Both the position numbers and the translations under genes were made by a program. The notes below the pieces were generated by a model, which had not been told where the DNA came from, searched no databases, and saw nothing but the letters and a program-made list of their open reading frames with translations. This document shows positions 1 to 64,000 of a stretch of 64,000 nt of DNA, piece by piece. The stretch comes from Spirosoma oryzae (GTDB lineage: Bacteria; Bacteroidota; Bacteroidia; Cytophagales; Spirosomataceae). Location of the stretch: contig NZ_PVTE01000016.1 of assembly GCF_003002825.1 (NCBI RefSeq), positions 62,001 through 126,000 of the forward strand, given 5' to 3'. Each line of letters opens with the position of its first letter. The first letter of the stretch is position 1.

Positions 1-1479
1 TCAGCCATCACGTTTATTCTGATGGCGGCCAATAATGGCATGATGTACGCCGGTCTGACCTCGGGAGCCGCTCACTTGATTACATCATTTGGGTCGCCGG
101 CGCTGATCGATTCATATGTGCCCAACATGCTGGACGGCACGTGGCAGGGAACGATGGCCCTGACCGAACCACAAGCCGGCTCGTCACTGTCTGACGTCAC
201 CACCTCAGCGACGCCCCTACCCGACGGCTCGTATAAAATCAGCGGGCAGAAAGTGTTTATCTCCGCCGGTGATCACGACGCAGCCGACAACATTATTCAC
301 CTGATGCTGGCTCGTATCAATGGCGCGCCCAGCGGCACCAAAGGCATCTCGCTATTTGTCGTACCGAAACACCGGCCGGACGGACAGGGTGGCTTTGTCG
401 ACAACGACGTGCAGTCGACGGGCGTATACCACAAGCTGGGGCAGAAGGGCGTACCAGCTATGCACCTGACGATGGGGTCCAACGACAATACGATCGGCTA
501 CCTGCTTGGCGAACCGCATCAGGGCCTGCGGTACATGTTCCAGATGATGAACGAAGCGCGCATCGGCGTCGGCATGACCGCTGCTGCCATCGCTACCGCA
601 GCCTACTACGCAGCCCTGCAATACGCCCGCGAACGACCCCAAAGCCGCCGGTTGAACGAGAAAAACCGGCTCGACGCGCCCCAGACGCCAATCATCAATC
701 ACCCCGACGTTCGGCGAATGCTGTTGTTTCAGAAATCCGTAACCGAAGGGTCACTGTCGCTACTATTGGAAGCGGCCCGTTTGTACGATATTAGTGAAGC
801 GGCTGAAGGGCAGGAGAAAGAAGACGCCTTCCTGCTGCTCGATCTGCTGATGCCGGTCGCCAAGTCGTTTCCTTCCGAAATGGGCGTTCAGTCGGTCAGT
901 CAGAGTTTGCAGACGTTTGGCGGCTACGGCTTTACGGAAGATTTCCCGGTCGAACAGTTGTACCGCGACATTCGTATTACACCCATTTACGAAGGCACGA
1001 CAGGTATTCAGGCGCAGGATCTGCTGGGCCGGAAGATCACGCAGAAAGGCGGCAAAGGCCCGCAACTGCTATTTGCCGAGATGAGCAAAACGATCCGGGA
1101 AGCCAGCACCCACGACGAGCTGAAACCCTACGCCCAGCAACTCGGCACCGAACTGAAGCGTACGCAGGACGTTGTCGAGAGCCTGATGCCGCACGCGCTG
1201 AATGGCGACACCGAGCGGTACCTGGCCGACGCGACGCTGTTTCTGGAGCTGTTCGGTATCGTCGTCGTGGCGTGGCAGTGGCTGAAGCAGAGCGTCGTTG
1301 CTAAACAGGCGATGCTAACGCAGAATCCGCAGGGCGACGAGCTGGCTTTTTACGAAGGCAAGCTGCACACGATGAAGTTTTACTTCCACTACGAAGTGCC
1401 CAAAACACTTGGTCTCGCGGTCCGATTGAAAGACCCTGAAGTACTGACCATCGTGACGGAGAAGGAACTGGCACTGTAA
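1..1479 (+). CDS. acyl-CoA dehydrogenase, C-terminal 492 residues
   Basis: The gene runs in from before the window: codons from base 1 are open and in frame with the rest. It encodes an FAD-dependent acyl-CoA dehydrogenase that makes the alpha,beta-double bond in fatty acyl-CoA. Visible family signatures are MALTEPQAGSSLSDV (FAD/substrate loop), KVFISAGDHD, and near the end of the catalytic domain GGYGFTEDFPVEQLYRDIRI followed by PIYEGTTGIQ, whose Glu is the expected catalytic base. About 130 residues follow, as in the long (about 600 aa) FadE-like class with an extra C-terminal domain. The family is clear; substrate chain length cannot be told. A hairpin lies just downstream. Confidence 0.93.
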   Translation, partial: SAITFILMAANNGMMYAGLTSGAAHLITSFGSPALIDSYVPNMLDGTWQGTMALTEPQAGSSLSDVTTSATPLPDGSYKISGQKVFISAGDHDAADNIIHLMLARINGAPSGTKGISLFVVPKHRPDGQGGFVDNDVQSTGVYHKLGQKGVPAMHLTMGSNDNTIGYLLGEPHQGLRYMFQMMNEARIGVGMTAAAIATAAYYAALQYARERPQSRRLNEKNRLDAPQTPIINHPDVRRMLLFQKSVTEGSLSLLLEAARLYDISEAAEGQEKEDAFLLLDLLMPVAKSFPSEMGVQSVSQSLQTFGGYGFTEDFPVEQLYRDIRITPIYEGTTGIQAQDLLGRKITQKGGKGPQLLFAEMSKTIREASTHDELKPYAQQLGTELKRTQDVVESLMPHALNGDTERYLADATLFLELFGIVVVAWQWLKQSVVAKQAMLTQNPQGDELAFYEGKLHTMKFYFHYEVPKTLGLAVRLKDPEVLTIVTEKELAL

Positions 1480-1490
1480 CGGAAGACGAA

Positions 1491-1529
1491 AGGGTGACGA
1501 TAAACACTGGCCAGGTTTACCGTCACCCT
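1491..1529 (+). terminator. hairpin after acyl-CoA dehydrogenase
   Basis: Inverted repeat with 15-base arms (1491-1505 and 1515-1529; GGGTGACG paired with CGTCACCC) and a 9-base loop. It lies 11 bases after the stop codon. The following bases are AT-rich but there is no clean run of T, so termination is likely but not certain. Confidence 0.5.
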
Positions 1530-1641
1530 CATTAAATATTGACAAGTAAAAATATAATTTTTACGATATAGCGAACCGTAGTATTACGTAAGCCCTTCGA
1601 AACCTGTACCTTCGTCCACTGAGTCATCTGCGTCCCGTTCA

Positions 1642-2631
1642 ATGCCGCTGATTGTTCCGTCGACGTACCAGCCACCGGCTTTGCTGTGGACTGGTCACCT
1701 GCAAACCATCGTTCCTTCACTATTTCGGAAGGTGTCGGTTGCCTACGTCCGCGAACGCATCGACACACCCGACGACGACTTTCTGGACCTCGACTGGGTT
1801 TGCCCGCCAACTACCAGGCCACCGGCAGAACGGCAACTGGTAATCCTGTCACACGGACTGGAGGGGAGTTCTGGAAGCACCTACCTCGCCGGTATGGCGC
1901 GCCACCTGAGTCAGAACGGGTTCGATTGTCTAGCCTGGCATTACCGCTCGTGCGGGGGCGACCTCAACCGGCAACAGCGGTTCTACCACCTCGGCGACAC
2001 CGATGACCTGCACTTCATCATCACCCACGCGCGTGCTAAAGGTTACGCGTCGATGCACCTGATCGGTTTTTCGGCCGGTGGCAGCATCACGCTCAAATAC
2101 CTTGGCGAACGCGGCTCAGCCCTCGACCCGGCCGTTCGGCGGGCCGTCGCGTTCTCGGTACCGCTCGACCTGATTGGCTCGTCGGACCGACTGGAGCAGT
2201 GGGACAGCCTGATTTATAACCGCCGGTTTAGCCGGTCGCTCAACGCTAAAGTAGCGCGCAAAGCGGCTGTAATGCCGGGCGTCTTTCCACTCGATGCGGT
2301 GTTACAATCGCGCCGGGTGCGGCAGTTCGACGAGGTATTTACCGCCCCGATGAACGGCTTTCGCGATGCCACCGACTATTACACCCGCAGCAGTTCGCTG
2401 CAATACATACCCAACATTGCCGTTCCAACGCTGCTGGTCAACGCCCGGAACGACCCGTTTCTGTCGCCGACCTGCTTCCCGGAGTCGATGGCACGGGAAC
2501 TGGCCAACGTCTGGATGGAGTTTCCCGAGCAGGGTGGTCATTGCGGCTTCCCGGCCAAAACGGGCGGTATCAACGGTATGTACTGGTCGGAACGGCGGGC
2601 ACTGGAATTTTTGACACAAACCGTCGACTGA
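1642..2631 (+). CDS. YheT-family alpha/beta-fold hydrolase
   Basis: 329-residue cytoplasmic alpha/beta hydrolase of the YheT type (putative esterase; E. coli YheT has no firm substrate). The N-terminal PPALLWTGHLQTI segment is typical of this family. The nucleophile elbow is GFSAGG (Ser about residue 144), preceded by the oxyanion-region motif LSHGLEGSSGSTYL. The likely acid is in NARNDPF and the catalytic His in EQGGHCGF near residue 300. It starts at ATG 1642. It precedes the serine biosynthesis genes by 66 bases but has no evident functional link to them. Confidence 0.88.
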   Translation: MPLIVPSTYQPPALLWTGHLQTIVPSLFRKVSVAYVRERIDTPDDDFLDLDWVCPPTTRPPAERQLVILSHGLEGSSGSTYLAGMARHLSQNGFDCLAWHYRSCGGDLNRQQRFYHLGDTDDLHFIITHARAKGYASMHLIGFSAGGSITLKYLGERGSALDPAVRRAVAFSVPLDLIGSSDRLEQWDSLIYNRRFSRSLNAKVARKAAVMPGVFPLDAVLQSRRVRQFDEVFTAPMNGFRDATDYYTRSSSLQYIPNIAVPTLLVNARNDPFLSPTCFPESMARELANVWMEFPEQGGHCGFPAKTGGINGMYWSERRALEFLTQTVD

Positions 2632-2697
2632 GTACGATCGGCGGACAATTTAGTAGCGAACAGTTATCGGCCCGCCTGTGAAGCCGGGTTTATCTAT

Positions 2698-4602
2698 ATG
2701 CTTACCAAGACACCAGAACAGACGTTTTTCGTCATCGATTTCGACAGCACCTTCACGAAAGTCGAGGCCCTCGACGTGCTGGGCGAAATTTCACTCGTTG
2801 GCCGGCCCGACCGCGACGACGCCCTCAATCAGATCAAGACCATTACCGATCGGGGTATGGCGGGTGAGTTGTCGTTCACCGAGTCGCTCGAACTGCGCCT
2901 GAAACTGTTGCGCGCGCACCGCGATCAACTGCCGGCGCTGATCGAAGCCCTGATGGGTAAAATCTCGGATTCGTTTCAGCGGAACCGGGAATTTCTGGTC
3001 GAGAATGCCGAGCATATCTACATTGTCTCGAACGGGTTCCGCGAGTTCATTGTACCAGTCGTAGCCTCGCTGGGCATTAAGGCCGATCACGTGCTGGCCA
3101 ATACGTTTGTTTACGACGAAGCGGGTAACATTGTCGATTTCGACCGGAGCAACCCACTGTCGGCCAACGGCGGTAAGCCACAGGTAATTCGGGGGCTAGC
3201 GCTCGATGGCGACGTTTACGTCATCGGCGATGGGTATACCGATTACGAGATTCGGGAGTCGGGTGCAGCCGCTCGTTTCTACGCCTTCACCGAAAACGTT
3301 CTGCGGCCACGCGTGGTCGAAAAAGCAGATTTCACGGCCCCTTCGCTCGACGAATTTCTGTACCACAACAACCTGAGCCGGAGCCAGTCGTACCCCAAAA
3401 GCCGGATCAAAGTTTTGCTGCTGGAGAACGTTCACCCGGTGGCCGTACAGCTGTTCGAACAGGAAGGCTTCAACGTTGAGATTCGCAAAGGCGCGCTGGA
3501 CGAAGACGAACTGATCGAAGCCATCCGCGACGTGTCGATTCTGGGAATTCGCTCGAAAACCAACGTCACGGCCCGCGTACTCGAACACGCCAACAAGCTG
3601 ATGACCATCGGTGCGTTCTGCATTGGTACGAATCAGATCGACCTAACGGCCTGCACCGAGCGTGGGGTAGCCGTCTTCAACGCGCCGTACAGCAACACCC
3701 GCTCGGTGGTCGAACTGGCCATCGGTGAAATTATCATGCTGATCCGGGGCATCGTACCGAAAAGCAATTCGATGCACAAGGGTGAGTGGGACAAGTCGGC
3801 CAAGAACAGCTACGAAGTGCGCGGCAAGAAGCTGGGCCTGGTGGGCTACGGCAACATCGGCACGCAGTTGTCGGTAGTCGCCGAAGCCCTCGGCATGGAA
3901 GTTTATTTCTACGACATCGTTGATAAGCTGGCGCTGGGGAACACCCGCAAGTGCAAAACGCTGGACGAACTGCTGGCGGTTTCCGACATCATCAGCCTAC
4001 ACACCGACGGACGGAAGGAAAACAAAAACCTGATCGGCGAACGCGAGTTCGGCCTGATGAAACAGGGTGTTATCTTCCTGAACCTGTCGCGCGGACACAT
4101 CGTCGATATTCCGGCGCTAGTCAACGCCATCAAGCAGGGTAAAGTTATCGGTACGGGCGTCGACGTATTCCCGGAAGAACCAAAAACCAACAACGAAGAG
4201 TTTATCAGTGCGCTTCGGGACTTACCAAACGTGATTCTGACGCCACACATTGGTGGCAGCACCGAGGAAGCGCAGGCAAACATCGGCAATTTCGTACCCG
4301 CCAAGCTGCTCGAATACATCAACAACGGCAGTACCTACGGCAGTGTCAACTTCCCCGAATTGCAGTTACCGCTGCTGAAAAACTCGCACCGACTGCTCCA
4401 CATCCACGCCAATGTGCCGGGTATCCTGGCGAAAATGAACAACATCTTCGCCAAGTATCACATCAATATTCATGGTCAGTATCTGAAAACCAACGAGCAG
4501 ATCGGTTACGTCATCACCGACGTCGCCAAAGAATACGCCGACGAGGTTGTGCAGGAACTGAAAGGCATCGACAACACGATCAAGTTCAGACTACTTTATT
4601 AA
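2698..4602 (+). CDS. serA: fused HAD phosphoserine phosphatase-like / D-3-phosphoglycerate dehydrogenase
   Basis: 634-residue fusion. Residues 1 to about 220 are a HAD hydrolase of phosphoserine-phosphatase type: motif I DFDST (residues 14-18), a conserved Ser in IVSNGF, and GDGYTD (about 177-182). Residues about 236-545 are a D-isomer-specific dehydrogenase with the NAD site GYGNIG (about 384-389), HTDGRKEN, and the active-site His in TPHIGGST (about 517). An ACT domain (LLHIHANVPGILAKMNN) closes the protein from about residue 565 and suggests serine feedback. SerA makes 3-phosphohydroxypyruvate; the HAD half could carry out the last step, phosphoserine to serine. serC follows, so all three steps may be covered by two genes. 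Phosphatase activity is inferred from intact motifs only. Confidence 0.9.
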   Translation: MLTKTPEQTFFVIDFDSTFTKVEALDVLGEISLVGRPDRDDALNQIKTITDRGMAGELSFTESLELRLKLLRAHRDQLPALIEALMGKISDSFQRNREFLVENAEHIYIVSNGFREFIVPVVASLGIKADHVLANTFVYDEAGNIVDFDRSNPLSANGGKPQVIRGLALDGDVYVIGDGYTDYEIRESGAAARFYAFTENVLRPRVVEKADFTAPSLDEFLYHNNLSRSQSYPKSRIKVLLLENVHPVAVQLFEQEGFNVEIRKGALDEDELIEAIRDVSILGIRSKTNVTARVLEHANKLMTIGAFCIGTNQIDLTACTERGVAVFNAPYSNTRSVVELAIGEIIMLIRGIVPKSNSMHKGEWDKSAKNSYEVRGKKLGLVGYGNIGTQLSVVAEALGMEVYFYDIVDKLALGNTRKCKTLDELLAVSDIISLHTDGRKENKNLIGEREFGLMKQGVIFLNLSRGHIVDIPALVNAIKQGKVIGTGVDVFPEEPKTNNEEFISALRDLPNVILTPHIGGSTEEAQANIGNFVPAKLLEYINNGSTYGSVNFPELQLPLLKNSHRLLHIHANVPGILAKMNNIFAKYHINIHGQYLKTNEQIGYVITDVAKEYADEVVQELKGIDNTIKFRLLY

Positions 4603-4603
4603 T

Positions 4604-4683
4604 GTTGACTGATTGAGTGATAGAATGATTGAATAGGCTGACGCACGCCACCATTCAATCATTCTGTCACTCAATCAGTCAAC
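4604..4683 (+). repeat. long inverted repeat between serA and serC
   Basis: Arms at 4604-4637 and 4650-4683, 34 bases each, are nearly perfect reverse complements around a 12-base loop (left arm begins GTTGACTGATTGAGTGA). The element fills almost the whole gap between the serA stop and the serC start, so it would form a strong hairpin in a serA-serC transcript. It could reduce serC expression, stabilise the upstream mRNA, or be a mobile palindromic unit. There is no T tract after it. Confidence 0.85.
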
Positions 4684-4694
4684 CAATACAACCT

Positions 4695-5777
4695 ATGAAA
4701 AACACCTACTTCACGCCGGGGCCGGCCGAATTGTATCCGACGTTTCAGCAACACATGCAGACCGCTTTCGATCGGCAGCTCGGGTCGATTTCGCACCGCA
4801 GTCAGGCGTTTCGGGACATCTACAAATTCACCGACGAACAACTGCGGACGCTGCTGAATATTCCGAAGACGCACGCGATTTTCTTCACAGGTTCGGCATC
4901 GGAAGTATGGGAACGGCTGCTGTTCAACTGCGTCGAGCACGAGAGTTTTCACCTGGTGAATGGGTCGTTTTCGCAGAAGTTCTACGATTATGCCGGCTCG
5001 CTGCGGAAGTTTGCGCACAAGATGGAGAAGCCGTTCGGCGAAGGCTTCGATGCTGCTGAAATCGACGTACCTGAATACGCAGAACTGGTGTGTATGACGC
5101 ATAACGAGACCTCCTCGGGGGTACAGATGCGCGTCGCCGACATGCACAAGCTAAAGAAAAAATACCCGAAGAAGCTGTTTTGCGTTGATATGGTCTCGTC
5201 GGCCCCCTACCCCGACCTCGACTATACGCTCATCGATTCGGCGTTCTTCTCGGTGCAGAAGGCTTTCGGGATGCCCGCTGGCCTGGGTGTCTGGATCGTC
5301 AATCAGACCTGCCTGGAAAAAGCCACCCGCCTGCAACAGTACGAGAACCTGAGCATCGGGGCGCATCACACGCTGCCGACCCTGTGGAAACACTACAAAG
5401 ACTTCGAAACGCCCGCCACGCCCAACGTACTCTACATTTACGCGCTGGGTAAAATCGCGGAAGATTTCAACCAGATCGGCATCGGTACGATTCGGAAACA
5501 AACCGAAGAGAAAGCCCGATTGCTCTACAAGTTTCTGGAGGAGTCTGATCTGTACAGTCCGTTCGTAACCGAAGAGCGACACCGCTCGCAAACCGTGATT
5601 GTGGCCGACACGAAAAAACCCTCGGCAGAAGTAATTGCCGAAGCCAAAACAGCCGGTATGATCGTTGGTAGCGGCTATGGCGCGCTGAAGAATTCGCAGA
5701 TTCGCATTGCCAATTTTCCCGCCACATCGACTGAGCAGGTTCAGAAGCTCATCGTTCAGTTGCGGAACTCACGGTAA
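4695..5777 (+). CDS. serC: phosphoserine aminotransferase (class V PLP enzyme)
   Basis: 360-residue class V aminotransferase. It starts MKNTYFTPGPAELYP; an earlier in-frame start at 4629 would translate the palindrome and is rejected. SVQKAFG supplies the PLP-binding Lys (about residue 189), with FTGSASEVWE, MTHNETSSGVQ and DMVSSAPYPDLDY as the cofactor and substrate loops expected of the family. It converts 3-phosphohydroxypyruvate and glutamate to phosphoserine. Its position directly after the SerB/SerA fusion supports serine biosynthesis rather than another class V role such as alanine-glyoxylate transamination. Confidence 0.88.
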   Translation: MKNTYFTPGPAELYPTFQQHMQTAFDRQLGSISHRSQAFRDIYKFTDEQLRTLLNIPKTHAIFFTGSASEVWERLLFNCVEHESFHLVNGSFSQKFYDYAGSLRKFAHKMEKPFGEGFDAAEIDVPEYAELVCMTHNETSSGVQMRVADMHKLKKKYPKKLFCVDMVSSAPYPDLDYTLIDSAFFSVQKAFGMPAGLGVWIVNQTCLEKATRLQQYENLSIGAHHTLPTLWKHYKDFETPATPNVLYIYALGKIAEDFNQIGIGTIRKQTEEKARLLYKFLEESDLYSPFVTEERHRSQTVIVADTKKPSAEVIAEAKTAGMIVGSGYGALKNSQIRIANFPATSTEQVQKLIVQLRNSR

Positions 5778-5796
5778 TCAAAATATACTTTTTCCG

Positions 5797-5834
5797 GGCA
5801 CCCGCTTGCTTCTACCAAGTTGCAGGCGGGTGCC
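5797..5834 (+). terminator. terminator-like hairpin after serC
   Basis: GGCACCCGC (5797-5805) pairs with GCGGGTGCC (5826-5834), extended inward by TTGC/GCAG pairing. It lies 20 bases after the serC stop. Only a short T-rich tail follows. Confidence 0.55.
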
Positions 5835-5938
5835 TTTGCATTATTCCGGTTCCTCCCAATCGTATGAGCAAACCTTATTGTATTTAGCTGGTTAATAGCC
5901 TAGATCAATAATTGGCAATTACTAAAGGACTCAACACA

Positions 5939-6634
5939 ATGAGAAAACTATTCACAACTACACTGCTGCTGACAGGCTTGTCTGTTGCAGCGCTGGCGCA
6001 AAACGATGCGGACTCTACGCGCCGGAAACCAATTATCAGCGACGAAACCAAGCAGGAAGCCCGTCAGGCGGCTACCGAAGCTAAAGAAAAGCTGGAGGAT
6101 GCTGTCGATCAGTCGCTCAGCTACCAGCAGCGGAATCAGCTCAACTGGTTTCAGCCGGGCAGCCTCTTCGCGGGTGGTGGCGTCGGGTTCGGCGCGACCG
6201 ACGGTAAGGTGTATGTCGATGTGAACACTCGCCTGGGTTATTTTTTCCAGCCCGGCTTTGCTGCGGGTGTTCGTTATGATTACGATCGGTTAGTCGGTAA
6301 TCAGTACAGCGCAAGACAGTTTGGCCTGTTTGCACGCTACTATCCATTCCGCACCCGAATCAGTAGCTTTGTGGGTGCCAGCCTGAACTCAGGTCGTGAG
6401 TTTTCCGAAAATATTCCGGCCGGTACGAAAGCTAAATATACCAGCGTTGGCCTGGAACTGGGCGTAATGGCCTGGATTCTGCGCCGACTAGGTGCCGAAC
6501 TTAGCTATGAGGGTAGCTTCTATAACAAGATCGATCCGACGGTAGGCCGTGGCAAAGGCGGTCGGCTGAAATTCGGTGTTAACTACTACTTCGGCCGCGT
6601 CGGTCGTAGCGGTAAAGTGACGCTGAATCGTTAA
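5939..6634 (+). CDS. exported protein, predicted small outer-membrane beta-barrel
   Basis: 231 residues, no named family recognised with confidence. The start is ATG 5939 (a TTG 27 bases upstream is open in frame but would bury the signal). MRKLFTTTLLLTGLSVAALAQ is a clear signal peptide cut after Ala-Gln. A charged, probably helical stretch (about 35-60; Glu, Lys, Ala rich) follows, then alternating hydrophobic/polar strands rich in Gly and Tyr (GGGVGFGATDGKVYVDVNTRLGYFF in part), as in the outer-membrane beta-barrel domain superfamily of Bacteroidota. Monocistronic, with its own terminator. Function unknown. Confidence 0.75.
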   Translation: MRKLFTTTLLLTGLSVAALAQNDADSTRRKPIISDETKQEARQAATEAKEKLEDAVDQSLSYQQRNQLNWFQPGSLFAGGGVGFGATDGKVYVDVNTRLGYFFQPGFAAGVRYDYDRLVGNQYSARQFGLFARYYPFRTRISSFVGASLNSGREFSENIPAGTKAKYTSVGLELGVMAWILRRLGAELSYEGSFYNKIDPTVGRGKGGRLKFGVNYYFGRVGRSGKVTLNR

Positions 6635-6656
6635 CGTAGCCTATTATATACCCAAA

Positions 6657-6699
6657 AGAGGGCATTCTGAAATAGATTTCGGAATGCCCTCTTTTTATT
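6657..6699 (+). terminator. rho-independent terminator
   Basis: 17-base arms (6657-6673 and 6676-6692; AGAGGGCATTC pairs with GAATGCCCTCT) with one or two mismatches and a very short loop, followed immediately by TTTTTATTT. Classic intrinsic terminator for the beta-barrel gene. Confidence 0.88.
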
Positions 6700-6814
6700 T
6701 CTTAATCAATTGATTGACAATAACTTACAAGACAATACAAGTAACAAACAGGGACTTATTTCTCCGGTGATTTCGTTGTGTATATAGGCCGGCAAACGGG
6801 CCATTCTCAACGAT

Positions 6815-7936
6815 ATGATAGCTGATTCAACATCTCAACGTCTTCCCCAGCCACTGCTGCGTTCACCGCGTTTGTGGATGCCGAAACGAGTAGTCTTCAC
6901 GCCCGATGCGCTGAACGAACCGTTCGGACAGGCGATCTACGAGCGGGTAACGGCGCTTGACCTGCCAGTCGACATCGCTAAAGGAAACCGTATTACCGGC
7001 CTGCGTGGGGCCGACGAACGCGAGACCTACCGCATCGCCAAAAACACACTGGCAATCGTCAACGCACCGCCGAGTGCCTTTCGGCTGCAACCCATTCCCC
7101 CATCAGCCGACTGGCAAATGAATCTGGCCGAAGGGTGTCCGGCTCACTGTCAGTACTGCTATCTGGCGGGTAGCCTGACTGGTCCGCCGGTTGTACGGGC
7201 GTATGCTAATCTGCCCAAGATGCTGGCCAACACGGCCACGTACGAGGGAACGTATCCGCCCAACAAAAGCTGGCAAAGCACCGATACCAACCGCCCGACA
7301 ACGTTCGAGGTAAGCTGCTACACCGACGTTCTCGGCATCGAGCACCTGACGGGTAGCCTGGCCGAGTGTATCCAACACTTCGGTACACGCAAACATGGCC
7401 AGCTCCGGTTCGTCACTAAATATGATCAGGTCGACAGTTTGCTCGATCTGCCCCATAACGGACAGACCCGCGCCCGCTTCAGTCTGAACGCCGATTCGAT
7501 TGCCCGTCGGCTGGAAGGCGGTACCGCGTCGTTGGAAGCGCGGTTGCAGGCGTTGCGTAAGCTGGCTTTGCCGCGCGAGCGGGGTGGTGGGAGCTACCCC
7601 ATCGGACTGGTCATTGCGCCGATCATGCCCATCCCCGATTGGCGCGCGCACTACACCGCCTTGCTCGACCGCATTGCCGAGGTGATCGACTTCCCGGCTG
7701 ATATGAACGTCGAGTTTATCAGTCACCGCTTTACGCCCGGCTCCAAGGACGTGCTGCTTCAGTGGTATCCTAACACGTCGCTCGACATGGATGAGGAGAC
7801 ACGGGCCGAGAAGCGTAACAAGTTCGGCGGTACCAAGTACGTCTACCGCCCGGAGGAAATGCGCGAAATGAAAGCGTTCTTCTACGCCGAATGGCAGTCC
7901 CGCTTTCCGAATGCGCCGATTTTGTACTGGACGTAA
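6815..7936 (+). CDS. radical SAM protein, spore photoproduct lyase family
   Basis: 373 residues. The radical SAM cluster motif is CPAHCQYC (C108, C112, C115), the CxxxCxxC spacing, embedded in NLAEGCPAHCQYCYLAG as in spore photoproduct lyases (SPL). Further SPL-like segments are EVSCYTDVLGIEHLTG, RFVTKYDQVDSL and RARFSLNADSIARRLEGGT. SPL repairs thymine spore photoproduct in DNA; this organism is not expected to form spores, so the substrate of this homologue is open. It stands alone between a terminator and a long palindrome, with no DNA-repair neighbours. Confidence 0.85.
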   Translation: MIADSTSQRLPQPLLRSPRLWMPKRVVFTPDALNEPFGQAIYERVTALDLPVDIAKGNRITGLRGADERETYRIAKNTLAIVNAPPSAFRLQPIPPSADWQMNLAEGCPAHCQYCYLAGSLTGPPVVRAYANLPKMLANTATYEGTYPPNKSWQSTDTNRPTTFEVSCYTDVLGIEHLTGSLAECIQHFGTRKHGQLRFVTKYDQVDSLLDLPHNGQTRARFSLNADSIARRLEGGTASLEARLQALRKLALPRERGGGSYPIGLVIAPIMPIPDWRAHYTALLDRIAEVIDFPADMNVEFISHRFTPGSKDVLLQWYPNTSLDMDEETRAEKRNKFGGTKYVYRPEEMREMKAFFYAEWQSRFPNAPILYWT

Positions 7937-7951
7937 GTTACCTGAGGTATA

Positions 7952-8055
7952 TGTAGCCTGGACCTCCAGGTCCGGGTGGACGCGATAGCGGCCGGTTAGC
8001 TGCCGCCTGACGTAGTTGCCCTGACGGGCACCCGGACCTGGAGGTCCAGGCTACA
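7952..8055. repeat. TGTAGCC-type palindromic element, copy 1
   Basis: Perfect 27-base inverted repeat: left arm 7952-7978 (begins TGTAGCCTGGACCTCC), right arm 8029-8055. The 50-base centre also contains small inverted repeats (GCCCTGACGGGC). It lies between the convergent SPL-like and M13 peptidase genes. Copies 2 and 3 are at 29985-30084 and 55063-55161 and share the ends and the nested GACCTCCAGGTC/GACGTCCACGTC core. Confidence 0.9.
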
Positions 8056-8072
8056 CATACTCGCTGATCACC

Positions 8073-10127
8073 CTACCACACCTTCGCCTGATCGACTTCG
8101 GGTTTGTAGAGCTTGTCGCCGGGCTGTACGTTGAATGCCTTGTAGAACGGCTCAAAGTTCGCCAGCGGCCCATTGACCCGGAACTTGGCGGGTGAGTGCG
8201 GATCGGTCGTGATGCGTACCCGTTCCGCTTCATCGCGCACTTTGATACGCCATACCTGCGCGAAGCCCAGGAAGAATCGCTGATCGGGCGTGAAGCCGTC
8301 AATTTTCTGGTTGCTCTGCCCTTCTTTCGTCAGCTTGAACGCTTGATACGCCAGCGTAATCCCGCCCAGATCGGCCAGGTTTTCACCCAGCGTCAGCCGG
8401 CCGTTGACGTGCATGTTGTTCAGGATCGAGTAGCCGTCGTACTGCTTCACCACGGCCTGCGTTTTTGTCGAGAAACGCTCACCGTCCTGCTTTGTCCACC
8501 AGTCACGGAGGTTGCCGTTCTGGTCGTATTGCCGTCCCTGATCGTCGAACAGGTGGGTCATTTCATGGCCGATCACCATACCGATAGCGCCGTAGTTGAT
8601 AGCATCGTCGGCGTCTTTGTCGAAGAACGGAAACTGAAGAATCCCCGCCGGGAACACAACCTCATTGTTGCTCGGGTTGGCATACGCATTCACAGTCGGG
8701 GCCGTCATCATCCAGTCAGCCCGGTCGACGGGTTGGTTGACCTTGTCGAAATCTTCCTTCACATGGTGGGCGCGGGCCTGTTGCACGTTGCCGAAATAAT
8801 CGTCACGTTTTACGTTTACGTCCGTGTACTCTTTCCACTTGTCGGGATAGCCGATCTTTTTCAGAAACTTATCCAGCTTGACAAGCGCGACCTTCTTGGT
8901 TTCGGGGGCCATCCAGTCGAGTTTGTCGATGCGCTCACGATACACTTTTTGCAGGTTATCGACCAGCGTCAGCATCCGCTCTTTGGCTTCGGGCGGAAAA
9001 TACTGCTTCACCCACAGTTGACCCAGCGCATCGCCCAGGTAGCCGTCGACCGCGTCGGCAACGCGTTTCCAACGCTCCGGTTCTTTCAGTTGTCCATTGA
9101 GCGTTTTACCCTTGAATGCAAAACTGGCCTCCCGGAACGGTTTGCTCAGCAGCCCCGCATTCCCGTCGATAAGCGTAAACGTCAGGTAATCTTTCAGTTC
9201 ATCGACCGATGCGGTTGGCAGACTCTTGTTCAACGCCAGGTAGTACTCCGGCTGCCCCATCAGTACCGAGTCGATCTTGCTCAGCCCCATCGTATTGAGC
9301 AGCGTACGCCAGTCGAGGTTCGGCTGCTGACGCGTCAGGTCGGCAACGGCCAGTTTGTGGTAATTCGCCACCGGGTCGCGCAGGTCGGCGGGGGCTTTGT
9401 GCGACCGGGCCAGCATCGTTTCAAACGCCAGAATACCGTCGGCCTTTGTTTTTGCCGACGTCGGATCGATGCCCGTCAGCGTGAACAGCTTCGCGATATA
9501 CGTTACGAATGCCTTGCGCACCGCGACGGTAGCCGAGTCGGTCTTGGTGTAATACTCCTTCTCGGGTAGCGACAAACCGGCTTGCACAAAGTTGATCCGG
9601 TTGGTACTGCTCTGCCGGTCATCAGCCCCGACGTAAAAACCGATCAGCCGTCCACCGGGGTCCGACTTACTGGTAGCCAGGTAGTTCAGCACGCCTTTGT
9701 AATCGGTCAGCGCCTTGATTTTGGCCAGTTCGGGTTTTAGCGGCTCGTAGCCCAGCGATTCGATACGGGCCGTGTCCATACCACTCGCATAGAAGTCGCC
9801 GACCTTCTGTTCGACGCTGCCCGCCTTTGCGTCGGCGGCAGCCGCTTTTTCCAGAATGACTTTCGTCTTTTTCAGATTCTCATCATAGAGTGTGTTGAAC
9901 GAGCCCCAGCCCGTCTGATCATCGGGAATTTTTGTGTTCTTCACCCAGGTGCCGTTGGCGTAGGTAAAGAAATCGTTGCCGGGTCGCACGGTGGTGTCCA
10001 TGCCCGATTTGTCGAAGAAAACCGTTCGTTCGGGCGCAGAGCTGGTGTCGGCATCGGTGTTTTTGTGGCAGGCCGTCAGCGCCAGAGCGCTCAATCCGGC
10101 TACCAACAAACGTGACGTGTGTCGCAT
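8073..10127 (-). CDS. M13-family zinc metallopeptidase (neprilysin/PepO-like), lipoprotein
   Basis: 684 residues, full length for family M13. The N-terminus MRHTSRLLVAGLSALALTACHK ends in a lipobox with Cys 20, so it is probably a membrane-anchored lipoprotein in the periplasm. The N-terminal domain (Peptidase_M13_N) starts MDTTVRPGNDFFTYANGTWVKN. The catalytic domain has the substrate-binding NAYANPSNNEVVFPAGIL, the zinc site VIGHEMTHLFDD (HExxH about 521-525) and the third ligand in ENLADLGG. The end is GDKLYKPEVDQAKVW where many M13 enzymes have a C-terminal CxxW; here the Trp is last and Cys is absent. It degrades oligopeptides. Monocistronic. Confidence 0.95.
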   Translation of the reverse strand: MRHTSRLLVAGLSALALTACHKNTDADTSSAPERTVFFDKSGMDTTVRPGNDFFTYANGTWVKNTKIPDDQTGWGSFNTLYDENLKKTKVILEKAAAADAKAGSVEQKVGDFYASGMDTARIESLGYEPLKPELAKIKALTDYKGVLNYLATSKSDPGGRLIGFYVGADDRQSSTNRINFVQAGLSLPEKEYYTKTDSATVAVRKAFVTYIAKLFTLTGIDPTSAKTKADGILAFETMLARSHKAPADLRDPVANYHKLAVADLTRQQPNLDWRTLLNTMGLSKIDSVLMGQPEYYLALNKSLPTASVDELKDYLTFTLIDGNAGLLSKPFREASFAFKGKTLNGQLKEPERWKRVADAVDGYLGDALGQLWVKQYFPPEAKERMLTLVDNLQKVYRERIDKLDWMAPETKKVALVKLDKFLKKIGYPDKWKEYTDVNVKRDDYFGNVQQARAHHVKEDFDKVNQPVDRADWMMTAPTVNAYANPSNNEVVFPAGILQFPFFDKDADDAINYGAIGMVIGHEMTHLFDDQGRQYDQNGNLRDWWTKQDGERFSTKTQAVVKQYDGYSILNNMHVNGRLTLGENLADLGGITLAYQAFKLTKEGQSNQKIDGFTPDQRFFLGFAQVWRIKVRDEAERVRITTDPHSPAKFRVNGPLANFEPFYKAFNVQPGDKLYKPEVDQAKVW

Positions 10128-10256
10128 GATGAAGGGGTACCTTTTCGTTATAAACTAGTAATTTTGGTTATTGACCAACGAATCGCAACTGCTTAATGAT
10201 GTACGGTAATGGCGCGATTCCGGTGGCAATTCGTAAAACCAACCGTTTGACCACGT

Positions 10257-10700
10257 ATGAAGACAGTAATGACCCTGATGCTACTCTGTGCATCGATCGC
10301 TGGTTACAGTCAGACCAGCTACCATGGCAAGAAAATTTCCGAAGCGGGGGCGATTCCGGCAACCCAGCTGGCGGCAAAAATGAGCGGCAAAGACAAGCTA
10401 ACGACCAAAGTCGAAGGTACCGTTGAGGACGTCTGCAAGATGAAAGGCTGCTGGATGAAAGTGAAGACCGGCGACGGACAAACGATGCGCGTCATGTTTA
10501 AAGACTACGGCTTCTTCGTCCCCAAAGACATCGTCGGCAAAAAAGTAGTAATGGAAGGCATTGCCGAAACTACGACCACGCCCGTCGACGAACTGCGCCA
10601 CTACGCTGAAGATGCCGGGAAGTCGAAGGAAGAAATCGCGAAGATTACCAAGCCCGAAAAAGCCCTGACATTCATGGCCGACGGCGTCATTGTGAAGTAG
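10257..10700 (+). CDS. DUF4920 domain exported protein
   Basis: 147 residues. MKTVMTLMLLCASIAGYSQ is a signal peptide. The mature part carries the DUF4920 pattern: KMSGKDKLTTKVEGTVEDVCKMKGCWMKVKTGDG, with a conserved Cys pair (CKMKGC) that could bind metal or haem, then MRVMFKDYGFFVPKDIVGKKVVMEGIA and an acidic/lysine helical end. The fold is OB-like by inference from alternating strands. Function is not established for this family. A small lipoprotein gene follows after 27 bases. Confidence 0.83.
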   Translation: MKTVMTLMLLCASIAGYSQTSYHGKKISEAGAIPATQLAAKMSGKDKLTTKVEGTVEDVCKMKGCWMKVKTGDGQTMRVMFKDYGFFVPKDIVGKKVVMEGIAETTTTPVDELRHYAEDAGKSKEEIAKITKPEKALTFMADGVIVK

Positions 10701-10727
10701 AATTTCACATTTCCCTTTCACACCATT

Positions 10728-11168
10728 ATGAAATTAGGACGAATTGGCATTTGGCTGAGTGTAGCCTTGGTTGGCTTTTTCGCAGCCTGCCGACACGCGG
10801 CCCCCATTCCCGCCGTACCCGACGGCTACATCGAACTGAAGGCGGGCACTACCGTTCCGGTGATAGATGGTATCAGCGTTGTCGTTGACACGGCGGGGAT
10901 TTCGTACTGCCCAAAGCCCGTAATCTGTCTCGTCCCAAATAGTGTACATGCCAGCATACGGTTGGTAAAGGCTCAGTCTAGTCAACGGGTGCGATTATTC
11001 GATCTTCTCACCGGCACGGTGTATCGTCCCAATGAAATCAACCGCACAGACTCTATTCGACTGGACCTGGCAGGGCAATCCTATAAAGTCATTTTAAAGG
11101 GACAGTATCTTGGTGAAGTTGATGGACAGTCAACGGGCCGACCAATTCTTCTGGTTAGTCGCTTATAA
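10728..11168 (+). CDS. small hypothetical lipoprotein
   Basis: 146 residues, family not recognised. MKLGRIGIWLSVALVGFFAACRH has a lipobox with Cys at about residue 21. The mature part is beta-rich (GYIELKAGTTVPVIDGISVVVDTAGISYC and later SYKVILKGQYLGEV) and contains two further Cys (SYCPKPVICL). It lies 27 bases after the DUF4920 gene on the same strand and ends before a terminator, so the two are probably one transcription unit. Confidence 0.7.
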   Translation: MKLGRIGIWLSVALVGFFAACRHAAPIPAVPDGYIELKAGTTVPVIDGISVVVDTAGISYCPKPVICLVPNSVHASIRLVKAQSSQRVRLFDLLTGTVYRPNEINRTDSIRLDLAGQSYKVILKGQYLGEVDGQSTGRPILLVSRL

Positions 11169-11225
11169 GTATTATTGCTTACCAACGATTATTCGGAGAT
11201 ACCGCGATAAATCAATAGATTGAGG

Positions 11226-11256
11226 GCTGCAACGAACCGGTTGCAGCCTTTTTTGT
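11226..11256 (+). terminator. rho-independent terminator
   Basis: GGCTGCAAC pairs with GTTGCAGCC around GAACCG, followed by TTTTTTG. It lies 57 bases after the small lipoprotein gene and 20 bases before the amidohydrolase start, which isolates the two units. Confidence 0.85.
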
Positions 11257-11274
11257 ACCCAACCAATTTAGTCT

Positions 11275-12552
11275 ATGAAAAAAATGTACCTGCTGGCGGG
11301 GCTCTCGCTGCTGGCAACGCCGTTACTTGCCCAACGTACCCTTATTCACTGTGGTAATCTCTTCACCGGCACCGGCAACACGCTGCAACCCCAAATGACC
11401 GTTGTCGTCGACGGTAACAAGATTACGGCTGTGCAGAAAGGCTACACGGCCGCGTCGGGTCAGGATAAAGTCATTGATCTGAAAAACAAGACGGTACTAC
11501 CCGGCCTGATCGACATGCACGTGCACCTGGAAAGTCAAACCCGGCGCGGTGGTACCATCGACAACTTCACGATGAACCCGGCCGATGTTGCGTTCCGGTC
11601 GGCACAGTACGCCAAAACGACGCTGTTGGCCGGCTTCACGACCGTACGTGATCTGGGTGGGTCGGGTATCAACGTATCGCTCCGCAACGCCATCAACGCC
11701 GGCCTTGTCGACGGACCACGCGTGTTGACGGTCGGCAAGTCCATTGCGACAACGGGTGGCCACGCTGACCCGACCAACGGCTATAAGAAAAGCCTACAGG
11801 GTGATCCCGGTCCGGAAGATGGCGTTATCAATTCGCCCGAAGAGGCCCGCAAAGCCGTTCGGCAACGGTACAAGGATGGGTCGGACCTGATCAAGATCAC
11901 GGCGACCGGCGGGGTGTTGAGCAATGCCAAGGATGGGTCGGGACCGCAGTTTACGCAGGATGAAGTCGATGCCGTGGTGAAAGCCGCCAACGATTACGGC
12001 TTTGCTGTAGCGGCTCACGCCCACGGGGCCGAAGGCATGAAACGGGCCATCAAAGCGGGCGTGCAGACTATCGAACACGGCACGCTGATGGACGACGAAG
12101 CCATCGAACTGTTTAAAAAGCACGGCACCTACTACGTCCCGACGATCATTGCCGGCAAGACAGCCGCCGACTCAGCCCGGCACTTCGGCTACTATCCCCC
12201 GCTCGTCGTTCCGAAAGCGCTGGCTATCGGCCCGAAGATTCAGGCGACCTTCGGAAAAGCGTATAAAGCCGGGGTGAAAATTGCGTTCGGCACCGACGCC
12301 GGGGTATTCATCCACGGTTACAACGCCAAAGAGTTCGAGTACATGGTTGAAGCGGGCATGCCAGCCGTTGAAGCCATCAACGCGGCCCTGCTGACCAACG
12401 CCCGGCTGCTGAAAATGGTCGATCAGATCGGCTCGATCGAAACGGGCAAGTTCGCCGACATCATCGCCGTCGACGATAACCCGATTCAGAATATCAAAAC
12501 GCTACAGGCCGTCACATTCGTGATGAAGGACGGGAAAGTGTATAAGCAGTAA
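11275..12552 (+). CDS. exported amidohydrolase (imidazolonepropionase/prolidase-like)
   Basis: 425 residues. MKKMYLLAGLSLLATPLLAQ is a signal peptide, so the enzyme is extracytoplasmic. It belongs to the metal-dependent amidohydrolase superfamily: GLIDMHVHLES gives the HxH pair, KITATGGVLS a region where many relatives have a carboxylated Lys, VAAHAHGAEGMKRAI and TIEHGTLMD two further His sites, and FGTDAGVF the Asp. Relatives are annotated as Xaa-Pro dipeptidases or imidazolonepropionases, but the substrate cannot be told from sequence. It overlaps tail to tail by 41 bases with the next gene on the minus strand. Confidence 0.88.
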   Translation: MKKMYLLAGLSLLATPLLAQRTLIHCGNLFTGTGNTLQPQMTVVVDGNKITAVQKGYTAASGQDKVIDLKNKTVLPGLIDMHVHLESQTRRGGTIDNFTMNPADVAFRSAQYAKTTLLAGFTTVRDLGGSGINVSLRNAINAGLVDGPRVLTVGKSIATTGGHADPTNGYKKSLQGDPGPEDGVINSPEEARKAVRQRYKDGSDLIKITATGGVLSNAKDGSGPQFTQDEVDAVVKAANDYGFAVAAHAHGAEGMKRAIKAGVQTIEHGTLMDDEAIELFKKHGTYYVPTIIAGKTAADSARHFGYYPPLVVPKALAIGPKIQATFGKAYKAGVKIAFGTDAGVFIHGYNAKEFEYMVEAGMPAVEAINAALLTNARLLKMVDQIGSIETGKFADIIAVDDNPIQNIKTLQAVTFVMKDGKVYKQ

Positions 12553-13387
12553 ATCCCTGAATCAACTCGTTCACCCGCTGGGGCGCTTCGTGCTGCACCC
12601 AGTGGGTGGTATCGAGGTATTCCACGCGGCCATCGTCGCACAGGCGCAGACTGGCCTGTGCCAGTTCCTGTTTCAGAAACTGGTCGTGAATACCCCAGAT
12701 AATCAGCGCCGGCATCGTCACCCGAACAGACGGACGGCGAGCCGGTGGCCGACGGATGAGCGCCCGATACCAGTTGATCATACTGCGCACCGAACCCGGT
12801 TGCGACCAGGCCGTGCGGTATTGTGCCAGATCGTTGGGGGAAAAGGTACCGGAACGACTGCTTGTGCGCAACGTGCGGGCCAGCATCGCGCTTCGGTTAG
12901 CGCCCATAATCCATTCAGGCAATATCGGCAGTTGAAAAAAGGCGATGTACCAGCTACGCAGCAACTGCCCCGGATACTGCCGGATAAACTTCCGCGTGAC
13001 GGCGGGATGTGGCACGTTCAGAATTACCAGTCGCTCGACCCGCTCGGGGTGCGACACGGCCAGCCACCACGACACGATGCCGCCCCAGTCGTGGCCAACA
13101 ATAATCGCTTTCTCCTGACCAGCCGCGTCGATCAGCCCGACTACATCGGCAACCAGCGTATCAAGCTGGTACGCATCGATGCCATCAGGTTTGTCGCTCA
13201 GGTTGTACCCGCGCTGATCGGGTGCCCAGACCCGGTAGCCAGCCTCAGCCAACCCATCGATCTGTGCGGTCCAGCCATACCAGAACTCGGGGAAACCGTG
13301 CAACAACAGCACAAGCGGCCCCGTTTCCGGACCCGCCTGTACGACGTGTAACCGCACGCCATTGGTATCGACAGTGGTGTGCGTCAT
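12512..13387 (-). CDS. alpha/beta hydrolase, epoxide hydrolase-like
   Basis: 291 residues. LLHGFPEFWYGW holds the HGxP oxyanion motif of epoxide hydrolases/haloalkane dehalogenases; GHDWGG has Asp as nucleophile, not Ser, which supports the epoxide hydrolase class. The end (GIHDQFL, then DTTHWVQHEAP) provides the acid and the catalytic His. It begins 14 bases after the uxaC stop on the same strand and so is probably the last gene of the uxuA-uxaC transcript, though a role in hexuronate use is not obvious. Confidence 0.88.
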   Translation of the reverse strand: MTHTTVDTNGVRLHVVQAGPETGPLVLLLHGFPEFWYGWTAQIDGLAEAGYRVWAPDQRGYNLSDKPDGIDAYQLDTLVADVVGLIDAAGQEKAIIVGHDWGGIVSWWLAVSHPERVERLVILNVPHPAVTRKFIRQYPGQLLRSWYIAFFQLPILPEWIMGANRSAMLARTLRTSSRSGTFSPNDLAQYRTAWSQPGSVRSMINWYRALIRRPPARRPSVRVTMPALIIWGIHDQFLKQELAQASLRLCDDGRVEYLDTTHWVQHEAPQRVNELIQGFTAYTLSRPSSRM

Positions 13388-13401
13388 AGGGTTCAGTCAG
13401 A

Positions 13402-14829
13402 TTAAAATCCGAAGTACTGCTCAGCGTTGCGGTAGCAGATATCCTGCACCAGCTTACCGATCCAGTCGACGTCGTTGGGCAGCTCACCGTTTTCGACGTC
13501 GTTACCGAACAGGTTGCAAAGAATCCGGCGGAAGTATTCGTGGCGACTGTAGGAGACAAAGCTGCGCGAGTCGGTCAGCATACCGACGAATGCGCTTAAC
13601 AAGCCCATGTTCGACAGCGCGTTCATCTGCTTCTCCATCCCGTCTTTCTGATCCAGGAACCACCAGCCCGACCCGAACTGTACCTTGCCCCGTACCGACC
13701 CGTCGTTGAAGTTACCGGCCATCGTTGCCATCACTTCGTTGTCGGCCGGATTGAGGTTGTACAGAATCGTTTTGGCCAGTTTGTCGCGGTCGTCGAGACC
13801 ACCCAGAAAACGACTCAGTGCCGCAGCCTGCTGAAAGTCGCCGATGCTATCCCAGCCCGTATCGGGACCAATCTCCCGCAGCCGACGACGGTTATTGTTG
13901 CGCAAGGCACCGAGGTGAAACTGCTGTGTCCAGCCTTTTTCGTGATCCCACTCGGCGAACTGCACCAGCATGAACGACTTGAACTTGGCAATATCCACCG
14001 GGCTCAGATCAGCCAGGGCGTTGTCGTAATCAGGCAATAGCTGGTTGAAAATCGTGCGAATTTCCGACTCCGTGTAGGGTTCGGCATAGATCATCTCCAG
14101 TCCATGATCCGACAGGCGACAACCCAGCTCGGCAAAGTAATCGTGCCGCGATTTCAGGGCGTCGAGGTAATCAGCCAGTGAACGGATCTCGCGGTTCGTT
14201 ACCTCCTCAACCCGTTTCACGTACGCCCGGAAGGCTGCCGGGTCTTCGGCCGCCATCGCTTTGTCGGGTCGGAACGTAGGCAGAATCTTCACCCCAAACG
14301 GATCGGCGGCAATGGCCCGGTGGTGTTCCAGGCTGTCGAGCGGATCGTCGGTCGTGCAGACTACCCGTACGTCGAAATGCCGAAGCAACTTCCGACTGGT
14401 GAAATCAGGTAGTTGCTCGTTGCATCGGTCGTACACATCGCGGGCCGTCACCGGGCTAAGCACGTCGGTAATGCCAAACGGATTCTTGAGTTCCAGATGG
14501 GTCCAGTGGTAGAGCGGGTTCCGCATCGTGTACGGCACCGTCTCGGCCCACTTGGCAAACTTTTCCCAGTCGCTGGCGTCGCCGGTACAATACCGTTCGT
14601 CGACCCCGTTGGTCCGCATCGCCCGCCATTTGTAGTGATCGCCGTACAGCCAAAGCTGCGTTATCGTATCGAACCGCCGGTCAGCGGCAACCTGATCGGG
14701 CGGCAGGTGACAGTGGTAGTCGATAATCGGCATCGATCGGGCATAGTCATGGTAAAGCCGCCGTGCCGTGTCGGTTTGCAGCAAAAAGTCGTCGGACAGG
14801 AACGTGGGGGAAAGCGTCAGGGTGTTCAT
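13402..14829 (-). CDS. uxaC: glucuronate/galacturonate isomerase
   Basis: 475 residues from ATG 14829. An earlier in-frame ATG (14871) abuts the upstream stop but would have the ribosome read through a terminator-like hairpin, so the later start is preferred; it gives MNTLTLSPTFLSDDFLLQT, the usual UxaC N-terminus. IIDYHCHLPPDQV carries the metal-binding HxH, and CTTDDPLDSLEHH and MLTDSRSFVSYSRHEYFRR are family signatures. It isomerises D-glucuronate to D-fructuronate and D-galacturonate to D-tagaturonate, the entry step of the pathway encoded around it. Confidence 0.95.
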   Translation of the reverse strand: MNTLTLSPTFLSDDFLLQTDTARRLYHDYARSMPIIDYHCHLPPDQVAADRRFDTITQLWLYGDHYKWRAMRTNGVDERYCTGDASDWEKFAKWAETVPYTMRNPLYHWTHLELKNPFGITDVLSPVTARDVYDRCNEQLPDFTSRKLLRHFDVRVVCTTDDPLDSLEHHRAIAADPFGVKILPTFRPDKAMAAEDPAAFRAYVKRVEEVTNREIRSLADYLDALKSRHDYFAELGCRLSDHGLEMIYAEPYTESEIRTIFNQLLPDYDNALADLSPVDIAKFKSFMLVQFAEWDHEKGWTQQFHLGALRNNNRRRLREIGPDTGWDSIGDFQQAAALSRFLGGLDDRDKLAKTILYNLNPADNEVMATMAGNFNDGSVRGKVQFGSGWWFLDQKDGMEKQMNALSNMGLLSAFVGMLTDSRSFVSYSRHEYFRRILCNLFGNDVENGELPNDVDWIGKLVQDICYRNAEQYFGF

Positions 14830-14840
14830 AGGAGCAAAAG

Positions 14841-14866
14841 AAAAAGCCGGTCGGTTTTTCCCGGCT
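14841..14866 (-). terminator. hairpin with T tract upstream of uxaC
   Basis: Read on the minus strand, GCCGG and CCGGC pair across a 10-base loop (14846-14866) and are followed by TTTTTC (14845-14840). It sits between the Uma2 gene stop and the uxaC start, so it may partly terminate or attenuate transcription into uxaC. Confidence 0.5.
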
Positions 14867-14871
14867 GTCAT

Positions 14872-15501
14872 TTATTTTTTCGGCGGCATCAGCTCGTCCG
14901 GCACAAACTGGCAGTCGGCCAGCACCGGCACGGCCTGACTCCAGTCGCGAATAATCCAGTCTTTGTTGGCTTCGGCAATCCAGACCTTCCGGGACTTCGT
15001 GAACAGCCAGATTACTTTTTCGACACCGAAATCGAGAAGCTGGGTTGTCTTCCGTTCGTAGTAGTCGAACGGACTGTCGAGTGAATCCAGATCCGCCTTC
15101 GTGTCGACCTCAATCGCTACTTTCGGAGCGACCCACGCGTACTTGGTTTCGTCCTGATCGGCCAGATCAGCCAGCGTAAAGATGGCTACATCGCACGCCC
15201 GCCAGTCGCCCTTCGCGAACTGAATACCCAGTTCGTTTCCCAATACATCGTATTCGGAAAGGTCCAGTACAGATAGTAAATACGCCGATAGTCGTACAAC
15301 CAAACGGCTCTGTAAAATACTCGAACTCATTACCTGTTCAACCGTTTTTCGACCACCTAATACGTCCTGATAGCCGGCATAATAGACAGGTTTTCCATTC
15401 CACATCTCGTAAACGAGCGACTTACGCAGCCGGGCTCGTTCGGCACGAAGCTGCTGTTGTTCGGGGGTGAGCGACCGTTTTGGTTTTACTACAGTTTCCA
15501 T
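14872..15501 (-). CDS. Uma2-family (DUF820) putative restriction-like nuclease
   Basis: 209 residues. The family core is visible: WRACDVAIFTLADL and WVAPKVAIEVDTKADLDSL, where Asp and the E-x-D-x-K stretch match the PD-(D/E)XK active site, then YYERKTTQLLDFGVEKVIWLFTKSRKVWI. Residues 1-35 are charged and helical. Uma2 proteins are abundant in cyanobacteria and Bacteroidota and no in vivo role is firmly known. It lies inside the hexuronate operon, between uxuA (55 bases) and uxaC, which is an odd place for it. Confidence 0.82.
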   Translation of the reverse strand: METVVKPKRSLTPEQQQLRAERARLRKSLVYEMWNGKPVYYAGYQDVLGGRKTVEQVMSSSILQSRLVVRLSAYLLSVLDLSEYDVLGNELGIQFAKGDWRACDVAIFTLADLADQDETKYAWVAPKVAIEVDTKADLDSLDSPFDYYERKTTQLLDFGVEKVIWLFTKSRKVWIAEANKDWIIRDWSQAVPVLADCQFVPDELMPPKK

Positions 15502-15556
15502 TGATCAGCACCTGACGTTAGATAAGCAAGTTACGACCTTCGCCGGGATTTGTGGC

Positions 15557-16741
15557 CTACCGATCATGGCTCAGCCCCACCATCAGCCCACGCAGTTCAG
15601 CCAGGCCACGCAGCCGCCCAATGGCGGTATAGCCGGGATTGGTACGTTTACCCGATGTCAGATCGTCGAGCATGCGGTGGCCGTGGTCGGGGCGAAGCGG
15701 CATCTGGTAGTCAGCTCGCCCTTCGGCTTTCCGGCGCTGTTGCTCAGCCAGTAGCGCCTGCATCACACGGGCCATGGGTACGTCGCCTTCCAGGTGGTTG
15801 GCCTCCTGAAAACTACCGTCGGCGAAACGCTCGGTACTGCGCAGGTGGACGAAATGAATCCGGTTACCCAGCCGCTGCACCATACCCGCCAGGTCGTTGT
15901 CGGGCCGGACGCCGTAGGAACCCGTGCAAAAGCAAAGACCGTTGGCGGGCGAATCGGCAGCCGCCAGCAGCGCACGGGCGTCGGCTTCGGTACTGACGAC
16001 GCGTGGTAACCCCAGAATCGGATACGGCGGATCGTCGGGGTGGATGGCCAGCCGTACCCCGACCGATTCGGCCACGGGGACGATCTCACGCAGAAACGCG
16101 TACAGATTCTGCCGCAACTCCCGGTCGCCGATGTCGGCATAGGTAGCCAGTGCGTCGCGGAACTGTTCGACGGTATAGCTTTCTTCCGAACCCGGCAAGC
16201 CCGCGATGATCGTGCGAATCAGCCGTTTCACCTGCTGCTCGGTCATGCTGTGCAGGCGGGCACGGGCGCGTTCCTGCTGCTCGGCCGAATAAAAATAATC
16301 CGCACCGGGCCGTTCGAGAATATACAGTTCGAAAGCCGCGAATTCCGTCGCGTCGAAGCGCAGACCAGTCGAGCCATCGTGCATCAGGTAGTCGAGGTCG
16401 GTACGGGTCCAGTCGAGAACGGGCATGAAGTTGTAGCAGACCGTGTCGATACCGACCGCAGCCAGATTGACGATCGATTCCTTGTAGTTTTCGATGTACG
16501 TCTGAAAGTCGCCACTGCGGGTTTTAATTCCCTCATGTACCGGAATGCTTTCGACCACCGACCAGCGTAGCCCCGCCTGTTCGATGAGTGCTTTGCGCGT
16601 CCGGATGTCGTCGACCGACCAGACATCGCCGTTCTTGACTTGGTGAAGGGCTGTTACGATGCCGGTAGCGCCCGCCTGCCGGACGTCGGCTAGCGAAACG
16701 GGATCAGTGGGGCCAAACCAGCGCCAGGTTTGTTCAAGCAT
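15557..16741 (-). CDS. uxuA: D-mannonate dehydratase
   Basis: 394 residues, full length for Uxu[30 protein letters not shown] is the diagnostic N-terminus; [34 protein letters not shown] and [17 protein letters not shown] contribute the Mn-binding His/Cys/Asp residues, and [14 protein letters not shown] ends the barrel. It dehydrates D-mannonate to 2-keto-3-deoxygluconate (KDG), the substrate of kdgK across the divergent promoter region. First gene of the minus-strand hexuronate transcript. Confidence 0.96.
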
Positions 16742-16748
16742 ACGTTAG

Positions 16749-16762
16749 TGTAACCGATTACG
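16749..16762. promoter_or_regulatory. candidate LacI-family operator
   Basis: TGTAACCGATTACG is a near-perfect palindrome (GTAA, then CCGA, then TTAC) with the central CG step typical of LacI/GalR-family operators. It is 7 bases upstream of the uxuA start codon and about 115 bases upstream of the divergent transporter start, so one site could control both arms. No LacI-type regulator gene is in the window. The site is seen in the sequence; the regulator class is inferred. Confidence 0.5.
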
Positions 16763-16875
16763 TAAATTTATGCAATGCGTGGATAGGTACTACCAACTGG
16801 GTAATTTCCGAATCCGTATTTTTAGGTAAAAAAAGCAGCGACCTCGCTTTTCTCCCCAATTAGACCCCATTTATT

Positions 16876-18216
16876 TTGCAAACACCGACCACTACCGGCC
16901 GCTTTCGCTGGCGAATCGTTGCGCTGCTCTTCCTCGCTACCACCATTAACTACGTCGACCGACAGGTACTTTCGTTCACCATGACCGACGAGGTTTTCCG
17001 CAAGGAAATGCTCGATCTGGCCCCCGACGCCGTCCTGACCAAAGAAGCGACTGACCGGTTCAAAGTACTCTACAGCGACGTTGATGCAGCCTTCAAGTTC
17101 GCGTACGCCATTGGTTTTCTGCTGGTGGGCTGGCTCATCGACAAGATCGGTACCAAGCGCGGCTTCTCGCTGGGGATCGTGGTCTGGAGCATCGCGGCTG
17201 CGCTCACGGCCTTCGTCAGCAACATGACGGGGCTACGCTGGGCACGGGCGCTGCTGGGTCTGGGCGAAGCTGCCAACTTCCCCTCCTCGATCAAGACCGT
17301 GGCCGAATGGTTTCCCCGACGAGAACGCTCCTTCGCCAACGGCCTGTTCAACGCGGGTGCCAACGTGGGTATCATCCTGACAGCCCTGGCCGTTCCGTAC
17401 CTAATTCTGCACTACGGCTGGCGCAGTTCGTTTCTGGTGACGGGCGTTCTTGGCTTTCTGCTGCTGGGCTTCTGGTGGTTTACCTATAGCCGCCCCGAAC
17501 AGAATCCGAAACTGTCGGCCGACGAGCTGGCGTACATCCGCAGCGACGACGAAACGATCGTGCCACTGAAGGTGTCTTGGGGCAAGCTGCTGGGTTACAA
17601 GCAAACGTGGGCTTTTGCCGTGGGAAAATTCATGGCCGATCCGATCTGGTGGTTTTACATGACCTGGCTACCCGACTTTTTCAACTCCAACGACGCCCTT
17701 GATCAAAAGCTCGACCTGAAAAGTTTCGGTATTCCGTTCCTGATTATCTACGTCGTTTCCGACGCGGGCAGCATCTTCTTCGGCTGGCTCACCACACAGT
17801 TTATGAACAGAGGCTGGACAGCCAACCGCGCCCGTAAAACGACCATGCTGATCTGTGCGCTCTGCGTCGTCCCGATTTTCTTCGCGGCCCAGACGAGCAG
17901 CCTGACGGTCGCCATTGCCCTCATTGCACTAGCAACGGCGGCTCATCAGGGTTGGTCGGCAAACATGTATACCTTTGCGTCGGATTTGTTTCCACGTAAT
18001 GTCGTCGCATCCGTGACGGGTATCGGGGGTATGTTTGGGGCAGTTGGCGGGATTCTGCTGGCACTACTGGCCGGTCGTATCATCACCAGCTTCGGCTACG
18101 TACCCATGTTTATCATTGCCAGTTGCTCGTATCTAATTGCGCTGGTGATTATACACCTGGTGCTCCCCCGCATGGAACCCGTCCGGACGGAAGAACTAAC
18201 CACCGAATTCGTTTAG
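16876..18216 (+). CDS. MFS transporter, hexuronate (ExuT/anion:cation symporter) type
   Basis: 446 residues from a TTG start; no ATG lies before the first membrane helix, and the next Met is inside it. WRIVALLFLATTINYVDRQVLSF is TM1 with the NYxDR signature of the anion:cation symporter (ACS) family, and WFPRRERSFANGLFNAGANVG is the family signature after TM4. About 12 helices. By context (uxuA, uxaC, kdgK, kdgA, uxaB) it should import glucuronate and/or galacturonate. First gene of the plus-strand hexuronate cluster. Confidence 0.88.
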   Translation: MQTPTTTGRFRWRIVALLFLATTINYVDRQVLSFTMTDEVFRKEMLDLAPDAVLTKEATDRFKVLYSDVDAAFKFAYAIGFLLVGWLIDKIGTKRGFSLGIVVWSIAAALTAFVSNMTGLRWARALLGLGEAANFPSSIKTVAEWFPRRERSFANGLFNAGANVGIILTALAVPYLILHYGWRSSFLVTGVLGFLLLGFWWFTYSRPEQNPKLSADELAYIRSDDETIVPLKVSWGKLLGYKQTWAFAVGKFMADPIWWFYMTWLPDFFNSNDALDQKLDLKSFGIPFLIIYVVSDAGSIFFGWLTTQFMNRGWTANRARKTTMLICALCVVPIFFAAQTSSLTVAIALIALATAAHQGWSANMYTFASDLFPRNVVASVTGIGGMFGAVGGILLALLAGRIITSFGYVPMFIIASCSYLIALVIIHLVLPRMEPVRTEELTTEFV

Positions 18217-18322
18217 GTTTACGGTAATCGGTTTTTAGTTTACGGTTTTACCAACGCCACTGCCTATCGGCTACCGGCACACGGGTCCACCGTAAACCGT
18301 GAACAGAAAACCGTAAACCGCA
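18216..18322. repeat. inverted repeat of the GTTTACGG type
   Basis: Left arm 18216-18247 and right arm 18290-18322 are imperfect reverse complements made of the words GTTTACGG and CCGTAAAC, each present twice. It fills the gap between the transporter and kdgK. Elements built from the same words occupy 19336-19412, 20083-20176 and 62397-62488. Confidence 0.75.
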
Positions 18323-18336
18323 GACTGATCCCTACC

Positions 18337-19332
18337 ATGAAAAAAATTGTCACGTTTGGCGAAGTGATGCTTCGTTTGAGTCCACCGGGCGTAAATCGAC
18401 TGGCCCAAACCGACACGCTGACCATGCACTTCGGCGGTACCGAAGCCAACGTCGCCGTGTCGCTGGCGCAGTTTGGGTTGCAGGCCCACCATGTCACCCG
18501 CTTCCCGGAAAACGGGCTGGGCCGGTCGGCAGCGGGTTATTTGCAACGCCACCACGTCAGCACGGAATTTATCCGCTACGGCGACGGACGGATGGGGCTT
18601 TATTTTCTGGAAATGGGCGCAGGCAGTCGTGCCAGTCAGATCATCTACGATCGCGTCGACTCAGCCTTTGCCCGCATTCAGGCCAACGATATCGACTGGG
18701 ATACCGTACTCGACGGGGCCGACTGGTTTCACTGGACAGGCATCACGCCCGCCCTCTCGCAGGGTGCCGCCGACTGTCTGCTGGCAGGTATCCAAACGGC
18801 AAACCGGCTGAATATTCCGGTGTCGGGCGACATCGTTTACCGCAGCAATCTGTGGCAGTACGGCAAAACGCCCCAGCAGATTATGCCCGCCCTGACCGAA
18901 GGCTGTACGCTGGTCCTGGGCGGGAAAGTCCTGTTTTCAGAAATCTACGGCGTCGTGGGCAGCACGTTTCAGGAAGCGGGCCGGGCCATGATCGAGCGTT
19001 TTCCAAGGCTCCGTTACATCACCGATACCAAGCGCAATTCCATCAGCGCGTCGCACAATCAGCTGTCGGCCAAACTATTCGACGGTACAACGGTCTACAA
19101 ATCGCGTGTCTACGACGTGCAGCCGATCATCGACCGGATTGGTACGGGCGACGCCTATATGGCGGGGCTGATTTACGGGCTGCTTACCTTCAACGATCCG
19201 CAACGGGCCGTTGAGTTTGGTTCAGCCGCGTCGGCCCTGAAACACACCATTCCCGGCGACGTCAACCTCGCCACCGTCGCCGAAGTCGAAACGCTCGAAC
19301 AGGGTGACAGCTCCGGCAAGCTGAAGCGATAA
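18337..19332 (+). CDS. kdgK: 2-dehydro-3-deoxygluconokinase (PfkB sugar kinase)
   Basis: 331 residues. MKKIVTFGEVMLRLSPPG is the usual KdgK beginning; FGGTEANVAVSLAQFG is the PfkB signature 1 region and DRIGTGDAYMAGLIYGLL the signature 2 motif with the catalytic Asp (DRIGTGDAY). It phosphorylates KDG to KDPG with ATP. It stands between the transporter and the KDPG aldolase, so import, phosphorylation and cleavage are encoded in order. Confidence 0.93.
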   Translation: MKKIVTFGEVMLRLSPPGVNRLAQTDTLTMHFGGTEANVAVSLAQFGLQAHHVTRFPENGLGRSAAGYLQRHHVSTEFIRYGDGRMGLYFLEMGAGSRASQIIYDRVDSAFARIQANDIDWDTVLDGADWFHWTGITPALSQGAADCLLAGIQTANRLNIPVSGDIVYRSNLWQYGKTPQQIMPALTEGCTLVLGGKVLFSEIYGVVGSTFQEAGRAMIERFPRLRYITDTKRNSISASHNQLSAKLFDGTTVYKSRVYDVQPIIDRIGTGDAYMAGLIYGLLTFNDPQRAVEFGSAASALKHTIPGDVNLATVAEVETLEQGDSSGKLKR

Positions 19333-19335
19333 ATT

Positions 19336-19412
19336 GTCGGTATTCGGTATTCAGTTTACGGTTTTCAGTGAACCGCCGACTGCAACCCGAATACCGTAAA
19401 CCGAATACCGAA
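19336..19412. repeat. inverted repeat of the GGTATTCGG/GTTTACGG type
   Basis: Left part GTCGGTATTCGGTATTCAG then TTTACGG (19336-19361) pairs with CCGTAAACCGAATACCGA (19394-19411). It fills the kdgK-kdgA gap. Confidence 0.7.
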
Positions 19413-19415
19413 ATT

Positions 19416-20078
19416 ATGTCCCGCATACCCCGTCTTACCGTTTACCAAACCATCCGGCAGGTGCCGCTGGTACCCGTCTTTTACCACCCCGATGCCGACG
19501 TGTGCGACGGTGTCCTCGACGCCTGCTACCGGGCGGGGGTCCGAGCGTTCGAGTTTACGAACCGGGGCGATTTTGCGCACGAACGGTTCGCCGAACTGAG
19601 CAAACGTTGCGCCCGTGATTATCCCGACATGGTGCTGGGAGCCGGTACGCTACTCGATGCCCCCACAGCAGCCCTGTACCTGCAACTGGGTGCCGATTTC
19701 ATCGTCGGCCCCAACTTCAATGAAGAAATTGCCCGGCTCTGTAACCGGCGCAAAGTTGCCTACCTGCCCGGCTGCGCAACACTGACCGAAATTGCGACGG
19801 CGCATGAATGGGGGGTTGAAGTCGTCAAGATTTTTCCGGGCGATGTCGTTGGCCCTAATTTCGTCAAAAGTCTGAGCGGGCCGATGCCGTTTGCCAGCGC
19901 GATGGTGACGGGCGGAGTCGAGCCGACGCAGGAAAGTCTGGCGCGCTGGTTCAAGGCTGGCGTCGTAGCCGTCGGGATGGGATCGCAGCTTTTCCCGAAG
20001 GATGTTCTGGCAAACCGCACATTCGATAAAATAGAGACCACCGTTCGCGACGTAGTTCGTATTATTGCTGAATTGTAA
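19416..20078 (+). CDS. kdgA: KDPG/KHG aldolase
   Basis: 220 residues from ATG 19416; an earlier GTG at 19368 would translate the palindrome and is rejected. Class I aldolase: GAGTLLDAPTAALYLQLGADFIVGP, the PGCATLTEI loop (usual PGxxTPTE) and EVVKIFPGDVVG, whose Lys forms the Schiff base. It cleaves 2-keto-3-deoxy-6-phosphogluconate to pyruvate and glyceraldehyde-3-phosphate, ending the hexuronate route. Neighbours kdgK and uxaB fit. Confidence 0.93.
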   Translation: MSRIPRLTVYQTIRQVPLVPVFYHPDADVCDGVLDACYRAGVRAFEFTNRGDFAHERFAELSKRCARDYPDMVLGAGTLLDAPTAALYLQLGADFIVGPNFNEEIARLCNRRKVAYLPGCATLTEIATAHEWGVEVVKIFPGDVVGPNFVKSLSGPMPFASAMVTGGVEPTQESLARWFKAGVVAVGMGSQLFPKDVLANRTFDKIETTVRDVVRIIAEL

Positions 20079-20082
20079 TCCG

Positions 20083-20176
20083 GTTCACGGTTTTGGTTTG
20101 CGTTTTTTCGGCAGTCTGTCGATCCGTCAGAAACACGTTATTCGAAAACCGTATACTGAAAAACCGTAAACCGCCC
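20083..20176. repeat. inverted repeat of the GTTTACGG type
   Basis: Left part 20083-20110 (GGTTCACGGTTTTGG) pairs imperfectly with 20143-20176 (CCGTATACTGAAAAACCG then TAAACCG). It fills the kdgA-uxaB gap. Confidence 0.65.
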
Positions 20177-20183
20177 CAACCCT

Positions 20184-21707
20184 ATGCTTACCGATACCAT
20201 GCCCCCACTGAGTCGTCTTGTCCACCCCGCCCCTAAACTCCCCGAAAAAGTACTACAATTTGGCACAGGCGTGCTGCTACGCGGCCTTCCTGACTATTTT
20301 ATTCAGAAAGCCAACGAACGCGGGAGCTTCGGCGGGTCTATCGTCATCGTCAAATCGACGGACGGACAAACCGATGAGTTTGCCAGTCAGGACAATCTGT
20401 ACACGGTGGCAGTGCGCGGGATTCAGCAGGGGAAAGCCATCGAAACCAACACGGTCGTATCGGCGGTAAGCCGGGTCATGGCGGCTCAGACGCAGTGGAA
20501 TGAAATTCTGATGCTGGCGCGTAACCCGCACCTGCAAATCATTATTTCCAACACGACGGAAGTCGGTCTGGATTACGTCGAGGAAAGCATTTTTCAGAAG
20601 CCCCCCAAGTCGTTCCCGGCTAAACTGACGGCATTTCTGTACGAGCGGTTTCGCAGCGTAGGCGGTTCGAAAGCCAAAGGCATGATCGTTATCCCGACGG
20701 AACTGGTCACGGATAATGGGCTCAAGCTACGCGAGGCCGTTGAAAAGCTGACAGCTTACAACGAACTGGGCAAGCTGTTTACCAAATGGCTCAAATTCCA
20801 CGTCCGTTTCTGCAATTCGCTGGTCGACCGGATCGTAACACGCCCGACCGAAGAAGCCCGGCAGGAGCTACAGGCCGAAGTAGGTTATACCGATGATCTG
20901 CTGACGTTTACGGAGCCGTATCATCTGTGGGCGATCGAAGGCGACGATCGGGTACGTGAGATGCTACCCTTCGCCGACACACCCGAAATCATCATCGACG
21001 AAGACATCAACTTTTACAAGGAGCGTAAATTGCGGGTGTTGAACGGTACGCACACGCTGACGATGCCGCTGGGCTACCTGCTGGGTCTGGAAACCGTAGC
21101 CGATGAAATGAACCACCCGCTCATGAGCCGGTTCATCGAATCACTGATGCTCGACGAAATCGTACCGACGGTACCCCACTATAGCGAGCCAGGCATGGAC
21201 GCTGCCGCAATCAAATCATTTGCCGACGACGTACTCGACCGATTCCGCAACCCCTACCTCGACCACCTGCTGCTGAACATTTCGATGCAGGAAACGGCCA
21301 AGATGCAGGCCCGTAACGTCGCAACGCTGCAACGCTACTACGAGCAGGGCAAGGGCGTACCAGCGCAGATGGCTTTTGGGTTTGCCGCTTACCTGCTGTT
21401 TATGCGGGCGATCCGCGAAGAAAACGGGCAGTTCATCGGCGAAATCAGCGTGCCGGGCGGTGGCATCCTCGCCTACCCGATCCGCGACGACAAAGCCGGC
21501 TATTTTTACGGCGACTGGCAGACGGTAGAAGACAACTCACTGGATGCCGTTCAGGCGTTTGTCAAAAGCGTTTTGTCGGACACCACACTCTGGCAGGCCG
21601 ACCTAAACGCGCTTCCTGGCTTCAGCGAGGCCGTTGCCCGTCATCTGCACGCCATGCTGACGGACGGTGTCGAGCCGACGCTGGAAAAGCACCTGGGAGC
21701 AGCCTGA
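20184..21707 (+). CDS. uxaB: tagaturonate reductase (altronate oxidoreductase)
   Basis: 507 residues, mannitol/hexuronate dehydrogenase superfamily. KVLQFGTGVLLRGLPDYFIQKAN is the NAD-binding N-terminus of UxaB; IISNTTEVGLDY, KFHVRFCNSLVDRIV and KLRVLNGTHTLTMPLGYL (catalytic Lys/Asn/His region) follow. It reduces tagaturonate to altronate with NADH. No altronate dehydratase (uxaA) or fructuronate reductase (uxuB) is in the window, so uxaB may also serve the fructuronate branch, or the missing genes are elsewhere. Confidence 0.92.
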   Translation: MLTDTMPPLSRLVHPAPKLPEKVLQFGTGVLLRGLPDYFIQKANERGSFGGSIVIVKSTDGQTDEFASQDNLYTVAVRGIQQGKAIETNTVVSAVSRVMAAQTQWNEILMLARNPHLQIIISNTTEVGLDYVEESIFQKPPKSFPAKLTAFLYERFRSVGGSKAKGMIVIPTELVTDNGLKLREAVEKLTAYNELGKLFTKWLKFHVRFCNSLVDRIVTRPTEEARQELQAEVGYTDDLLTFTEPYHLWAIEGDDRVREMLPFADTPEIIIDEDINFYKERKLRVLNGTHTLTMPLGYLLGLETVADEMNHPLMSRFIESLMLDEIVPTVPHYSEPGMDAAAIKSFADDVLDRFRNPYLDHLLLNISMQETAKMQARNVATLQRYYEQGKGVPAQMAFGFAAYLLFMRAIREENGQFIGEISVPGGGILAYPIRDDKAGYFYGDWQTVEDNSLDAVQAFVKSVLSDTTLWQADLNALPGFSEAVARHLHAMLTDGVEPTLEKHLGAA

Positions 21708-21723
21708 GTCTGGCGTAGCTGCC

Positions 21724-21731
21724 TACCTTTG
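21724..21731 (+). promoter_or_regulatory. Bacteroidota -7 element close to the start codon
   Basis: TACCTTTG matches TAnnTTTG and ends only 5 bases before ATG 21737. If active, the mRNA would have almost no leader. No clear TTG -33 box was found at the expected distance, so confidence is low. Confidence 0.35.
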
Positions 21732-21736
21732 CGCGC

Positions 21737-22180
21737 ATGAATTACATCTTCGTGCTGCTCGCGTTTCTGACCGGTATTGCTATCTCCATTCAGGCCGGCG
21801 TCAACGCCAACCTACGGCAATCACTGGGCAATCCAGTACTGGCCGCTGCCGTTTCCTTCGGCAGCGGCTTTTTGTCGTTAGCCATTGCCCTACTGTTCAT
21901 GCGGGTCCCCCTACCCGCCCTCGACGCGGTCCGGCAAATCAGCTGGTGGAAATGGACAGGGGGCATGATCGGGGCCATTTACGTCACGACAGTCATCGTT
22001 AGCGTACCCCGCATCGGCACCGCGAATCTGGTTAGCCTCAGCGTAGCCGGTCAATTACTGGCGGCCGTCGTCCTGGATCATTACGGGCTGTTAGGATTCG
22101 CGCAGCACCCGGCCAACGGCTGGCGGTTACTGGGCTTGTTGCTTATCGTAGGTGGTGTGCTGCTGGTGGTAAAAAACTAA
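21737..22180 (+). CDS. DMT-superfamily small transporter (YdcZ/DUF606 type)
   Basis: 147 residues, about five hydrophobic helices, half the length of EamA transporters. MNYIFVLLAFLTGIAISIQAGVNANLRQSLGNPVLAAAVSF is the DUF606 signature (QAGVNAxLR). It is an integral inner-membrane protein, probably working as a dimer as small members of the superfamily do. Substrate unknown. It starts 29 bases after uxaB with a possible own promoter. Confidence 0.85.
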   Translation: MNYIFVLLAFLTGIAISIQAGVNANLRQSLGNPVLAAAVSFGSGFLSLAIALLFMRVPLPALDAVRQISWWKWTGGMIGAIYVTTVIVSVPRIGTANLVSLSVAGQLLAAVVLDHYGLLGFAQHPANGWRLLGLLLIVGGVLLVVKN

Positions 22181-22234
22181 TCCGTTCATTTCGCGTTCGG
22201 TTTTATAGGAAAACGACTCCTTTCCGACGCTGCT

Positions 22235-22840
22235 ATGCCGATTCAGTACCGCTTTTACCCCTCGCTGCTCAACACCTTTTCGCGCTATATGCAGGGTGGT
22301 AACCTATCCGTTCAGCAGCTTATCGATAGCATCAACCGCGTGCCGACGCCGACCACCGCTGCGCAGGAACGCGGAACGTCCTTCGAAGAAGCCGTCGTCA
22401 AAGGTACCGACGAAGAGCGGTTCAACCCCGATATCATCAAGCGCGTTCGAAAATTGCTTCCCCGCCCCATTGTCGACACGCAGGTGTATTGCCAGTTAGA
22501 AATCGAGGACGTGCTGTTCTACGGCTATGTCGACCTGATCGGCTCGTTCAAAGCGGTTGACTTGAAAACGACGGGCAACTATCAGCCGGGACGTTTTGTA
22601 CACAATCACCAGAATCTGTACCTACACGCCCTCAAACGCAAAGGCATCAAGCTCATGGAATACGTCATTACCGACTTCAACGACGTTTACGTGGAAAGCT
22701 ACAGTCTGACGCACCCCATCGACAGGCAGGTCGAGGAAATCCGGCAGTTCAAAGCGTTTCTGGACGAACACCGCGCGCTGATCACCGATAAAAAAATCTT
22801 TGTCACGCCCGGCGAAAACCCCGACGCCCGACGCCGATGA
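22235..22840 (+). CDS. PD-(D/E)XK nuclease-fold protein, RecB/Cas4-like
   Basis: 201 residues, not a named family to me. The motif order matches the RecB/Cas4 nuclease superfamily: Glu 51/52 in ERGTSFEEAVVKG, D100 in FYGYVDLIG, D109-L-K111 in KAVDLKTTG, then QNLY (Q126, Y129) in NHQNLYLHALKRKG, the Q-xx(x)-Y motif IV. No Cys cluster for a Cas4-type Fe-S site is seen. It could be a DNA nuclease of phage or defence origin, or a housekeeping single-domain RecB-like protein. Neighbours give no clue; the CRISPR array is 18 kb away. Confidence 0.65.
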   Translation: MPIQYRFYPSLLNTFSRYMQGGNLSVQQLIDSINRVPTPTTAAQERGTSFEEAVVKGTDEERFNPDIIKRVRKLLPRPIVDTQVYCQLEIEDVLFYGYVDLIGSFKAVDLKTTGNYQPGRFVHNHQNLYLHALKRKGIKLMEYVITDFNDVYVESYSLTHPIDRQVEEIRQFKAFLDEHRALITDKKIFVTPGENPDARRR

Positions 22841-22868
22841 CTTGTCAGACGAACTATGTTGAAATCGG

Positions 22869-23600
22869 CTATTCTGTTGCTTTTCTGGCAAATAAGTAAT
22901 CCTTGACTTTAGACTGGTTATCGAAGTAAACGATCAATGTCGACTGACCGGAAATGTAATACCAATTTTCACGGGTTGCGCTCATCAGCACTTTTGTTGG
23001 TTCGCCTAACTCCTTCTCAACATCATCAACGTCAGCTATTCCTTTCTTGATCGAACGAATCATATCTGACGTAAAAGCAGCTGAGTTATTCAGGTCAGCG
23101 TAGTACTTAAAATCTTTCACGACTTGCGGTTGCGAAAGGCTGTAATTCACAACTATATTTTTCTCACCCGACTGCTTATTACCGAATTTGTAATACCAGG
23201 TTTCTTGGGCGTTTTCTATGATTACCTGCTGAGGATAACCAAGTTTAGTAAGGATCTCATCCTTTGACGAGCCGAAACGCGCTTCTTTAGCTTTAGCGTA
23301 TTGTAGTTGCGTCAATGGCCTTTTTCGCCGATCATCCAGCGTGAACGAGCGTAATGTTCGATCATCGCCAAACTTGAATAAAACCTGAGTACTATCGACT
23401 TTTAGTTTGTACAGTAGCAGGTGTGATTCAGGAGAAATTAATTCGTCAGCAGGCTCGTTAAATTGCGTTTTTACCTGGTCAGCAGTGGCCGTACCGATCA
23501 GTTGTCCTACCGTTTTCAAACTGCGCTGAATGCTGCTTTTGTCCTGGGCAGAAACAGCTTGTGCAACCAACAAAATACTAGACAAAATGATAGTTTTCAT
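22869..23600 (-). CDS. exported protein with three BamE/SmpA-like repeats
   Basis: 243 residues. MKTIILSSILLVAQAVSAQ is a signal peptide. The rest can be split into three similar units of about 65 residues, each going from a helix with an xLGxP-type turn to a WYY or YKL strand and a final V/F strand: TADQVKTQFNEPADEL..., SKDEILTKLGYPQQVI...ETWYYKFG, and DVDDVEKELGEPTKVL...ENWYYISG...LIVYFDNQSKVKDYLF. This is the pattern of the BamE/OmlA (SmpA) fold. No lipobox. Function unknown. Base composition is lower in GC than its neighbours, which may mean recent transfer. Confidence 0.7.
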   Translation of the reverse strand: MKTIILSSILLVAQAVSAQDKSSIQRSLKTVGQLIGTATADQVKTQFNEPADELISPESHLLLYKLKVDSTQVLFKFGDDRTLRSFTLDDRRKRPLTQLQYAKAKEARFGSSKDEILTKLGYPQQVIIENAQETWYYKFGNKQSGEKNIVVNYSLSQPQVVKDFKYYADLNNSAAFTSDMIRSIKKGIADVDDVEKELGEPTKVLMSATRENWYYISGQSTLIVYFDNQSKVKDYLFARKATE

Positions 23601-23825
23601 ACGAGTCGTTTTTTATGTTGAGCAACGACTAGCACAAGTCTTTAGTACAAAAAATACCTAGTTATATCATAAAACGGGTGCATCATTATTTGCCGGTAAC
23701 GAACAGGTACGGGTTAGCTTCACAAGATGATAACGCAATGACTATTTCCAAAACGTACCTTTTTCGTAAACTTACCTTTTCTCTGTCTGAACAAGCACCG
23801 TTCAGACAGGCAGGCTTTTACCAGT

Positions 23826-25073
23826 ATGATTCAGCAGACACTGCGGCTTTATCGGCGGGCGTATACGGGCTTATCTCCTTCGGTTTGGCTGTTGGCGGGC
23901 GTTATGCTCATCAACCGAATCGGGACGATGGTACTCCCCTACCTGACGCTGTACATGACCGAACGGCTTCATTTTTCCGTCGCACAGGCGGGTATCGTAA
24001 TGGCCGTGTTTGGCAGTGGGGCGTTCATCGGTACCTTCATCGGCGGTCGCCTGACCGATCGATTTGGTTTCTACTACATACAACTTCTGAGTCTGCTCTT
24101 CGGCGGACTGGCGCTGATCGGTCTACAGTTTGTTACGAACTTCTACGCGCTCTGCGTCAGTGTCTTTCTATTTACACTGCTGGGTGATGCATTTCGTCCA
24201 GCCAATCAGGCGGCACTGACGCACTACGCAACGCCCGAAACGCGCACCCGTTCGTTTTCCCTGAACCGACTGGCAATCAACCTCGGCTGGACGATTGGCG
24301 CATCGCTGGGTGGCTTTCTGGCGCAGCTCGACTATCACTTGCTGTTCTGGGCAGATGGGCTTACCTGCCTGCTTGCTGCGCTGGTCCTGTTCGTCCGGCT
24401 CCCCGTCCCGGCCCGACAGATTATAGCTGTCAACCATACCGATCCGATTCAACCTGCGCAGCTATCGCCCTACCGCGACCGGGCGTATCTGTTTTTCACG
24501 GTGCTGGCCACGCTTTACTTTATGGGCTTCATGCAGTTTTTCAGCATCGTCACGCTCTATTTTCAGGAAGTCCTGCACCTGACCAAAGCGCGGATTGGCC
24601 TGCTGATGTCTTTGAACGGGCTGCTGATTGTATTGATCGAAGTGGCGCTCGTATACAGTCTGGAGCAGCGGATTCGCAACCGCCTGGCCCTGGCCGGCAT
24701 TGGATCATTGCTGTTGGGGGTTTCTTACCTGCTGATGACGCAATCACAGCTGGCGGGCGTGGCCTTATGGGCGGTGCTGGTCATTACGGCAAGCGAGATG
24801 CTGGCGATGCCGTTTATGCAGTCGTTTGCCGCTAACCGGGGGTCGGTGCAGAACCGGGGGCAATACCTGGCCTTGTACTCAATGGCCGGGGCGCTGGCCC
24901 AAACGGCCTCTCCCGCGCTCGGCGCGCAGATCGTGGCGCGTTTCGGCTTTTCAACCAACTGGCTCGTACTGGCTTGCCTGACTACGCTGGCGGCAGCTGG
25001 CTTCTGGTGGCTGGGCCAACGCGAAACACCCGCTCACTTGCCCGATACCCACTCGTCTGTCGCTTCGGTTTGA
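23826..25073 (+). CDS. MFS transporter (MdtH/drug efflux-like)
   Basis: 415 residues with about 12 helices. GVMLINRIGTMVLPYLTLYMTERL begins TM1, and GGRLTDRFGFYYIQLLSLL is the MFS loop 2-3 motif A. The second half starts after a polar linker (RQIIAVNHTDPIQPAQLSPYRDRAY). The family resembles drug/proton antiporters; the substrate cannot be assigned. Transcribed alone. A GTGGTGTCAGGTT-type hairpin follows. Confidence 0.87.
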   Translation: MIQQTLRLYRRAYTGLSPSVWLLAGVMLINRIGTMVLPYLTLYMTERLHFSVAQAGIVMAVFGSGAFIGTFIGGRLTDRFGFYYIQLLSLLFGGLALIGLQFVTNFYALCVSVFLFTLLGDAFRPANQAALTHYATPETRTRSFSLNRLAINLGWTIGASLGGFLAQLDYHLLFWADGLTCLLAALVLFVRLPVPARQIIAVNHTDPIQPAQLSPYRDRAYLFFTVLATLYFMGFMQFFSIVTLYFQEVLHLTKARIGLLMSLNGLLIVLIEVALVYSLEQRIRNRLALAGIGSLLLGVSYLLMTQSQLAGVALWAVLVITASEMLAMPFMQSFAANRGSVQNRGQYLALYSMAGALAQTASPALGAQIVARFGFSTNWLVLACLTTLAAAGFWWLGQRETPAHLPDTHSSVASV

Positions 25074-25087
25074 TTACCATTGTCTTC

Positions 25088-25117
25088 GTGGTGTCAGGTT
25101 CGCAGCCTGCCATCACC
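25088..25117 (+). terminator. hairpin after MFS gene, GTGGTGTCAGGTT type
   Basis: GTGGTGTCAGGTT (25088-25100) pairs imperfectly with AGCCTGCCATCACC (25104-25117). The same sequence word forms a perfect hairpin at 50040-50070. It sits between convergent genes, with no T tract. Confidence 0.5.
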
Positions 25118-25139
25118 ATTGACCCATTGCCCCTAGTCA

Positions 25140-25958
25140 TCAGTACGCTTCATACCGATACGTCGTTACGTCGTCGGTGTAGGCACCTGTTTTTACGCGC
25201 CGGATCAGTAGGCCCCGGCTGTCGTGGTAATGCGTCGTATTTTCGGTGATAACGTTGTTGCGGTTGAACGACGTAATACCGGGATACAGCGCGAAAAAAT
25301 TCCGGTAGATGTTCGGGGCACCATCGAACCGCACCGTCGATTGTGTAATTCGGGGCTGTGCCGTGTAGGCCGTTGTACTTGTCAAACCCACCAACGTCGC
25401 ATTGCCATCGGTGAACGTAAATCGGTACATATCGCGGGCATAGCGGGGACCAGGACCAGTAACCGTCAGTGTCGCCGGTAAGCCATCTGAATCGTAGACG
25501 TACTGGTAAGTCTGCACCGGCTTCAGTTGATCGAAATCAGCCTGCGCTTTCAACTCACCGACGGTTTCCAATTGCCCTTTCTCGTTGTACGCATATGTTC
25601 GGCGCGTACCGGTCACTATTCCGTCGAAATCAGTCGTGGGTTGTGCCAGCCGCCGGTCGACATGATTGATACGAGTGGGTTGCGATGCATCGTAGTAGAC
25701 GGTCGTTTGCGCCGTGGCGGGACCGGATGCCGTTGTGTCGGGATAGTCCGTGATCGTTGCCAGTCGCCCCTGTGCATCGTAACTATATGTCATGGTCGCT
25801 TTCACGCCATACCCGATTTCCGACGCCCGCACCACCCTGTACTGCCGCAGGTCAGCATCGCTGGTCCGGCAACCGAACAGGAAGGTAAGCAGCAGAACGA
25901 TGATGGGTTTAAACACGGAGTCACGGAATTGATTCACAGAGATTATAGAGGCTGACAC
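25140..25958 (-). CDS. lipoprotein with RHS/YD-like repeats
   Basis: Up to 272 residues. A lipobox LLLTFLFGC marks a lipoprotein. The mature part holds degenerate repeats of the YD/RHS kind: YSYDAQGRLATITDYPD, YAYNEKGQLETVGEL, YVYDSDGLPATLTVTG, FTFTDGNATLVGL, then HYHDSRGLLIRRVKTG. Such short proteins are common in Cytophagales and of unknown function. The first 14 codons come from a palindrome arm; a GTG at 25916 (VFKPIIVLLL) is an equally good start and gives a more usual signal length. Confidence 0.72.
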   Translation of the reverse strand: MSASIISVNQFRDSVFKPIIVLLLTFLFGCRTSDADLRQYRVVRASEIGYGVKATMTYSYDAQGRLATITDYPDTTASGPATAQTTVYYDASQPTRINHVDRRLAQPTTDFDGIVTGTRRTYAYNEKGQLETVGELKAQADFDQLKPVQTYQYVYDSDGLPATLTVTGPGPRYARDMYRFTFTDGNATLVGLTSTTAYTAQPRITQSTVRFDGAPNIYRNFFALYPGITSFNRNNVITENTTHYHDSRGLLIRRVKTGAYTDDVTTYRYEAY

Positions 25959-26014
25959 AATGGAAAATTACTCTGTTTACTCCGGGAAATTCTCTGTGAC
26001 GCTGTGGTTAAAAC
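25907..26014. repeat. imperfect palindrome spanning a gene start and a gene end
   Basis: The left part (25907-25944, GTTTAAACACGGAGTCACGG) pairs imperfectly with the right part (25971-26014, ending GACGCTGTGGTTAAAAC). It overlaps the first codons of the lipoprotein gene and the stop codon of the LD-carboxypeptidase gene. Similar words (TCTCCGTGTAAATCTCCG, CGTGGTTAAAA) recur at 36614-36656. Confidence 0.65.
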
Positions 26015-26913
26015 ATAACTTTTCCCCCTTCCGTCGATACGTCGAGCTGAACAGTCCGCCCGATGGGGAGTGTCAGGTTGTAATCGACGTGCCCGGCCGG
26101 CAGATCGAACAGCACCGGATAGGCATAGTCAGCCACTATGCTGGCAATAATTTCATACGCGTCCTGCCCGAACGGCAGCGACATATTCAGGCGCATGTCG
26201 GTGAATTGCCCCACCACCAGCCCAGCCAGTTTGGCCAGCCGCCCCGACCGATGCAACTGCCGCATCATCCGGTCCAGCGAAAACAAGGTCTCGTCGATAT
26301 CCTCAATAAACAGCACCGCGCCATCGTACGAAACGTCGGTCGGCGTATCGATGGAATTGATGAGCATGGTCAGATTCCCCCCGATCAGTGGCCCCGTTGC
26401 CCGACCGGGTCGGTTTAGTGGGTGCGCCTTGACCGCGTACAGGTCCGGCACTTCCCCGAACAACCATTGCCGCAGCGATTCCAGCGACTCAGCCCGGTCG
26501 GGACCACCAAACTGCCGGGGCATGATACCGTGCAGACTCGCCACCCCATGCCGGTAAAACAGACTAAGTAGCACCGTAATGTCGCTGAAGCCGATCAGCC
26601 ATTTCGGGTGCCGCAGCAGCCCCGTCAGGTCCAGCCCATCCGCAATCCGGTAGCAGCCGTAGCCGCCCCGCGACGCAAACACAGCCCGCACCGATGGATC
26701 ATCGAACAGTCGTTGCAAATCAGCCCGACGCAGGTCGTCGGAGCCGGCAAACGGGCCATCCGTCGCGTGCAGGCTGTCGCCTTCGATTACGTTTAGCTGC
26801 CAGTCGTCGCGTAGGATACGCAAGCCTTCGGTCAGTTCAGCATACGGCACCCGACTCGCGGGCGACACTACGCCAACCGTATCGCCGGGGCGCAGAAATG
26901 GGGGAAATAGCAA
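26008..26913 (-). CDS. LD-carboxypeptidase (peptidase family S66)
   Basis: About 301 residues. FLRPGDTVGVVSPASRV is the family N-terminus; FASRGGYGCYRIADGLD precedes GFSDIT, which holds the catalytic Ser, and LFDLPAGHVDYNLTLPIG holds the catalytic His. The family trims the terminal D-Ala from murein tetrapeptides (LdcA) or is an MccF-like self-immunity peptidase. I place the start at TTG 26913; an ATG at 26955 is in frame but lies in the arm of a 30-base perfect palindrome and adds MRREGSRLYKKTNR, which looks untranslated. Confidence 0.88.
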   Translation of the reverse strand: MLFPPFLRPGDTVGVVSPASRVPYAELTEGLRILRDDWQLNVIEGDSLHATDGPFAGSDDLRRADLQRLFDDPSVRAVFASRGGYGCYRIADGLDLTGLLRHPKWLIGFSDITVLLSLFYRHGVASLHGIMPRQFGGPDRAESLESLRQWLFGEVPDLYAVKAHPLNRPGRATGPLIGGNLTMLINSIDTPTDVSYDGAVLFIEDIDETLFSLDRMMRQLHRSGRLAKLAGLVVGQFTDMRLNMSLPFGQDAYEIIASIVADYAYPVLFDLPAGHVDYNLTLPIGRTVQLDVSTEGGKVMF

Positions 26914-26925
26914 GCGATTAGTTTT

Positions 26926-27011
26926 TTTGTAGAGACGCGACCCTTCGCGTCTCATTTGCCGGATGGTTTTGCTGACGCACGATGAGACGCGAAGGGTCGC
27001 GTCTCTACAAA
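26926..27011. repeat. 30-base perfect inverted repeat
   Basis: Arms 26926-26955 and 26982-27011 are exact reverse complements (left arm contains GTAGAGACGCGACCCTTCGC) with a 26-base loop. The right arm contains the KirBac stop codon and the left arm contains a possible ATG of the LD-carboxypeptidase. As RNA it would make a very strong hairpin between the two co-directional genes. Confidence 0.92.
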
Positions 27012-28015
27012 TTTAGCTTCGCCGGTTTGGTGTCGTCCAGTTTGTTTAGGTCCAGCGCGACCATGCCGTGCTGCGCCCCGTCAAACATCGGCACAAAGGT
27101 ATGACCCCAGCGCACTTCGTCGTAGCGATACGACGTGCGACTATGCACCTGCTGCGAAAAGGTATCGTCCATGGCGCGGAACAGAATTAAAAACTCCGCG
27201 TCGGCCGCAGCCAGTTCTTCCGGTGTACAACCGTAGAGCGGGCTCGTTTCGGTAATCGGGTGAACGAGCGTCCAGTTGGTTGGGAAAAAGGCCACCTTGC
27301 TGCGCTCCAGTTTCAGGGCGTGATACCGCCGGTACCGGGTACCGTCCGGCTTGGCTTCCAGCCTTGACAGCGACACTTCCATTTCTACGTCGATTAACTG
27401 ATTCGCCCGGCTGTTGACCACCCGAAACATCCACGCATTCACATCCAGGTAAGGTGCGAAAACAGCTCCTTTCGAAAAGCGAACGTGCGCCAGGGGCCGG
27501 GAGAAACGACCGTATAGTAACCCCGTTACCAACGCAAAGGACAGCAGCCCGATCATCGATTCCATAGCGGCAATAATGCTGGCCAGAAAACTGACGGGGG
27601 CAATATGGCCGTAACCAACGGTGGTCATTGTCTGCGAACTGAAAAAGAACGCTTTCCAGAAGGAACCGTACGGCTGACCATCGACGCTGCTTTGCAGGTT
27701 TTCGGCACCCACCAGCAGATAAATACCCGCAAAAACGCCGTTAACGACAAAATAGAAAACCAGTACCCAGCCCAGAAACTGCCACCAGGACATGGTAATC
27801 AGGCGGTTGTACAGGTTAATGCGGTCCCAGAATCGTTCGTTGACCCGGTCGATGTTGAAGCTACCGTCTTTATTGACCAGCCGGGAGTATGCATCGCTAA
27901 TTTTGGCCCCGAAACCAAGGTCCTGACGCTGTTCTTCCTGTTGAACCAGCCGGCTATTCGTGCCGTGCAGGTTCTGTCCACCCGGCTCTGTTCCTGCTTC
28001 ACTTTTTGTTTCCAT
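27005..28015 (-). CDS. inward-rectifier potassium channel (KirBac type)
   Basis: 336 residues from ATG 28015 (METKSEAG); a TTG 36 bases earlier is less likely. A slide helix (LYNRLITMSWWQF) precedes TM1 (about 80-102). The pore helix leads to the selectivity filter TMTTVGYGHIAP (TVGYG about 132-136), followed by TM2 and a C-terminal immunoglobulin-like Kir domain (RFSKGAVFAPYLDVNAWMFRVVNSRANQLIDVEMEVSLS). It conducts K+ across the inner membrane. Full length for KirBac. Confidence 0.93.
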   Translation of the reverse strand: METKSEAGTEPGGQNLHGTNSRLVQQEEQRQDLGFGAKISDAYSRLVNKDGSFNIDRVNERFWDRINLYNRLITMSWWQFLGWVLVFYFVVNGVFAGIYLLVGAENLQSSVDGQPYGSFWKAFFFSSQTMTTVGYGHIAPVSFLASIIAAMESMIGLLSFALVTGLLYGRFSRPLAHVRFSKGAVFAPYLDVNAWMFRVVNSRANQLIDVEMEVSLSRLEAKPDGTRYRRYHALKLERSKVAFFPTNWTLVHPITETSPLYGCTPEELAAADAEFLILFRAMDDTFSQQVHSRTSYRYDEVRWGHTFVPMFDGAQHGMVALDLNKLDDTKPAKLNL

Positions 28016-28247
28016 ACCAACGTGACCGACAAATTTGTCAGGAATGATCAACTAACAATTCGTAGCTAAAGCGTGTATTATCATTAATAGCGGGTGGAAC
28101 TCAGCCTTGTCACTAACAGTTTACTCACCATACTTTCAGCATTTGTTCAGCTGATTCAGCCGCTTTTTTTAAGCACCATTAAAATTTAAGTAGTTATACT
28201 TAACTTCGCTACGGTTTTACAGACTGAGTTGCTGTTTACCTCAACCT

Positions 28248-29252
28248 ATGACTAAGACACCGCTTCAGCGGATGATAAGCGTGGTTGTCCCCGCTTATAA
28301 CGAAGAGGAAAATTTGCCCGTTTTGGTTCACCGGCTTATGACGGTACTGGAACCTTACGAGTCGTACGAGATCCTGATCGTCGACGATGGCAGTTCCGAT
28401 CAGACCCGTCACGTACTGCGGCAGCTCAGCCGCGCGTACCCGGTCGTTCGATTTCTTTCCTTTTCCCGCAATTTCGGTCATCAGATGGCGTTGCGGGCCG
28501 GTTACGACCACGCCCGTGGTGATGCGGTAATCTGCCTTGATGCCGATCTGCAACACCCCCCCGAGCTGATTCCCACGCTGATCGACAAATGGCAGGAAGG
28601 TTACGACGTCGTGTATACCGTGCGGCAACCTGACCCCAAGCTATCCTGGTTTAAACGGACCAGTTCGCGCAAGTTTTACAGCATGTTGCGGAACGTATCG
28701 GGACTCGACATCGAAGACGGCGCGGCTGATTTTCGGCTGCTCGACCGTAAGGTTATCAATACGCTGAAGCAGTTCAAGGAAAATGACTTGTTTCTGCGGG
28801 GAGCTATCTCGTGGGTCGGTTTCCGGCAGTGCCGTATCCTGTACCAGCCTGCCGCCCGGTATGCCGGCCGGTCGAAATACTCGCTGCGCAAGATGATGCA
28901 ACTGGCCGCCATGGGAATTACGTCCTTCTCGACCAAGCCGCTGTATATGTCAGTGCTGCTCGGCTTCGGCATGTCGCTGTTTGCCCTGCTGTTCGGTGCG
29001 GAAGCTACCTACGAATACTTCTTCACCGACGCGACCGTATCGGGCTGGACAACGCTCGTCGTGCTGTCGGTACTCATCGGTGGCGTGCAGTTTATCATGA
29101 TCGGTATTATCGGCGTATATTTGGGCAAAACGTTCGTGGAGGTCAAGAACCGACCAGCCTACATCATTGGCGACACGGACGAGATTGACGAAACGACTAC
29201 ATGGGTACAGCCGGACGAAGCCGACCGCAAATTTTATTCACCGTTGACGTAG
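28248..29252 (+). CDS. GT2 polyprenyl-phosphate glycosyltransferase with two C-terminal helices
   Basis: 334 residues. The catalytic domain (about 1-230) is of the DPM1/GtrB type: VVVPAYNEEENLPVLVHRL, ILIVDDGSSDQT, RNFGHQMALRAGYDHARGDAVICLDADLQHPPELIP (DADLQ metal motif) and AGRSKYSLRKMM. Two helices follow (about 243-262 and 277-300). Such enzymes move a sugar onto undecaprenyl phosphate at the inner membrane for lipid or O-antigen modification. A polysaccharide deacetylase gene overlaps its end by 52 bases. Confidence 0.9.
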   Translation: MTKTPLQRMISVVVPAYNEEENLPVLVHRLMTVLEPYESYEILIVDDGSSDQTRHVLRQLSRAYPVVRFLSFSRNFGHQMALRAGYDHARGDAVICLDADLQHPPELIPTLIDKWQEGYDVVYTVRQPDPKLSWFKRTSSRKFYSMLRNVSGLDIEDGAADFRLLDRKVINTLKQFKENDLFLRGAISWVGFRQCRILYQPAARYAGRSKYSLRKMMQLAAMGITSFSTKPLYMSVLLGFGMSLFALLFGAEATYEYFFTDATVSGWTTLVVLSVLIGGVQFIMIGIIGVYLGKTFVEVKNRPAYIIGDTDEIDETTTWVQPDEADRKFYSPLT

Positions 29253-29989
29253 AGGAGTTCGATACCGCCGTCGAGTTCGGCCACGACATCTCGCTTGCGG
29301 AACAGATTGCGGTCTCGACGCGGGGGCTCCGCTTACTGGCGGAACGTTTCGACGCGGTAGGTGCCCGCACCACGCTGTTTACGACGGCCAACTATGCCCT
29401 GCACGAGACCGAGTTGATTCGATCGCTGGCGACAAAACACGAAATTGCGTCGCACGGCTATTACCACACGACATTCGAACCAGCCGACCTGCTTAAATCA
29501 CGACTGGCACTGGAAGAATTACTGGGGCAACCCATCACGGGTTTCCGGCGGGCACGCATGGGCTTCGTTGACCCGACAGATGTACAACAGGCTGGTTATG
29601 CCTACAATTCATCGCTGCACCCGACCTGGCTACCGGGTCGCTACAACCACTGGGGCGAACCGCGTCATCCGTTTCGGGAGCAGGGGGTCTGGCAAATTCC
29701 CGCGTCGGTGACACCTACGCTGCGTTTACCCCTGTTCTGGCTGAGTCTGAAAAATTTTCCCTGGGCCTATTACAAGCAGTTGTGCCGACAGACCCTCAAG
29801 GCCGACGGCTTTCTGAACCTGTATGTACACCCGTGGGAGTTCACCGACCTGTCGGCATACGAAAAAATACCGGCTTATGTGAAACGGCACTCACGCGACG
29901 AATTGCTCGATCGCGTCGAAAACCTGCTCCGTTACCTCAAGCCCCAGGGCGAGTTCCGGACGATGGGAGAATTTGCGGAGGGACTGTAG
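29201..29989 (+). CDS. polysaccharide deacetylase family protein
   Basis: 262 residues, NodB-like fold. ILFTVDVEEFDTA has the catalytic/metal Asp pair region, TKHEIASHGYYHTTFEP is the H-xxx-H zinc motif (SHGYYH), GFRRARMGFVDP the Arg motif, and LNLYVHPWEF the last His. It probably removes acetyl or formyl groups from a sugar, here possibly the lipid-linked sugar made by the GT2 enzyme whose gene it overlaps by 52 bases in another frame. No signal peptide, so action on the cytoplasmic face is likely. Its stop codon is the first TAG of a palindromic element. Confidence 0.85.
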   Translation: MGTAGRSRPQILFTVDVEEFDTAVEFGHDISLAEQIAVSTRGLRLLAERFDAVGARTTLFTTANYALHETELIRSLATKHEIASHGYYHTTFEPADLLKSRLALEELLGQPITGFRRARMGFVDPTDVQQAGYAYNSSLHPTWLPGRYNHWGEPRHPFREQGVWQIPASVTPTLRLPLFWLSLKNFPWAYYKQLCRQTLKADGFLNLYVHPWEFTDLSAYEKIPAYVKRHSRDELLDRVENLLRYLKPQGEFRTMGEFAEGL

Positions 29990-30084
29990 CCCAGACCTCC
30001 AGGTCTGGAGGACGCAACAGCGTCCAATGAGTGTCCCTGCACGTAGTTAGCCTTCGGCTACCAGACGTGGACGTATGGGCTACA
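29985..30084. repeat. TGTAGCC-type palindromic element, copy 2
   Basis: Left arm 29985-30008 (TGTAGCCCAGACCTCCAGG...) and right arm 30061-30084 match as reverse complements at 21 of 24 positions. The TAG inside the left end is the stop codon of the deacetylase gene. Confidence 0.85.
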
Positions 30085-30089
30085 CGTAG

Positions 30090-30419
30090 CTAGATAAATA
30101 TCACGTCAGTAATCACCTCACTACCCATGTCGCGGTTGACGAGCTGGATGAGCTTCTGCTTGGCGTTGACGAGTTCGTTGCGGAGCGGAGCCGACGACAG
30201 CTCTATATACAGCTTGCCGTCGCGAACGTAGAGCCGCTTGGTGCGGGTCGCGATGGCAGGGCCCATCATCCGACCCCAGAAAGCTTCCAGATACGTTTCG
30301 TTGAACCGCCCCTGTAGCTGATACGCCTTGAGCAGTTGCCCGATGGCATCCTTTAGCGAGGTGACGCCAGCTATGCGGGTGGCGTTGTCGCGGTTGTATC
30401 GGTAGGTTTGCTGGCTCAT
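30090..30419 (-). CDS. DUF721 (DciA-like) protein
   Basis: 109 residues. TSLKDAIGQLLKAYQLQGRFNETYLEAFWGRMMGPAIATRTKRLYVRDGKLYIELSSAPLRNELV is the DUF721 core (W..mvG..ia..t......g.L.v...s...r.eL). In other bacteria the family includes DciA, a loader/partner of the replicative helicase; in Bacteroidota the small form usually lies near recF. Here it stands alone next to a palindrome and upstream of the divergent met region, so the role is inferred from the domain only. Confidence 0.85.
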   Translation of the reverse strand: MSQQTYRYNRDNATRIAGVTSLKDAIGQLLKAYQLQGRFNETYLEAFWGRMMGPAIATRTKRLYVRDGKLYIELSSAPLRNELVNAKQKLIQLVNRDMGSEVITDVIFI

Positions 30420-30524
30420 ACAGTTGGATCTCTACACAAAGGTAAAGAACGGCTTCGGACGCCGAATAACCGCCGGTAAATTTTACCCGTTTTTTGACGG
30501 AGCGCGGCAAATCGGCACGGGTAT

Positions 30525-30555
30525 TTGGTAGCCTGCCGCCTGCGTACTATACTTG
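30525..30555 (+). promoter_or_regulatory. promoter of the SAM riboswitch-metX unit
   Basis: TTG (30525-30527), 20 bases, then TATACTTG (30548-30555), a good match to the Bacteroidota TTG/TAnnTTTG promoter. It lies about 50 bases upstream of the riboswitch. No expression evidence. Confidence 0.6.
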
Positions 30556-30606
30556 CATCATCAAGTCAATTGCCAGGCGCTACCCATTCTGGTCGGCGCG
30601 GATTGA

Positions 30607-30720
30607 TTTATATAGAAGCGGGGAGAGATCAGGCTCTGTGAACCGCTGGCAACCTACCACACGGCAAGGTGCTAACTCCTGCCTACAGCAACCGCTACGG
30701 CGGACGTTAGGGACTATAAA
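30607..30720 (+). ncRNA. SAM-I type (S-box) riboswitch
   Basis: The conserved core is visible: GAGAGATCAGGCTC, then GAACCGCTGGCAACC, then CGGCAAGGTGCTAACTCC, the order and wording of Bacteroidota SAM riboswitches. TTTATATAG at the 5' end can pair with CTATAAA at the 3' end (P1). It lies upstream of metX, a methionine biosynthesis gene, as expected for repression by S-adenosylmethionine. There is no clear intrinsic terminator directly after it; control could work on translation or on the short reading frame that follows. Confidence 0.85.
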
Positions 30721-30732
30721 TCGGTATTAACT

Positions 30733-30774
30733 ATGTATTTCAGCGCTTTCTGCCTGCCCGTTTGGGTACGCTAA
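30733..30774 (+). CDS. possible 13-residue leader peptide between riboswitch and metX
   Basis: ATG to TAA, 13 codons: MYFSAFCLPVWVR. It begins 13 bases after P1 of the riboswitch and ends 119 bases before metX. It holds no Met run. It may be chance, a leader peptide, or a short peptide gene under SAM control. Nothing but its place supports it. Confidence 0.3.
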   Translation: MYFSAFCLPVWVR

Positions 30775-30893
30775 TCATCACCTCCGCATCGCACTATCGA
30801 CATCGGACGTGACTTGTCATTCCCTCTGTCGAGTGGTGCTTCAGCAACGCTACGTCACCGGGCCGCGCTGATGCCGGAGCCATTTTATACACC

Positions 30894-31973
30894 ATGTCTG
30901 CTCCATCGACACTCCACCACTTCGACTACAAATACTCGTTTCCACTGGAATCAGGCGCGACGTTGCCCGGTTTTCGGCTGGCCTACACCACGCAGGGTAC
31001 ACTGCGACAAGACGGCGGCCAGTCGAACGTAGTCTGGGTATGCCATGCCCTGACGGGCAACGCCAACGTCAATGACTGGTGGGGCGGTATGGTCGGGCCG
31101 GGAAAGTTCTTCGATCCGGAACGACATTTTATCGTTTGCGCCAACGTGCTGGGGTCCTGCTACGGTTCGTCGGGGCCACTGACAACGAATCCGGCAACTG
31201 GTGAACCGTTCTATCATGACTTCCCGATCGTCACCGTACGCGACATCGTCGGGGCGCTTGACTTGCTGCGGCAGGAACTGGGTATCGACCGTATACACAC
31301 CTGTATCGGCGGGTCGCTGGGCGGTGAACAGGCCGTCGAATGGGCGATCGATCAGCCCGATCTGATTCAACAATTGATTCTGATTGCTTCGGGCGCGGTG
31401 GCTTCGCCCTGGTGCATTGCCTTCAACGAAGCACAACGTATGGCCATCGAAGCCGATCCTACCTGGACCGAACGGCGCGCCGACGCCGGTGCGATGGGCA
31501 TGAAAGCCGCGCGCGCCATGGCCATGATTTCGTACCGGAATTACGATACGTACGGCTTCACGCAGGCGCTCGACAACAACGAACAACTGGACGAGTACAA
31601 AGCCGCTACCTACCAGCGGTATCAGGGCGAAAAAATCGTCGACCGGTACAATGCGTTCACGTACCGGCTGCTGTCGAAAGTGATGGATTCGCACAACGTC
31701 GGACGCAACCGGGGCAGTATTCCGCAGGCGTTGGGCCGGGTGAAGTCGCGTACGCTGGTTGTTGGTATCCGCTCCGACCTGCTGTTTCCGCCGTCCGAGC
31801 AGCAGTTTCTGGCCCGGCATATTCCCAATGCGTCCTACCGGGAGATCGATTCGCTCTATGGCCACGATGGTTTTCTGATCGAATTTCGGCCACTAACGGC
31901 CCTCATTCGGAACTGGACAGCGACCATCGATACGGCCGTTGCCGCTACGCAGCCGATCAGTACCAATTCGTAA
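30894..31973 (+). CDS. metX: homoserine O-acetyltransferase
   Basis: 359 residues, alpha/beta hydrolase fold of the MetX family. FPLESGATLPGFRLAYTTQG begins the fold; NVLGSCYGSSGP and CIGGSLGGEQAVEWA carry the oxyanion loop and the catalytic Ser (about 142). GIRSDLLFPPSEQ holds the Asp and YGHDGFLIE the His. It acetylates L-homoserine from acetyl-CoA, the activation step of methionine biosynthesis, and lies under a SAM riboswitch. MetX rather than serine acetyltransferase (its close relative) is supported by this riboswitch. Confidence 0.93.
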   Translation: MSAPSTLHHFDYKYSFPLESGATLPGFRLAYTTQGTLRQDGGQSNVVWVCHALTGNANVNDWWGGMVGPGKFFDPERHFIVCANVLGSCYGSSGPLTTNPATGEPFYHDFPIVTVRDIVGALDLLRQELGIDRIHTCIGGSLGGEQAVEWAIDQPDLIQQLILIASGAVASPWCIAFNEAQRMAIEADPTWTERRADAGAMGMKAARAMAMISYRNYDTYGFTQALDNNEQLDEYKAATYQRYQGEKIVDRYNAFTYRLLSKVMDSHNVGRNRGSIPQALGRVKSRTLVVGIRSDLLFPPSEQQFLARHIPNASYREIDSLYGHDGFLIEFRPLTALIRNWTATIDTAVAATQPISTNS

Positions 31974-32070
31974 TGCAAGAGGCTTACGACCAACGGCGTA
32001 CGGCACAACTATTTTTTAACAGATGATGTTACGTTGGTTATTCACATTAGCCCCTTTGTTGTAATCGATT

Positions 32071-32553
32071 ATGAGCAGTCGCGCTGAGCTATCCTACGTG
32101 GTAGTCGATGATGATGAAGATGACCGCATGCTGATGCGCATTGGTCTTCAGCAGGCCCAACGCACCTTACCCATACTGGAATTCTCGGACGGTCAGGAGT
32201 TGATCGACTACCTGTCGCAGGACGCGGACGCCCGCCCCGATGAAGACATGCACTGGCTGGTGGTTATGGACGTCAACATGCCCCGTATGAACGGGCTCGA
32301 CACGCTTCAGGCGCTTCGCCAGCATCCCTATTGGGCCAAACTGCCGGTGCTGATGCTGTCGACCTCCGATAACCCCGACACCCGGCAGGCATCACTCGAC
32401 CGGGGTGCGAACGGCTATCTGGTCAAGCCGGCTTCCATTCAGGCCTACAGTTCCCTGTTCGATCAGCATTTTGCCCCCTGGCTGGCCAGTCGCTCCGATC
32501 AGTGGCCCGACTACAATCAGGAATCCGACTCCGCTTTGTTAACGCAGTCATGA
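32071..32553 (+). CDS. single-domain response regulator (receiver only)
   Basis: 160 residues, one CheY-like receiver. VVVDDDEDDRMLM is the acidic pocket, VVMDVNMPRMNGL has the phosphorylated Asp (about residue 69), MLSTSD has the conserved Thr/Ser and LVKPAS the Lys. There is no output domain; the last 20 residues are polar. The pattern DExDR-LMRIGLQQAQ is that of Rcp1-like receivers often paired with phytochrome or hybrid kinases. Its stop overlaps the start of a second receiver gene (ATGA). No kinase is nearby. Confidence 0.9.
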   Translation: MSSRAELSYVVVDDDEDDRMLMRIGLQQAQRTLPILEFSDGQELIDYLSQDADARPDEDMHWLVVMDVNMPRMNGLDTLQALRQHPYWAKLPVLMLSTSDNPDTRQASLDRGANGYLVKPASIQAYSSLFDQHFAPWLASRSDQWPDYNQESDSALLTQS

Positions 32554-33008
32554 ACCAGCTATCTGAAAAGCAACCGACTGAGGACGAACTGTATCCAATC
32601 TGTTACGTCGTCGCCGATGACGATCCAGAGGAACTGTTTCTGATGCGTACGGCGCTACAGCAGCAGGAACGCCCGTTACCCATTCGCGAGTTCTACGACG
32701 GCCAGCACGTCATTGATTATTTGCACCAAAACAGTGCTATCCGGGAAGATGAGGACACTCATTGGCTGCTGGTGCTGGATATGCAGATGCCACGGCTGAA
32801 CGGCCTGGAAACCATCAAAGCCATCCGAAAAAATCCGGACTGGGACACTATCCCAATCTTATTGTTTACGGACGAACAGGATCAGGCGCTCATTTACGAG
32901 GCAATTGCCAGTGGTGCCAACGGCTGCGTGACAAAACCGGTACAGCTGGAGGATTATCGTCAGTTATTCGACGACTTTTTCAAGCCATACCTGCGCGATC
33001 CGCAGTAG
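32550..33008 (+). CDS. single-domain response regulator, paralogue of the preceding gene
   Basis: 152 residues from ATG 32550, which overlaps the previous stop as ATGA, a sign of translational coupling. Receiver residues: VVADDDPEELFLMRTALQQQ, VLDMQMPRLNGLET (Asp), LFTDEQD (Thr) and VTKPVQ (Lys). It is clearly similar to its neighbour over the full length, so the pair is a tandem duplication. It may act as a phosphate sink or as a phosphorelay partner of the first. Confidence 0.9.
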   Translation: MNQLSEKQPTEDELYPICYVVADDDPEELFLMRTALQQQERPLPIREFYDGQHVIDYLHQNSAIREDEDTHWLLVLDMQMPRLNGLETIKAIRKNPDWDTIPILLFTDEQDQALIYEAIASGANGCVTKPVQLEDYRQLFDDFFKPYLRDPQ

Positions 33009-33027
33009 CAGTAGACCCAATTGACAA

Positions 33028-34116
33028 TCAGGGTAACTTACGAACCAGATCGAGGTAGGGCGTCAGCAGGTGGTTAATAAAAATCTTGTCGCGTTCCTGC
33101 GGATATTTCTTGTAGTACGCTTCGTCGGGAACAAGTGAAATGATTGTTCCCGTCCGGACATAATCGCTCGACTGGTGGAATGTGGGCGGCACGTATTCTT
33201 TCAGATTTGTTTTCACGTACCGGCTCGCATACTCACCCAGGTATTTCCGGTAGATGTTTCGCGCTTTCTGCGCCGGTTTCGACAATCGGTTAAATACATA
33301 GCGTAATGCCAGATTTTTCGGGAACGTCTGCTTTTTGATCAGCGCAGGCGCATTCGCAAACGGGTTGACCGGGTTGAAATCATCGAGCGTCTGAATCGTA
33401 ATCGGCATTTCAGGTACCCAATCGGCCGCGTTGACCACGTTGAACGACCACCCGCCCACCGTCATGGCTTCGTATTCATAGGCGAACTGTAGATTACCCG
33501 GCTTGGGGGCCGCGCTGCAATAGGTCTTGAACCGGACCGATGCGGGTATCTTGCCAGCCCGCTGCAGCTGTTTCAGATGCGCCGTCATCAGATACGCAAT
33601 CGCTCCGCCCTGACTGTGCCCCATGACGTAAAAATTGGTGATACCCTTCCTAACACAGGAGTCGAGCCGGGGCTGAATATCCTGCGCCAGAAACGCCGTT
33701 CCGATCAGCCAGCCGATGTGCACAGCCGCGCGGGGATCGTTGGCCAGCTGGTAGTCGAATTTGTAATCATTCGACAGCACGATATTCCCTTTAGCCGGCA
33801 CCATGGCGGCATAGAAATTTTCCATCCAGCCAACCGGGTTCAGCGTTGTCCCGCGAATACTGATTACGGCAACCGAGTCGGGGCTGGTCCAGAGATCCCA
33901 GCGATTATCCAGCCCGACAATGGGCGACCGGTAGGCGAACGAAAACCGCTGTGGTTTTGGAATCGGGCTGTTGGCGGGTAAGGTATCGACCTGCCGGGCA
34001 AAAACACTCAGCAGTTCGATGTACTCGGCCTTGTCGAAACCAGGCGTCAGTTTCTGCGCCCGTGTGCTGACAGCCACTCCCAGACAGGCAATCAGCACAA
34101 GTAGTCTTTTTTTCAT
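33028..34116 (-). CDS. exported lipase (class 3 alpha/beta hydrolase)
   Basis: 362 residues. MKKRLLVLIACLGVAVSTRAQ is a signal peptide. VAVISIRGTTLNPVGWMENFY is the class 3 lipase oxyanion/lid region (RGT), YVMGHSQGGAIAYLM holds the nucleophile GHSQG, and PAASVRFKTYCSAAPKPGNLQFAYEYE continues the fold. A periplasmic or secreted esterase/lipase is expected. It overlaps nothing; the next gene upstream on the same strand is a GH1-like hydrolase 25 bases away. Confidence 0.85.
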   Translation of the reverse strand: MKKRLLVLIACLGVAVSTRAQKLTPGFDKAEYIELLSVFARQVDTLPANSPIPKPQRFSFAYRSPIVGLDNRWDLWTSPDSVAVISIRGTTLNPVGWMENFYAAMVPAKGNIVLSNDYKFDYQLANDPRAAVHIGWLIGTAFLAQDIQPRLDSCVRKGITNFYVMGHSQGGAIAYLMTAHLKQLQRAGKIPASVRFKTYCSAAPKPGNLQFAYEYEAMTVGGWSFNVVNAADWVPEMPITIQTLDDFNPVNPFANAPALIKKQTFPKNLALRYVFNRLSKPAQKARNIYRKYLGEYASRYVKTNLKEYVPPTFHQSSDYVRTGTIISLVPDEAYYKKYPQERDKIFINHLLTPYLDLVRKLP

Positions 34117-34141
34117 TGCCCACTACGGTTATCGGTTCGTA

Positions 34142-35338
34142 TCAGATCAGCATCTGTTCGGCCACCGGCATCGCGGCAGCAACGTCGGCCTGCGCCTGTA
34201 GTAGTGCCTGCGCATATGGTTCGTGCAGTATCCGGCCCGGTGGTGTGGTCGACAGGTCGGCATCCCACAAGCCCGCTTTGTGCCAGGGCGTCAGATGGTC
34301 CCAGTCGGGCCGGTCGATGATAGGGTACAAACAAACGCCCCACAGCGGGACACCGGCCTGCACGACAGCCGCACACTCCTGACCGATCATGCGTATCCAC
34401 TGGGGCCGGTCGACGCCGGGGTGGCTCGTTTCGGTCAGGGCAATGGGCCGGTTGTAGCGGTTGTACGCGTCGGTCAGCAGCTTACGCAGCGGCACCCAGC
34501 GTGGATCGGGCACAGCATCGGCCCAGCCCAGCCACTTGTGCGTGTTCACGTCCCACTGATTGTTGTAGTAGTAGTTGAACCCCAGAATATCCAGAAATTC
34601 GGGCGACCCACCCAGATCGGGCGACAGTCGTCCCGCCAGCATATCGACCGACTGAAACTGGTTGTTGTGCGCTTCGGCAGCTCTGGCGCGATCGGCGTCG
34701 GTAGCAGGCAGGGGCGGCACGATGTGCACCAGCGGCTCCGTCGTCAGGATACGAATCGACGGGGCGATCTCGCGCATGGCGGCTACGCATTCGATATAGC
34801 CGCGCATCAGCCCTCGCTTCACTTCCCAACCCTGCCTGGTACAATAGGGTGACGTACCCCGCACGTCGCCCCCCAGCCACGACATAAAACTAACTTCATT
34901 GATTGGCGTAACGATCAGGGGTTCATCGGGATACCGATCACGGTAAAACCGGACAAAGGCACGACCCAGTGCGGCAAACCGACGGGCAAACATTGGATGC
35001 AAGGGGGTCAGATCGTCGGGATAGCCGAAGTGACAAAGGTCCCACACCTGTTGAATTCCCTGCCGATGCCCTTCGGCCAGCATCGCTTCAACCGTACGCC
35101 AGTCGTACTGATACGCCGTTTTCTCCACCTGGCTCCAGCGAATCCCTTCCCGGACGGTGTGCAGATTAAACGTCTGTATGTCGACATAATCCTGCTGAAG
35201 GAATTGAAGATGGCCCGTCAGCGGGAGGAAGTCGACGCGGTTTCCGAAGGCATTGAGCTGATCGGTACATTCATAACCAGCCCACCAGAAAGAACGAAAT
35301 GGATTTTCGGCAACCGATGCGGGTAACGTTGAGCGCAT
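34142..35338 (-). CDS. GH1-like glycoside hydrolase
   Basis: 398 residues, shorter than typical GH1 (about 450). FNLHTVREGIRWSQVEKTAYQYDW and IQQVWDLCHFGYPDDLTPLHPMFARRF resemble GH1 barrel strands; ITPINEVSFMSW contains the likely acid/base Glu (NE) and IALTETSHPG the likely nucleophile Glu. No signal peptide. Substrate unknown. It probably shares a transcript with the lipase downstream. Assignment to clan GH-A is firm; GH1 itself is less so. Confidence 0.75.
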   Translation of the reverse strand: MRSTLPASVAENPFRSFWWAGYECTDQLNAFGNRVDFLPLTGHLQFLQQDYVDIQTFNLHTVREGIRWSQVEKTAYQYDWRTVEAMLAEGHRQGIQQVWDLCHFGYPDDLTPLHPMFARRFAALGRAFVRFYRDRYPDEPLIVTPINEVSFMSWLGGDVRGTSPYCTRQGWEVKRGLMRGYIECVAAMREIAPSIRILTTEPLVHIVPPLPATDADRARAAEAHNNQFQSVDMLAGRLSPDLGGSPEFLDILGFNYYYNNQWDVNTHKWLGWADAVPDPRWVPLRKLLTDAYNRYNRPIALTETSHPGVDRPQWIRMIGQECAAVVQAGVPLWGVCLYPIIDRPDWDHLTPWHKAGLWDADLSTTPPGRILHEPYAQALLQAQADVAAAMPVAEQMLI

Positions 35339-35433
35339 GAGAAAGACAGTCAGCGGACTGTGCGAGTGAACTCAAAGGTGCCGAAAAATGGGGCAGCAGG
35401 CAAGTTTGCGGCTGAGTTTGTGACGAACAGGCA

Positions 35434-36258
35434 TTAGAGCGCCTGTACGATTGCCAGCACAAGTTTGGCCGAATTGCGGGCCGCTGTGGGGTAAAATTTG
35501 TCGTAGGCGATGTGCGCTTCGGCATCGGCACGGTCGCTCAGGCTGCGGATAATCAGGTGCGGCACCTGTAACTGATAACATACCTGCGCCACGGCCGCCC
35601 CTTCCATTTCCGTCGCGTCGGCCCCGAAGTCTGCCCGTAAACTACTTCCCTTCTGCGCCGACGCTACAAACACGTCGCCCGTGACAACCGTACCCGTTAT
35701 AACACGCACTGATCGGTCCGACACGCCCCCGCCTGCCAGTGGTATACCTTCCAGCGTCACGCCACGACTCACCCGCTGCGCCAGACCGAGCAGGCTCGAA
35801 TCGGCCGGAAAATAAAGCGGGTTAAATTGCTTGGTGATCGCGTCACGCGTTTGCCGGACGGGCGTATTTTTATCGGTGACCGAGCTATAGTCGTGATGAG
35901 CCGTTCGGCTGGCAATAACGATGTCGCCGGGTTGCAGATCAGGATTGGTCCCACCCGCGATACCGGTAAACAGTACCCGCCGGGGCCGGAAGTGATCGAG
36001 CATCAATGCTGTTGTCATAGCGGCATTTACCTTACCGATACCCGTCTCGGCCACCACGACGCGTCGACCGTTCAGCTGCCCGGTCGTAAAGACGATACCA
36101 TCAACCACGACTTCCTTCGGCTTTTTTAGCGACTGCTTTACCAGTGCAACTTCGGCTCCGAATGCGCCCAGCAACCCGGTGACAGGGCGGGCTTTATACC
36201 GTTGTGCGTGGGCGGGCTGTAACAGCAGACAAAGGGCAATGAGCAGATACGGTTTCAT
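35434..36258 (-). CDS. exported MTA/SAH nucleosidase
   Basis: 274 residues. Starting at ATG 36258 gives MKPYLLIALCLLLQPAHAQ, a signal peptide, unusual for this normally cytoplasmic enzyme. The body follows the Pfs family: LLGAFGAEVALVKQSLK, VVAETGIGKVNAAMTTALML, LFTGIAGGTNPDLQPGDIVI, ATEMEGAAVAQVCYQL (substrate Glu) and IIRSLSDRADAEA (catalytic Asp in SD). The reaction is cleavage of 5'-methylthioadenosine or S-adenosylhomocysteine; in the periplasm the substrate might be another nucleoside. Confidence 0.87.
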   Translation of the reverse strand: MKPYLLIALCLLLQPAHAQRYKARPVTGLLGAFGAEVALVKQSLKKPKEVVVDGIVFTTGQLNGRRVVVAETGIGKVNAAMTTALMLDHFRPRRVLFTGIAGGTNPDLQPGDIVIASRTAHHDYSSVTDKNTPVRQTRDAITKQFNPLYFPADSSLLGLAQRVSRGVTLEGIPLAGGGVSDRSVRVITGTVVTGDVFVASAQKGSSLRADFGADATEMEGAAVAQVCYQLQVPHLIIRSLSDRADAEAHIAYDKFYPTAARNSAKLVLAIVQAL

Positions 36259-36301
36259 GGATACGTTACGGTCAATCGTTGGCAAGTTACGGCGTTTAGC
36301 G

Positions 36302-36580
36302 GGTTCGTTTAATGTACTAACTTCTTCTACTTATACAGCCGAAGTAGCGTACGGACTACCGACACGGCGGTTCTCGTCCTTTCGGCAAGCCGCCAATGAA
36401 GCAGCCATAAGCCGACTGTACGGGGGCATTCACTACCGGGAAGCCTGCGAACACGGACAGCAGCAGGGGCAGCAGGTTGGCCAACAGGTGCTGACGACCG
36501 TACGGCTGATCGATCCCAACCAGGCAAAACAGCCGGCCTCCCCTACTGGTACAACCGACCGGCGCGGGGGCAAGCGCTAG
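36302..36580 (+). pseudogene. C-terminal remnant of a vanadium-dependent haloperoxidase
   Basis: The frame ending at TAG 36580 reads TYTAEVAYGLPTRRFSSFRQAANEAAISRLYGGIHYREACEHGQQQGQQVGQQVL. This is the end of a vanadium-dependent haloperoxidase/PAP2-related protein: F-SF-AA-EAA-SRLYGGIHY is the motif with the vanadate-binding Arg and His. The rest of the protein (normally over 400 residues) is missing, and the codons upstream run antisense into the nucleosidase gene start. It is therefore a broken leftover, evidence of a deletion in this spot. Confidence 0.7.
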
Positions 36581-36658
36581 GGTATGTCAGCTGTCATCCC
36601 GACGACAAAAAATTCCTGTGTTCTCCGTGTAAATCTCCGTACCTCCGTGGTTAAAAAA

Positions 36659-37534
36659 CTACGTTACGGCGAAGAGTTTCGCCAGCAGGCGCGACAGGGG
36701 AAGCAGGCAAAACACCAGCATCGCCAGTGGGAAGGAGGCAAAGGCGGCTACCCAGGCAGCATTCATCACGATCAGCGACAGAACACCCGCTTTCACCGCC
36801 CGCCCGATGTTAGGACCGATGGGTTCGCGGACAGCCCGCCACAGTGGCGGGAAAATATAGTAGCCAAATAGCGCCAGGAACGGAAAGGCGGTACCAAGCT
36901 GTTGCCGGTCCTGCGCCAGCGCGGCCACACAACCGATCACCAGCGCGTACAACAGTCCGGCGACACGTAGCACTACTGGATTACCACCGTGTACTTCGCC
37001 CCGGCTGATCATGGTAATAGCCGCAATGTAAATGATCGGGATGATGCCAACCCATAGCCACGGCAGCAGTTGGTCGGGCATAACACTGATACCCAGCAGC
37101 AGATTCAGGCCCCGGCACAGACCCATATTCAGCGGACCGGCAATCGAGTGGTGTTTCCCGAAGCGGTCGTAAACAAGCGACGCAACGACAATCGCCAGCG
37201 CCAGCAGACCGGCCGTATTGTTGACCAGAAAGGCCGCTACAATGCCCAGCAGATACAGACCAGCGCCCAGCCCGGTAGCCGCACCCTTACTGACGACACC
37301 GCTTGGAATGGCCCGCTCGGGTCGCTCGATGGCGTCGAGCTCGGCGTCGAATACATCGTTGAACACAACCCCGCCCCCATACAAACCAATCGTCGCCAGG
37401 GTCAGCCAGCCGATGGGTGCGGGGGCCGGGCTATTGGTCGAAAAATAACCGGCGATGGCCATACCGGCCAGTACGTCGGCGACGGCGGTCACGAGGTTGG
37501 CCGGACGCGTAAGTGAAAGTAATGCTTTGATCAT
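36659..37534 (-). CDS. eboC: UbiA-like prenyltransferase, EboC type
   Basis: 291 residues, about eight or nine helices. SLTRPANLVTAVADVLAGMAIAG and GGGVVFNDVFDAELDAIERPERAIPSG carry the first Asp-rich motif (NDxxDxxxD), and LVYDRFGKHHSIAGPLNMGLCRGLNLLLG the second. These wordings are those of EboC in the ebo cluster, which in cyanobacteria is needed to move a scytonemin precursor to the periplasm and occurs across Bacteroidota. A TPR protein and an EboB-like TatD gene lie directly upstream on the same strand. Its lipid substrate is unknown. Confidence 0.8.
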   Translation of the reverse strand: MIKALLSLTRPANLVTAVADVLAGMAIAGYFSTNSPAPAPIGWLTLATIGLYGGGVVFNDVFDAELDAIERPERAIPSGVVSKGAATGLGAGLYLLGIVAAFLVNNTAGLLALAIVVASLVYDRFGKHHSIAGPLNMGLCRGLNLLLGISVMPDQLLPWLWVGIIPIIYIAAITMISRGEVHGGNPVVLRVAGLLYALVIGCVAALAQDRQQLGTAFPFLALFGYYIFPPLWRAVREPIGPNIGRAVKAGVLSLIVMNAAWVAAFASFPLAMLVFCLLPLSRLLAKLFAVT

Positions 37535-37560
37535 TCGATGCTGATTCCTGAAAGCGGACG

Positions 37561-38424
37561 TCAGCCCTGCGCCCGCTTGATGACACTCCCCAACAGACTA
37601 CCGATAAACGTCAGGCCGATGGAGCCGTATAGACTAAAATTTTCGAGATCCTGCCGATGGCCGCCCGTGGCCGGCCCGGTAATAAACGTGTAGCCCAACC
37701 AGAGCAGCAGCGCCTGTTCGACGGCCAGTGCCCAGCCTTTACGCGTTTCCAAAAAGCCGATCATCACCCCGACAACGGCAGCCGCCAGGTACGGCCAGTG
37801 AATCACATTACTACGCTTGACAACCAGCAGCAACAGCGCACTCGTCAGCCCGATCAGACCCATGTGCAGCACGAAGCGCCGATCGAAAAAACGGGTCGAC
37901 GCCGACAGGTTGGTAATAGCCGGTGCCGGTGTCTTTTCCAGGACAGCGGCCCGCTCCAGATCGTGCTGACTCAGGTCGGTTCGATGCAGCTTCTGACCGG
38001 CCATGCCCCGCCAGCGGTACGGCTCGGCTTGGTTCGCGGCATTGTGGAAAACGGCTTTGTCGAAGTCTTTGAATGCCTGCTCGTAGTCGCCCTGTTCGTA
38101 GTGTATCTTCCCCGTTTCCAGGTGCAGCTCGGCAATACTATCATCGTAACTCTTGGCCTGCTCCAGATCGGCCAGTGCCGCCACCGAATCGCCCAGATCC
38201 CGGTAAATACGGGCCCGGTACAAGTAAGCAACACTCGACTTGGGCTGAGTTGCCAGAGCCGCGTTGAAATACGTCAGCGCGCCCGCCGTCTGTCCGGCGT
38301 CGTACAGGACAATACCCTCCCGCAGTCGGTCGGCTTCTTTTTGTGCAGCCGTCCGCTGATCGGCATAGTACCGGAGGTAAACGATGTAACCGACAAACGC
38401 CGTGATGATCAGTAGTTCCAGCAT
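37561..38424 (-). CDS. TPR protein with N-terminal and C-terminal membrane helices
   Basis: 287 residues from ATG 38424. MLELLIITAFVGYIVYLRYY is a membrane anchor. Residues about 30-165 are tetratricopeptide repeats: GIVLYDAGQTAGALTYFNAALATQP, AYLYRARIYRDLGDSVAALADLEQAK, LHLETGKIHYEQGDYEQAFKDFDKAV. Three or four hydrophobic helices follow (FVLHMGLIGLTSALLLLVV onward). Not a known Ebo protein to me. It sits between eboB (57 bases) and eboC (26 bases) on the same strand, so it is probably co-expressed and may be a local partner of that membrane system. Confidence 0.75.
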   Translation of the reverse strand: MLELLIITAFVGYIVYLRYYADQRTAAQKEADRLREGIVLYDAGQTAGALTYFNAALATQPKSSVAYLYRARIYRDLGDSVAALADLEQAKSYDDSIAELHLETGKIHYEQGDYEQAFKDFDKAVFHNAANQAEPYRWRGMAGQKLHRTDLSQHDLERAAVLEKTPAPAITNLSASTRFFDRRFVLHMGLIGLTSALLLLVVKRSNVIHWPYLAAAVVGVMIGFLETRKGWALAVEQALLLWLGYTFITGPATGGHRQDLENFSLYGSIGLTFIGSLLGSVIKRAQG

Positions 38425-38480
38425 AATCAATCTGGTTTACTACATAACACCGATTGGCCCACAGTCATTCGGCCAACCGC

Positions 38481-39413
38481 TTATTTAATGATCGTAGATT
38501 CTTTGTCGACACGGGGAGCCTGCCCGCCACGCAGTACGGAACTCCCGTTGAACCGCTGACTTTGATCGATACCCAGCGGCTGACTTAGTTCGTCCAGACT
38601 GAGCTGACCGCTCTGCGCAAAGGCGGTTACGGCGTTGGTAAACGTAACCAGCCGAATCGCTTCGTCGGCGATACCGCGCTCTTTCATAAGTGCCGCCGTT
38701 TTAGGCACGGCCAGCGGATCACTGATGCCCCAGTCGGCTGCCGAGTTAATCATGATGCGCTCCGGCCCGTACTGCTTCACGATCTCGACCATGCGCTCGT
38801 TCCCCATCTTGGTAAACGGATAGATGGTAAATCCCGCCCAGAAGCCCCGGTCCAGCGTTTCGCGCACGGTCTCTTCGTTGTTGTGGTCGACGATAACCAT
38901 GCCGGGGTCGAGACCGTGCTCGATGGCAATGTCCATGCTCCGGGTCGTCCCCTGCTTTTTGTCGCGGTGGGGCGTATGAATCTGCACCGGCAGACCGGCT
39001 TCTTTAGCCAGATCGAGTTGGGCCCGAAAGTATTTTTCCTCGGCGGGCGTCTGATCATCGAAACCGATTTCACCCACCCCAACGACGCCTTCCTTGTAGA
39101 TAAACTGCGGCAGGATTTCCATGACCTGTTCGGCCAGTTCTTCCTGATTGGCTTCTTTCGAGTTCAGCCCGATGGTACAGTAGTGTCGAATGCCGAACTG
39201 CGACGCCCGGAACCGCTCCCACCCGACCAGACTGGCAAAGTAGTCGCGGAATGAGTCGACACCCGTGCGGGGCTGCCCCAGCCAGAACGCCGGTTCGATC
39301 ATGGCCACCACGCCCGCATCGGCCATAGCCTGGTAGTCATCGGTGGTACGGGACGTCATATGTACGTGCATGTCGAAAAAAGACATACCGCGTATGGAAT
39401 CCATAAAATTCAT
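38481..39413 (-). CDS. eboB: TatD-like metal-dependent hydrolase, EboB type
   Basis: 310 residues from ATG 39413. FFDMHVHMTSRTTDDYQAMADAGVVAMIEPAFWLGQPRTGVDSFRDYF is the N-terminal strand with the metal HxH; GVGEIGFDDQTPAEEKYF has the Glu, PVQIHTPHRDK and MVIVDHNNEETV further His, and INSAADWGISDPLAVP the Asp. This differs from housekeeping TatD DNases and matches the EboB branch. First of three co-directional genes eboB-TPR-eboC. Its substrate is not known. Confidence 0.82.
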   Translation of the reverse strand: MNFMDSIRGMSFFDMHVHMTSRTTDDYQAMADAGVVAMIEPAFWLGQPRTGVDSFRDYFASLVGWERFRASQFGIRHYCTIGLNSKEANQEELAEQVMEILPQFIYKEGVVGVGEIGFDDQTPAEEKYFRAQLDLAKEAGLPVQIHTPHRDKKQGTTRSMDIAIEHGLDPGMVIVDHNNEETVRETLDRGFWAGFTIYPFTKMGNERMVEIVKQYGPERIMINSAADWGISDPLAVPKTAALMKERGIADEAIRLVTFTNAVTAFAQSGQLSLDELSQPLGIDQSQRFNGSSVLRGGQAPRVDKESTIIK

Positions 39414-39586
39414 AACTGAGTGGGGTTTAGCCTTGCGGGATCGGCAGATGAACACGATCGCCTACACAAAGATACGGCCAGATGACGCAGCCCATTCGCC
39501 CCGGCCGAATCCTTTTTTAATCCACTGTTCATAACCCAATCCGCACCGGCTCCGTTTTATACAGTAGTAAACAACAAATACTAGTT

Positions 39587-40291
39587 ATGACACGCTCTCA
39601 ATCGACTCGCTCCAGCCGATGGATGCTGGGAATTGCGGTTGCGCTGACGATCGGAACCGGGTTGACCGCCTGCAACAAAAACGCGATCAACGACCTGACC
39701 CCCGAAGATTCACAGGTGTACATCACCAACTATGACCGGTCGGTCAACTTTGCGCAGTACAAAACATTTAGCCTGCCCGACTCCGTCGTTATCGAGTCGA
39801 ACACCGGCTACACCACCTCATTGGGCAGTGTTGAAAGCCAGTTTATTACGAATGTGGCGACGGCGTTGACGAACCGGGGTTTCACCCGCGTTGCGGCTGG
39901 TCAGAAGGCGGACATGGGGGTTGCCGTTATCAAAGTCAACAACCGGTATACGGGCGTCGGCGTCGATCCGTATGGCTCTTATTATTCGAACTATTGGGGG
40001 GGCGGTTTCGGCTACGGCGGCTTTGGGGGCTACTATCCCTACTACCCAACGTACTACACCTACCAGGTAACCGACCGGTACTGGGAAATCCAGATTGTTG
40101 ACTTGAAAAATGCACCGACCACCGGAACGGGTACAGGAACAGGCACCGGGACGGGCACGGGCACCGGACAGACGCAGCTGAACGTCATCTACGACGCCAC
40201 AATACGGGGCGACGAGATTACCGATACGCAATCCGTCAACACCGCCACAACCGCTATTTTCAATCAGTCGCCTTACCTGCGGCCTAACTAA
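39587..40291 (+). CDS. DUF4136 lipoprotein with a Gly-Thr repeat
   Basis: 234 residues. MTRSQSTRSSRWMLGIAVALTIGTGLTACNK ends in a lipobox. The domain reads VYITNYDRSVNFAQYKTFSLPDS...VESQFITNVATALTNRGF...ADMGVAVIKVNNRY, the DUF4136 pattern. A Gly/Tyr-rich stretch (SNYWGGGFGYGGFGGYYPYYP) is followed by a strand, then a pure Gly-Thr repeat (about residues 181-194) encoded by GG(C/G/T)AC(A/G) units, then the last strand. Envelope-associated, function unknown. An outer-membrane barrel gene follows after 9 bases. Confidence 0.85.
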   Translation: MTRSQSTRSSRWMLGIAVALTIGTGLTACNKNAINDLTPEDSQVYITNYDRSVNFAQYKTFSLPDSVVIESNTGYTTSLGSVESQFITNVATALTNRGFTRVAAGQKADMGVAVIKVNNRYTGVGVDPYGSYYSNYWGGGFGYGGFGGYYPYYPTYYTYQVTDRYWEIQIVDLKNAPTTGTGTGTGTGTGTGTGQTQLNVIYDATIRGDEITDTQSVNTATTAIFNQSPYLRPN

Positions 40292-40300
40292 CCACCGACC

Positions 40301-40963
40301 ATGAAGCGTTTTCTTCTGCTGGCGTTGTTAGCCGGCACCCTCCCCTATTCGACAAAAGCGCAGTACGTCAACGAGCCGTATTCGAATGTGCTGGAGTCGA
40401 CATACAATCGCTACGTTACGTTCAACTTCTCGGCCCGCTACGGGGTAGCCCTTCCGATGGGTGGTCAAAAGACGTACATCGATAAGGTATCGGCAACTAA
40501 CCTCGCCCTCGACGGAGAGTGGCTGTTCCCACAACGCTTTTCGATTGGCCTGAAGTCCGGTTATCAGTACGCGCAGATGCGGTTACCCCGGCAGGCCATC
40601 GACTACGACGGGCAGACGATTTCGGCGGTGCAAACCCGGACGTTTTCCGTCATTCCGGCTATGGCATCGCTGTCGTACTATTTCGCGGAAAACGCGGGTG
40701 CGATCCGGCCCTACGTGCAAATGGCGGGTGGTGGCGCGTTCGTTAATTACGTCAACTATTTCGGTACGCTGGCCGATCAGAGTCGGGTGTTCCGGGGAGC
40801 CATCGCGCCAGCCGTCGGGGTGAAATTCTACGGGCAGCGCGAGAACAAGTTCGGTGCTGAAATTCAGGCGCAATACCAGAATGTATTCTTCAATTACGGG
40901 CAGTTGTCCGGTAGCGCCCCGTCGCTCATGCTCTCCGCCGGTTTGATTTATCGGTGGTACTAG
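40301..40963 (+). CDS. predicted outer-membrane beta-barrel protein
   Basis: 220 residues. MKRFLLLALLAGTLPYSTKAQ is a signal peptide. Alternating strands follow (YNRYVTFNFSARYGVALPM, RFSIGLKSGYQYAQMRL, FSVIPAMASLSYYFAENAGAIRPYVQMAGGGAFV), with a C-terminal aromatic end LSAGLIYRWY typical of outer-membrane barrels. Probably co-transcribed with the DUF4136 lipoprotein. No named function. A strong terminator follows and separates it from the CRISPR array. Confidence 0.82.
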   Translation: MKRFLLLALLAGTLPYSTKAQYVNEPYSNVLESTYNRYVTFNFSARYGVALPMGGQKTYIDKVSATNLALDGEWLFPQRFSIGLKSGYQYAQMRLPRQAIDYDGQTISAVQTRTFSVIPAMASLSYYFAENAGAIRPYVQMAGGGAFVNYVNYFGTLADQSRVFRGAIAPAVGVKFYGQRENKFGAEIQAQYQNVFFNYGQLSGSAPSLMLSAGLIYRWY

Positions 40964-40981
40964 TCGAGTTTACGGTTTTCG

Positions 40982-41038
40982 GTTCCCCGTATACGGTCGG
41001 CTATCGCATAGCAGCTGTGTACGGGGAACTGCTTTTTT
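40982..41038 (+). terminator. rho-independent terminator before the CRISPR array
   Basis: GTTCCCCGTATAC (40982-40994) pairs with GTGTACGGGGAAC (41017-41029), then GCTTTTTTG. A smaller hairpin (CTATCGCATAG) lies in the loop. It ends the DUF4136/barrel unit and also protects the distal end of the array from plus-strand transcription. Confidence 0.85.
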
Positions 41039-41089
41039 GTAGTTCCCGGTTAGGAATAGACAGGATTACAGGATTCGCAGGATTTTCTT

Positions 41090-44000
41090 GCTCCGGTTCC
41101 AGCCAGATACGACTAGAAGTGATACAGGTCAACCGGGGGGGCATGCCGCCGATTCTATTTCAATTCCACTCAGGTACGATTAGAAGCCTACGCAGTGGCG
41201 GGCCTGATTGTGCAGCTAGAACCATTTCAATTCCACTCAGGTACGATTAGAAGGATAGGCCGATGCCCGTTTTAGATACAAACCACATAATTTCAATTCC
41301 ACTCAGGTACGATTAGAAGATACGACCTGACCGTCAACGGACAGCCGCGTATCAACGATTTCAATTCCACTCAGGTACGATTAGAAGACCGAAGAAGGCG
41401 AGGCAACCACAACGCCACCATCGACATTTCAATTCCACTCAGGTACGATTAGAAGGTTGGCTGGTCGCCCGACAGAAGCTGGGCACGTTGCATTTCAATT
41501 CCACTCAGGTACGATTAGAAGCCGCCACCGCTGGCCACATACAGTTGCACCCGGTTCGCACATTTCAATTCCACTCAGGTACGATTAGAAGATCAGATCA
41601 CCAACTGCACCCGGCACCAGATCCTGATTTCAATTCCACTCAGGTACGATTAGAAGGGCTGAGGTTCGGTATTGCGCTTGTGATCGAGGAAAGATTTCAA
41701 TTCCACTCAGGTACGATTAGAAGATCGTAGGTCTTCCCCGTAGCCGGATTTGTGTTGAAGCATTTCAATTCCACTCAGGTACGATTAGAAGCTGGACATC
41801 AACGAGAAGATCAACCTGAAGAGTGTCATATTTCAATTCCACTCAGGTACGATTAGAAGTCTGACCAACGAACAGTTTGCGCTGCTGCGTAAGCGCATTT
41901 CAATTCCACTCAGGTACGATTAGAAGGTGACATGAACAAGATATACGTGAATATGGCCTTGACATTTCAATTCCACTCAGGTACGATTAGAAGGGCAATA
42001 CCAGCCCGCCCACGACCACGACGACGGTATTTCAATTCCACTCAGGTACGATTAGAAGCGCACCACCCGAACGACGCCGGACATGCGGCTATTGCATTTC
42101 AATTCCACTCAGGTACGATTAGAAGTTCTCCCTCTCTGGTTAACGGACCGCCCTCCGTGGCCATTTCAATTCCACTCAGGTACGATTAGAAGTGAGTACA
42201 AGTTTGTGACCTACGCTAACGAGGATGATTTCAATTCCACTCAGGTACGATTAGAAGCTGATTATCATAAAACACCAACTACATACATGTACTTATTTCA
42301 ATTCCACTCAGGTACGATTAGAAGTAGAAGTTTTTAACTCAGTAGAAAATGTAATCTCTATATTTCAATTCCACTCAGGTACGATTAGAAGCCGCTACGC
42401 TCTTAACAATGTCGAGCGTTCGACCAAATTTCAATTCCACTCAGGTACGATTAGAAGTGATTGAATGAGCGGCCGTTTACTGAACTGGTAGTACATTTCA
42501 ATTCCACTCAGGTACGATTAGAAGTGTAGCATTCACGCCACCGATGCCAACTGTGGCTGATTTCAATTCCACTCAGGTACGATTAGAAGCACCAGGACAA
42601 GAGCACCAACGATCAGGTATACACGTATTTCAATTCCACTCAGGTACGATTAGAAGTTGATCTTGTTCTAATTGAACTGTATGAAACCCCTAAATTTCAA
42701 TTCCACTCAGGTACGATTAGAAGTTACCAGCTAAGCTTATAGCGCTTTGCCTGTTCGAAATTTCAATTCCACTCAGGTACGATTAGAAGTTGAGGAACAG
42801 CGGAAGGTACGTAATCGGCAAGCATTTCAATTCCACTCAGGTACGATTAGAAGGGAAAAAGTGGAACGCGTTGGGCGATTCAATTACGTAATTTCAATTC
42901 CACTCAGGTACGATTAGAAGGGCGCAGTGCGCGTAACCGGGTCAGCCCTCTACAATTTCAATTCCACTCAGGTACGATTAGAAGGGCAACTGACAGTTCG
43001 TTCTTCACCTGCTCAGCCTGTATTTCAATTCCACTCAGGTACGATTAGAAGCTATTGTACGGGGTGAATAGGGTCAACCCGTAGCCCATTTCAATTCCAC
43101 TCAGGTACGATTAGAAGAGCACGAGCGGCAATCTGGCGACGACGCTGCCCAGATTTCAATTCCACTCAGGTACGATTAGAAGAGTGAGCTTAAATTCTTT
43201 CTCTGGCCCCGTCACTGGCATTTCAATTCCACTCAGGTACGATTAGAAGTGCCCAGTTGATCCCCTGAGTATCGAACACGACGATATTTCAATTCCACTC
43301 AGGTACGATTAGAAGGATCTCAATCGTACCGCCCCGGCCTACGCCGTAGAATTTCAATTCCACTCAGGTACGATTAGAAGCTACTGCAACGCGTATAGGG
43401 GTCGGGTCGATTCGCATTTCAATTCCACTCAGGTACGATTAGAAGAGATCGTGGCAGCGCCTAAACTGGTCACGGCCATTGGATTTCAATTCCACTCAGG
43501 TACGATTAGAAGAATCCAGGGCGCAACCGGTATTCAGCTGTCGGCAAATTTCAATTCCACTCAGGTACGATTAGAAGCTGCTGACCGGTGCCGCCGTCGC
43601 CGTAGCGATCGTAGATTTCAATTCCACTCAGGTACGATTAGAAGGCCGCCAAAGAAGCCGCAGGAGACACGATCACGTTCGATTTCAATTCCACTCAGGT
43701 ACGATTAGAAGGCTGGTTCCTGTTCCTCAGTGCGCGCCCGGTTGGTGTATTTCAATTCCACTCAGGTACGATTAGAAGCGTCTTATCGTTGCGACCCAAC
43801 CGTTCCTGTAGGCATTTCAATTCCACTCAGGTACGATTAGAAGCGAAAGAGAGATGATGTATACAGGCAAGTCACATGAATTTCAATTCCACTCAGGTAC
43901 GATTAGAAGCCCGGCGGTGGCCGCGCCGTGCTGCCCATTCAACATTTCAATTCCACTCAGGTACGATTAGAAGCGAATCCGTATTGTTGAACGCGTTGAA

Positions 44001-46548
44001 GTAGCCCTATTTCAATTCCACTCAGGTACGATTAGAAGCAGTATCACCCTTTCAGCCCCGGTGGGGGGTACCAACATTTCAATTCCACTCAGGTACGATT
44101 AGAAGATCGCCGGTATCACCCTTAATGCCCTGAATTCCTTGATTTCAATTCCACTCAGGTACGATTAGAAGCCGCCGTACTTATTGAAGATTAACTCGCG
44201 CTCTTTCTATTTCAATTCCACTCAGGTACGATTAGAAGACCGCGCCCGACGGATTGGTATAGAATAGACAGTATTTCAATTCCACTCAGGTACGATTAGA
44301 AGACGACGCGCTGAAAAATATCCTGGAAGCCTTTCCTGGATTTCAATTCCACTCAGGTACGATTAGAAGGGGCTTGATAGGCGGCACTACCTGCGGCACA
44401 GCTTTATTTCAATTCCACTCAGGTACGATTAGAAGTATGTCGCCGGGACCGCACTCGCCCCGGTAGGTCGCATTTCAATTCCACTCAGGTACGATTAGAA
44501 GGGGCGTAAAGGTAGGCGGCTATATCGCGTATATCTTATTTCAATTCCACTCAGGTACGATTAGAAGGCCCTGAATGCTTCGACGTCTTCGGGCAGAATA
44601 CGGATTTCAATTCCACTCAGGTACGATTAGAAGCTTCTTCTTGATGCGCAAAAAATACTCTTTCTCCCAATTTCAATTCCACTCAGGTACGATTAGAAGC
44701 TTGATTCATGATGTGTGATTTAATAAGAGATTGTGAATTTCAATTCCACTCAGGTACGATTAGAAGACGCCCGCCGGCTAGCCGGCTCGGCGAGTCTGGA
44801 ACATTTCAATTCCACTCAGGTACGATTAGAAGGTGTCTATACCCCAAGGCCAATACTCTCTTGAGTTTATTTCAATTCCACTCAGGTACGATTAGAAGCA
44901 GGCACGATCCCAAGCTGATGGTTGCGGCAAATGACATTTCAATTCCACTCAGGTACGATTAGAAGACCCGGTCAATTGGTGCGGTTAAATCCTGCTGATT
45001 CAATTTCAATTCCACTCAGGTACGATTAGAAGATCATGGGTACAAAGCAACCCGTTCGCCTATCAAAAATTTCAATTCCACTCAGGTACGATTAGAAGGG
45101 GCCTGTTCTAAGGCAAACGTTAATTTTTTATATAATTTCAATTCCACTCAGGTACGATTAGAAGACCGCCCGAATAGCCGCTACCGAGCAGCCCAATTGC
45201 ATTTCAATTCCACTCAGGTACGATTAGAAGCCAGGGGATGTCAGTAGGCAGGGTGGATTCGGGAATATTTCAATTCCACTCAGGTACGATTAGAAGGACC
45301 TTATTATTGAACTTTTCAAACGCTCCAGCTAAATTTCAATTCCACTCAGGTACGATTAGAAGCCGAGCAGGTCAACGTAAAGACCAAAAACCTCAATATC
45401 ATTTCAATTCCACTCAGGTACGATTAGAAGAGACTAAGCCAGATAGTACGACGTTGGCAATGATCAATTTCAATTCCACTCAGGTACGATTAGAAGGGGC
45501 ACGATCACCGGCAACGAATACGCCTACATGAACATTTCAATTCCACTCAGGTACGATTAGAAGGTCTGACGCAGCCGTTGATCGATTGGAAGACTATGAT
45601 TTCAATTCCACTCAGGTACGATTAGAAGCTGGTACTGCCTACGGCGCGACGCCTGCACTAGCAATTTCAATTCCACTCAGGTACGATTAGAAGGACCTTT
45701 TGCATCTTCCTTACCAGTCCATCCAAAAAATTTCAATTCCACTCAGGTACGATTAGAAGCGGCTTCGGTGCCGCTGCCGACGCGTTGCGCTTCAATTTCA
45801 ATTCCACTCAGGTACGATTAGAAGGTTTGAGTTTGTACTGCTTCCCGGCGAGTCAAAACGATTTCAATTCCACTCAGGTACGATTAGAAGTCGGGTTGCC
45901 CTTCTTGTCGCGATCCTTTAGGTCTTATTTCAATTCCACTCAGGTACGATTAGAAGCTGAACCCAAAAACGGTCGGCAAACTGCAAACTACGTATTTCAA
46001 TTCCACTCAGGTACGATTAGAAGGCAGGATTTGTTTGCGGCAAAGGCTGTAGTGAACGAATTTCAATTCCACTCAGGTACGATTAGAAGTGGCTGGCTAA
46101 GCCGGTTACATCTCGAATCAATCTAATTTCAATTCCACTCAGGTACGATTAGAAGGGACTTAGCAAACGTGGACAGCACGGGCCTGCCCATATTTCAATT
46201 CCACTCAGGTACGATTAGAAGCGTACGGTAACCGGTATGTTCTTGTTCGCTTCATGCATTTCAATTCCACTCAGGTACGATTAGAAGCCCTTCGGCGCGT
46301 CGATAATCGTCAGCAGTGTCTGATATTTCAATTCCACTCAGGTACGATTAGAAGGGCTGTAACCGTCTCTTCGCGAATGAGTGTAGCCAATTTCAATTCC
46401 ACTCAGGTACGATTAGAAGGCGCTGGCGCAGCCGACGGGTGGCAGTATCATCATTTCAATTCCACTCAGGTACGATTAGAAGGCGGACGGCACTGGACAA
46501 CGCGGAGTTTTCGGGCTTATTTCAATTCCACTCAGGTACGATTAGAAG
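41090..46548 (-). CRISPR. orphan CRISPR array: 82 identical 30-base repeats plus one degenerate
   Basis: By hand I count 82 repeats of 30 bases, all identical as read, first at 41157-41186 and last at 46519-46548, with 81 spacers of 33-40 bases (mostly 35-37). A further degenerate repeat (41090-41119, 21 of 30 matching) and one more spacer (41120-41156) lie before them. On the plus strand each repeat begins ATTTCAATTCCACTCAGG and ends GATTAGAAG. On the minus strand it ends ATTGAAAT, the 5'-handle type of many type I and type III systems, so the crRNA strand is minus and the leader lies above 46548. The degenerate end at low coordinates agrees. There is no cas gene in the window. Period about 66 bases. 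Confidence 0.98.
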
Positions 46549-46847
46549 CCGTTAAGTTAGGGAACAGAAAGGGTGGTTTCAAGGCTGTCAGCCCATTTTT
46601 CCAATCCGGCAGCTTGCGCTAAAAAGCGTCGACCGGTAATCATACGAAAAACCCCGGCGATCGACGACGGCTTATAATCAGCGCGTTACGCTTCCTGGGC
46701 CGCTGTGTGCAGTTACTATCCGTTTGTCAAAGAACGATGGTTTATCCGATCGACGCGATTTATCGACCGAAAACCACATCGATTTACCGTTACTATATCG
46801 TCACAATCTGTTAGTTACGTATCGTTCACCGACGGATTGTACGCTGT
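46549..46847 (-). promoter_or_regulatory. probable CRISPR leader region
   Basis: 299 bases without a gene between the newest-end repeat and the eboA stop. On the array strand, it is the region expected to hold the leader. The 60 bases next to the array include CTTGAAACCACCC and CCCTAACTTAAC; the far half is more AT-rich (46739-46830, with repeated ATCGAT/TTTATCGA words). I cannot point to a certain promoter. Because eboA is read toward the array, read-through from eboA is also possible. Confidence 0.5.
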
Positions 46848-47522
46848 CTATAGCAATTCCTCCATGTGGGGTGGCAAGGTGCGTCCGGCGGCCCGACGCT
46901 CGGCTGCGTAGTCGGTCAGTGTCTGCCTTAGACGGTCGTTGTTACGGTCGTGCAGACCAGTAATTTGCGTAATGTCTTTGTCGGTGAAAAAGGCTTTCAG
47001 GATAAGCTGATTCCAGGCGGCTTCGTCGAACTGTTCGGCGGGGTACGGGTTGTGCAGCATAATGGCCGACTGCACATCCGCGATGTTGTTTCGAATACCC
47101 TCGGTTGCCAGAAATCGCCACCGCTCGGGATACGACAGTACGGGCAGGGCCGAATAAAGCGCGACCAGTTCGTTGAGTTCTGCGCCTTTGAACAACTGCG
47201 TGATGGTGCTGACGTAGCGCTCCTCATCGTCGGCCGGTAGTTGCAGCAGCCACCACACCCGCGCCAGCCGGTCGCGTGTCCAGCCCGCTACGGAGAAGCC
47301 GGGCCGAATACGCTCGATAGCAAACGCCATATCGGGTGGCAAGTCGATTAGCTGTCTGCCGACGTAGCGGGGCATGGCGGTGAAGACACGGTAAAACTGG
47401 GCAGGTCTAGGGTCAATCTGGAACTGATCGGTCTGTTGCCGCAGGTACTGAACGGCAGCGGCCGAATCGGGCTGCTGTTCGAGCAGGTAAAGCAGCGTCT
47501 GGCTCATCGCGAGAATAGTCAT
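46848..47522 (-). CDS. eboA: EboA-family protein
   Basis: 224 residues from ATG 47522 (an ATG at 47507 is also possible; an ATG at 47702 would lie inside the divergent gene and is rejected). The signature part is PERWRFLATEGIRNNIADVQSAIMLHNPYPAEQFDEAAWNQLILKAFF, then GLHDRNNDRLRQTLTDYAAERRAAGRTLPP, which matches EboA proteins (NPYP, WNQ, LKA.F, DYA.ER.AAGR). EboA has no known catalytic role; it belongs with EboB and EboC in export of a lipid-linked or aromatic compound. Here it is cut off from eboB and eboC by 7.4 kb with the CRISPR array. It diverges from an MFS gene. Confidence 0.8.
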   Translation of the reverse strand: MTILAMSQTLLYLLEQQPDSAAAVQYLRQQTDQFQIDPRPAQFYRVFTAMPRYVGRQLIDLPPDMAFAIERIRPGFSVAGWTRDRLARVWWLLQLPADDEERYVSTITQLFKGAELNELVALYSALPVLSYPERWRFLATEGIRNNIADVQSAIMLHNPYPAEQFDEAAWNQLILKAFFTDKDITQITGLHDRNNDRLRQTLTDYAAERRAAGRTLPPHMEELL

Positions 47523-47659
47523 ACGACAAACTTTGCCACTATTTTTGACTTTGTCAATCGACGGATCGGCAGTGACGCAACCTGGCCGGTGAGCAGGTCG
47601 AAAAACAGGTAGAAAGCTGGCCTGGTCCGCTTCGCCTGTAGTGTCCACCTTTTCGACAA

Positions 47660-48982
47660 ATGGCTTCCCCCGTACTACACACAACACCAACCACCCAACC
47701 AACCGATCTGAGCCACCGACCCATGTCGGGGTTTCAGTGGCTGATGGTCGGCATCTGCTTTATCCTGAATTTCAACGACGGTATCGACGTCCTGATCGTA
47801 TCGTTTTCGAGTACCGCAATCATGGCCGAGTGGCAGCTGTCGAAAGCCGAAATGGGCTACGTGTTCAGCGCCGGGCTGGCCGGTATGACACTGGGCTGCT
47901 TTCTGATTGCCCCCCTCGCCGACCGCTGGGGCCGACGAACGATCTTTCTGCTGTCCGTCGCGATGATTGCGCTGGGCATGCTGGGGGTCGGTATCTGTCG
48001 GCTCTATAGCCTGATGCTGGCCCTGCGTTTTCTGACCGGGCTGGGCATTGGCGGAATTCTGCCCACGATGGCGGCTACGGCCGCTGAATTCTCGAACCGG
48101 AAGTATCAGGATTTCAACGTCGGACTGGTGCAGGCTGGCTGGCCCATCGGGGCTATCCTGACGGGTCTGTTCTGCGCGAAATACATTCCTGACTACGGCT
48201 GGCACAGTGCGTTTCTGGTTGCCGGTGGCCTGGCGGTACTCATGTGGCTGCTGGTCTTTTTTTTCATGACCGATTCGCTGGAGTTCATGCTAAACAACCG
48301 ACACGAAAACTCCCTGTCGGCCGTCAACAGACTGCTCAACCGGATGACTGTCCCGGCCCTGACAGCGCTGCCCCTGATGCAGCCGGAAACACGTCGCCCA
48401 GGGGCTTCGGTACTGTTTAGTCCGGCCTACAAACGCAATACGCTAGTCATCTGGGTGGCCGCTTTTTTCGGCTTTCTGACGCTGTATACGCTGATGAGCT
48501 GGGTACCCACCATTGCCAAAGACGCCGGCCTACCGTTCGAACAGGCAACCGGCGTCGGGATCATGCTGAACATCGGCGCGGCCCTAGGCTCAACGGCAAT
48601 CGGAGCACTGGGCAGCCGGTTTGGGCTACGGCCAACGATCCTGACCTTTATGCTGATCGCCTTTGCCATCATGCAGGTGTATGCCTTTTCGACGCTGACA
48701 CCAGTGCTGATTTTCAGTCTGGTGCTACTGATCGGCTTCTTTGTGCAAGGTGGCTTCAACGGTATCTGGCCCACGCTGTCGCGGCTGTACAGTGCCTCCG
48801 TTCGGGCCACGGGTGTGGGCTATACCGTTGGCATTGGTCGGCTGGGCGCTATTTTAGGCCCGTTGTTGTTTGGTTACCTCGCCGACGGTGGCCTGACGAT
48901 CGGGCCGCTCTTTGTACTGTTCTCCATTCCCCTGCTGGTCATGGGAGGCTGTATCTGGGCGCTCCGGTCCGGGAAATTATAA
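47660..48982 (+). CDS. MFS transporter, aromatic acid/sugar type
   Basis: 440 residues with 12 helices. FQWLMVGICFILNFNDGIDVLIVSF is TM1 with the ND-G-D pattern of the aromatic acid:H+ symporter (AAHS) group; APLADRWGRRTIFLLSVAM is the loop 2-3 motif (D-RWGRR). GLGIGGILPTMAATAAEFSNRKYQDFNVGLVQAGWPIGAIL continues the AAHS/SP signature. The substrate might be an organic acid. An alcohol dehydrogenase gene follows after 28 bases, so import and oxidation of one compound is plausible. Confidence 0.85.
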   Translation: MASPVLHTTPTTQPTDLSHRPMSGFQWLMVGICFILNFNDGIDVLIVSFSSTAIMAEWQLSKAEMGYVFSAGLAGMTLGCFLIAPLADRWGRRTIFLLSVAMIALGMLGVGICRLYSLMLALRFLTGLGIGGILPTMAATAAEFSNRKYQDFNVGLVQAGWPIGAILTGLFCAKYIPDYGWHSAFLVAGGLAVLMWLLVFFFMTDSLEFMLNNRHENSLSAVNRLLNRMTVPALTALPLMQPETRRPGASVLFSPAYKRNTLVIWVAAFFGFLTLYTLMSWVPTIAKDAGLPFEQATGVGIMLNIGAALGSTAIGALGSRFGLRPTILTFMLIAFAIMQVYAFSTLTPVLIFSLVLLIGFFVQGGFNGIWPTLSRLYSASVRATGVGYTVGIGRLGAILGPLLFGYLADGGLTIGPLFVLFSIPLLVMGGCIWALRSGKL

Positions 48983-49010
48983 CCGAAAACTGGCCCGTCC
49001 AGCCGTTTCT

Positions 49011-50012
49011 ATGAATGCTGTCTTTTTGGAAAAACCCCGCCAACTGGTTGCCCGCGACATACCCATGCCGGAACCGATGCCGGGCGAAATACGGGTTCGA
49101 CTCCTGAATGTCGGTATCTGCGGGTCCGACGTTCACTTGTTTCTGGGCCACCGACCACTCAGTCGGCCTACCGTCATTGGGCACGAAGGCTATGGCGTTG
49201 TCGACAAACTGGGCGAAGGCGTTGCGGATCGGTCACTGGGCGAACGTGTCGTTATCGAGCCGAATATTCCGTGTGGGCAGTGCCGCTTCTGCCGGTGTGG
49301 ACGGGGGAACATCTGCCCGAACAAACGGGTAATCGGCCTGACCGAAAACGGCTGCTTCGCCGAATACATCTGCGTACCGGCCGCGTTTAGCTGGCCCGTT
49401 CCCGACGACGTCAGTGCGCAGGATGCCGTTTGTGTCGAGCCAATGGCAGTGAGCGTTCATGCGCTGTCGGCATCGTCGGCCCGGCCGGGCGATACGATTG
49501 CAATTGTCGGCCTGGGCGCTATCGGACTGCTGCTCAACCATCTGGCGCTTCGCCTGGGGTACCGGGTACTGGTCAGTGAACTTAACGAAGCAAAGCGACA
49601 GAAGGCGGTAGACGAAGGGGCAATTGCCGCACAGGGCGATGCGCCGACGCTGAACGCGATCTGGGAAGCACACGAGGTTGTGGCCGTCTTCGAGTGTGCG
49701 GGCTCGGCGGGAACGGCCTCGCTGGTAACGGCGGCCGCACCACGCGGTTCGGAGATTGTGCTGGTGGGGCTGTCGGAACAGGCCGCGACCTTCACCCCAC
49801 TCCGGATAGCCCGCGAAGGCATTACCCTACTACCGTCGCTTATTTATCAGCACCCTACCGATTTCCGACGGACCATCGACCTAATTCAACGGCGGGTCAT
49901 TCGTCCGTCTACAATCATTTCGGGCTACTATCCGCTGGGCCAGTTACAGGAAGCGTTCGACACAGCCGCATCCGGTACCGAAAGCAAGCTGATTATCGAG
50001 TTCTCCGGCTAG
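49011..50012 (+). CDS. zinc-dependent medium-chain alcohol dehydrogenase
   Basis: 333 residues from ATG 49011 (MNAVFLEKPRQL). GICGSDVHLFLGHRP has the catalytic-zinc Cys, IGHEGYGVV the His-Glu, and PCGQCRFCRCGRGNICPN the four structural-zinc Cys. DTIAIVGLGAIGLLLNHLA is the Rossmann motif. It resembles sorbitol/galactitol-phosphate/threonine dehydrogenases; the exact substrate is not shown. It probably shares an operon with the MFS gene before it. Confidence 0.87.
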   Translation: MNAVFLEKPRQLVARDIPMPEPMPGEIRVRLLNVGICGSDVHLFLGHRPLSRPTVIGHEGYGVVDKLGEGVADRSLGERVVIEPNIPCGQCRFCRCGRGNICPNKRVIGLTENGCFAEYICVPAAFSWPVPDDVSAQDAVCVEPMAVSVHALSASSARPGDTIAIVGLGAIGLLLNHLALRLGYRVLVSELNEAKRQKAVDEGAIAAQGDAPTLNAIWEAHEVVAVFECAGSAGTASLVTAAAPRGSEIVLVGLSEQAATFTPLRIAREGITLLPSLIYQHPTDFRRTIDLIQRRVIRPSTIISGYYPLGQLQEAFDTAASGTESKLIIEFSG

Positions 50013-50039
50013 CTGGTCAGCGTGAATAGCTTCTTTTTC

Positions 50040-50070
50040 AGTGGTGTCAGGTTACGAACCTGACACCACT
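50040..50070. terminator. bidirectional hairpin between convergent genes
   Basis: AGTGGTGTCAGGTT (50040-50053) and AACCTGACACCACT (50057-50070) are perfect reverse complements with a 3-base loop. It stands between the dehydrogenase and xerC, which converge. A run TTCTTTTTCA just before it on the plus strand reads as A-rich on the other. Confidence 0.7.
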
Positions 50071-50119
50071 GCCTTCCTTTGTCCTGCTGGCGAAGGTTGC
50101 CAAAGTAGCGCCCTGTCAC

Positions 50120-51025
50120 CTACTCTTTCTTTGCTTTGGGATGCGCCTGATCGTATGTTTTCTTTAGTTGTTCCAGACTGGTATGCGTATAAATCTGCGT
50201 GGCAGCCAGACTGGAGTGACCCAGCAAATCCTTGATTGCGTTGAGGTCGCCCCCCCGGTTGAGCAGATGGGTTGCGAAGGTATGACGCAGCACGTGCGGG
50301 CTCTTCTTTTCCAGCGTCGTCACGACCGACAGGTGCTTTTTAACAATGCGCTGAATCAGCATCGGGTAAGCCCCGATCCCTTTATCGCTTACGATCAGTA
50401 CCGCGTTGTCGGCCTGTCCGTTGAATTCACGTTCCTTGTACTGAATGTACTGTTGAATCAGCTCGAACAGCGACTGTGTTAGCGGAATCAGGCGATGTTT
50501 GTTACGCTTTCCCAGCACCGTGATTGTCCGGTTATACAGGTTGACGTCCGTCGATTTTAGCCCGGTCAGTTCACTGAGCCGGATGCCGGTACCGTAGAGC
50601 AGTTCAATCACCAGCTTATCACGCAGGCCTTCAAACGTATCGGGAAATTCGACCTCGTCGAGCAGCGTTCCCATCGGCTTTTCCTCAACGTAAACGGGTA
50701 GTTTACGCGACATTTTCAACGCCTGAATCTTCGTCATCGGATCGACGGCAACTACTTTCCGACGCAGGAGATAGCCGAAAAATGCGCGCAGTGTAGCGAT
50801 CTTCCGGTTCACCGACGACTTATCCATCCCACCCTCAACCAGACTGACAATCCACGAGCGGATATGCCGGAAATCCGCCTGCTCGGGTTGCTCGACCTTG
50901 CATTCCGTCGTGAGAAACTGGCTAAACTGCGCCATGTCGCCCGTGTAGGCCGTCAGCGTATGCTGGCTTAGTCGTTTTTCGAAACGGATATGCTTCAGGA
51001 AGTCGTCGGTCTGATTCACGGTCAT
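50120..51025 (-). CDS. xerC: tyrosine recombinase XerC
   Basis: 301 residues. The SAM-like core-binding domain (1-100) starts DFLKHIRFEKRLSQHTLTAYTGDMAQF. The catalytic domain has Arg in LLYGTGIRLSELTGL, Lys in LGKRNKHRLIPL, HVLRHTFATHLL (HxxR), LGHSSLAATQIYTHTS (His, then the nucleophile Tyr). The ending YDQAHPKAKKE is that of chromosomal XerC in Bacteroidota. With XerD it resolves chromosome dimers at dif. Lack of phage or transposon genes nearby supports the housekeeping role. Confidence 0.92.
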   Translation of the reverse strand: MTVNQTDDFLKHIRFEKRLSQHTLTAYTGDMAQFSQFLTTECKVEQPEQADFRHIRSWIVSLVEGGMDKSSVNRKIATLRAFFGYLLRRKVVAVDPMTKIQALKMSRKLPVYVEEKPMGTLLDEVEFPDTFEGLRDKLVIELLYGTGIRLSELTGLKSTDVNLYNRTITVLGKRNKHRLIPLTQSLFELIQQYIQYKEREFNGQADNAVLIVSDKGIGAYPMLIQRIVKKHLSVVTTLEKKSPHVLRHTFATHLLNRGGDLNAIKDLLGHSSLAATQIYTHTSLEQLKKTYDQAHPKAKKE

Positions 51026-51450
51026 GCGATTGGTAAGCGAATGTACGACGGAACCAACGGTTTCTGGTCTGACTACGCAAACGGTTACTACTCGCGTTAA
51101 CCAGGGATAGTACCCTACCCGGCAGCACCCGACCGCTCTAACGCATACAGGGTAGGGCTGTTCAGTACTGGCCTGTTTGCCCCCGCCCCGAAACGTCGGC
51201 CCGGCCTGAAGGAGGAGAAATCTATCGGCGACTTTCTCCCCCCTTCAGGGGTTGTTTGGAGAGCAATTTCTGGGGCGTAAAATCACATTTTTTGTCATTC
51301 CGACGCAGGAGGAATCTTCGGTAACTGGCGGTTTTGTTTGCTTCTACCGAAGATCCCTCGCAGGCTCGGGATGACAAAAAGACTCTTTTACATGGTCAAT
51401 GCCTTCCCCAAACAACCTCCTAGAGGGCGGGTATATCGTCAATCGAAGCG
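51026..51450. other. gene-free region with nested inverted repeats
   Basis: 425 bases without a credible gene. A hairpin with arms GTACCCTACCC and GGGTAGGG lies at 51109-51154. The main element is described separately (51288-51381); weaker outer arms extend it (CAGGGGTTGTTTGGA near 51246 and CCCCAAACAACCTCC near 51408). The right side abuts the aminotransferase stop. Confidence 0.7.
51288..51381. repeat. long inverted repeat, TTTTTGTCATTCC type
   Basis: Left arm 51288-51323 (TTTTTTGTCATTCCGACGC, then AGGAGGAATCTTCGGTA) pairs with right arm 51345-51381 (TACCGAAGATCC, then CTCGGGATGACAAAAAGA), with a few mismatches and a 21-base loop. It could end transcription from both sides, since each arm provides a T-run on one strand. 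Confidence 0.85.
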
Positions 51451-52665
51451 TTACACTGATCTCCCAGTCATCGCCTGGTCAACTAGTTCGATGACCGCGT
51501 CGATTTCCGCTTCCGTGTTGAAATAATGCGGAGACAGCCGGATGATCCAGTCAATTCCTTTTCGGGTAAAATCGATGATCGCGCCCTGTTTATGCTGCAC
51601 CGTAAACAGAACCCCGCCCTGCCGGAGGGCCGCTTCCAGCGTCGCCAGCGACTGACGCGTTGAGTGGAACGTCAGGATGTTGCTTTGTACTGAGCCCCAA
51701 TCCGTCAGGTCAAGCCCGTCGATCTGACCAAGGCCCGTTCGTAACCGATGCATCAGCCCCTGATTCGCCTGCCCGATAGCCTCGATACCCAGCTGATTGG
51801 CGTACCGTACGGCCTCCACTAACCCAACAACAGACAACGACTTTTCCTGCGGCTCGAACCGTCGTGCATCCACCCGTATAGCAAACGTATCGGAACCGGT
51901 CCAGTCAGCCCCCTGACGATCGATGAAAAGCGGTGTTAGCCCTGTATCAAGCACGTTGTCCGACACGTAGAGAAACCCGGTGTTGCGCGGTCCCCGCAGA
52001 AACTTACGCCCGGTAGCTACCAGAAAATCGGCCTGAATCCGATCGACGTCGAGCGGCAATTGGCCTACCGACTGGGCCGCATCGAGCAAATACCAGCAGT
52101 CGTACCGACTACAGATGGCCCCGATTGCTTCAGCCGGTTGTACCAGCCCGGAGTTGGTCGGAATATGCGTAATCGCAACCAGCACCGGCCGATGCTGCTG
52201 AATCAACTGCTCCAGATGCATCAGATCGAGATCGCCGTTATCGAGATCGTGAATGCGAATGAGCCGGATACCCAATCGCTGTTGCAGGCTTAGAAATGCG
52301 AGCTGATTGGAAATGTAGTCATTAGTCGTGGTCAGAATGACATCGCCGGATCGAAACGGAATGGCCGACAGCGCCTGCATGTACGCGGCCGTCGTGCTGT
52401 ACGAAAACGCGATGTTATTAGGCCGGGCGTTGATCAGTCTGGCGGCTTCGCCATACAGTTGCGCCATATGGTCGGCCCGCAGTCGTTCGGCTTCGTAGCC
52501 GCCTACCTGCGTTTCCAGTTGCAGGTAATCCTGCATGGCCGTTATGACGGAGCGGGGCATCAGCGACGCGCCAGCACTGTTCATGAATAGCGTAGAAGTA
52601 GCCAGACCGGGCGTATCGTTCCGGACGGTTTCCTTATCGATGGGTACGAATTGGTTTGTTTGCAT
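51451..52665 (-). CDS. class V aminotransferase-fold PLP enzyme
   Basis: 404 residues from ATG 52665; an ATG 57 bases earlier would overlap the promoter region shared with the divergent regulator. FMNSAGASLMPRSVITAMQDYL begins the fold. LLDAAQSVGQLPLDV gives the PLP-contact Asp, and VATGRKFLRGPRNTGFLYV the PLP-binding Lys. It resembles isopenicillin-N epimerase/cysteine lyase-like members; substrate unknown. It diverges from a MocR-type regulator, whose family often controls a PLP or amino acid enzyme next door. Confidence 0.85.
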   Translation of the reverse strand: MQTNQFVPIDKETVRNDTPGLATSTLFMNSAGASLMPRSVITAMQDYLQLETQVGGYEAERLRADHMAQLYGEAARLINARPNNIAFSYSTTAAYMQALSAIPFRSGDVILTTTNDYISNQLAFLSLQQRLGIRLIRIHDLDNGDLDLMHLEQLIQQHRPVLVAITHIPTNSGLVQPAEAIGAICSRYDCWYLLDAAQSVGQLPLDVDRIQADFLVATGRKFLRGPRNTGFLYVSDNVLDTGLTPLFIDRQGADWTGSDTFAIRVDARRFEPQEKSLSVVGLVEAVRYANQLGIEAIGQANQGLMHRLRTGLGQIDGLDLTDWGSVQSNILTFHSTRQSLATLEAALRQGGVLFTVQHKQGAIIDFTRKGIDWIIRLSPHYFNTEAEIDAVIELVDQAMTGRSV

Positions 52666-52774
52666 AGGGCAAAAGACGGCCGTTTTTTCACGATCCGCCA
52701 GATACACTCCCGCCTTTTTCAAGCCGTACAGCTTTTCTGTCTGCCCAACAAACTGTACGATTCTCTATTACCTG

Positions 52775-52796
52775 CTGTGCGTCTGGTATAGCACAG
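52775..52796. promoter_or_regulatory. candidate operator for the MocR regulator
   Basis: CTGTGC, ten bases (GTCTGGTATA), GCACAG: a perfect 6-base dyad in the 178-base gap between the divergent aminotransferase and regulator genes. The inner GGTATA resembles the ATACC words of GabR-type sites. Seen in sequence; binding is inferred. Confidence 0.4.
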
Positions 52797-52843
52797 TTCA
52801 CACAGCTACTTTTACGTTTTTCCGTTGCTAACAGCCCGAAGTC

Positions 52844-54289
52844 ATGACGAGTCGAACGCCTAAATACCAGACCATTGCCCGGCAGCTCGGCGATAAACTG
52901 CGACTTGGACAACTGGATGACGATGTCAAACTACCGTCTGTCCGTACGCTGAGTCGGGAGCTTCGGGTCAGTATCAACACCGTACAGCAGGCGTACTATT
53001 GTCTGGAAGCCGAAGGGCTGGTCGAAGCCCGTCCGCAGTCAGGTTACTACGCGCGGAGCCGTGCCCGCCGGCAGGATGCGTTGCCGAACCGGTCTCAGCC
53101 CACGGCTAATCCGCAGCAGCCCGACGTTCCCGCCCGGGATTCGCTTCTGCTCCGGCTTATCGCGCTGCAAAACCAGCCCGACTGGCTACCATTTTCGATG
53201 AACGTCCCGGCTCCCAGCCTGATTCCGATTCAGAAACTGAATAAGGCGCTACAACAGGCGCTGCGCACCATGCCGAACGCGGGAATTGGCTACGATGCCA
53301 TCCCCGGCAACCTGGCGCTACGCCAGCAGATTGCCCGCTACACCATGTTCTGGGGCGGCAACCTGACGGCAGACGAGCTAATCACGACGGAAGGATGCAC
53401 AGCAGCCCTGACGCTTTGCCTGAAAGCGGTGACGAAGCCGGGCGATACCATAGCGGTCGAAAGCCCGGCGTACTTCGGTATTCTGCAAACGGTTCTGTCG
53501 CTTGGACTACAGGTGCTGGAACTACCAACGGACCCACTGACCGGGATCGACCTGCTAGCACTGGACGAGCATCTAAAGGCGGGTCGGGTGCAGGCCTGTC
53601 TCTTCGTCACCAACTTCAGCAATCCACTGGGTAGCTGCATGACCGATGCTGGTAAGCAGCAACTGGTGCGTCTGCTGGAAACGTATCAGGTGCCGCTCAT
53701 TGAAGACGATTTGTACGGCGACCTGCACTACGCCCCGCATCGGCCGGTGCCCTGCAAATTCTACGATCGACAGGGGCTGGTACTGTGGTGCGGTTCGTTC
53801 AGCAAAACGCTGGCACCGGGCTACCGGGTTGGCTGGGTAGCCCCCGGCCGCTACTACGACGCCCTGCTGCAACTCAAGCGCTTTCAGGCGGGTGTTTCGC
53901 CGGGGATTACGCAACAGGCGATCGCGCATTTTCTGGCCAACGATCGCTACGAACTACACCTGCACCGCCTGCGACAGACGCTGAAAAGCAACTGCCTGCG
54001 GTATCAGCAAACCATCCGGGCGTCGTTTCCAGTTGGTACCAGAATAAGCGAGCCACAGGGAAGCTTCTCCCTGTGGCTCGAACTTGACCCCGCTATTGAC
54101 ACGGTGTCGCTTTGTGAAGACTTGTTAACGCAGAAAATCAGCATCATGCCGGGGCCTCTGTTTTCGCTCCAGCCGCAGTATGCCAACTGTCTGCGACTCA
54201 GCTACGGCATGCCCTACGATCAGCGCGTCGAAACGGGTTTGCAACAGATCGGGCAACTCGTCAGCCGGTACAGTGTCGGGGTGCGTTAG
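52844..54289 (+). CDS. MocR/PdxR-type GntR regulator with aminotransferase domain
   Basis: 481 residues. Residues 1-75 are a GntR winged helix (YQTIARQLGDKLRLGQLDDDVKLPSVRTLSRELRVSINTVQQAYYCLEAEGLVEARPQSGYY). After a linker, residues about 120-475 are a fold type I aminotransferase: NAGIGYDAIPGNLALRQQIARY, VTNFSNPLGSCM, LIEDDLYGDLHY and GSFSKTLAPGYRVGW, whose Lys binds PLP. Such regulators sense PLP or amino compounds. The divergent class V enzyme is the likely target. Its last 4 bases overlap the convergent GLPGLI gene. Confidence 0.9.
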   Translation: MTSRTPKYQTIARQLGDKLRLGQLDDDVKLPSVRTLSRELRVSINTVQQAYYCLEAEGLVEARPQSGYYARSRARRQDALPNRSQPTANPQQPDVPARDSLLLRLIALQNQPDWLPFSMNVPAPSLIPIQKLNKALQQALRTMPNAGIGYDAIPGNLALRQQIARYTMFWGGNLTADELITTEGCTAALTLCLKAVTKPGDTIAVESPAYFGILQTVLSLGLQVLELPTDPLTGIDLLALDEHLKAGRVQACLFVTNFSNPLGSCMTDAGKQQLVRLLETYQVPLIEDDLYGDLHYAPHRPVPCKFYDRQGLVLWCGSFSKTLAPGYRVGWVAPGRYYDALLQLKRFQAGVSPGITQQAIAHFLANDRYELHLHRLRQTLKSNCLRYQQTIRASFPVGTRISEPQGSFSLWLELDPAIDTVSLCEDLLTQKISIMPGPLFSLQPQYANCLRLSYGMPYDQRVETGLQQIGQLVSRYSVGVR

Positions 54290-55041
54290 TACCGGATGCT
54301 CCAATATGGATTCTCATGGGCAGCGATGCTCTCGGCGATTTTCTTCTTAACCATTGCGTTGTAGTCAGCCTCAGTAATTTTCTTGCCTTTGGTCTTGGGT
54401 AGTTTCAGTTCCTCGGCCGTGACGGGGCGAAGCGTTACGCTCTGCGCAATGATTTCAACATCACCATCGTTGAGGTCCAATTCCAGAATCAGCCCTGGCA
54501 GGCCGCTTACCCGCTCGGGACCCGCTGACACAGGAATATCCTGCGCAAACCAGGCCGTTATCGTCTGATTCTTGATGGGGTCCGTCGTTTCGGCTTTCAT
54601 ACAGATGTAGCCGGCTACTTCCTTGATTTGATTACCAATTTTCCAGGTTGGTGTCCGTAGCGAATCGTCGACAATGTAGACCTTGCCCAGCATCTCCATA
54701 ATGTCCATCTGACGTTCCTTCTCGAAGTTACGCGTCATAATTAATTCACTCTGCCGCCACGAGTAACCCGCATCTTCACTTTCCGACGCGTCACCAGAAT
54801 AGGTATACAGACTTTGGGTGGGCGTAAAGAGCAGTTTCATTTTCTCGCCCTTATTGTCTTCTTCCCAGTTTTTACTCCGCAGCATAATCCGGTCTTTCTG
54901 CTCCTGACTCAGGTAAGTCATCCGGGTGTAAATCTTGCTCCAGTGCGTAATTCGGCGGTATTCCACCACGCCTTCGGTTTTTTGCGCCATCACCAGCGAC
55001 GGCAGGCTCAGCAGTAGCAAGCCAATAAGTAGTCGATACAT
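54286..55041 (-). CDS. GLPGLI-family exported protein
   Basis: 251 residues from ATG 55041. MYRLLIGLLLLSLPSLVMAQ is a signal peptide. The family name motif appears as VSGLPGLILELDLNDGD near residue 190, preceded by WFAQDIPVSAGPERV and GYICMKAETTDP. GLPGLI proteins occur in Bacteroidota, often beside an outer-membrane protein with a carboxypeptidase-regulatory domain, exactly as here. They may be periplasmic partners; function is not established. Separated from that upstream gene only by a palindromic element. Confidence 0.92.
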   Translation of the reverse strand: MYRLLIGLLLLSLPSLVMAQKTEGVVEYRRITHWSKIYTRMTYLSQEQKDRIMLRSKNWEEDNKGEKMKLLFTPTQSLYTYSGDASESEDAGYSWRQSELIMTRNFEKERQMDIMEMLGKVYIVDDSLRTPTWKIGNQIKEVAGYICMKAETTDPIKNQTITAWFAQDIPVSAGPERVSGLPGLILELDLNDGDVEIIAQSVTLRPVTAEELKLPKTKGKKITEADYNAMVKKKIAESIAAHENPYWSIRY

Positions 55042-55062
55042 AGTCGGTATACGGTTTTGATA

Positions 55063-55161
55063 TGTAGCCCAGACGTCCACGTCTGGTAGCCGCCAGGCTA
55101 ACAAAGCTGCCGCCTGAAGCAGTTGGCCTGACGGCCTCCAGACGTGGACGTCTGGGTTACA
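55063..55161. repeat. TGTAGCC-type palindromic element, copy 3
   Basis: Left arm 55063-55086 (TGTAGCCCAGACGTCCACG...) and right arm 55138-55161 are reverse complements with one mismatch in 24. It lies between two co-directional genes (outer-membrane protein and GLPGLI), so it would appear in their joint mRNA. Confidence 0.9.
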
Positions 55162-55164
55162 CGA

Positions 55165-58065
55165 TCAATAAAAATCCTGACGGCGCATCTTGGCCGTTAC
55201 ACCCCGCATGTTGTAGGTGAAGCTAAGTAAAAAGTGGCGAGCCAGTGTCTGAATACTTTCGGTCTGAATATAGTTCTGCCCGTTATACTGACTGACAAAC
55301 ACGTTACGATTCAGGAGATCATAGGCCGACAGCCGTACCTCTGCCCGCTTGGCCTTACCAATGATGTGGTACAGCGACGTATTCAGTATCGGTACCTGCT
55401 GGCGGAAGCCCAGTTGATCATTGATGTATGAGCGGTAATTGAACGTTGTGTTGAGGTAGATATCCTTCGGAAATTTCAGGTTCAGATCGCCCCGGTACGT
55501 GTAGGTGTAGATCGTCTGATTCTGCCCCACATTGACCGAATAGCGAGCGTTCGTAATGTTGACATTAGCGTTACCGTAGAAGGTAATCCAGTCTTTGGGT
55601 GTCAGTTCAAGCCGGGCCCCACCGTTGATATTCTGGTTCTGCGTCTGATTCAAAATATCGGTACCCGGTACCACTTCGGTTACACCGCCGACAAGCCGCG
55701 TTTGCCGGATTGGCGTAAAGCTACGGCCGGCACTGAACTGTCCGTTCAGATTCAGGGTTGCCTTGGTTTTCTTTAACGGAAAACCAAAGTTCAGGTAGCC
55801 ACCCGTAGAGCGCCCACCCGAGATGTTTTCGGGCGATGTCGTTGTAATCAATGTTTCCGTATCAACACTCTGCCCGTATACGATCTGGTTGTCGTTCCAC
55901 GATGTGAACACGTTCGACCAGAAATTGATGAAACTACCGGGGTTAAAGTAACTAAAACCGACCTGTACCTCCTTATTCAGGCCCGGCAACAGGTTGGGAT
56001 TACCCGTCGTAACATAGAGTGGATTAGTAATCGTGCGCACCGGCTGTAGATCGCGCGACGACGGAATCTGCACACCTACCGTGTAGCTACCATACAGATA
56101 CTTGTTGTTTTTCAGATCGTAATTAAGGCCAATATTCGGAATCAGCGTATTGTAGGTGCGCCGGATTGGGATCAACTCCTGCGACCGATCCCGATTGTAT
56201 TTACCATCGAGCACAAAGCTTTGCCCGGCCAGACCTGCGGATAAGTTCAGCCCCTTATATGAATACCGGACACTGCTTCCCAGTCGATTGTAGGTATAGT
56301 TGTTTTTGTAGTACAGACTCAGCGAATCAACCCGCCGTCGAGAATCATCGAGGTTGAATACGCCCCGTTCAACCTCGTCGAAGCGCAGGCTGAAATTGTA
56401 GAACGTTTCCCAGTAAAATTTCTTGGCAAACGGTTCAACGTACAGTAAATTGGCTTTATACTGGTTGCTGAGCAGGCTGGTATTCTGATCCTGATTCAGA
56501 TTGCGGAGGTTACGAAACATATCGTTAACCGTCGTCGCCTGATAAAAATCATTCCGCGATTTCAGCAGTAGATCGGCGTCGTTGTTCGTAAGCTGGTAGG
56601 TAGCACTGGCGGCAAAACTGCGACCTTTCTTTTTGAATTTCAGCCGATACAGCGCCGTATTCGCCAGCGCAAACTGGTTAGCCTGTGTACCATTTGTGGT
56701 ATTACTGGTCGAATACAATTGCTCAGGACTCTTACTAATGCTCTGGTTAATGCGCTGGAAGCTGGCCAGATTTGTGTTACCGATGCCTACCCGACCGTTA
56801 CTGATCACGACCAGCGTCTGCATCGTATCGAGCTGCTTCTCGAAGCGCAGGCTGATGCGATGGTTGGCATTCCGGTTAAGCTGAATACTGGAATCCCGCG
56901 TAATAAGTTGTGTTGCACCAGGTAGCGAACGATCCTGTTTTCGCAGCGTGGCTAAATCCTGTATGGTCTGATTGAAGAAATAACTGGTACTGAGCTTGGT
57001 CTTCTTCGTGTCGTAGTTGTAGTTGACACCACCGGCCAGGTTACGTGTGAAGCCCCGGTTATCGCCCCCACTGATCGGAATGCTCAGGCTCTCGTTATCG
57101 TCGCCAAAGGTGATGTATCGACCCGAGCCACTAAAGCCGAAATCAGCATCATCGTTCCAGTTGAACGAGTTGCTACCCCGAAAATCCTGGTAGTCGTTCC
57201 AGGATAAGCCGCCCTGATTGGTATTGTTACCCAGCAGGACTGCCGACAACTGCCGCTTGCTGTCGAACTTGTTGTAGTTCCCCCGCACGTCGTAACGGGT
57301 CGAAACGTTGTTCGAGGCTGGTCCGGCCCCGGCGGTCAGTTTACCGAAGCCGCCTTTCTTAAATTCATCCTTGAGTTGGAGGTTGACGGTTTTCTCTTTC
57401 TTCCCGTCGTCGATCCCCGTCAGCTTAGCCTGCTCCGTTTTGTCGTTGAACACCTGCACTTTCGTGATGGCATCGGCCTGTAAGTTCTTGGTAGCCAGCT
57501 TCGGATCGCTACCGAAGAACTGCTTCCCGTCGACCGTTACTTTATTAACGGCCTGCCCCTGCGCCCGGATGTTGCCGTCCTGATCGATCTGTACGCCCGG
57601 TAATTTTCGCAACAGATCTTCAACTGTTGAGCCGGGTGGTACTTTAAACGAAGCGGCATTGTATTCGATGGTATCACCTTTAATGGTCAGGGGCGCTTTC
57701 GCCGTCCGGACAACGACTTCCATCAGTTCCCGCGTGATGGGTTTCAGCTTCAGCCCGCCCAGGTCGAGTACGGCTTCGTCGCCATTTTTAATCAACGCAT
57801 TGTAGGGGATATAGCCCACGAAGGTGACCTTCAGGATGTAGCTGCCAGCGCGCAGGTTTTTGAAGGTGAACGCCCCCTTGTCATCGGTTCGTCCGAAATT
57901 GACCATCGACGAATCTTTGGGACTCAATAGCATGACCGTGGATGACGGCAATGCGTTGTTCAGCGTATCGACGGCTCGACCCTGCAATGTAAAGCGGGTC
58001 GGTGTTTGGGCATGTAACACCGTCGTCAGCAGGCATAATGCCCCCAACAGAAAAAGGTTTCTCAT
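55165..58065 (-). CDS. outer-membrane receptor-like protein (CarboxypepD_reg, TonB plug, beta-barrel)
   Basis: 966 residues from ATG 58065. MRNLFLLGALCLLTTVLHAQ is a signal peptide. Residues about 25-105 are a carboxypeptidase-regulatory-like domain (FTLQGRAVDTLNNALPSSTVMLLSP...GAFTFKNLRAGSYILKVTFVGY). A plug-like domain follows (GSTVEDLLRKLPGVQIDQDGNIRAQGQAVNKVTVDGKQFFGSDP), then a large barrel. This is the outer-membrane beta-barrel family commonly paired with GLPGLI proteins. No SusD is nearby, so glycan uptake is not implied; the ligand is unknown. Confidence 0.9.
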   Translation of the reverse strand: MRNLFLLGALCLLTTVLHAQTPTRFTLQGRAVDTLNNALPSSTVMLLSPKDSSMVNFGRTDDKGAFTFKNLRAGSYILKVTFVGYIPYNALIKNGDEAVLDLGGLKLKPITRELMEVVVRTAKAPLTIKGDTIEYNAASFKVPPGSTVEDLLRKLPGVQIDQDGNIRAQGQAVNKVTVDGKQFFGSDPKLATKNLQADAITKVQVFNDKTEQAKLTGIDDGKKEKTVNLQLKDEFKKGGFGKLTAGAGPASNNVSTRYDVRGNYNKFDSKRQLSAVLLGNNTNQGGLSWNDYQDFRGSNSFNWNDDADFGFSGSGRYITFGDDNESLSIPISGGDNRGFTRNLAGGVNYNYDTKKTKLSTSYFFNQTIQDLATLRKQDRSLPGATQLITRDSSIQLNRNANHRISLRFEKQLDTMQTLVVISNGRVGIGNTNLASFQRINQSISKSPEQLYSTSNTTNGTQANQFALANTALYRLKFKKKGRSFAASATYQLTNNDADLLLKSRNDFYQATTVNDMFRNLRNLNQDQNTSLLSNQYKANLLYVEPFAKKFYWETFYNFSLRFDEVERGVFNLDDSRRRVDSLSLYYKNNYTYNRLGSSVRYSYKGLNLSAGLAGQSFVLDGKYNRDRSQELIPIRRTYNTLIPNIGLNYDLKNNKYLYGSYTVGVQIPSSRDLQPVRTITNPLYVTTGNPNLLPGLNKEVQVGFSYFNPGSFINFWSNVFTSWNDNQIVYGQSVDTETLITTTSPENISGGRSTGGYLNFGFPLKKTKATLNLNGQFSAGRSFTPIRQTRLVGGVTEVVPGTDILNQTQNQNINGGARLELTPKDWITFYGNANVNITNARYSVNVGQNQTIYTYTYRGDLNLKFPKDIYLNTTFNYRSYINDQLGFRQQVPILNTSLYHIIGKAKRAEVRLSAYDLLNRNVFVSQYNGQNYIQTESIQTLARHFLLSFTYNMRGVTAKMRRQDFY

Positions 58066-58397
58066 GAGAGATAGAGTGAAGGTTGACTGGAACTGTGGCA
58101 AGATAATCCGACCGGCAACGGCCTGACACCGTCTTAACGTATTTTAACTATTTTTATAGTATGTTATTTCGTGAGCGGTTTAACCCATTGCCAATGAGTC
58201 GACAAAGCACCAAACCGTTGCACGGATCACTTAAAGTGAGACTAAAACAGGCTTAAATCCATACGCAGCCCGCCGATATTTCAGCTGTATTGATTAAACG
58301 GTATGTTCTATCTGAGACAGTATCCCTGCTGTGGTAGCCGAACGCTGATCCGGTATGCTTTGTTAGCGGCTCGACACCAGGATGCCGCCGGAGACAG
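58066..58397. other. gene-free region upstream of the outer-membrane protein
   Basis: 332 bases between the receptor-like gene and the pabB stop. An AT-rich patch at 58136-58168 (AACTATTTTTATAGTATG) may hold the minus-strand promoter, but no exact TAnnTTTG box was found. No RNA gene, repeat or credible short reading frame seen. Confidence 0.5.
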
Positions 58398-59717
58398 TTA
58401 GCGTCCTTCCAGCAGGCTACGGATCGCACGGGCTTTTAGCAAACACTCGGCCCATTCCTGTTCCGGATCGGCATCGTAGGTGATGGCACTGCCCACTGAA
58501 AACGATGCGTATTGCCGCTCACTATCGTAAAGCAGCGACCGGATTACGACGCTGAAATCGAAATCGTTGCCGGGCGTGATGTAGCCCAAAGCCCCCGAAT
58601 ACAGCCCCCGCCGGCTACTTTCCAGCTCGTCGATCAGGACCATCGACCGAATCTTGGGCGCACCGGTCATGCTGCCCATCGGGAAGGCGTTACGGATGGC
58701 ATCAGTCCACGTACAATCTGAACGGAGCGTGGCCGATATAGTCGAAATCATCTGAAACACGTGGCGAAACCCGTAGATGCCAAACAGTTCATCGACCCGT
58801 ACCGAACCCGTTTCGGCCGACCGCGCCAGGTCGTTTCGCACCAGGTCAACGATCATCAGATTCTCAGCCCGTTCTTTTTCCGAACCAAGCAGCTGTGCCC
58901 GAAGCTGCGCATCCTCATCAATCGTCTGCCCCCGGCGGATGGTACCTTTAATGGGTTGAGACGTCAGTTTCATCCCGTCTTTTCGGATAAACCGTTCCGG
59001 CGATGCACCCATCAGATAGCGGTCGCCCAAGCGCAGAAAAGCAGAGAACGGCATGGGTGAGCGCTCGTTCAACGCCCAGTAGACGGCTTCCGGTTCGAGC
59101 CGGGCCTGCTCGATAAAAAACTCGACACAGTAATTCAGTTCATATACCTCACCTTCACGAATCGCCTGCTGAATTTGCCGGACGGTAGCTTTATACGCGT
59201 CGGATGTTACCCGGCAATGCACCGACTGCGGAATAATCGGCTGCGTATCCGGTACTGGATACGCTAGTAACTCGGCCAGCAACGTCTCCGTATCGCCTTC
59301 CCCCGTCAGTGTAGCTACGCCGTCCTGGTAATCGATGATCCAGCGGGGTTCGGCAAAGAACGCATCCGGGAAGCCGAGTCGGTTGGCCTGTCGACTGCCT
59401 AAGGTCTCCAACTGATTTTTCAGGTCGTAGCCAAAATACCCGACCCAGTATGACGGACGCTCAGCCTGCGCCAGCCGCAGTTGCTCGAACGCGTCTGACT
59501 CAGTAGCCCCATCAAAAACAGAAACGACCCGTTTCGCACCAACAAAGAGTCGGTTGGGAAACGGATCGTTTGGATACGCGATATGATTGTTGTTCAACAG
59601 CGCGACGAAGCCGTCGTTCTGCGGAAGTGCCATAGCCCAGGCTATAGCTCGTTGCCAGAACAGATCGGTGTACGGTGTACTGTTTTCGGGTGTCAGTTCT
59701 CGGTTTTCGGGTGACAT
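58398..59717 (-). CDS. pabB: aminodeoxychorismate synthase component I
   Basis: Up to 439 residues. The chorismate-binding domain is complete: MPFSAFLRLGDRYLMGASPERF, SQPIKGTIRRGQTIDEDAQL, NLMIVDLVRNDLAR, GSMTGAPKIRSM, SRRGLYSGALGYITPGNDFDFSVVIR and FSVGSAITYDADPEQEWAE. SQPIKGT with Lys supports PabB rather than TrpE, though the two can be confused. It makes 4-amino-4-deoxychorismate for folate. The first 12 codons (SPENRELTPENS) come from an arm of a GTTTTCGG-type palindrome that runs into the gene, so the true start may be later. Confidence 0.85.
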   Translation of the reverse strand: MSPENRELTPENSTPYTDLFWQRAIAWAMALPQNDGFVALLNNNHIAYPNDPFPNRLFVGAKRVVSVFDGATESDAFEQLRLAQAERPSYWVGYFGYDLKNQLETLGSRQANRLGFPDAFFAEPRWIIDYQDGVATLTGEGDTETLLAELLAYPVPDTQPIIPQSVHCRVTSDAYKATVRQIQQAIREGEVYELNYCVEFFIEQARLEPEAVYWALNERSPMPFSAFLRLGDRYLMGASPERFIRKDGMKLTSQPIKGTIRRGQTIDEDAQLRAQLLGSEKERAENLMIVDLVRNDLARSAETGSVRVDELFGIYGFRHVFQMISTISATLRSDCTWTDAIRNAFPMGSMTGAPKIRSMVLIDELESSRRGLYSGALGYITPGNDFDFSVVIRSLLYDSERQYASFSVGSAITYDADPEQEWAECLLKARAIRSLLEGR

Positions 59718-59817
59718 AAACTAGTGTGCAGTAGCCGATGACCTACTACTGGATGGAACACAGGAAACGACCCACCGTATTCTGAATACTATAAACCGAA
59801 AACCGTATACCGACAGA
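59675..59817. repeat. GTTTTCGG/CGAAAAC palindrome reaching into pabB
   Basis: Left words GTTTTCGGGTG and GTTCTCGGTTTTCGGG (59679-59714, inside the pabB 5' end) pair with AAACCGAAAACCG and TATACCGACAGAAC (59790-59817). The element uses the same words as those in the hexuronate cluster. Confidence 0.55.
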
Positions 59818-59818
59818 A

Positions 59819-60823
59819 CTAACTTCTTACCAGCGATACGTCGATAGCGATATCTTTTCCTTCGGCATTCTGACCAATTGTGAACTCCACCTCATCATCG
59901 ACGTGTAGTTCATCAAAGTCAGTGTCGATCAGACTGGTATAGTGGAAAAACAGGTTGTTGGGCGGGTAGTTGATGAAGCCGTAACCTGATTTCAAACTGC
60001 GAATCGTACTGATTTTACGGCCGGTCGGATCATCGTCGGGCCGATCGATCAGGTTGTAGTTTGGTTCGTCTTCGTCTTCAAAATTGGCCGCGTACGAATT
60101 TTCACTACTAACGAAACTAGTGCTACTACTGCTACTGGCAATAGCCGGCGTAAACGTCGGCCGTCCCTGCTTGACAAACAGGTTTTGAATAATCGTATCG
60201 TTCCGACGGGTACGGTCATCGATCAGGGCATGCATCGCCACCGGATACGACACCTCTTCGAGCAGATCCTGCGACGTGCGCGTTACCTGCCGTTCGCCCT
60301 GTTCGTTTTCGAATTCGAAGTCCCAGCTCAGGACCATAATCCGCGAACCAACCGTATTTAGTTTACGAATCAGCGGAACGTAATCACCGTCGGACGTAAT
60401 CAGCACAACGACGTCGAACTTCTTGTACAGCGCCAGTTCGAAGGCTTCGAGCGCCAGCCATACGTCGATGCCTTTTTCCTGCCGGTATCCCTGGTACGTC
60501 TTGACGGGCAGGTAATGCGTTACTACCCCTTCCGACATCAGGATGTCGTCGAACAGTCGATCGTAGAACAGCTGATTACCCCGCTGATTGGCTTCGTGCG
60601 CGTTGAGCCGGCCCCGGAAGTAATGGGCATCGACAATCTGGCAAAGTCGTTCGTTAACGCCTTCGAGCTCCGCTACCTGCTGCCGAATAAACGCATGCAG
60701 ACCCGAGATGCTGATCCGACTGCGTCGTTCGTGGGAATAGTTATAATAATTACTTACGTGAAGAAAATAGTTACCGTCATAAAAGACCCCTATTCGGGTC
60801 AGTCGGGATGACACTGACTGCAT
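59819..60823 (-). CDS. NYN-domain RNase fused to a cold-shock-like domain
   Basis: 334 residues. Residues about 8-195 are an NYN (LabA/DUF88, PIN-like) nuclease: RIGVFYDGNYFLHV (Asp), DVWLALEAFELALYKKFDVVVLITSDGDYVPLIRKLNTVGSRIMVLSW (SDGD acidic site). A Ser-rich linker (SSSSSTSFVSSENS) leads to about 268-334, GRKISTIRSLKSGYGFINYPPNNLFFHYTSLIDTDFDELHVDDEVEFTIG, a cold-shock/OB RNA-binding domain (GYGFI, LFFH motifs). It is likely an RNA-cleaving or RNA-binding protein. Monocistronic. Confidence 0.88.
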   Translation of the reverse strand: MQSVSSRLTRIGVFYDGNYFLHVSNYYNYSHERRSRISISGLHAFIRQQVAELEGVNERLCQIVDAHYFRGRLNAHEANQRGNQLFYDRLFDDILMSEGVVTHYLPVKTYQGYRQEKGIDVWLALEAFELALYKKFDVVVLITSDGDYVPLIRKLNTVGSRIMVLSWDFEFENEQGERQVTRTSQDLLEEVSYPVAMHALIDDRTRRNDTIIQNLFVKQGRPTFTPAIASSSSSTSFVSSENSYAANFEDEDEPNYNLIDRPDDDPTGRKISTIRSLKSGYGFINYPPNNLFFHYTSLIDTDFDELHVDDEVEFTIGQNAEGKDIAIDVSLVRS

Positions 60824-61027
60824 ATATACTGTTTGTGTAAATGGTAAGCTAACTAAATAGACGTGGTAATTATATCGGGATAAATCGCGTACGGTATACT
60901 AAAAGAGGGTGGATATACTACGTTATAGAAGGTTGATCGGTATGTAATTCCCGAATCAGCGAACTGATTTAACTACGTGTCGTGCGGCAAAACTACACCT
61001 TTTTTAGAAGCAATCACGCCGGGCCGG

Positions 61028-61035
61028 TATCTTTG
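61028..61035 (+). promoter_or_regulatory. possible -7 element of hisB
   Basis: TATCTTTG matches TAnnTTTG, 22 bases before the hisB ATG. No good TTG box was found 19-21 bases upstream, so this is tentative. Confidence 0.4.
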
Positions 61036-61057
61036 CGGCTTCTACCGCTGCTTTTTT

Positions 61058-62209
61058 ATGCAAAGACTATTATTTATCGACCGTGACGGAACCCTGATCG
61101 TCGAACCGCAACCCGATCAGCAGGTCGATTCACTGGCCAAGCTCGACTACATTCCCGGCGCGCTGTCGGCCATGCGGCAAATCGCCCTCGATACCGACTA
61201 CAAGCTGGTGATGGTCACCAATCAGGACGGACTCGGCACCGACGCTTTCCCCGAGGAAACCTTCTGGCCCGCCCATAACAAAATGATGGCTGCTTTCGAA
61301 GGGGAACGCGTTCAGTTCGACGCCGTTCACATCGACCGTCATTTTCCGCATCAAAACAGCACCACGCGTAAACCGGGAACGGGCATGCTGACCGAGTACT
61401 TCGACAGCACCAAATACGATCTCGCTAACAGTTACGTCATCGGCGACCGGCTGACCGACGTACAATTAGCCGTCAATCTGGGGGCTAAAGCCATTCTGTT
61501 TCTCCCCCCCGGCGGACTGGCATCGGTGCAAATGGCCGACATTACGCAGCAAACCGACGCCATGCAGCAGGCTATTGCCTTGACCACCAACGACTGGCAC
61601 GAGATTCACACCTTCCTGCGCCTTCCCGCCCGTACCACTACCGTTGAGCGGAACACGAAAGAAACCCAGATTCGGGTCGATCTGAACCTCGACGGTACCG
61701 GTAAGGCCGACATCAAAACGGGGCTTGGCTTTTTCGATCACATGCTCGATCAGGTGGCCAAACATTCGGGCTCCGACCTGACCATCCGCGTGCAGGGTGA
61801 TCTGCATATCGACGAGCACCACACCATCGAAGACACGGCACTGGCACTCGGTGAAGCCTACCGCAGGGCGCTTGGCGACAAGAAAGGCATCAGCCGCTAT
61901 GGGTATCTGCTACCAATGGACGACGCGCTGGCGCAGGTCGCCATCGACTTCTCGGGCCGGCCCTGGCTGGTATGGGAAGCAGACTTCCGACGGGAGAAAG
62001 TCGGCGACATGCCAACCGAACTGTTCCATCATTTTTTCAAGTCGTTTTCCGATACGGCGCAGTGTAACCTGAACGTCAAAGTAGAAGGCGACAACGAGCA
62101 CCACAAGATCGAAGCAATTTTCAAAGCCTTTGCCAAGGCGATCAAGATGGCCGTTCGGCGCGACATTCACGAACTCGACAATCTGCCGAGCACGAAAGGT
62201 GTTTTATAA
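61058..62209 (+). CDS. hisB: bifunctional histidinol-phosphatase / imidazoleglycerol-phosphate dehydratase
   Basis: 383 residues from ATG 61058 ([13 protein letters not shown]). Residues 1-165 are the HAD phosphatase: DRDGT nucleophile motif, [10 protein letters not shown], and [21 protein letters not shown]. Residues about 195-383 are the dehydratase: [39 protein letters not shown] and [36 protein letters not shown], with the Mn-binding His pairs. The fused form is typical of enterobacteria and Bacteroidota. It stands alone here, away from other his genes in the window. Confidence 0.95.
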
Positions 62210-62229
62210 CAAGGCTTTGTACCAAGACT

Positions 62230-62259
62230 TTGTGACAAGGCTTTTCCGTCGTACTTTTG
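62230..62259 (+). promoter_or_regulatory. promoter of the 33-residue membrane protein gene
   Basis: TTG (62230-62232), 19 bases, then TACTTTTG (62252-62259), an exact TTG/TAnnTTTG promoter, 25 bases before the ATG. It is the best promoter match in the window and supports the short gene. Confidence 0.65.
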
Positions 62260-62283
62260 CGGCATCTTCAATCGAGCACTGAC

Positions 62284-62385
62284 ATGGATTTATCAACCCC
62301 ATTGACCCTTCTGTTCTACGCGGTTCTGTTAATCGCTGCGTTCATGACCGGCAAGTGGCTGGAGCGCAAAGACCGGAAGTATTAA
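62284..62385 (+). CDS. 33-residue single-helix membrane protein
   Basis: MDLSTPLTLLFYAVLLIAAF, then MTGKWLERKDRKY and TAA. A hydrophobic helix (about residues 6-22) is followed by a basic tail, so positive-inside topology with the C-terminus in the cytoplasm. A consensus promoter lies upstream and an inverted repeat downstream, which gives it its own transcription unit. No family recognised; it could be a subunit-like small membrane protein. Confidence 0.6.
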   Translation: MDLSTPLTLLFYAVLLIAAFMTGKWLERKDRKY

Positions 62386-62396
62386 ATCTGTACGCG

Positions 62397-62488
62397 GTTT
62401 TCGGTTTACAGTTTACGGTGGTCACGGTGGCGCAGTCCGTCACACGACCGGTATTGACCGAACACCATAAACTGTAAACCGAAAACCG
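62397..62488. repeat. inverted repeat of the GTTTACGG type
   Basis: Left arm 62397-62421 (GGTTTTCGGTTTACAG then TTTACGGTG) pairs with right arm 62463-62488 (CACCATAAACTGTAAACCG then AAAACC), followed by TTTTTT. The final T-run suits a terminator for the short gene. It reaches to 6 bases before the acyltransferase start. Confidence 0.8.
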
Positions 62489-62494
62489 TTTTTT

Positions 62495-63061
62495 ATGCTC
62501 GGTGCCCTGACTCGGTGGCTATTCAGATTGTGGGGCTGGCGCATTCAGGGGCCGGTGCCGACAGTACCCAAAGCAATTTGGGTGGTCGCTCCCCACACGA
62601 CCAATTGGGATTTCCCCATCGGCCTGGGCATTCGCCCGACGATCGGTATCTGGATTCAGTACCTCGCCAAGAGTTCGCTTTTTACCTGGTATTCGGGCTG
62701 GCTTTTTCGTCTGCTCGGAGGTAAGCCGGTCTACCGTGACAAATCGACCAATCTCGTCGATGCAACGGTCCGGGTTTTTAACGAGAGCGACCGGCTGCAT
62801 ATCTGCATCACACCCGAAGGCACCCGCGCCAACGTCGACAAACTGAAAACGGGCTTCTACTACATTGCCCTGAAAGCCAACGTACCACTTATTCTGGTTG
62901 GCTTTGACTGGCCCCGCAAACTCGTCCTGCTCAGCGAACCCCTCTACGTTACGGGTGATTATCAGCGGGATATGCTGCCCTTTTACCAGTTTTTCGCGCA
63001 GGTTCACGGCAAAAAGAAAGACTGGCTGCTGCGCTGGGAGAAAACGGGTATTATCGACTAG
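62495..63061 (+). CDS. PlsC-type acyltransferase
   Basis: 188 residues, a short 1-acyl-sn-glycerol-3-phosphate acyltransferase-like protein. WVVAPHTTNWDFPIG is the HxxxxD catalytic motif and ITPEGTRANVDKLKTGFYYIAL the EGTR-type acceptor-phosphate motif, with GGKPVYRD between them. No clear membrane helix except the N-terminus. It is the compact subfamily common in Bacteroidota whose acceptor is unsure. Its stop overlaps the convergent lpxB stop by 4 bases. Confidence 0.85.
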   Translation: MLGALTRWLFRLWGWRIQGPVPTVPKAIWVVAPHTTNWDFPIGLGIRPTIGIWIQYLAKSSLFTWYSGWLFRLLGGKPVYRDKSTNLVDATVRVFNESDRLHICITPEGTRANVDKLKTGFYYIALKANVPLILVGFDWPRKLVLLSEPLYVTGDYQRDMLPFYQFFAQVHGKKKDWLLRWEKTGIID

Positions 63062-64000
63062 AGCTGGTGCTGTAGCGCCTGTACCATCAGTGCCCCCGCC
63101 CGCTCCGACGCACCGGGTTCGCCCATGCGCTGCCGTACCTCCGCGTATCCGGCTAGCTGATCGGCCCGTCGACTGCCGCCCGGCAGGATAGCCCGCAATT
63201 CGCTCACAACGGTATCTTCCCGAAAATCCTGTATCAATTCTTTTACGACTTCCCGATCGGCAATCAGGTTGACGAGCGAGATAAACCGCACCGACATCGC
63301 CCGTTTGGCTATCGCATAAAACAACTTCGACGCTTTGTAGCACACCACCTGCGGTACGGTAAACAGCGCCGTTTCGAGGGTTGCCGTCCCCGATGTTACC
63401 AAGGCCGCCGTCGCCACCGTCAGCAGATCGTAAGCAGCATCGTTTACACGGCCCACGTCGGGGTAATTACGCAGCAGTTCATCGTACAGACTCGTCGGCA
63501 GATTACTGACTGTTCCAACGACAAACCGGTAGTCCGGGAAATGGCGCGTAGCCGACAGCATCGTCGGCAGCATCCCCAGAATCTCCTGCCGACGACTACC
63601 GGGTAGCAACGCGATGATGGGTCGATCCAGACCAGATTTAGTGATACCAGCGATCTTCGTCAGAAACTGCGGGGCGGGCTGAAACTGAACGAGCGCGTCG
63701 AGCAATGGATTACCTACGTAATCGACCTTATAATCGTATTGAGCGAAGAATTCAGTCTCGAAAGGCAGGATTGTAAAAAGGCGGTCGACCGACGCCTTGA
63801 TCTTATTCGCCCGGCTGGGATTCCAGGCCCATACCTTCGGCGCGATGTAATAAAACACCCGAATGCCGTGCGCTTTGGCAAACCTGGCCACGCGCAGGTT
63901 AAAGCCCGAGTAGTCGATCAGAATCAGCACGTCGGGGCGGTGCGCCAGCAGGTCGGCCTGACATTCGCGCATGATTCGGCGAATTGTACCCAGATTACGG
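63058..64000 (-). CDS. lpxB: lipid-A-disaccharide synthase, start lies beyond the window
   Basis: At least 313 residues; codons up to base 63999 remain open (RNLGTIRRIMRECQADLLAHRPDVLILIDYSGFNLRVARFAKAHG), so the N-terminus is outside. VFYYIAPKVWAWNPSRANKIKASVDRLFTILPFETEFF, IALLPGSRRQEI, TSGTATLETALFTVPQVVCYKASKLFYAIAKR and FISLVNLIADREVVKELIQ are the LpxB (GT19) signature segments. It joins UDP-2,3-diacylglucosamine and lipid X to the lipid A disaccharide at the inner membrane, so the organism has an LPS outer membrane. Confidence 0.94.
   Translation of the reverse strand, partial: RNLGTIRRIMRECQADLLAHRPDVLILIDYSGFNLRVARFAKAHGIRVFYYIAPKVWAWNPSRANKIKASVDRLFTILPFETEFFAQYDYKVDYVGNPLLDALVQFQPAPQFLTKIAGITKSGLDRPIIALLPGSRRQEILGMLPTMLSATRHFPDYRFVVGTVSNLPTSLYDELLRNYPDVGRVNDAAYDLLTVATAALVTSGTATLETALFTVPQVVCYKASKLFYAIAKRAMSVRFISLVNLIADREVVKELIQDFREDTVVSELRAILPGGSRRADQLAGYAEVRQRMGEPGASERAGALMVQALQHQL

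Follow-up and report, generated by a model that had tools for sequence, protein, structure and literature searches.

CRISPR arrays that share one repeat and lie far from the cas locus are known (Fehrenbach et al. 2026, PMC12814883). Arrays without cas genes have also been described in Bacteroides fragilis, and action in trans was suggested for one type (PMC5704556). As for the cas genes themselves, a 2019 review covers the in situ exchange of effector modules, in which cas6, the adaptation genes and the array stay fixed (PMC6452270). The locus considered here is a large array in Spirosoma oryzae, located in the 64-kb stretch of DNA that was analysed (hereafter the window). Together with an array on another contig, it forms a pair that fits the arrays of PMC12814883: the repeat is identical in both, with 82 and 69 copies, and one operon matches it. 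Nothing essential differs from those cases, and the present one adds a leader profile, common young spacers and a site that is empty in relatives. As in B. fragilis, arrays without adjacent cas genes are found in Bacteroidota. The arrays near hipAB in B. fragilis have three repeats (PMC5704556), whereas the window array has 82 and a leader. Both the array served in trans and the effector exchange are known in kind. With a probability of about 0.9, the window array belongs to a type I system that has two arrays and predicted type I-B acquisition and processing genes, and it is the one distant from cas.

Architecture of the array and its leader

The array lies at 41157..46548 on the minus strand and is composed of 82 exact copies of a 30-bp repeat, ATTTCAATTCCACTCAGGTACGATTAGAAG, which reads CTTCTAATCGTACCTGAGTGGAATTGAAAT in the crRNA sense. 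The 81 spacers are 33-40 nt long and all different within the array. A degenerate terminal repeat, with mismatches at 9 of 30 positions, marks the trailer end (41090..41119, minus strand). A repeat scan reproduced the counts of an earlier sequence-only reading of this DNA (82 identical repeats, 81 spacers, one degenerate unit), and the minus-strand end of the repeat is ATTGAAAT, as given there. Elsewhere in the window no copy was found, although as many as 10 mismatches were allowed on the plus strand and 9 on the minus strand. A genome-wide search for the 29-base core of the repeat (up to 3 mismatches) gave 82 + 69 copies, and its reversed control gave none. Rfam gave no match over 40900-46900, and no tRNAs were found within the window. 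A dispersed repeat, sought as a clue to array movement, is present at the trailer.

A leader is located at one end of the array (46549..46754, minus strand). It was found with an nhmmer profile of the main-array leaders of 10 congeners (E=8e-23; the next best place in the window reached E=0.19) and again with a profile of 5 of these 10 leaders (E=1.3e-20). The profiles were built from relatives' leaders only, and G021 was omitted as it is 92% identical to G001. The conserved blocks are TTCTTTGAC and GTCGTCGATCG..CGGG..TTTTCGTA..GGTCGACG, and ACGG stands directly before repeat 1. The position of the leader orients the array, with the newest spacer (spacer 1) adjoining it on the right side. A scan of 46540-46860 for sigma-70 promoters and terminators found none, with a sigma-70 consensus that is ill-suited to the phylum.

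The cas operon on another contig

The draft genome comprises 75 contigs. The window array is on contig C16 (132,804 bases), which continues for 24 kb to the right of the array before it ends. On this whole contig, tblastn found no cas-like genes at E<=0.01 with 40 protein queries drawn from CRISPR-Cas loci, among them two WYL regulators and one YhcG besides the Cas proteins; as a control, the same query set gave 18 matches on the cas locus. The lack of cas genes that had been noticed around the array therefore holds for the entire 132.8-kb contig. It had been suggested to search the genome for cas operons and for other arrays with the same repeat, and both were found on contig C7. The array on C7 has 69 copies of the window repeat and 68 spacers and starts about 215 bp after cas2. 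Directly before it is a complete operon in the order cas6-cas3-cas8-cas7-cas5-cas4-cas1-cas2, at least about 80 kb away from the window array. The window array is not an orphan, since the same repeat adjoins this complete operon. Neither the leader at 46549-46754 nor the array and operon on C7 had been part of the sequence-only reading.

The profile matches of the operon point in two directions. Like type I-B, Cas1b, Cas2b (5.9e-43), Cas4b and Cas6b (5.7e-70) are the best PADLOC models, and the 30-nt repeat has the end given above; Cas1 reached 437.5 bits with the type I-B model TIGR03641 (cut-off 304.1) and Cas4 90 bits (cut-off 65). Unlike type I-B, Cas8 (4.5e-36) and Cas5 (1.1e-55) match I-A models best, and the best NCBIfam match of Cas7 is an I-A model, below its cut-off. 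The Cas7 profile match was 103 bits (cut-off 67), and that of the Cas3 core 169 bits (cut-off 102). In cas3, the helicase precedes a weak HD domain at the end, the latter below the curated cut-off, which also departs from type I-B. For the large subunit, the Cas8a model PDLC01417 is the sole PADLOC family, no NCBIfam or Pfam model matched, and the Cas8b signature of type I-B was not found. Judged by these profiles, the operon combines I-B acquisition and processing genes with an I-A-like effector. The repeat end had earlier been assigned to type I or type III handles. The first part agrees with the matching type I operon, while the second fell away: the Cas10 palm domain PF22335, the single Cas10 model used, was not found in the whole genome (the control was positive in 5 of 14 genomes), and use of the repeat by a type III system was rejected on this model.

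The repeat and the C7-type Cas1 occur together across the genus. With up to 2 mismatches, the repeat is present in 15 of 36 genomes. A Cas1 at least 80% identical to that of C7 was found in 13 of the 36, all within these 15, and in none of the 21 genomes without the repeat (Fisher p=4.5e-8, the genomes being related).

Young spacers common to both arrays

Two spacers of the window array have an identical or nearly identical counterpart on C7. Spacer 8 (W8; 46024..46059, minus strand) is identical over all 36 nt to C7 spacer 7, and spacer 16 (W16; 45497..45533, minus strand) is identical at 36 of 37 positions to C7 spacer 12. In addition, C7 spacer 4 consists of the W8 sequence plus one nucleotide at the far end and has the same start. 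The W8 sequence hence occurs three times over both arrays, with one start and two lengths. The common spacers sit among the youngest 16 of 81 in the window array and the youngest 12 of 68 on C7, for which the chance is 0.0013 with bounds picked post hoc. A recent duplication of the C7 array was rejected, as the leaders are only about 53% identical overall and the trailer ends differ.

Protospacers

Good protospacers were found for only 4 of the 81 window spacers, at 5 places and with 30-33 matches of 35-38. Spacer 49 (43316..43350) matches a prophage-like region of congener G018 at 33 of 35 positions. Spacer 21 (45165..45200) matches the same region, in an endolysin-like gene (30/36), and spacer 72 (41792..41829) has 32 of 38 matches there and 32 of 38 in G004. 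Spacer 24 (44966..45002) has its match in G013 (33/37). All four are read from the minus strand. One G018 region of about 18 kb is therefore matched by three window spacers, and also by one C7 spacer. Among its 10 proteins, one is a clear match to an endolysin and another a weak match to a portal protein, and the region is likely a prophage.

The joined-spacer search covered the 81 window spacers, with up to 2 candidates scored per genome and the 68 C7 spacers omitted, and further protospacers may exist. Rows with runs of only 14-15 nt were treated as chance, as reversed spacers gave runs of 14-16 nt and never more than 16. One further row had an 18-nt run. The flanks at six protospacer places, one of them of the C7 spacer, are CCA, CCA, CTA, CTG, GAG and TCG, with no consistent PAM. 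No spacer match was found among 50,697 phage records, and an exact scan of viral contigs found neither W8 (33 of 36 nt) nor W16 (27 of 37 nt, with any base allowed at two positions). Plasmid records gave only three matches, of 60-80% identity and without an annotated gene, which look like repeats of other arrays.

Insertion site

On its left, the array is flanked by a gene for a weakly OmpW-like outer-membrane protein (40301..40963, plus strand; below Pfam's cut-off), and on its right by a gene for a hypothetical protein (46848..47702, minus strand), which all 36 genomes of the genus possess, this one among them. Of the 35 congeners, 8 were compared for synteny, and in all 8 the two genes are adjacent without an array between them. 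As the site is empty in these relatives, the array probably moved in, and a loss of neighbouring cas genes was rejected. The earlier suggestion of a recent loss or separation of cas genes does not agree with these empty sites. The leader and array would have been inserted as a unit between the two genes.

Activity of the array and alternative explanations

The matching C7 operon with the same repeat, the array's own leader, the common young spacers and the matches in G018 make it most likely that the window array is active, and that it is filled, processed and used in trans. On the other side stand the few protospacers without a clear PAM, the absence of matches in phage records, the overall identity of only about 53% between the two leaders and the draft state of the genome. 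An active array served in trans had already been proposed, and the complete type I operon, the conserved leader and the young spacers support this. From these features we infer acquisition, transcription and interference. Cas4-Cas1-Cas2 encoded on C7 would add spacers beside the window leader, and the array would be transcribed leftward from it. The matching Cas6, given the common repeat, would cut the transcript into crRNAs that carry ATTGAAAT as their 5' handle. These may be loaded into the Cas8-Cas7-Cas5 complex and act with the C7-encoded Cas3.

Several other explanations have to be weighed. It is improbable that the array is a dead relic, separated from its cas genes and retained by chance. 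Some relatives do carry short cas-less arrays with no detectable leader (G015 with 7 repeats, G023 with 4, G005 with a single repeat), but the window array has 82 of 82 identical repeats, a conserved leader, young spacers in common with the cas-adjacent array and a matching operon in the genome. That the array is served by the genome's second CRISPR system, a Cas8b type I-B operon on contig C49, is if anything slightly less probable still. Its cas1 product is 45-49% identical to C7 Cas1, and effector cross-use is thinkable as the C49-type and window repeats both end in ATTGAAA. However, C49-type operons adjoin another repeat, GTATCAATCGCACCTTCGGGTATTGAAA and variants, in five congener loci, and a close form of it is present in the own genome in 102 copies (57 on C24, 44 on C66 and 1 on C49). 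Across the genus, moreover, the window repeat tracks the C7-type Cas1, with the exception of G029, which has one copy of the window repeat and whose sole Cas1 is of the C49 type. Because its repeat is different, the C49 system was rejected as the one that serves the array.

Less remote, though still unlikely, is that the common spacers stem from recombination or gene conversion and not from parallel acquisition, in which case they would be uninformative on the activity of the window array. The full identity of W8 and C7 spacer 7 would suit such an origin, and a duplicated two-spacer block on C7 (C37-38 = C57-58) indicates that arrays do rearrange. Yet no neighbouring spacers are common to both arrays, a single base separates W16 from C7 spacer 12, and the differing far end of C7 spacer 4 is most simply read as a separate acquisition. 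An active array served in trans from C7 is the reading preferred here.

Effector exchange in the genus

In the genus loci, cas6, cas4-cas1-cas2 and the repeat are kept, and five effector classes are found in between. This is the process described in PMC6452270; set against that account, the effector class does not cluster on the Cas1 tree here, and some of the genomes also have detached arrays whose repeat is identical or nearly so. Twelve of 13 loci were typed, G034 (a 3.4-kb contig) being omitted. Copies of the window repeat number 153 in G033, 36 in G034 and 7 in G021, with single ones in G013 and G029. In G009 and G020, the flanking DNA is homologous (95% over 4461 bp, 87% over 1981 bp and 88% over 3051 bp) and the effector genes are not, with no blastn match of at least 100 nt between them, as expected of an exchange in situ. 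By comparison of these loci, effector genes are swapped in the genus, often enough to leave effector class unclustered on the Cas1 tree, while cas6, cas4-cas1-cas2 and the repeat stay. Tentatively, the arrays (detached ones included), Cas6 and Cas4-Cas1-Cas2 might form a stable chassis on which effectors are exchanged between genomes with a Cas1 difference of only about 3%. The older window spacers might then have been acquired under another effector than today's.

The window array exemplifies how a large array can lack cas genes throughout its 133-kb contig and yet belong to a complete system. A genome-wide repeat count, a leader profile, common young spacers and an empty site are the checks that settle such cases. 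If the chassis exists, unrelated Cas8 proteins must all read a PAM fixed by one Cas4-Cas1-Cas2. The twelve typed related loci, which have almost the same repeat, a single Cas6 and a single Cas1 family but five effector classes, are a natural test set. They would allow asking whether the acquisition genes set the PAM and every incoming effector has to follow it.

The CRISPR array and its probable cas operon

The CRISPR array of the window spans positions 41157-46548 and consists of 82 exact repeats and 81 spacers, all different and 33-40 nt long, with a degenerate repeat unit at 41090-41119. The recount bore out the description given in the sequence-only reading. The absence of cas genes near the array, also stated there, holds for the whole of its contig, C16, whose 132,804 bases include the window at 62001-126000 and which is one of 75 contigs in the 6.57-Mb draft: none of 40 protein queries drawn from CRISPR-Cas loci matched it at E<=0.01, and a cas locus in the same database, as control, gave 18 matches. 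Cas genes elsewhere in the genome had been proposed, and a full operon with a 69-copy array of the same repeat was indeed found on contig C7. Whole-genome counts of the repeat core were 82 for C16 and 69 for C7:67514-72052 (reversed control, 0). Since 24 kb of C16 separate the array from the right contig end, and 57 kb of C7 lie between cas6 and the nearer end of that contig, the distance from the array to the operon is about 80 kb or more.

The C7 operon lies directly before the C7 array and reads in one direction: cas6, cas3, cas8, cas7, cas5, yhcG/DUF1016, cas4, cas1 and cas2. The best PADLOC models are of type I-B for Cas1, Cas2, Cas4 and Cas6 and I-A for Cas8 and Cas5. Cas7 best matches a general Cas7 model in PADLOC and, below its cut-off, an I-A model in NCBIfam. 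Nothing was found in the genome with one Cas10 model. The YhcG/DUF1016 nuclease gene (PADLOC PDC-S02; L011:16083-17112 in a C7 stretch), between cas5 and cas4, is split over two frames. A single-frame relative (336 aa, 80%) occurs in congener G015 between cas3 and cas4, with a different effector (L082:2727-3347). A tRNA-like sequence, recognized by eye, lies just past the trailer of the C7 array (L012).

Repeat and operon type are also associated across the genus. The repeat (<=2 mismatches) is present in 15 of 36 genomes, own included. A Cas1 with 80% or more identity to that of C7 is found in 13 of the 36, all among the repeat carriers and in 0/21 of the others (Fisher p=4.5e-8, not a strict probability since the genomes are related). 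Two carriers, G013 with 7 copies and G029 with a single copy, lack a close Cas1.

Leader and origin of the array

In 17 genus arrays, alignment in crRNA sense of the sequence preceding the first repeat (at most 260 bases) showed common blocks. A profile of main-array leaders taken from 10 congeners, without the own genome, identified a leader at window 46549-46754 on the minus strand (E=8e-23). The next-best place in the window had E=0.19, and the reversed window gave none at E<=10. A second profile, from five of these leaders, gave E=1.3e-20 at the same leader.

Cas-less places with the repeat or a near form were examined at eight sites, the repeats of the 15 carrier genomes having been located in part. 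Copies numbered 82 in the own genome, 3 in G001, 8 in G002, 1 in G005, 33 in G008, 7 in G013, 7 in G015 and 4 in G023. The profile test detected a leader at five of the eight (own, G001, G002, G008 and G013) and none at those of G005, G015 and G023. No cas genes were found around the seven congener places in the 10-23 kb stretches examined. The large G008 array with leader stands at another place (L063, G008:C1:2335157-2337291), and its repeat differs from that of the G008 main array. In the main array of G015, the repeat shifts midway from ..TTAGAAG to ..TTAAAAG; units of the new form lie towards the cas genes, and the old form persists in the detached array (G015:C1:7325745-7329270 and 8474690-8475048).

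As for the site itself, the hypothetical gene to the right of the window array is present in 36/36 genus genomes, and in all eight congener loci examined its neighbour is the OmpW-like gene, with no repeats present. Flank homology ends about 45 bases past the OmpW-like gene and restarts where the hypothetical gene ends. Together with the empty congener sites, these limits indicate that the extra unit is the array plus its leader. A recent copy of the C7 array was rejected because the leaders are too different. A tyrosine recombinase gene at window 50120-51025 is an unlikely carrier, being near the same flanking gene in 7/8 relatives that lack the array. A short dispersed repeat, ACAGGATTACAGGATT, sits next to the array's trailer end (window 41059-41090), with two further, inverted copies in the C7 stretch examined, near L011 2949 and 3160.

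Spacers and their targets

The two arrays hold spacers in common. Counted from the leader, window spacer W8 and C7 spacer 7 are identical, and the same sequence with the same start recurs, one base longer at its end, as C7 spacer 4. Between W16 and C7 spacer 12, 36/37 positions agree. The two lengths of the W8 sequence are evidence for at least two separate acquisitions; W8 and C7 spacer 7 may represent either two further acquisitions or one copied by recombination. The common spacers all fall within the youngest 16/81 of the window and 12/68 of C7, with a chance figure of 0.0013 for bounds set after the data were seen; a looser test (both pairs <=4 ranks apart) gave 0.012. The C7 array holds a duplicated spacer pair, and 66 of its 68 spacers are different. 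No window spacers were shared with the congener arrays compared, several of them in part only.

When the 81 joined window spacers were searched against 222 family genomes, four of the genomes had a match at E<=0.001, one being the own genome. In G018, one stretch of about 18 kb is matched by W21 (30/36), W49 (33/35), W72 (32/38) and C7 spacer C50 (31/37). W72 also matches G004 (32/38), and W24 matches G013 (33/37). The longest match of reversed spacers in the same sequences was 16 nt. The G018 stretch is likely a prophage: among 10 proteins from it are an endolysin (phrog_1224, 2.3e-61) and a weak portal protein match (7.6e-6); the other eight have no match. The three bases before six target places were CCA, CCA, CTA, CTG, GAG and TCG, from which no common PAM can be stated.

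A second type I-B operon of the own genome is on contig C49 (L013), its cas2 cut off by the contig end. In five congener loci, this operon type stands beside a different repeat, which has 102 copies in the own genome (57 on C24, 44 on C66 and 1 on C49). C24 (L186) and C66 (L187) terminate in leader-like sequences that are almost identical, so the second system, too, seems to have two arrays. An exact 18-nt end is common to C7 spacer 30 and a second-system spacer on C24 (L186:10292-10309), and both systems may thus have sampled one target.

Effector exchange in the genus

At E<=1e-10, no relatives of the C7 Cas8 were found in 35 congeners, although 12 of them carry a close Cas1. The 221 other family genomes held two (47-48%). 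Effector typing, covering 12/13 loci, gave class A1 in the own genome, A2 in G001 and G020, A3 in G002, G003, G009 and G015, A4 in G005, G008 and G023, and A5 in G021 and G033. The class borders are set by cut-offs: A2 and A3 have distantly related Cas7, Cas5 and Cas3 (26-32%), and G023 is at 36-54% to the other A4 members.

Pairwise comparisons place the change within otherwise similar loci. Between G009 and G020, DNA identity is 95% ahead of the locus, 87% across the regulator and cas6 and 88% across cas4-cas1-cas2-leader; the effector genes show no DNA match of 100 nt or more. Over cas4-cas1-cas2-leader, G001 and G021 are 91-97% identical; they also have in common the sequence past the array and their oldest spacer (97% over 31 nt), but their effectors differ. 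In a tree of Cas1 with 18 rows, of which 16 carry class labels (two by best Cas8 match only), the classes require 9 changes; shuffled labels averaged 9.8 and were as low in 60/200. The effector also varies under the second, C49-type chassis, to whose effectors class A5 is related (Cas7 56-58%). In Fibrella aquatilis, Cas1, Cas2 and Cas4 are close and the repeat is similar, but Cas6 is distant (47%) and the effector is another one.

A full-text search for papers combining CRISPR, cas genes and Spirosoma turned up a single paper, on Bacteroides fragilis. A 2019 review (PMC6452270) describes effectors being exchanged in situ while adaptation genes, array and/or cas6 stay fixed. In view of published precedent, including this review, the finding is a good illustration of an already known type.
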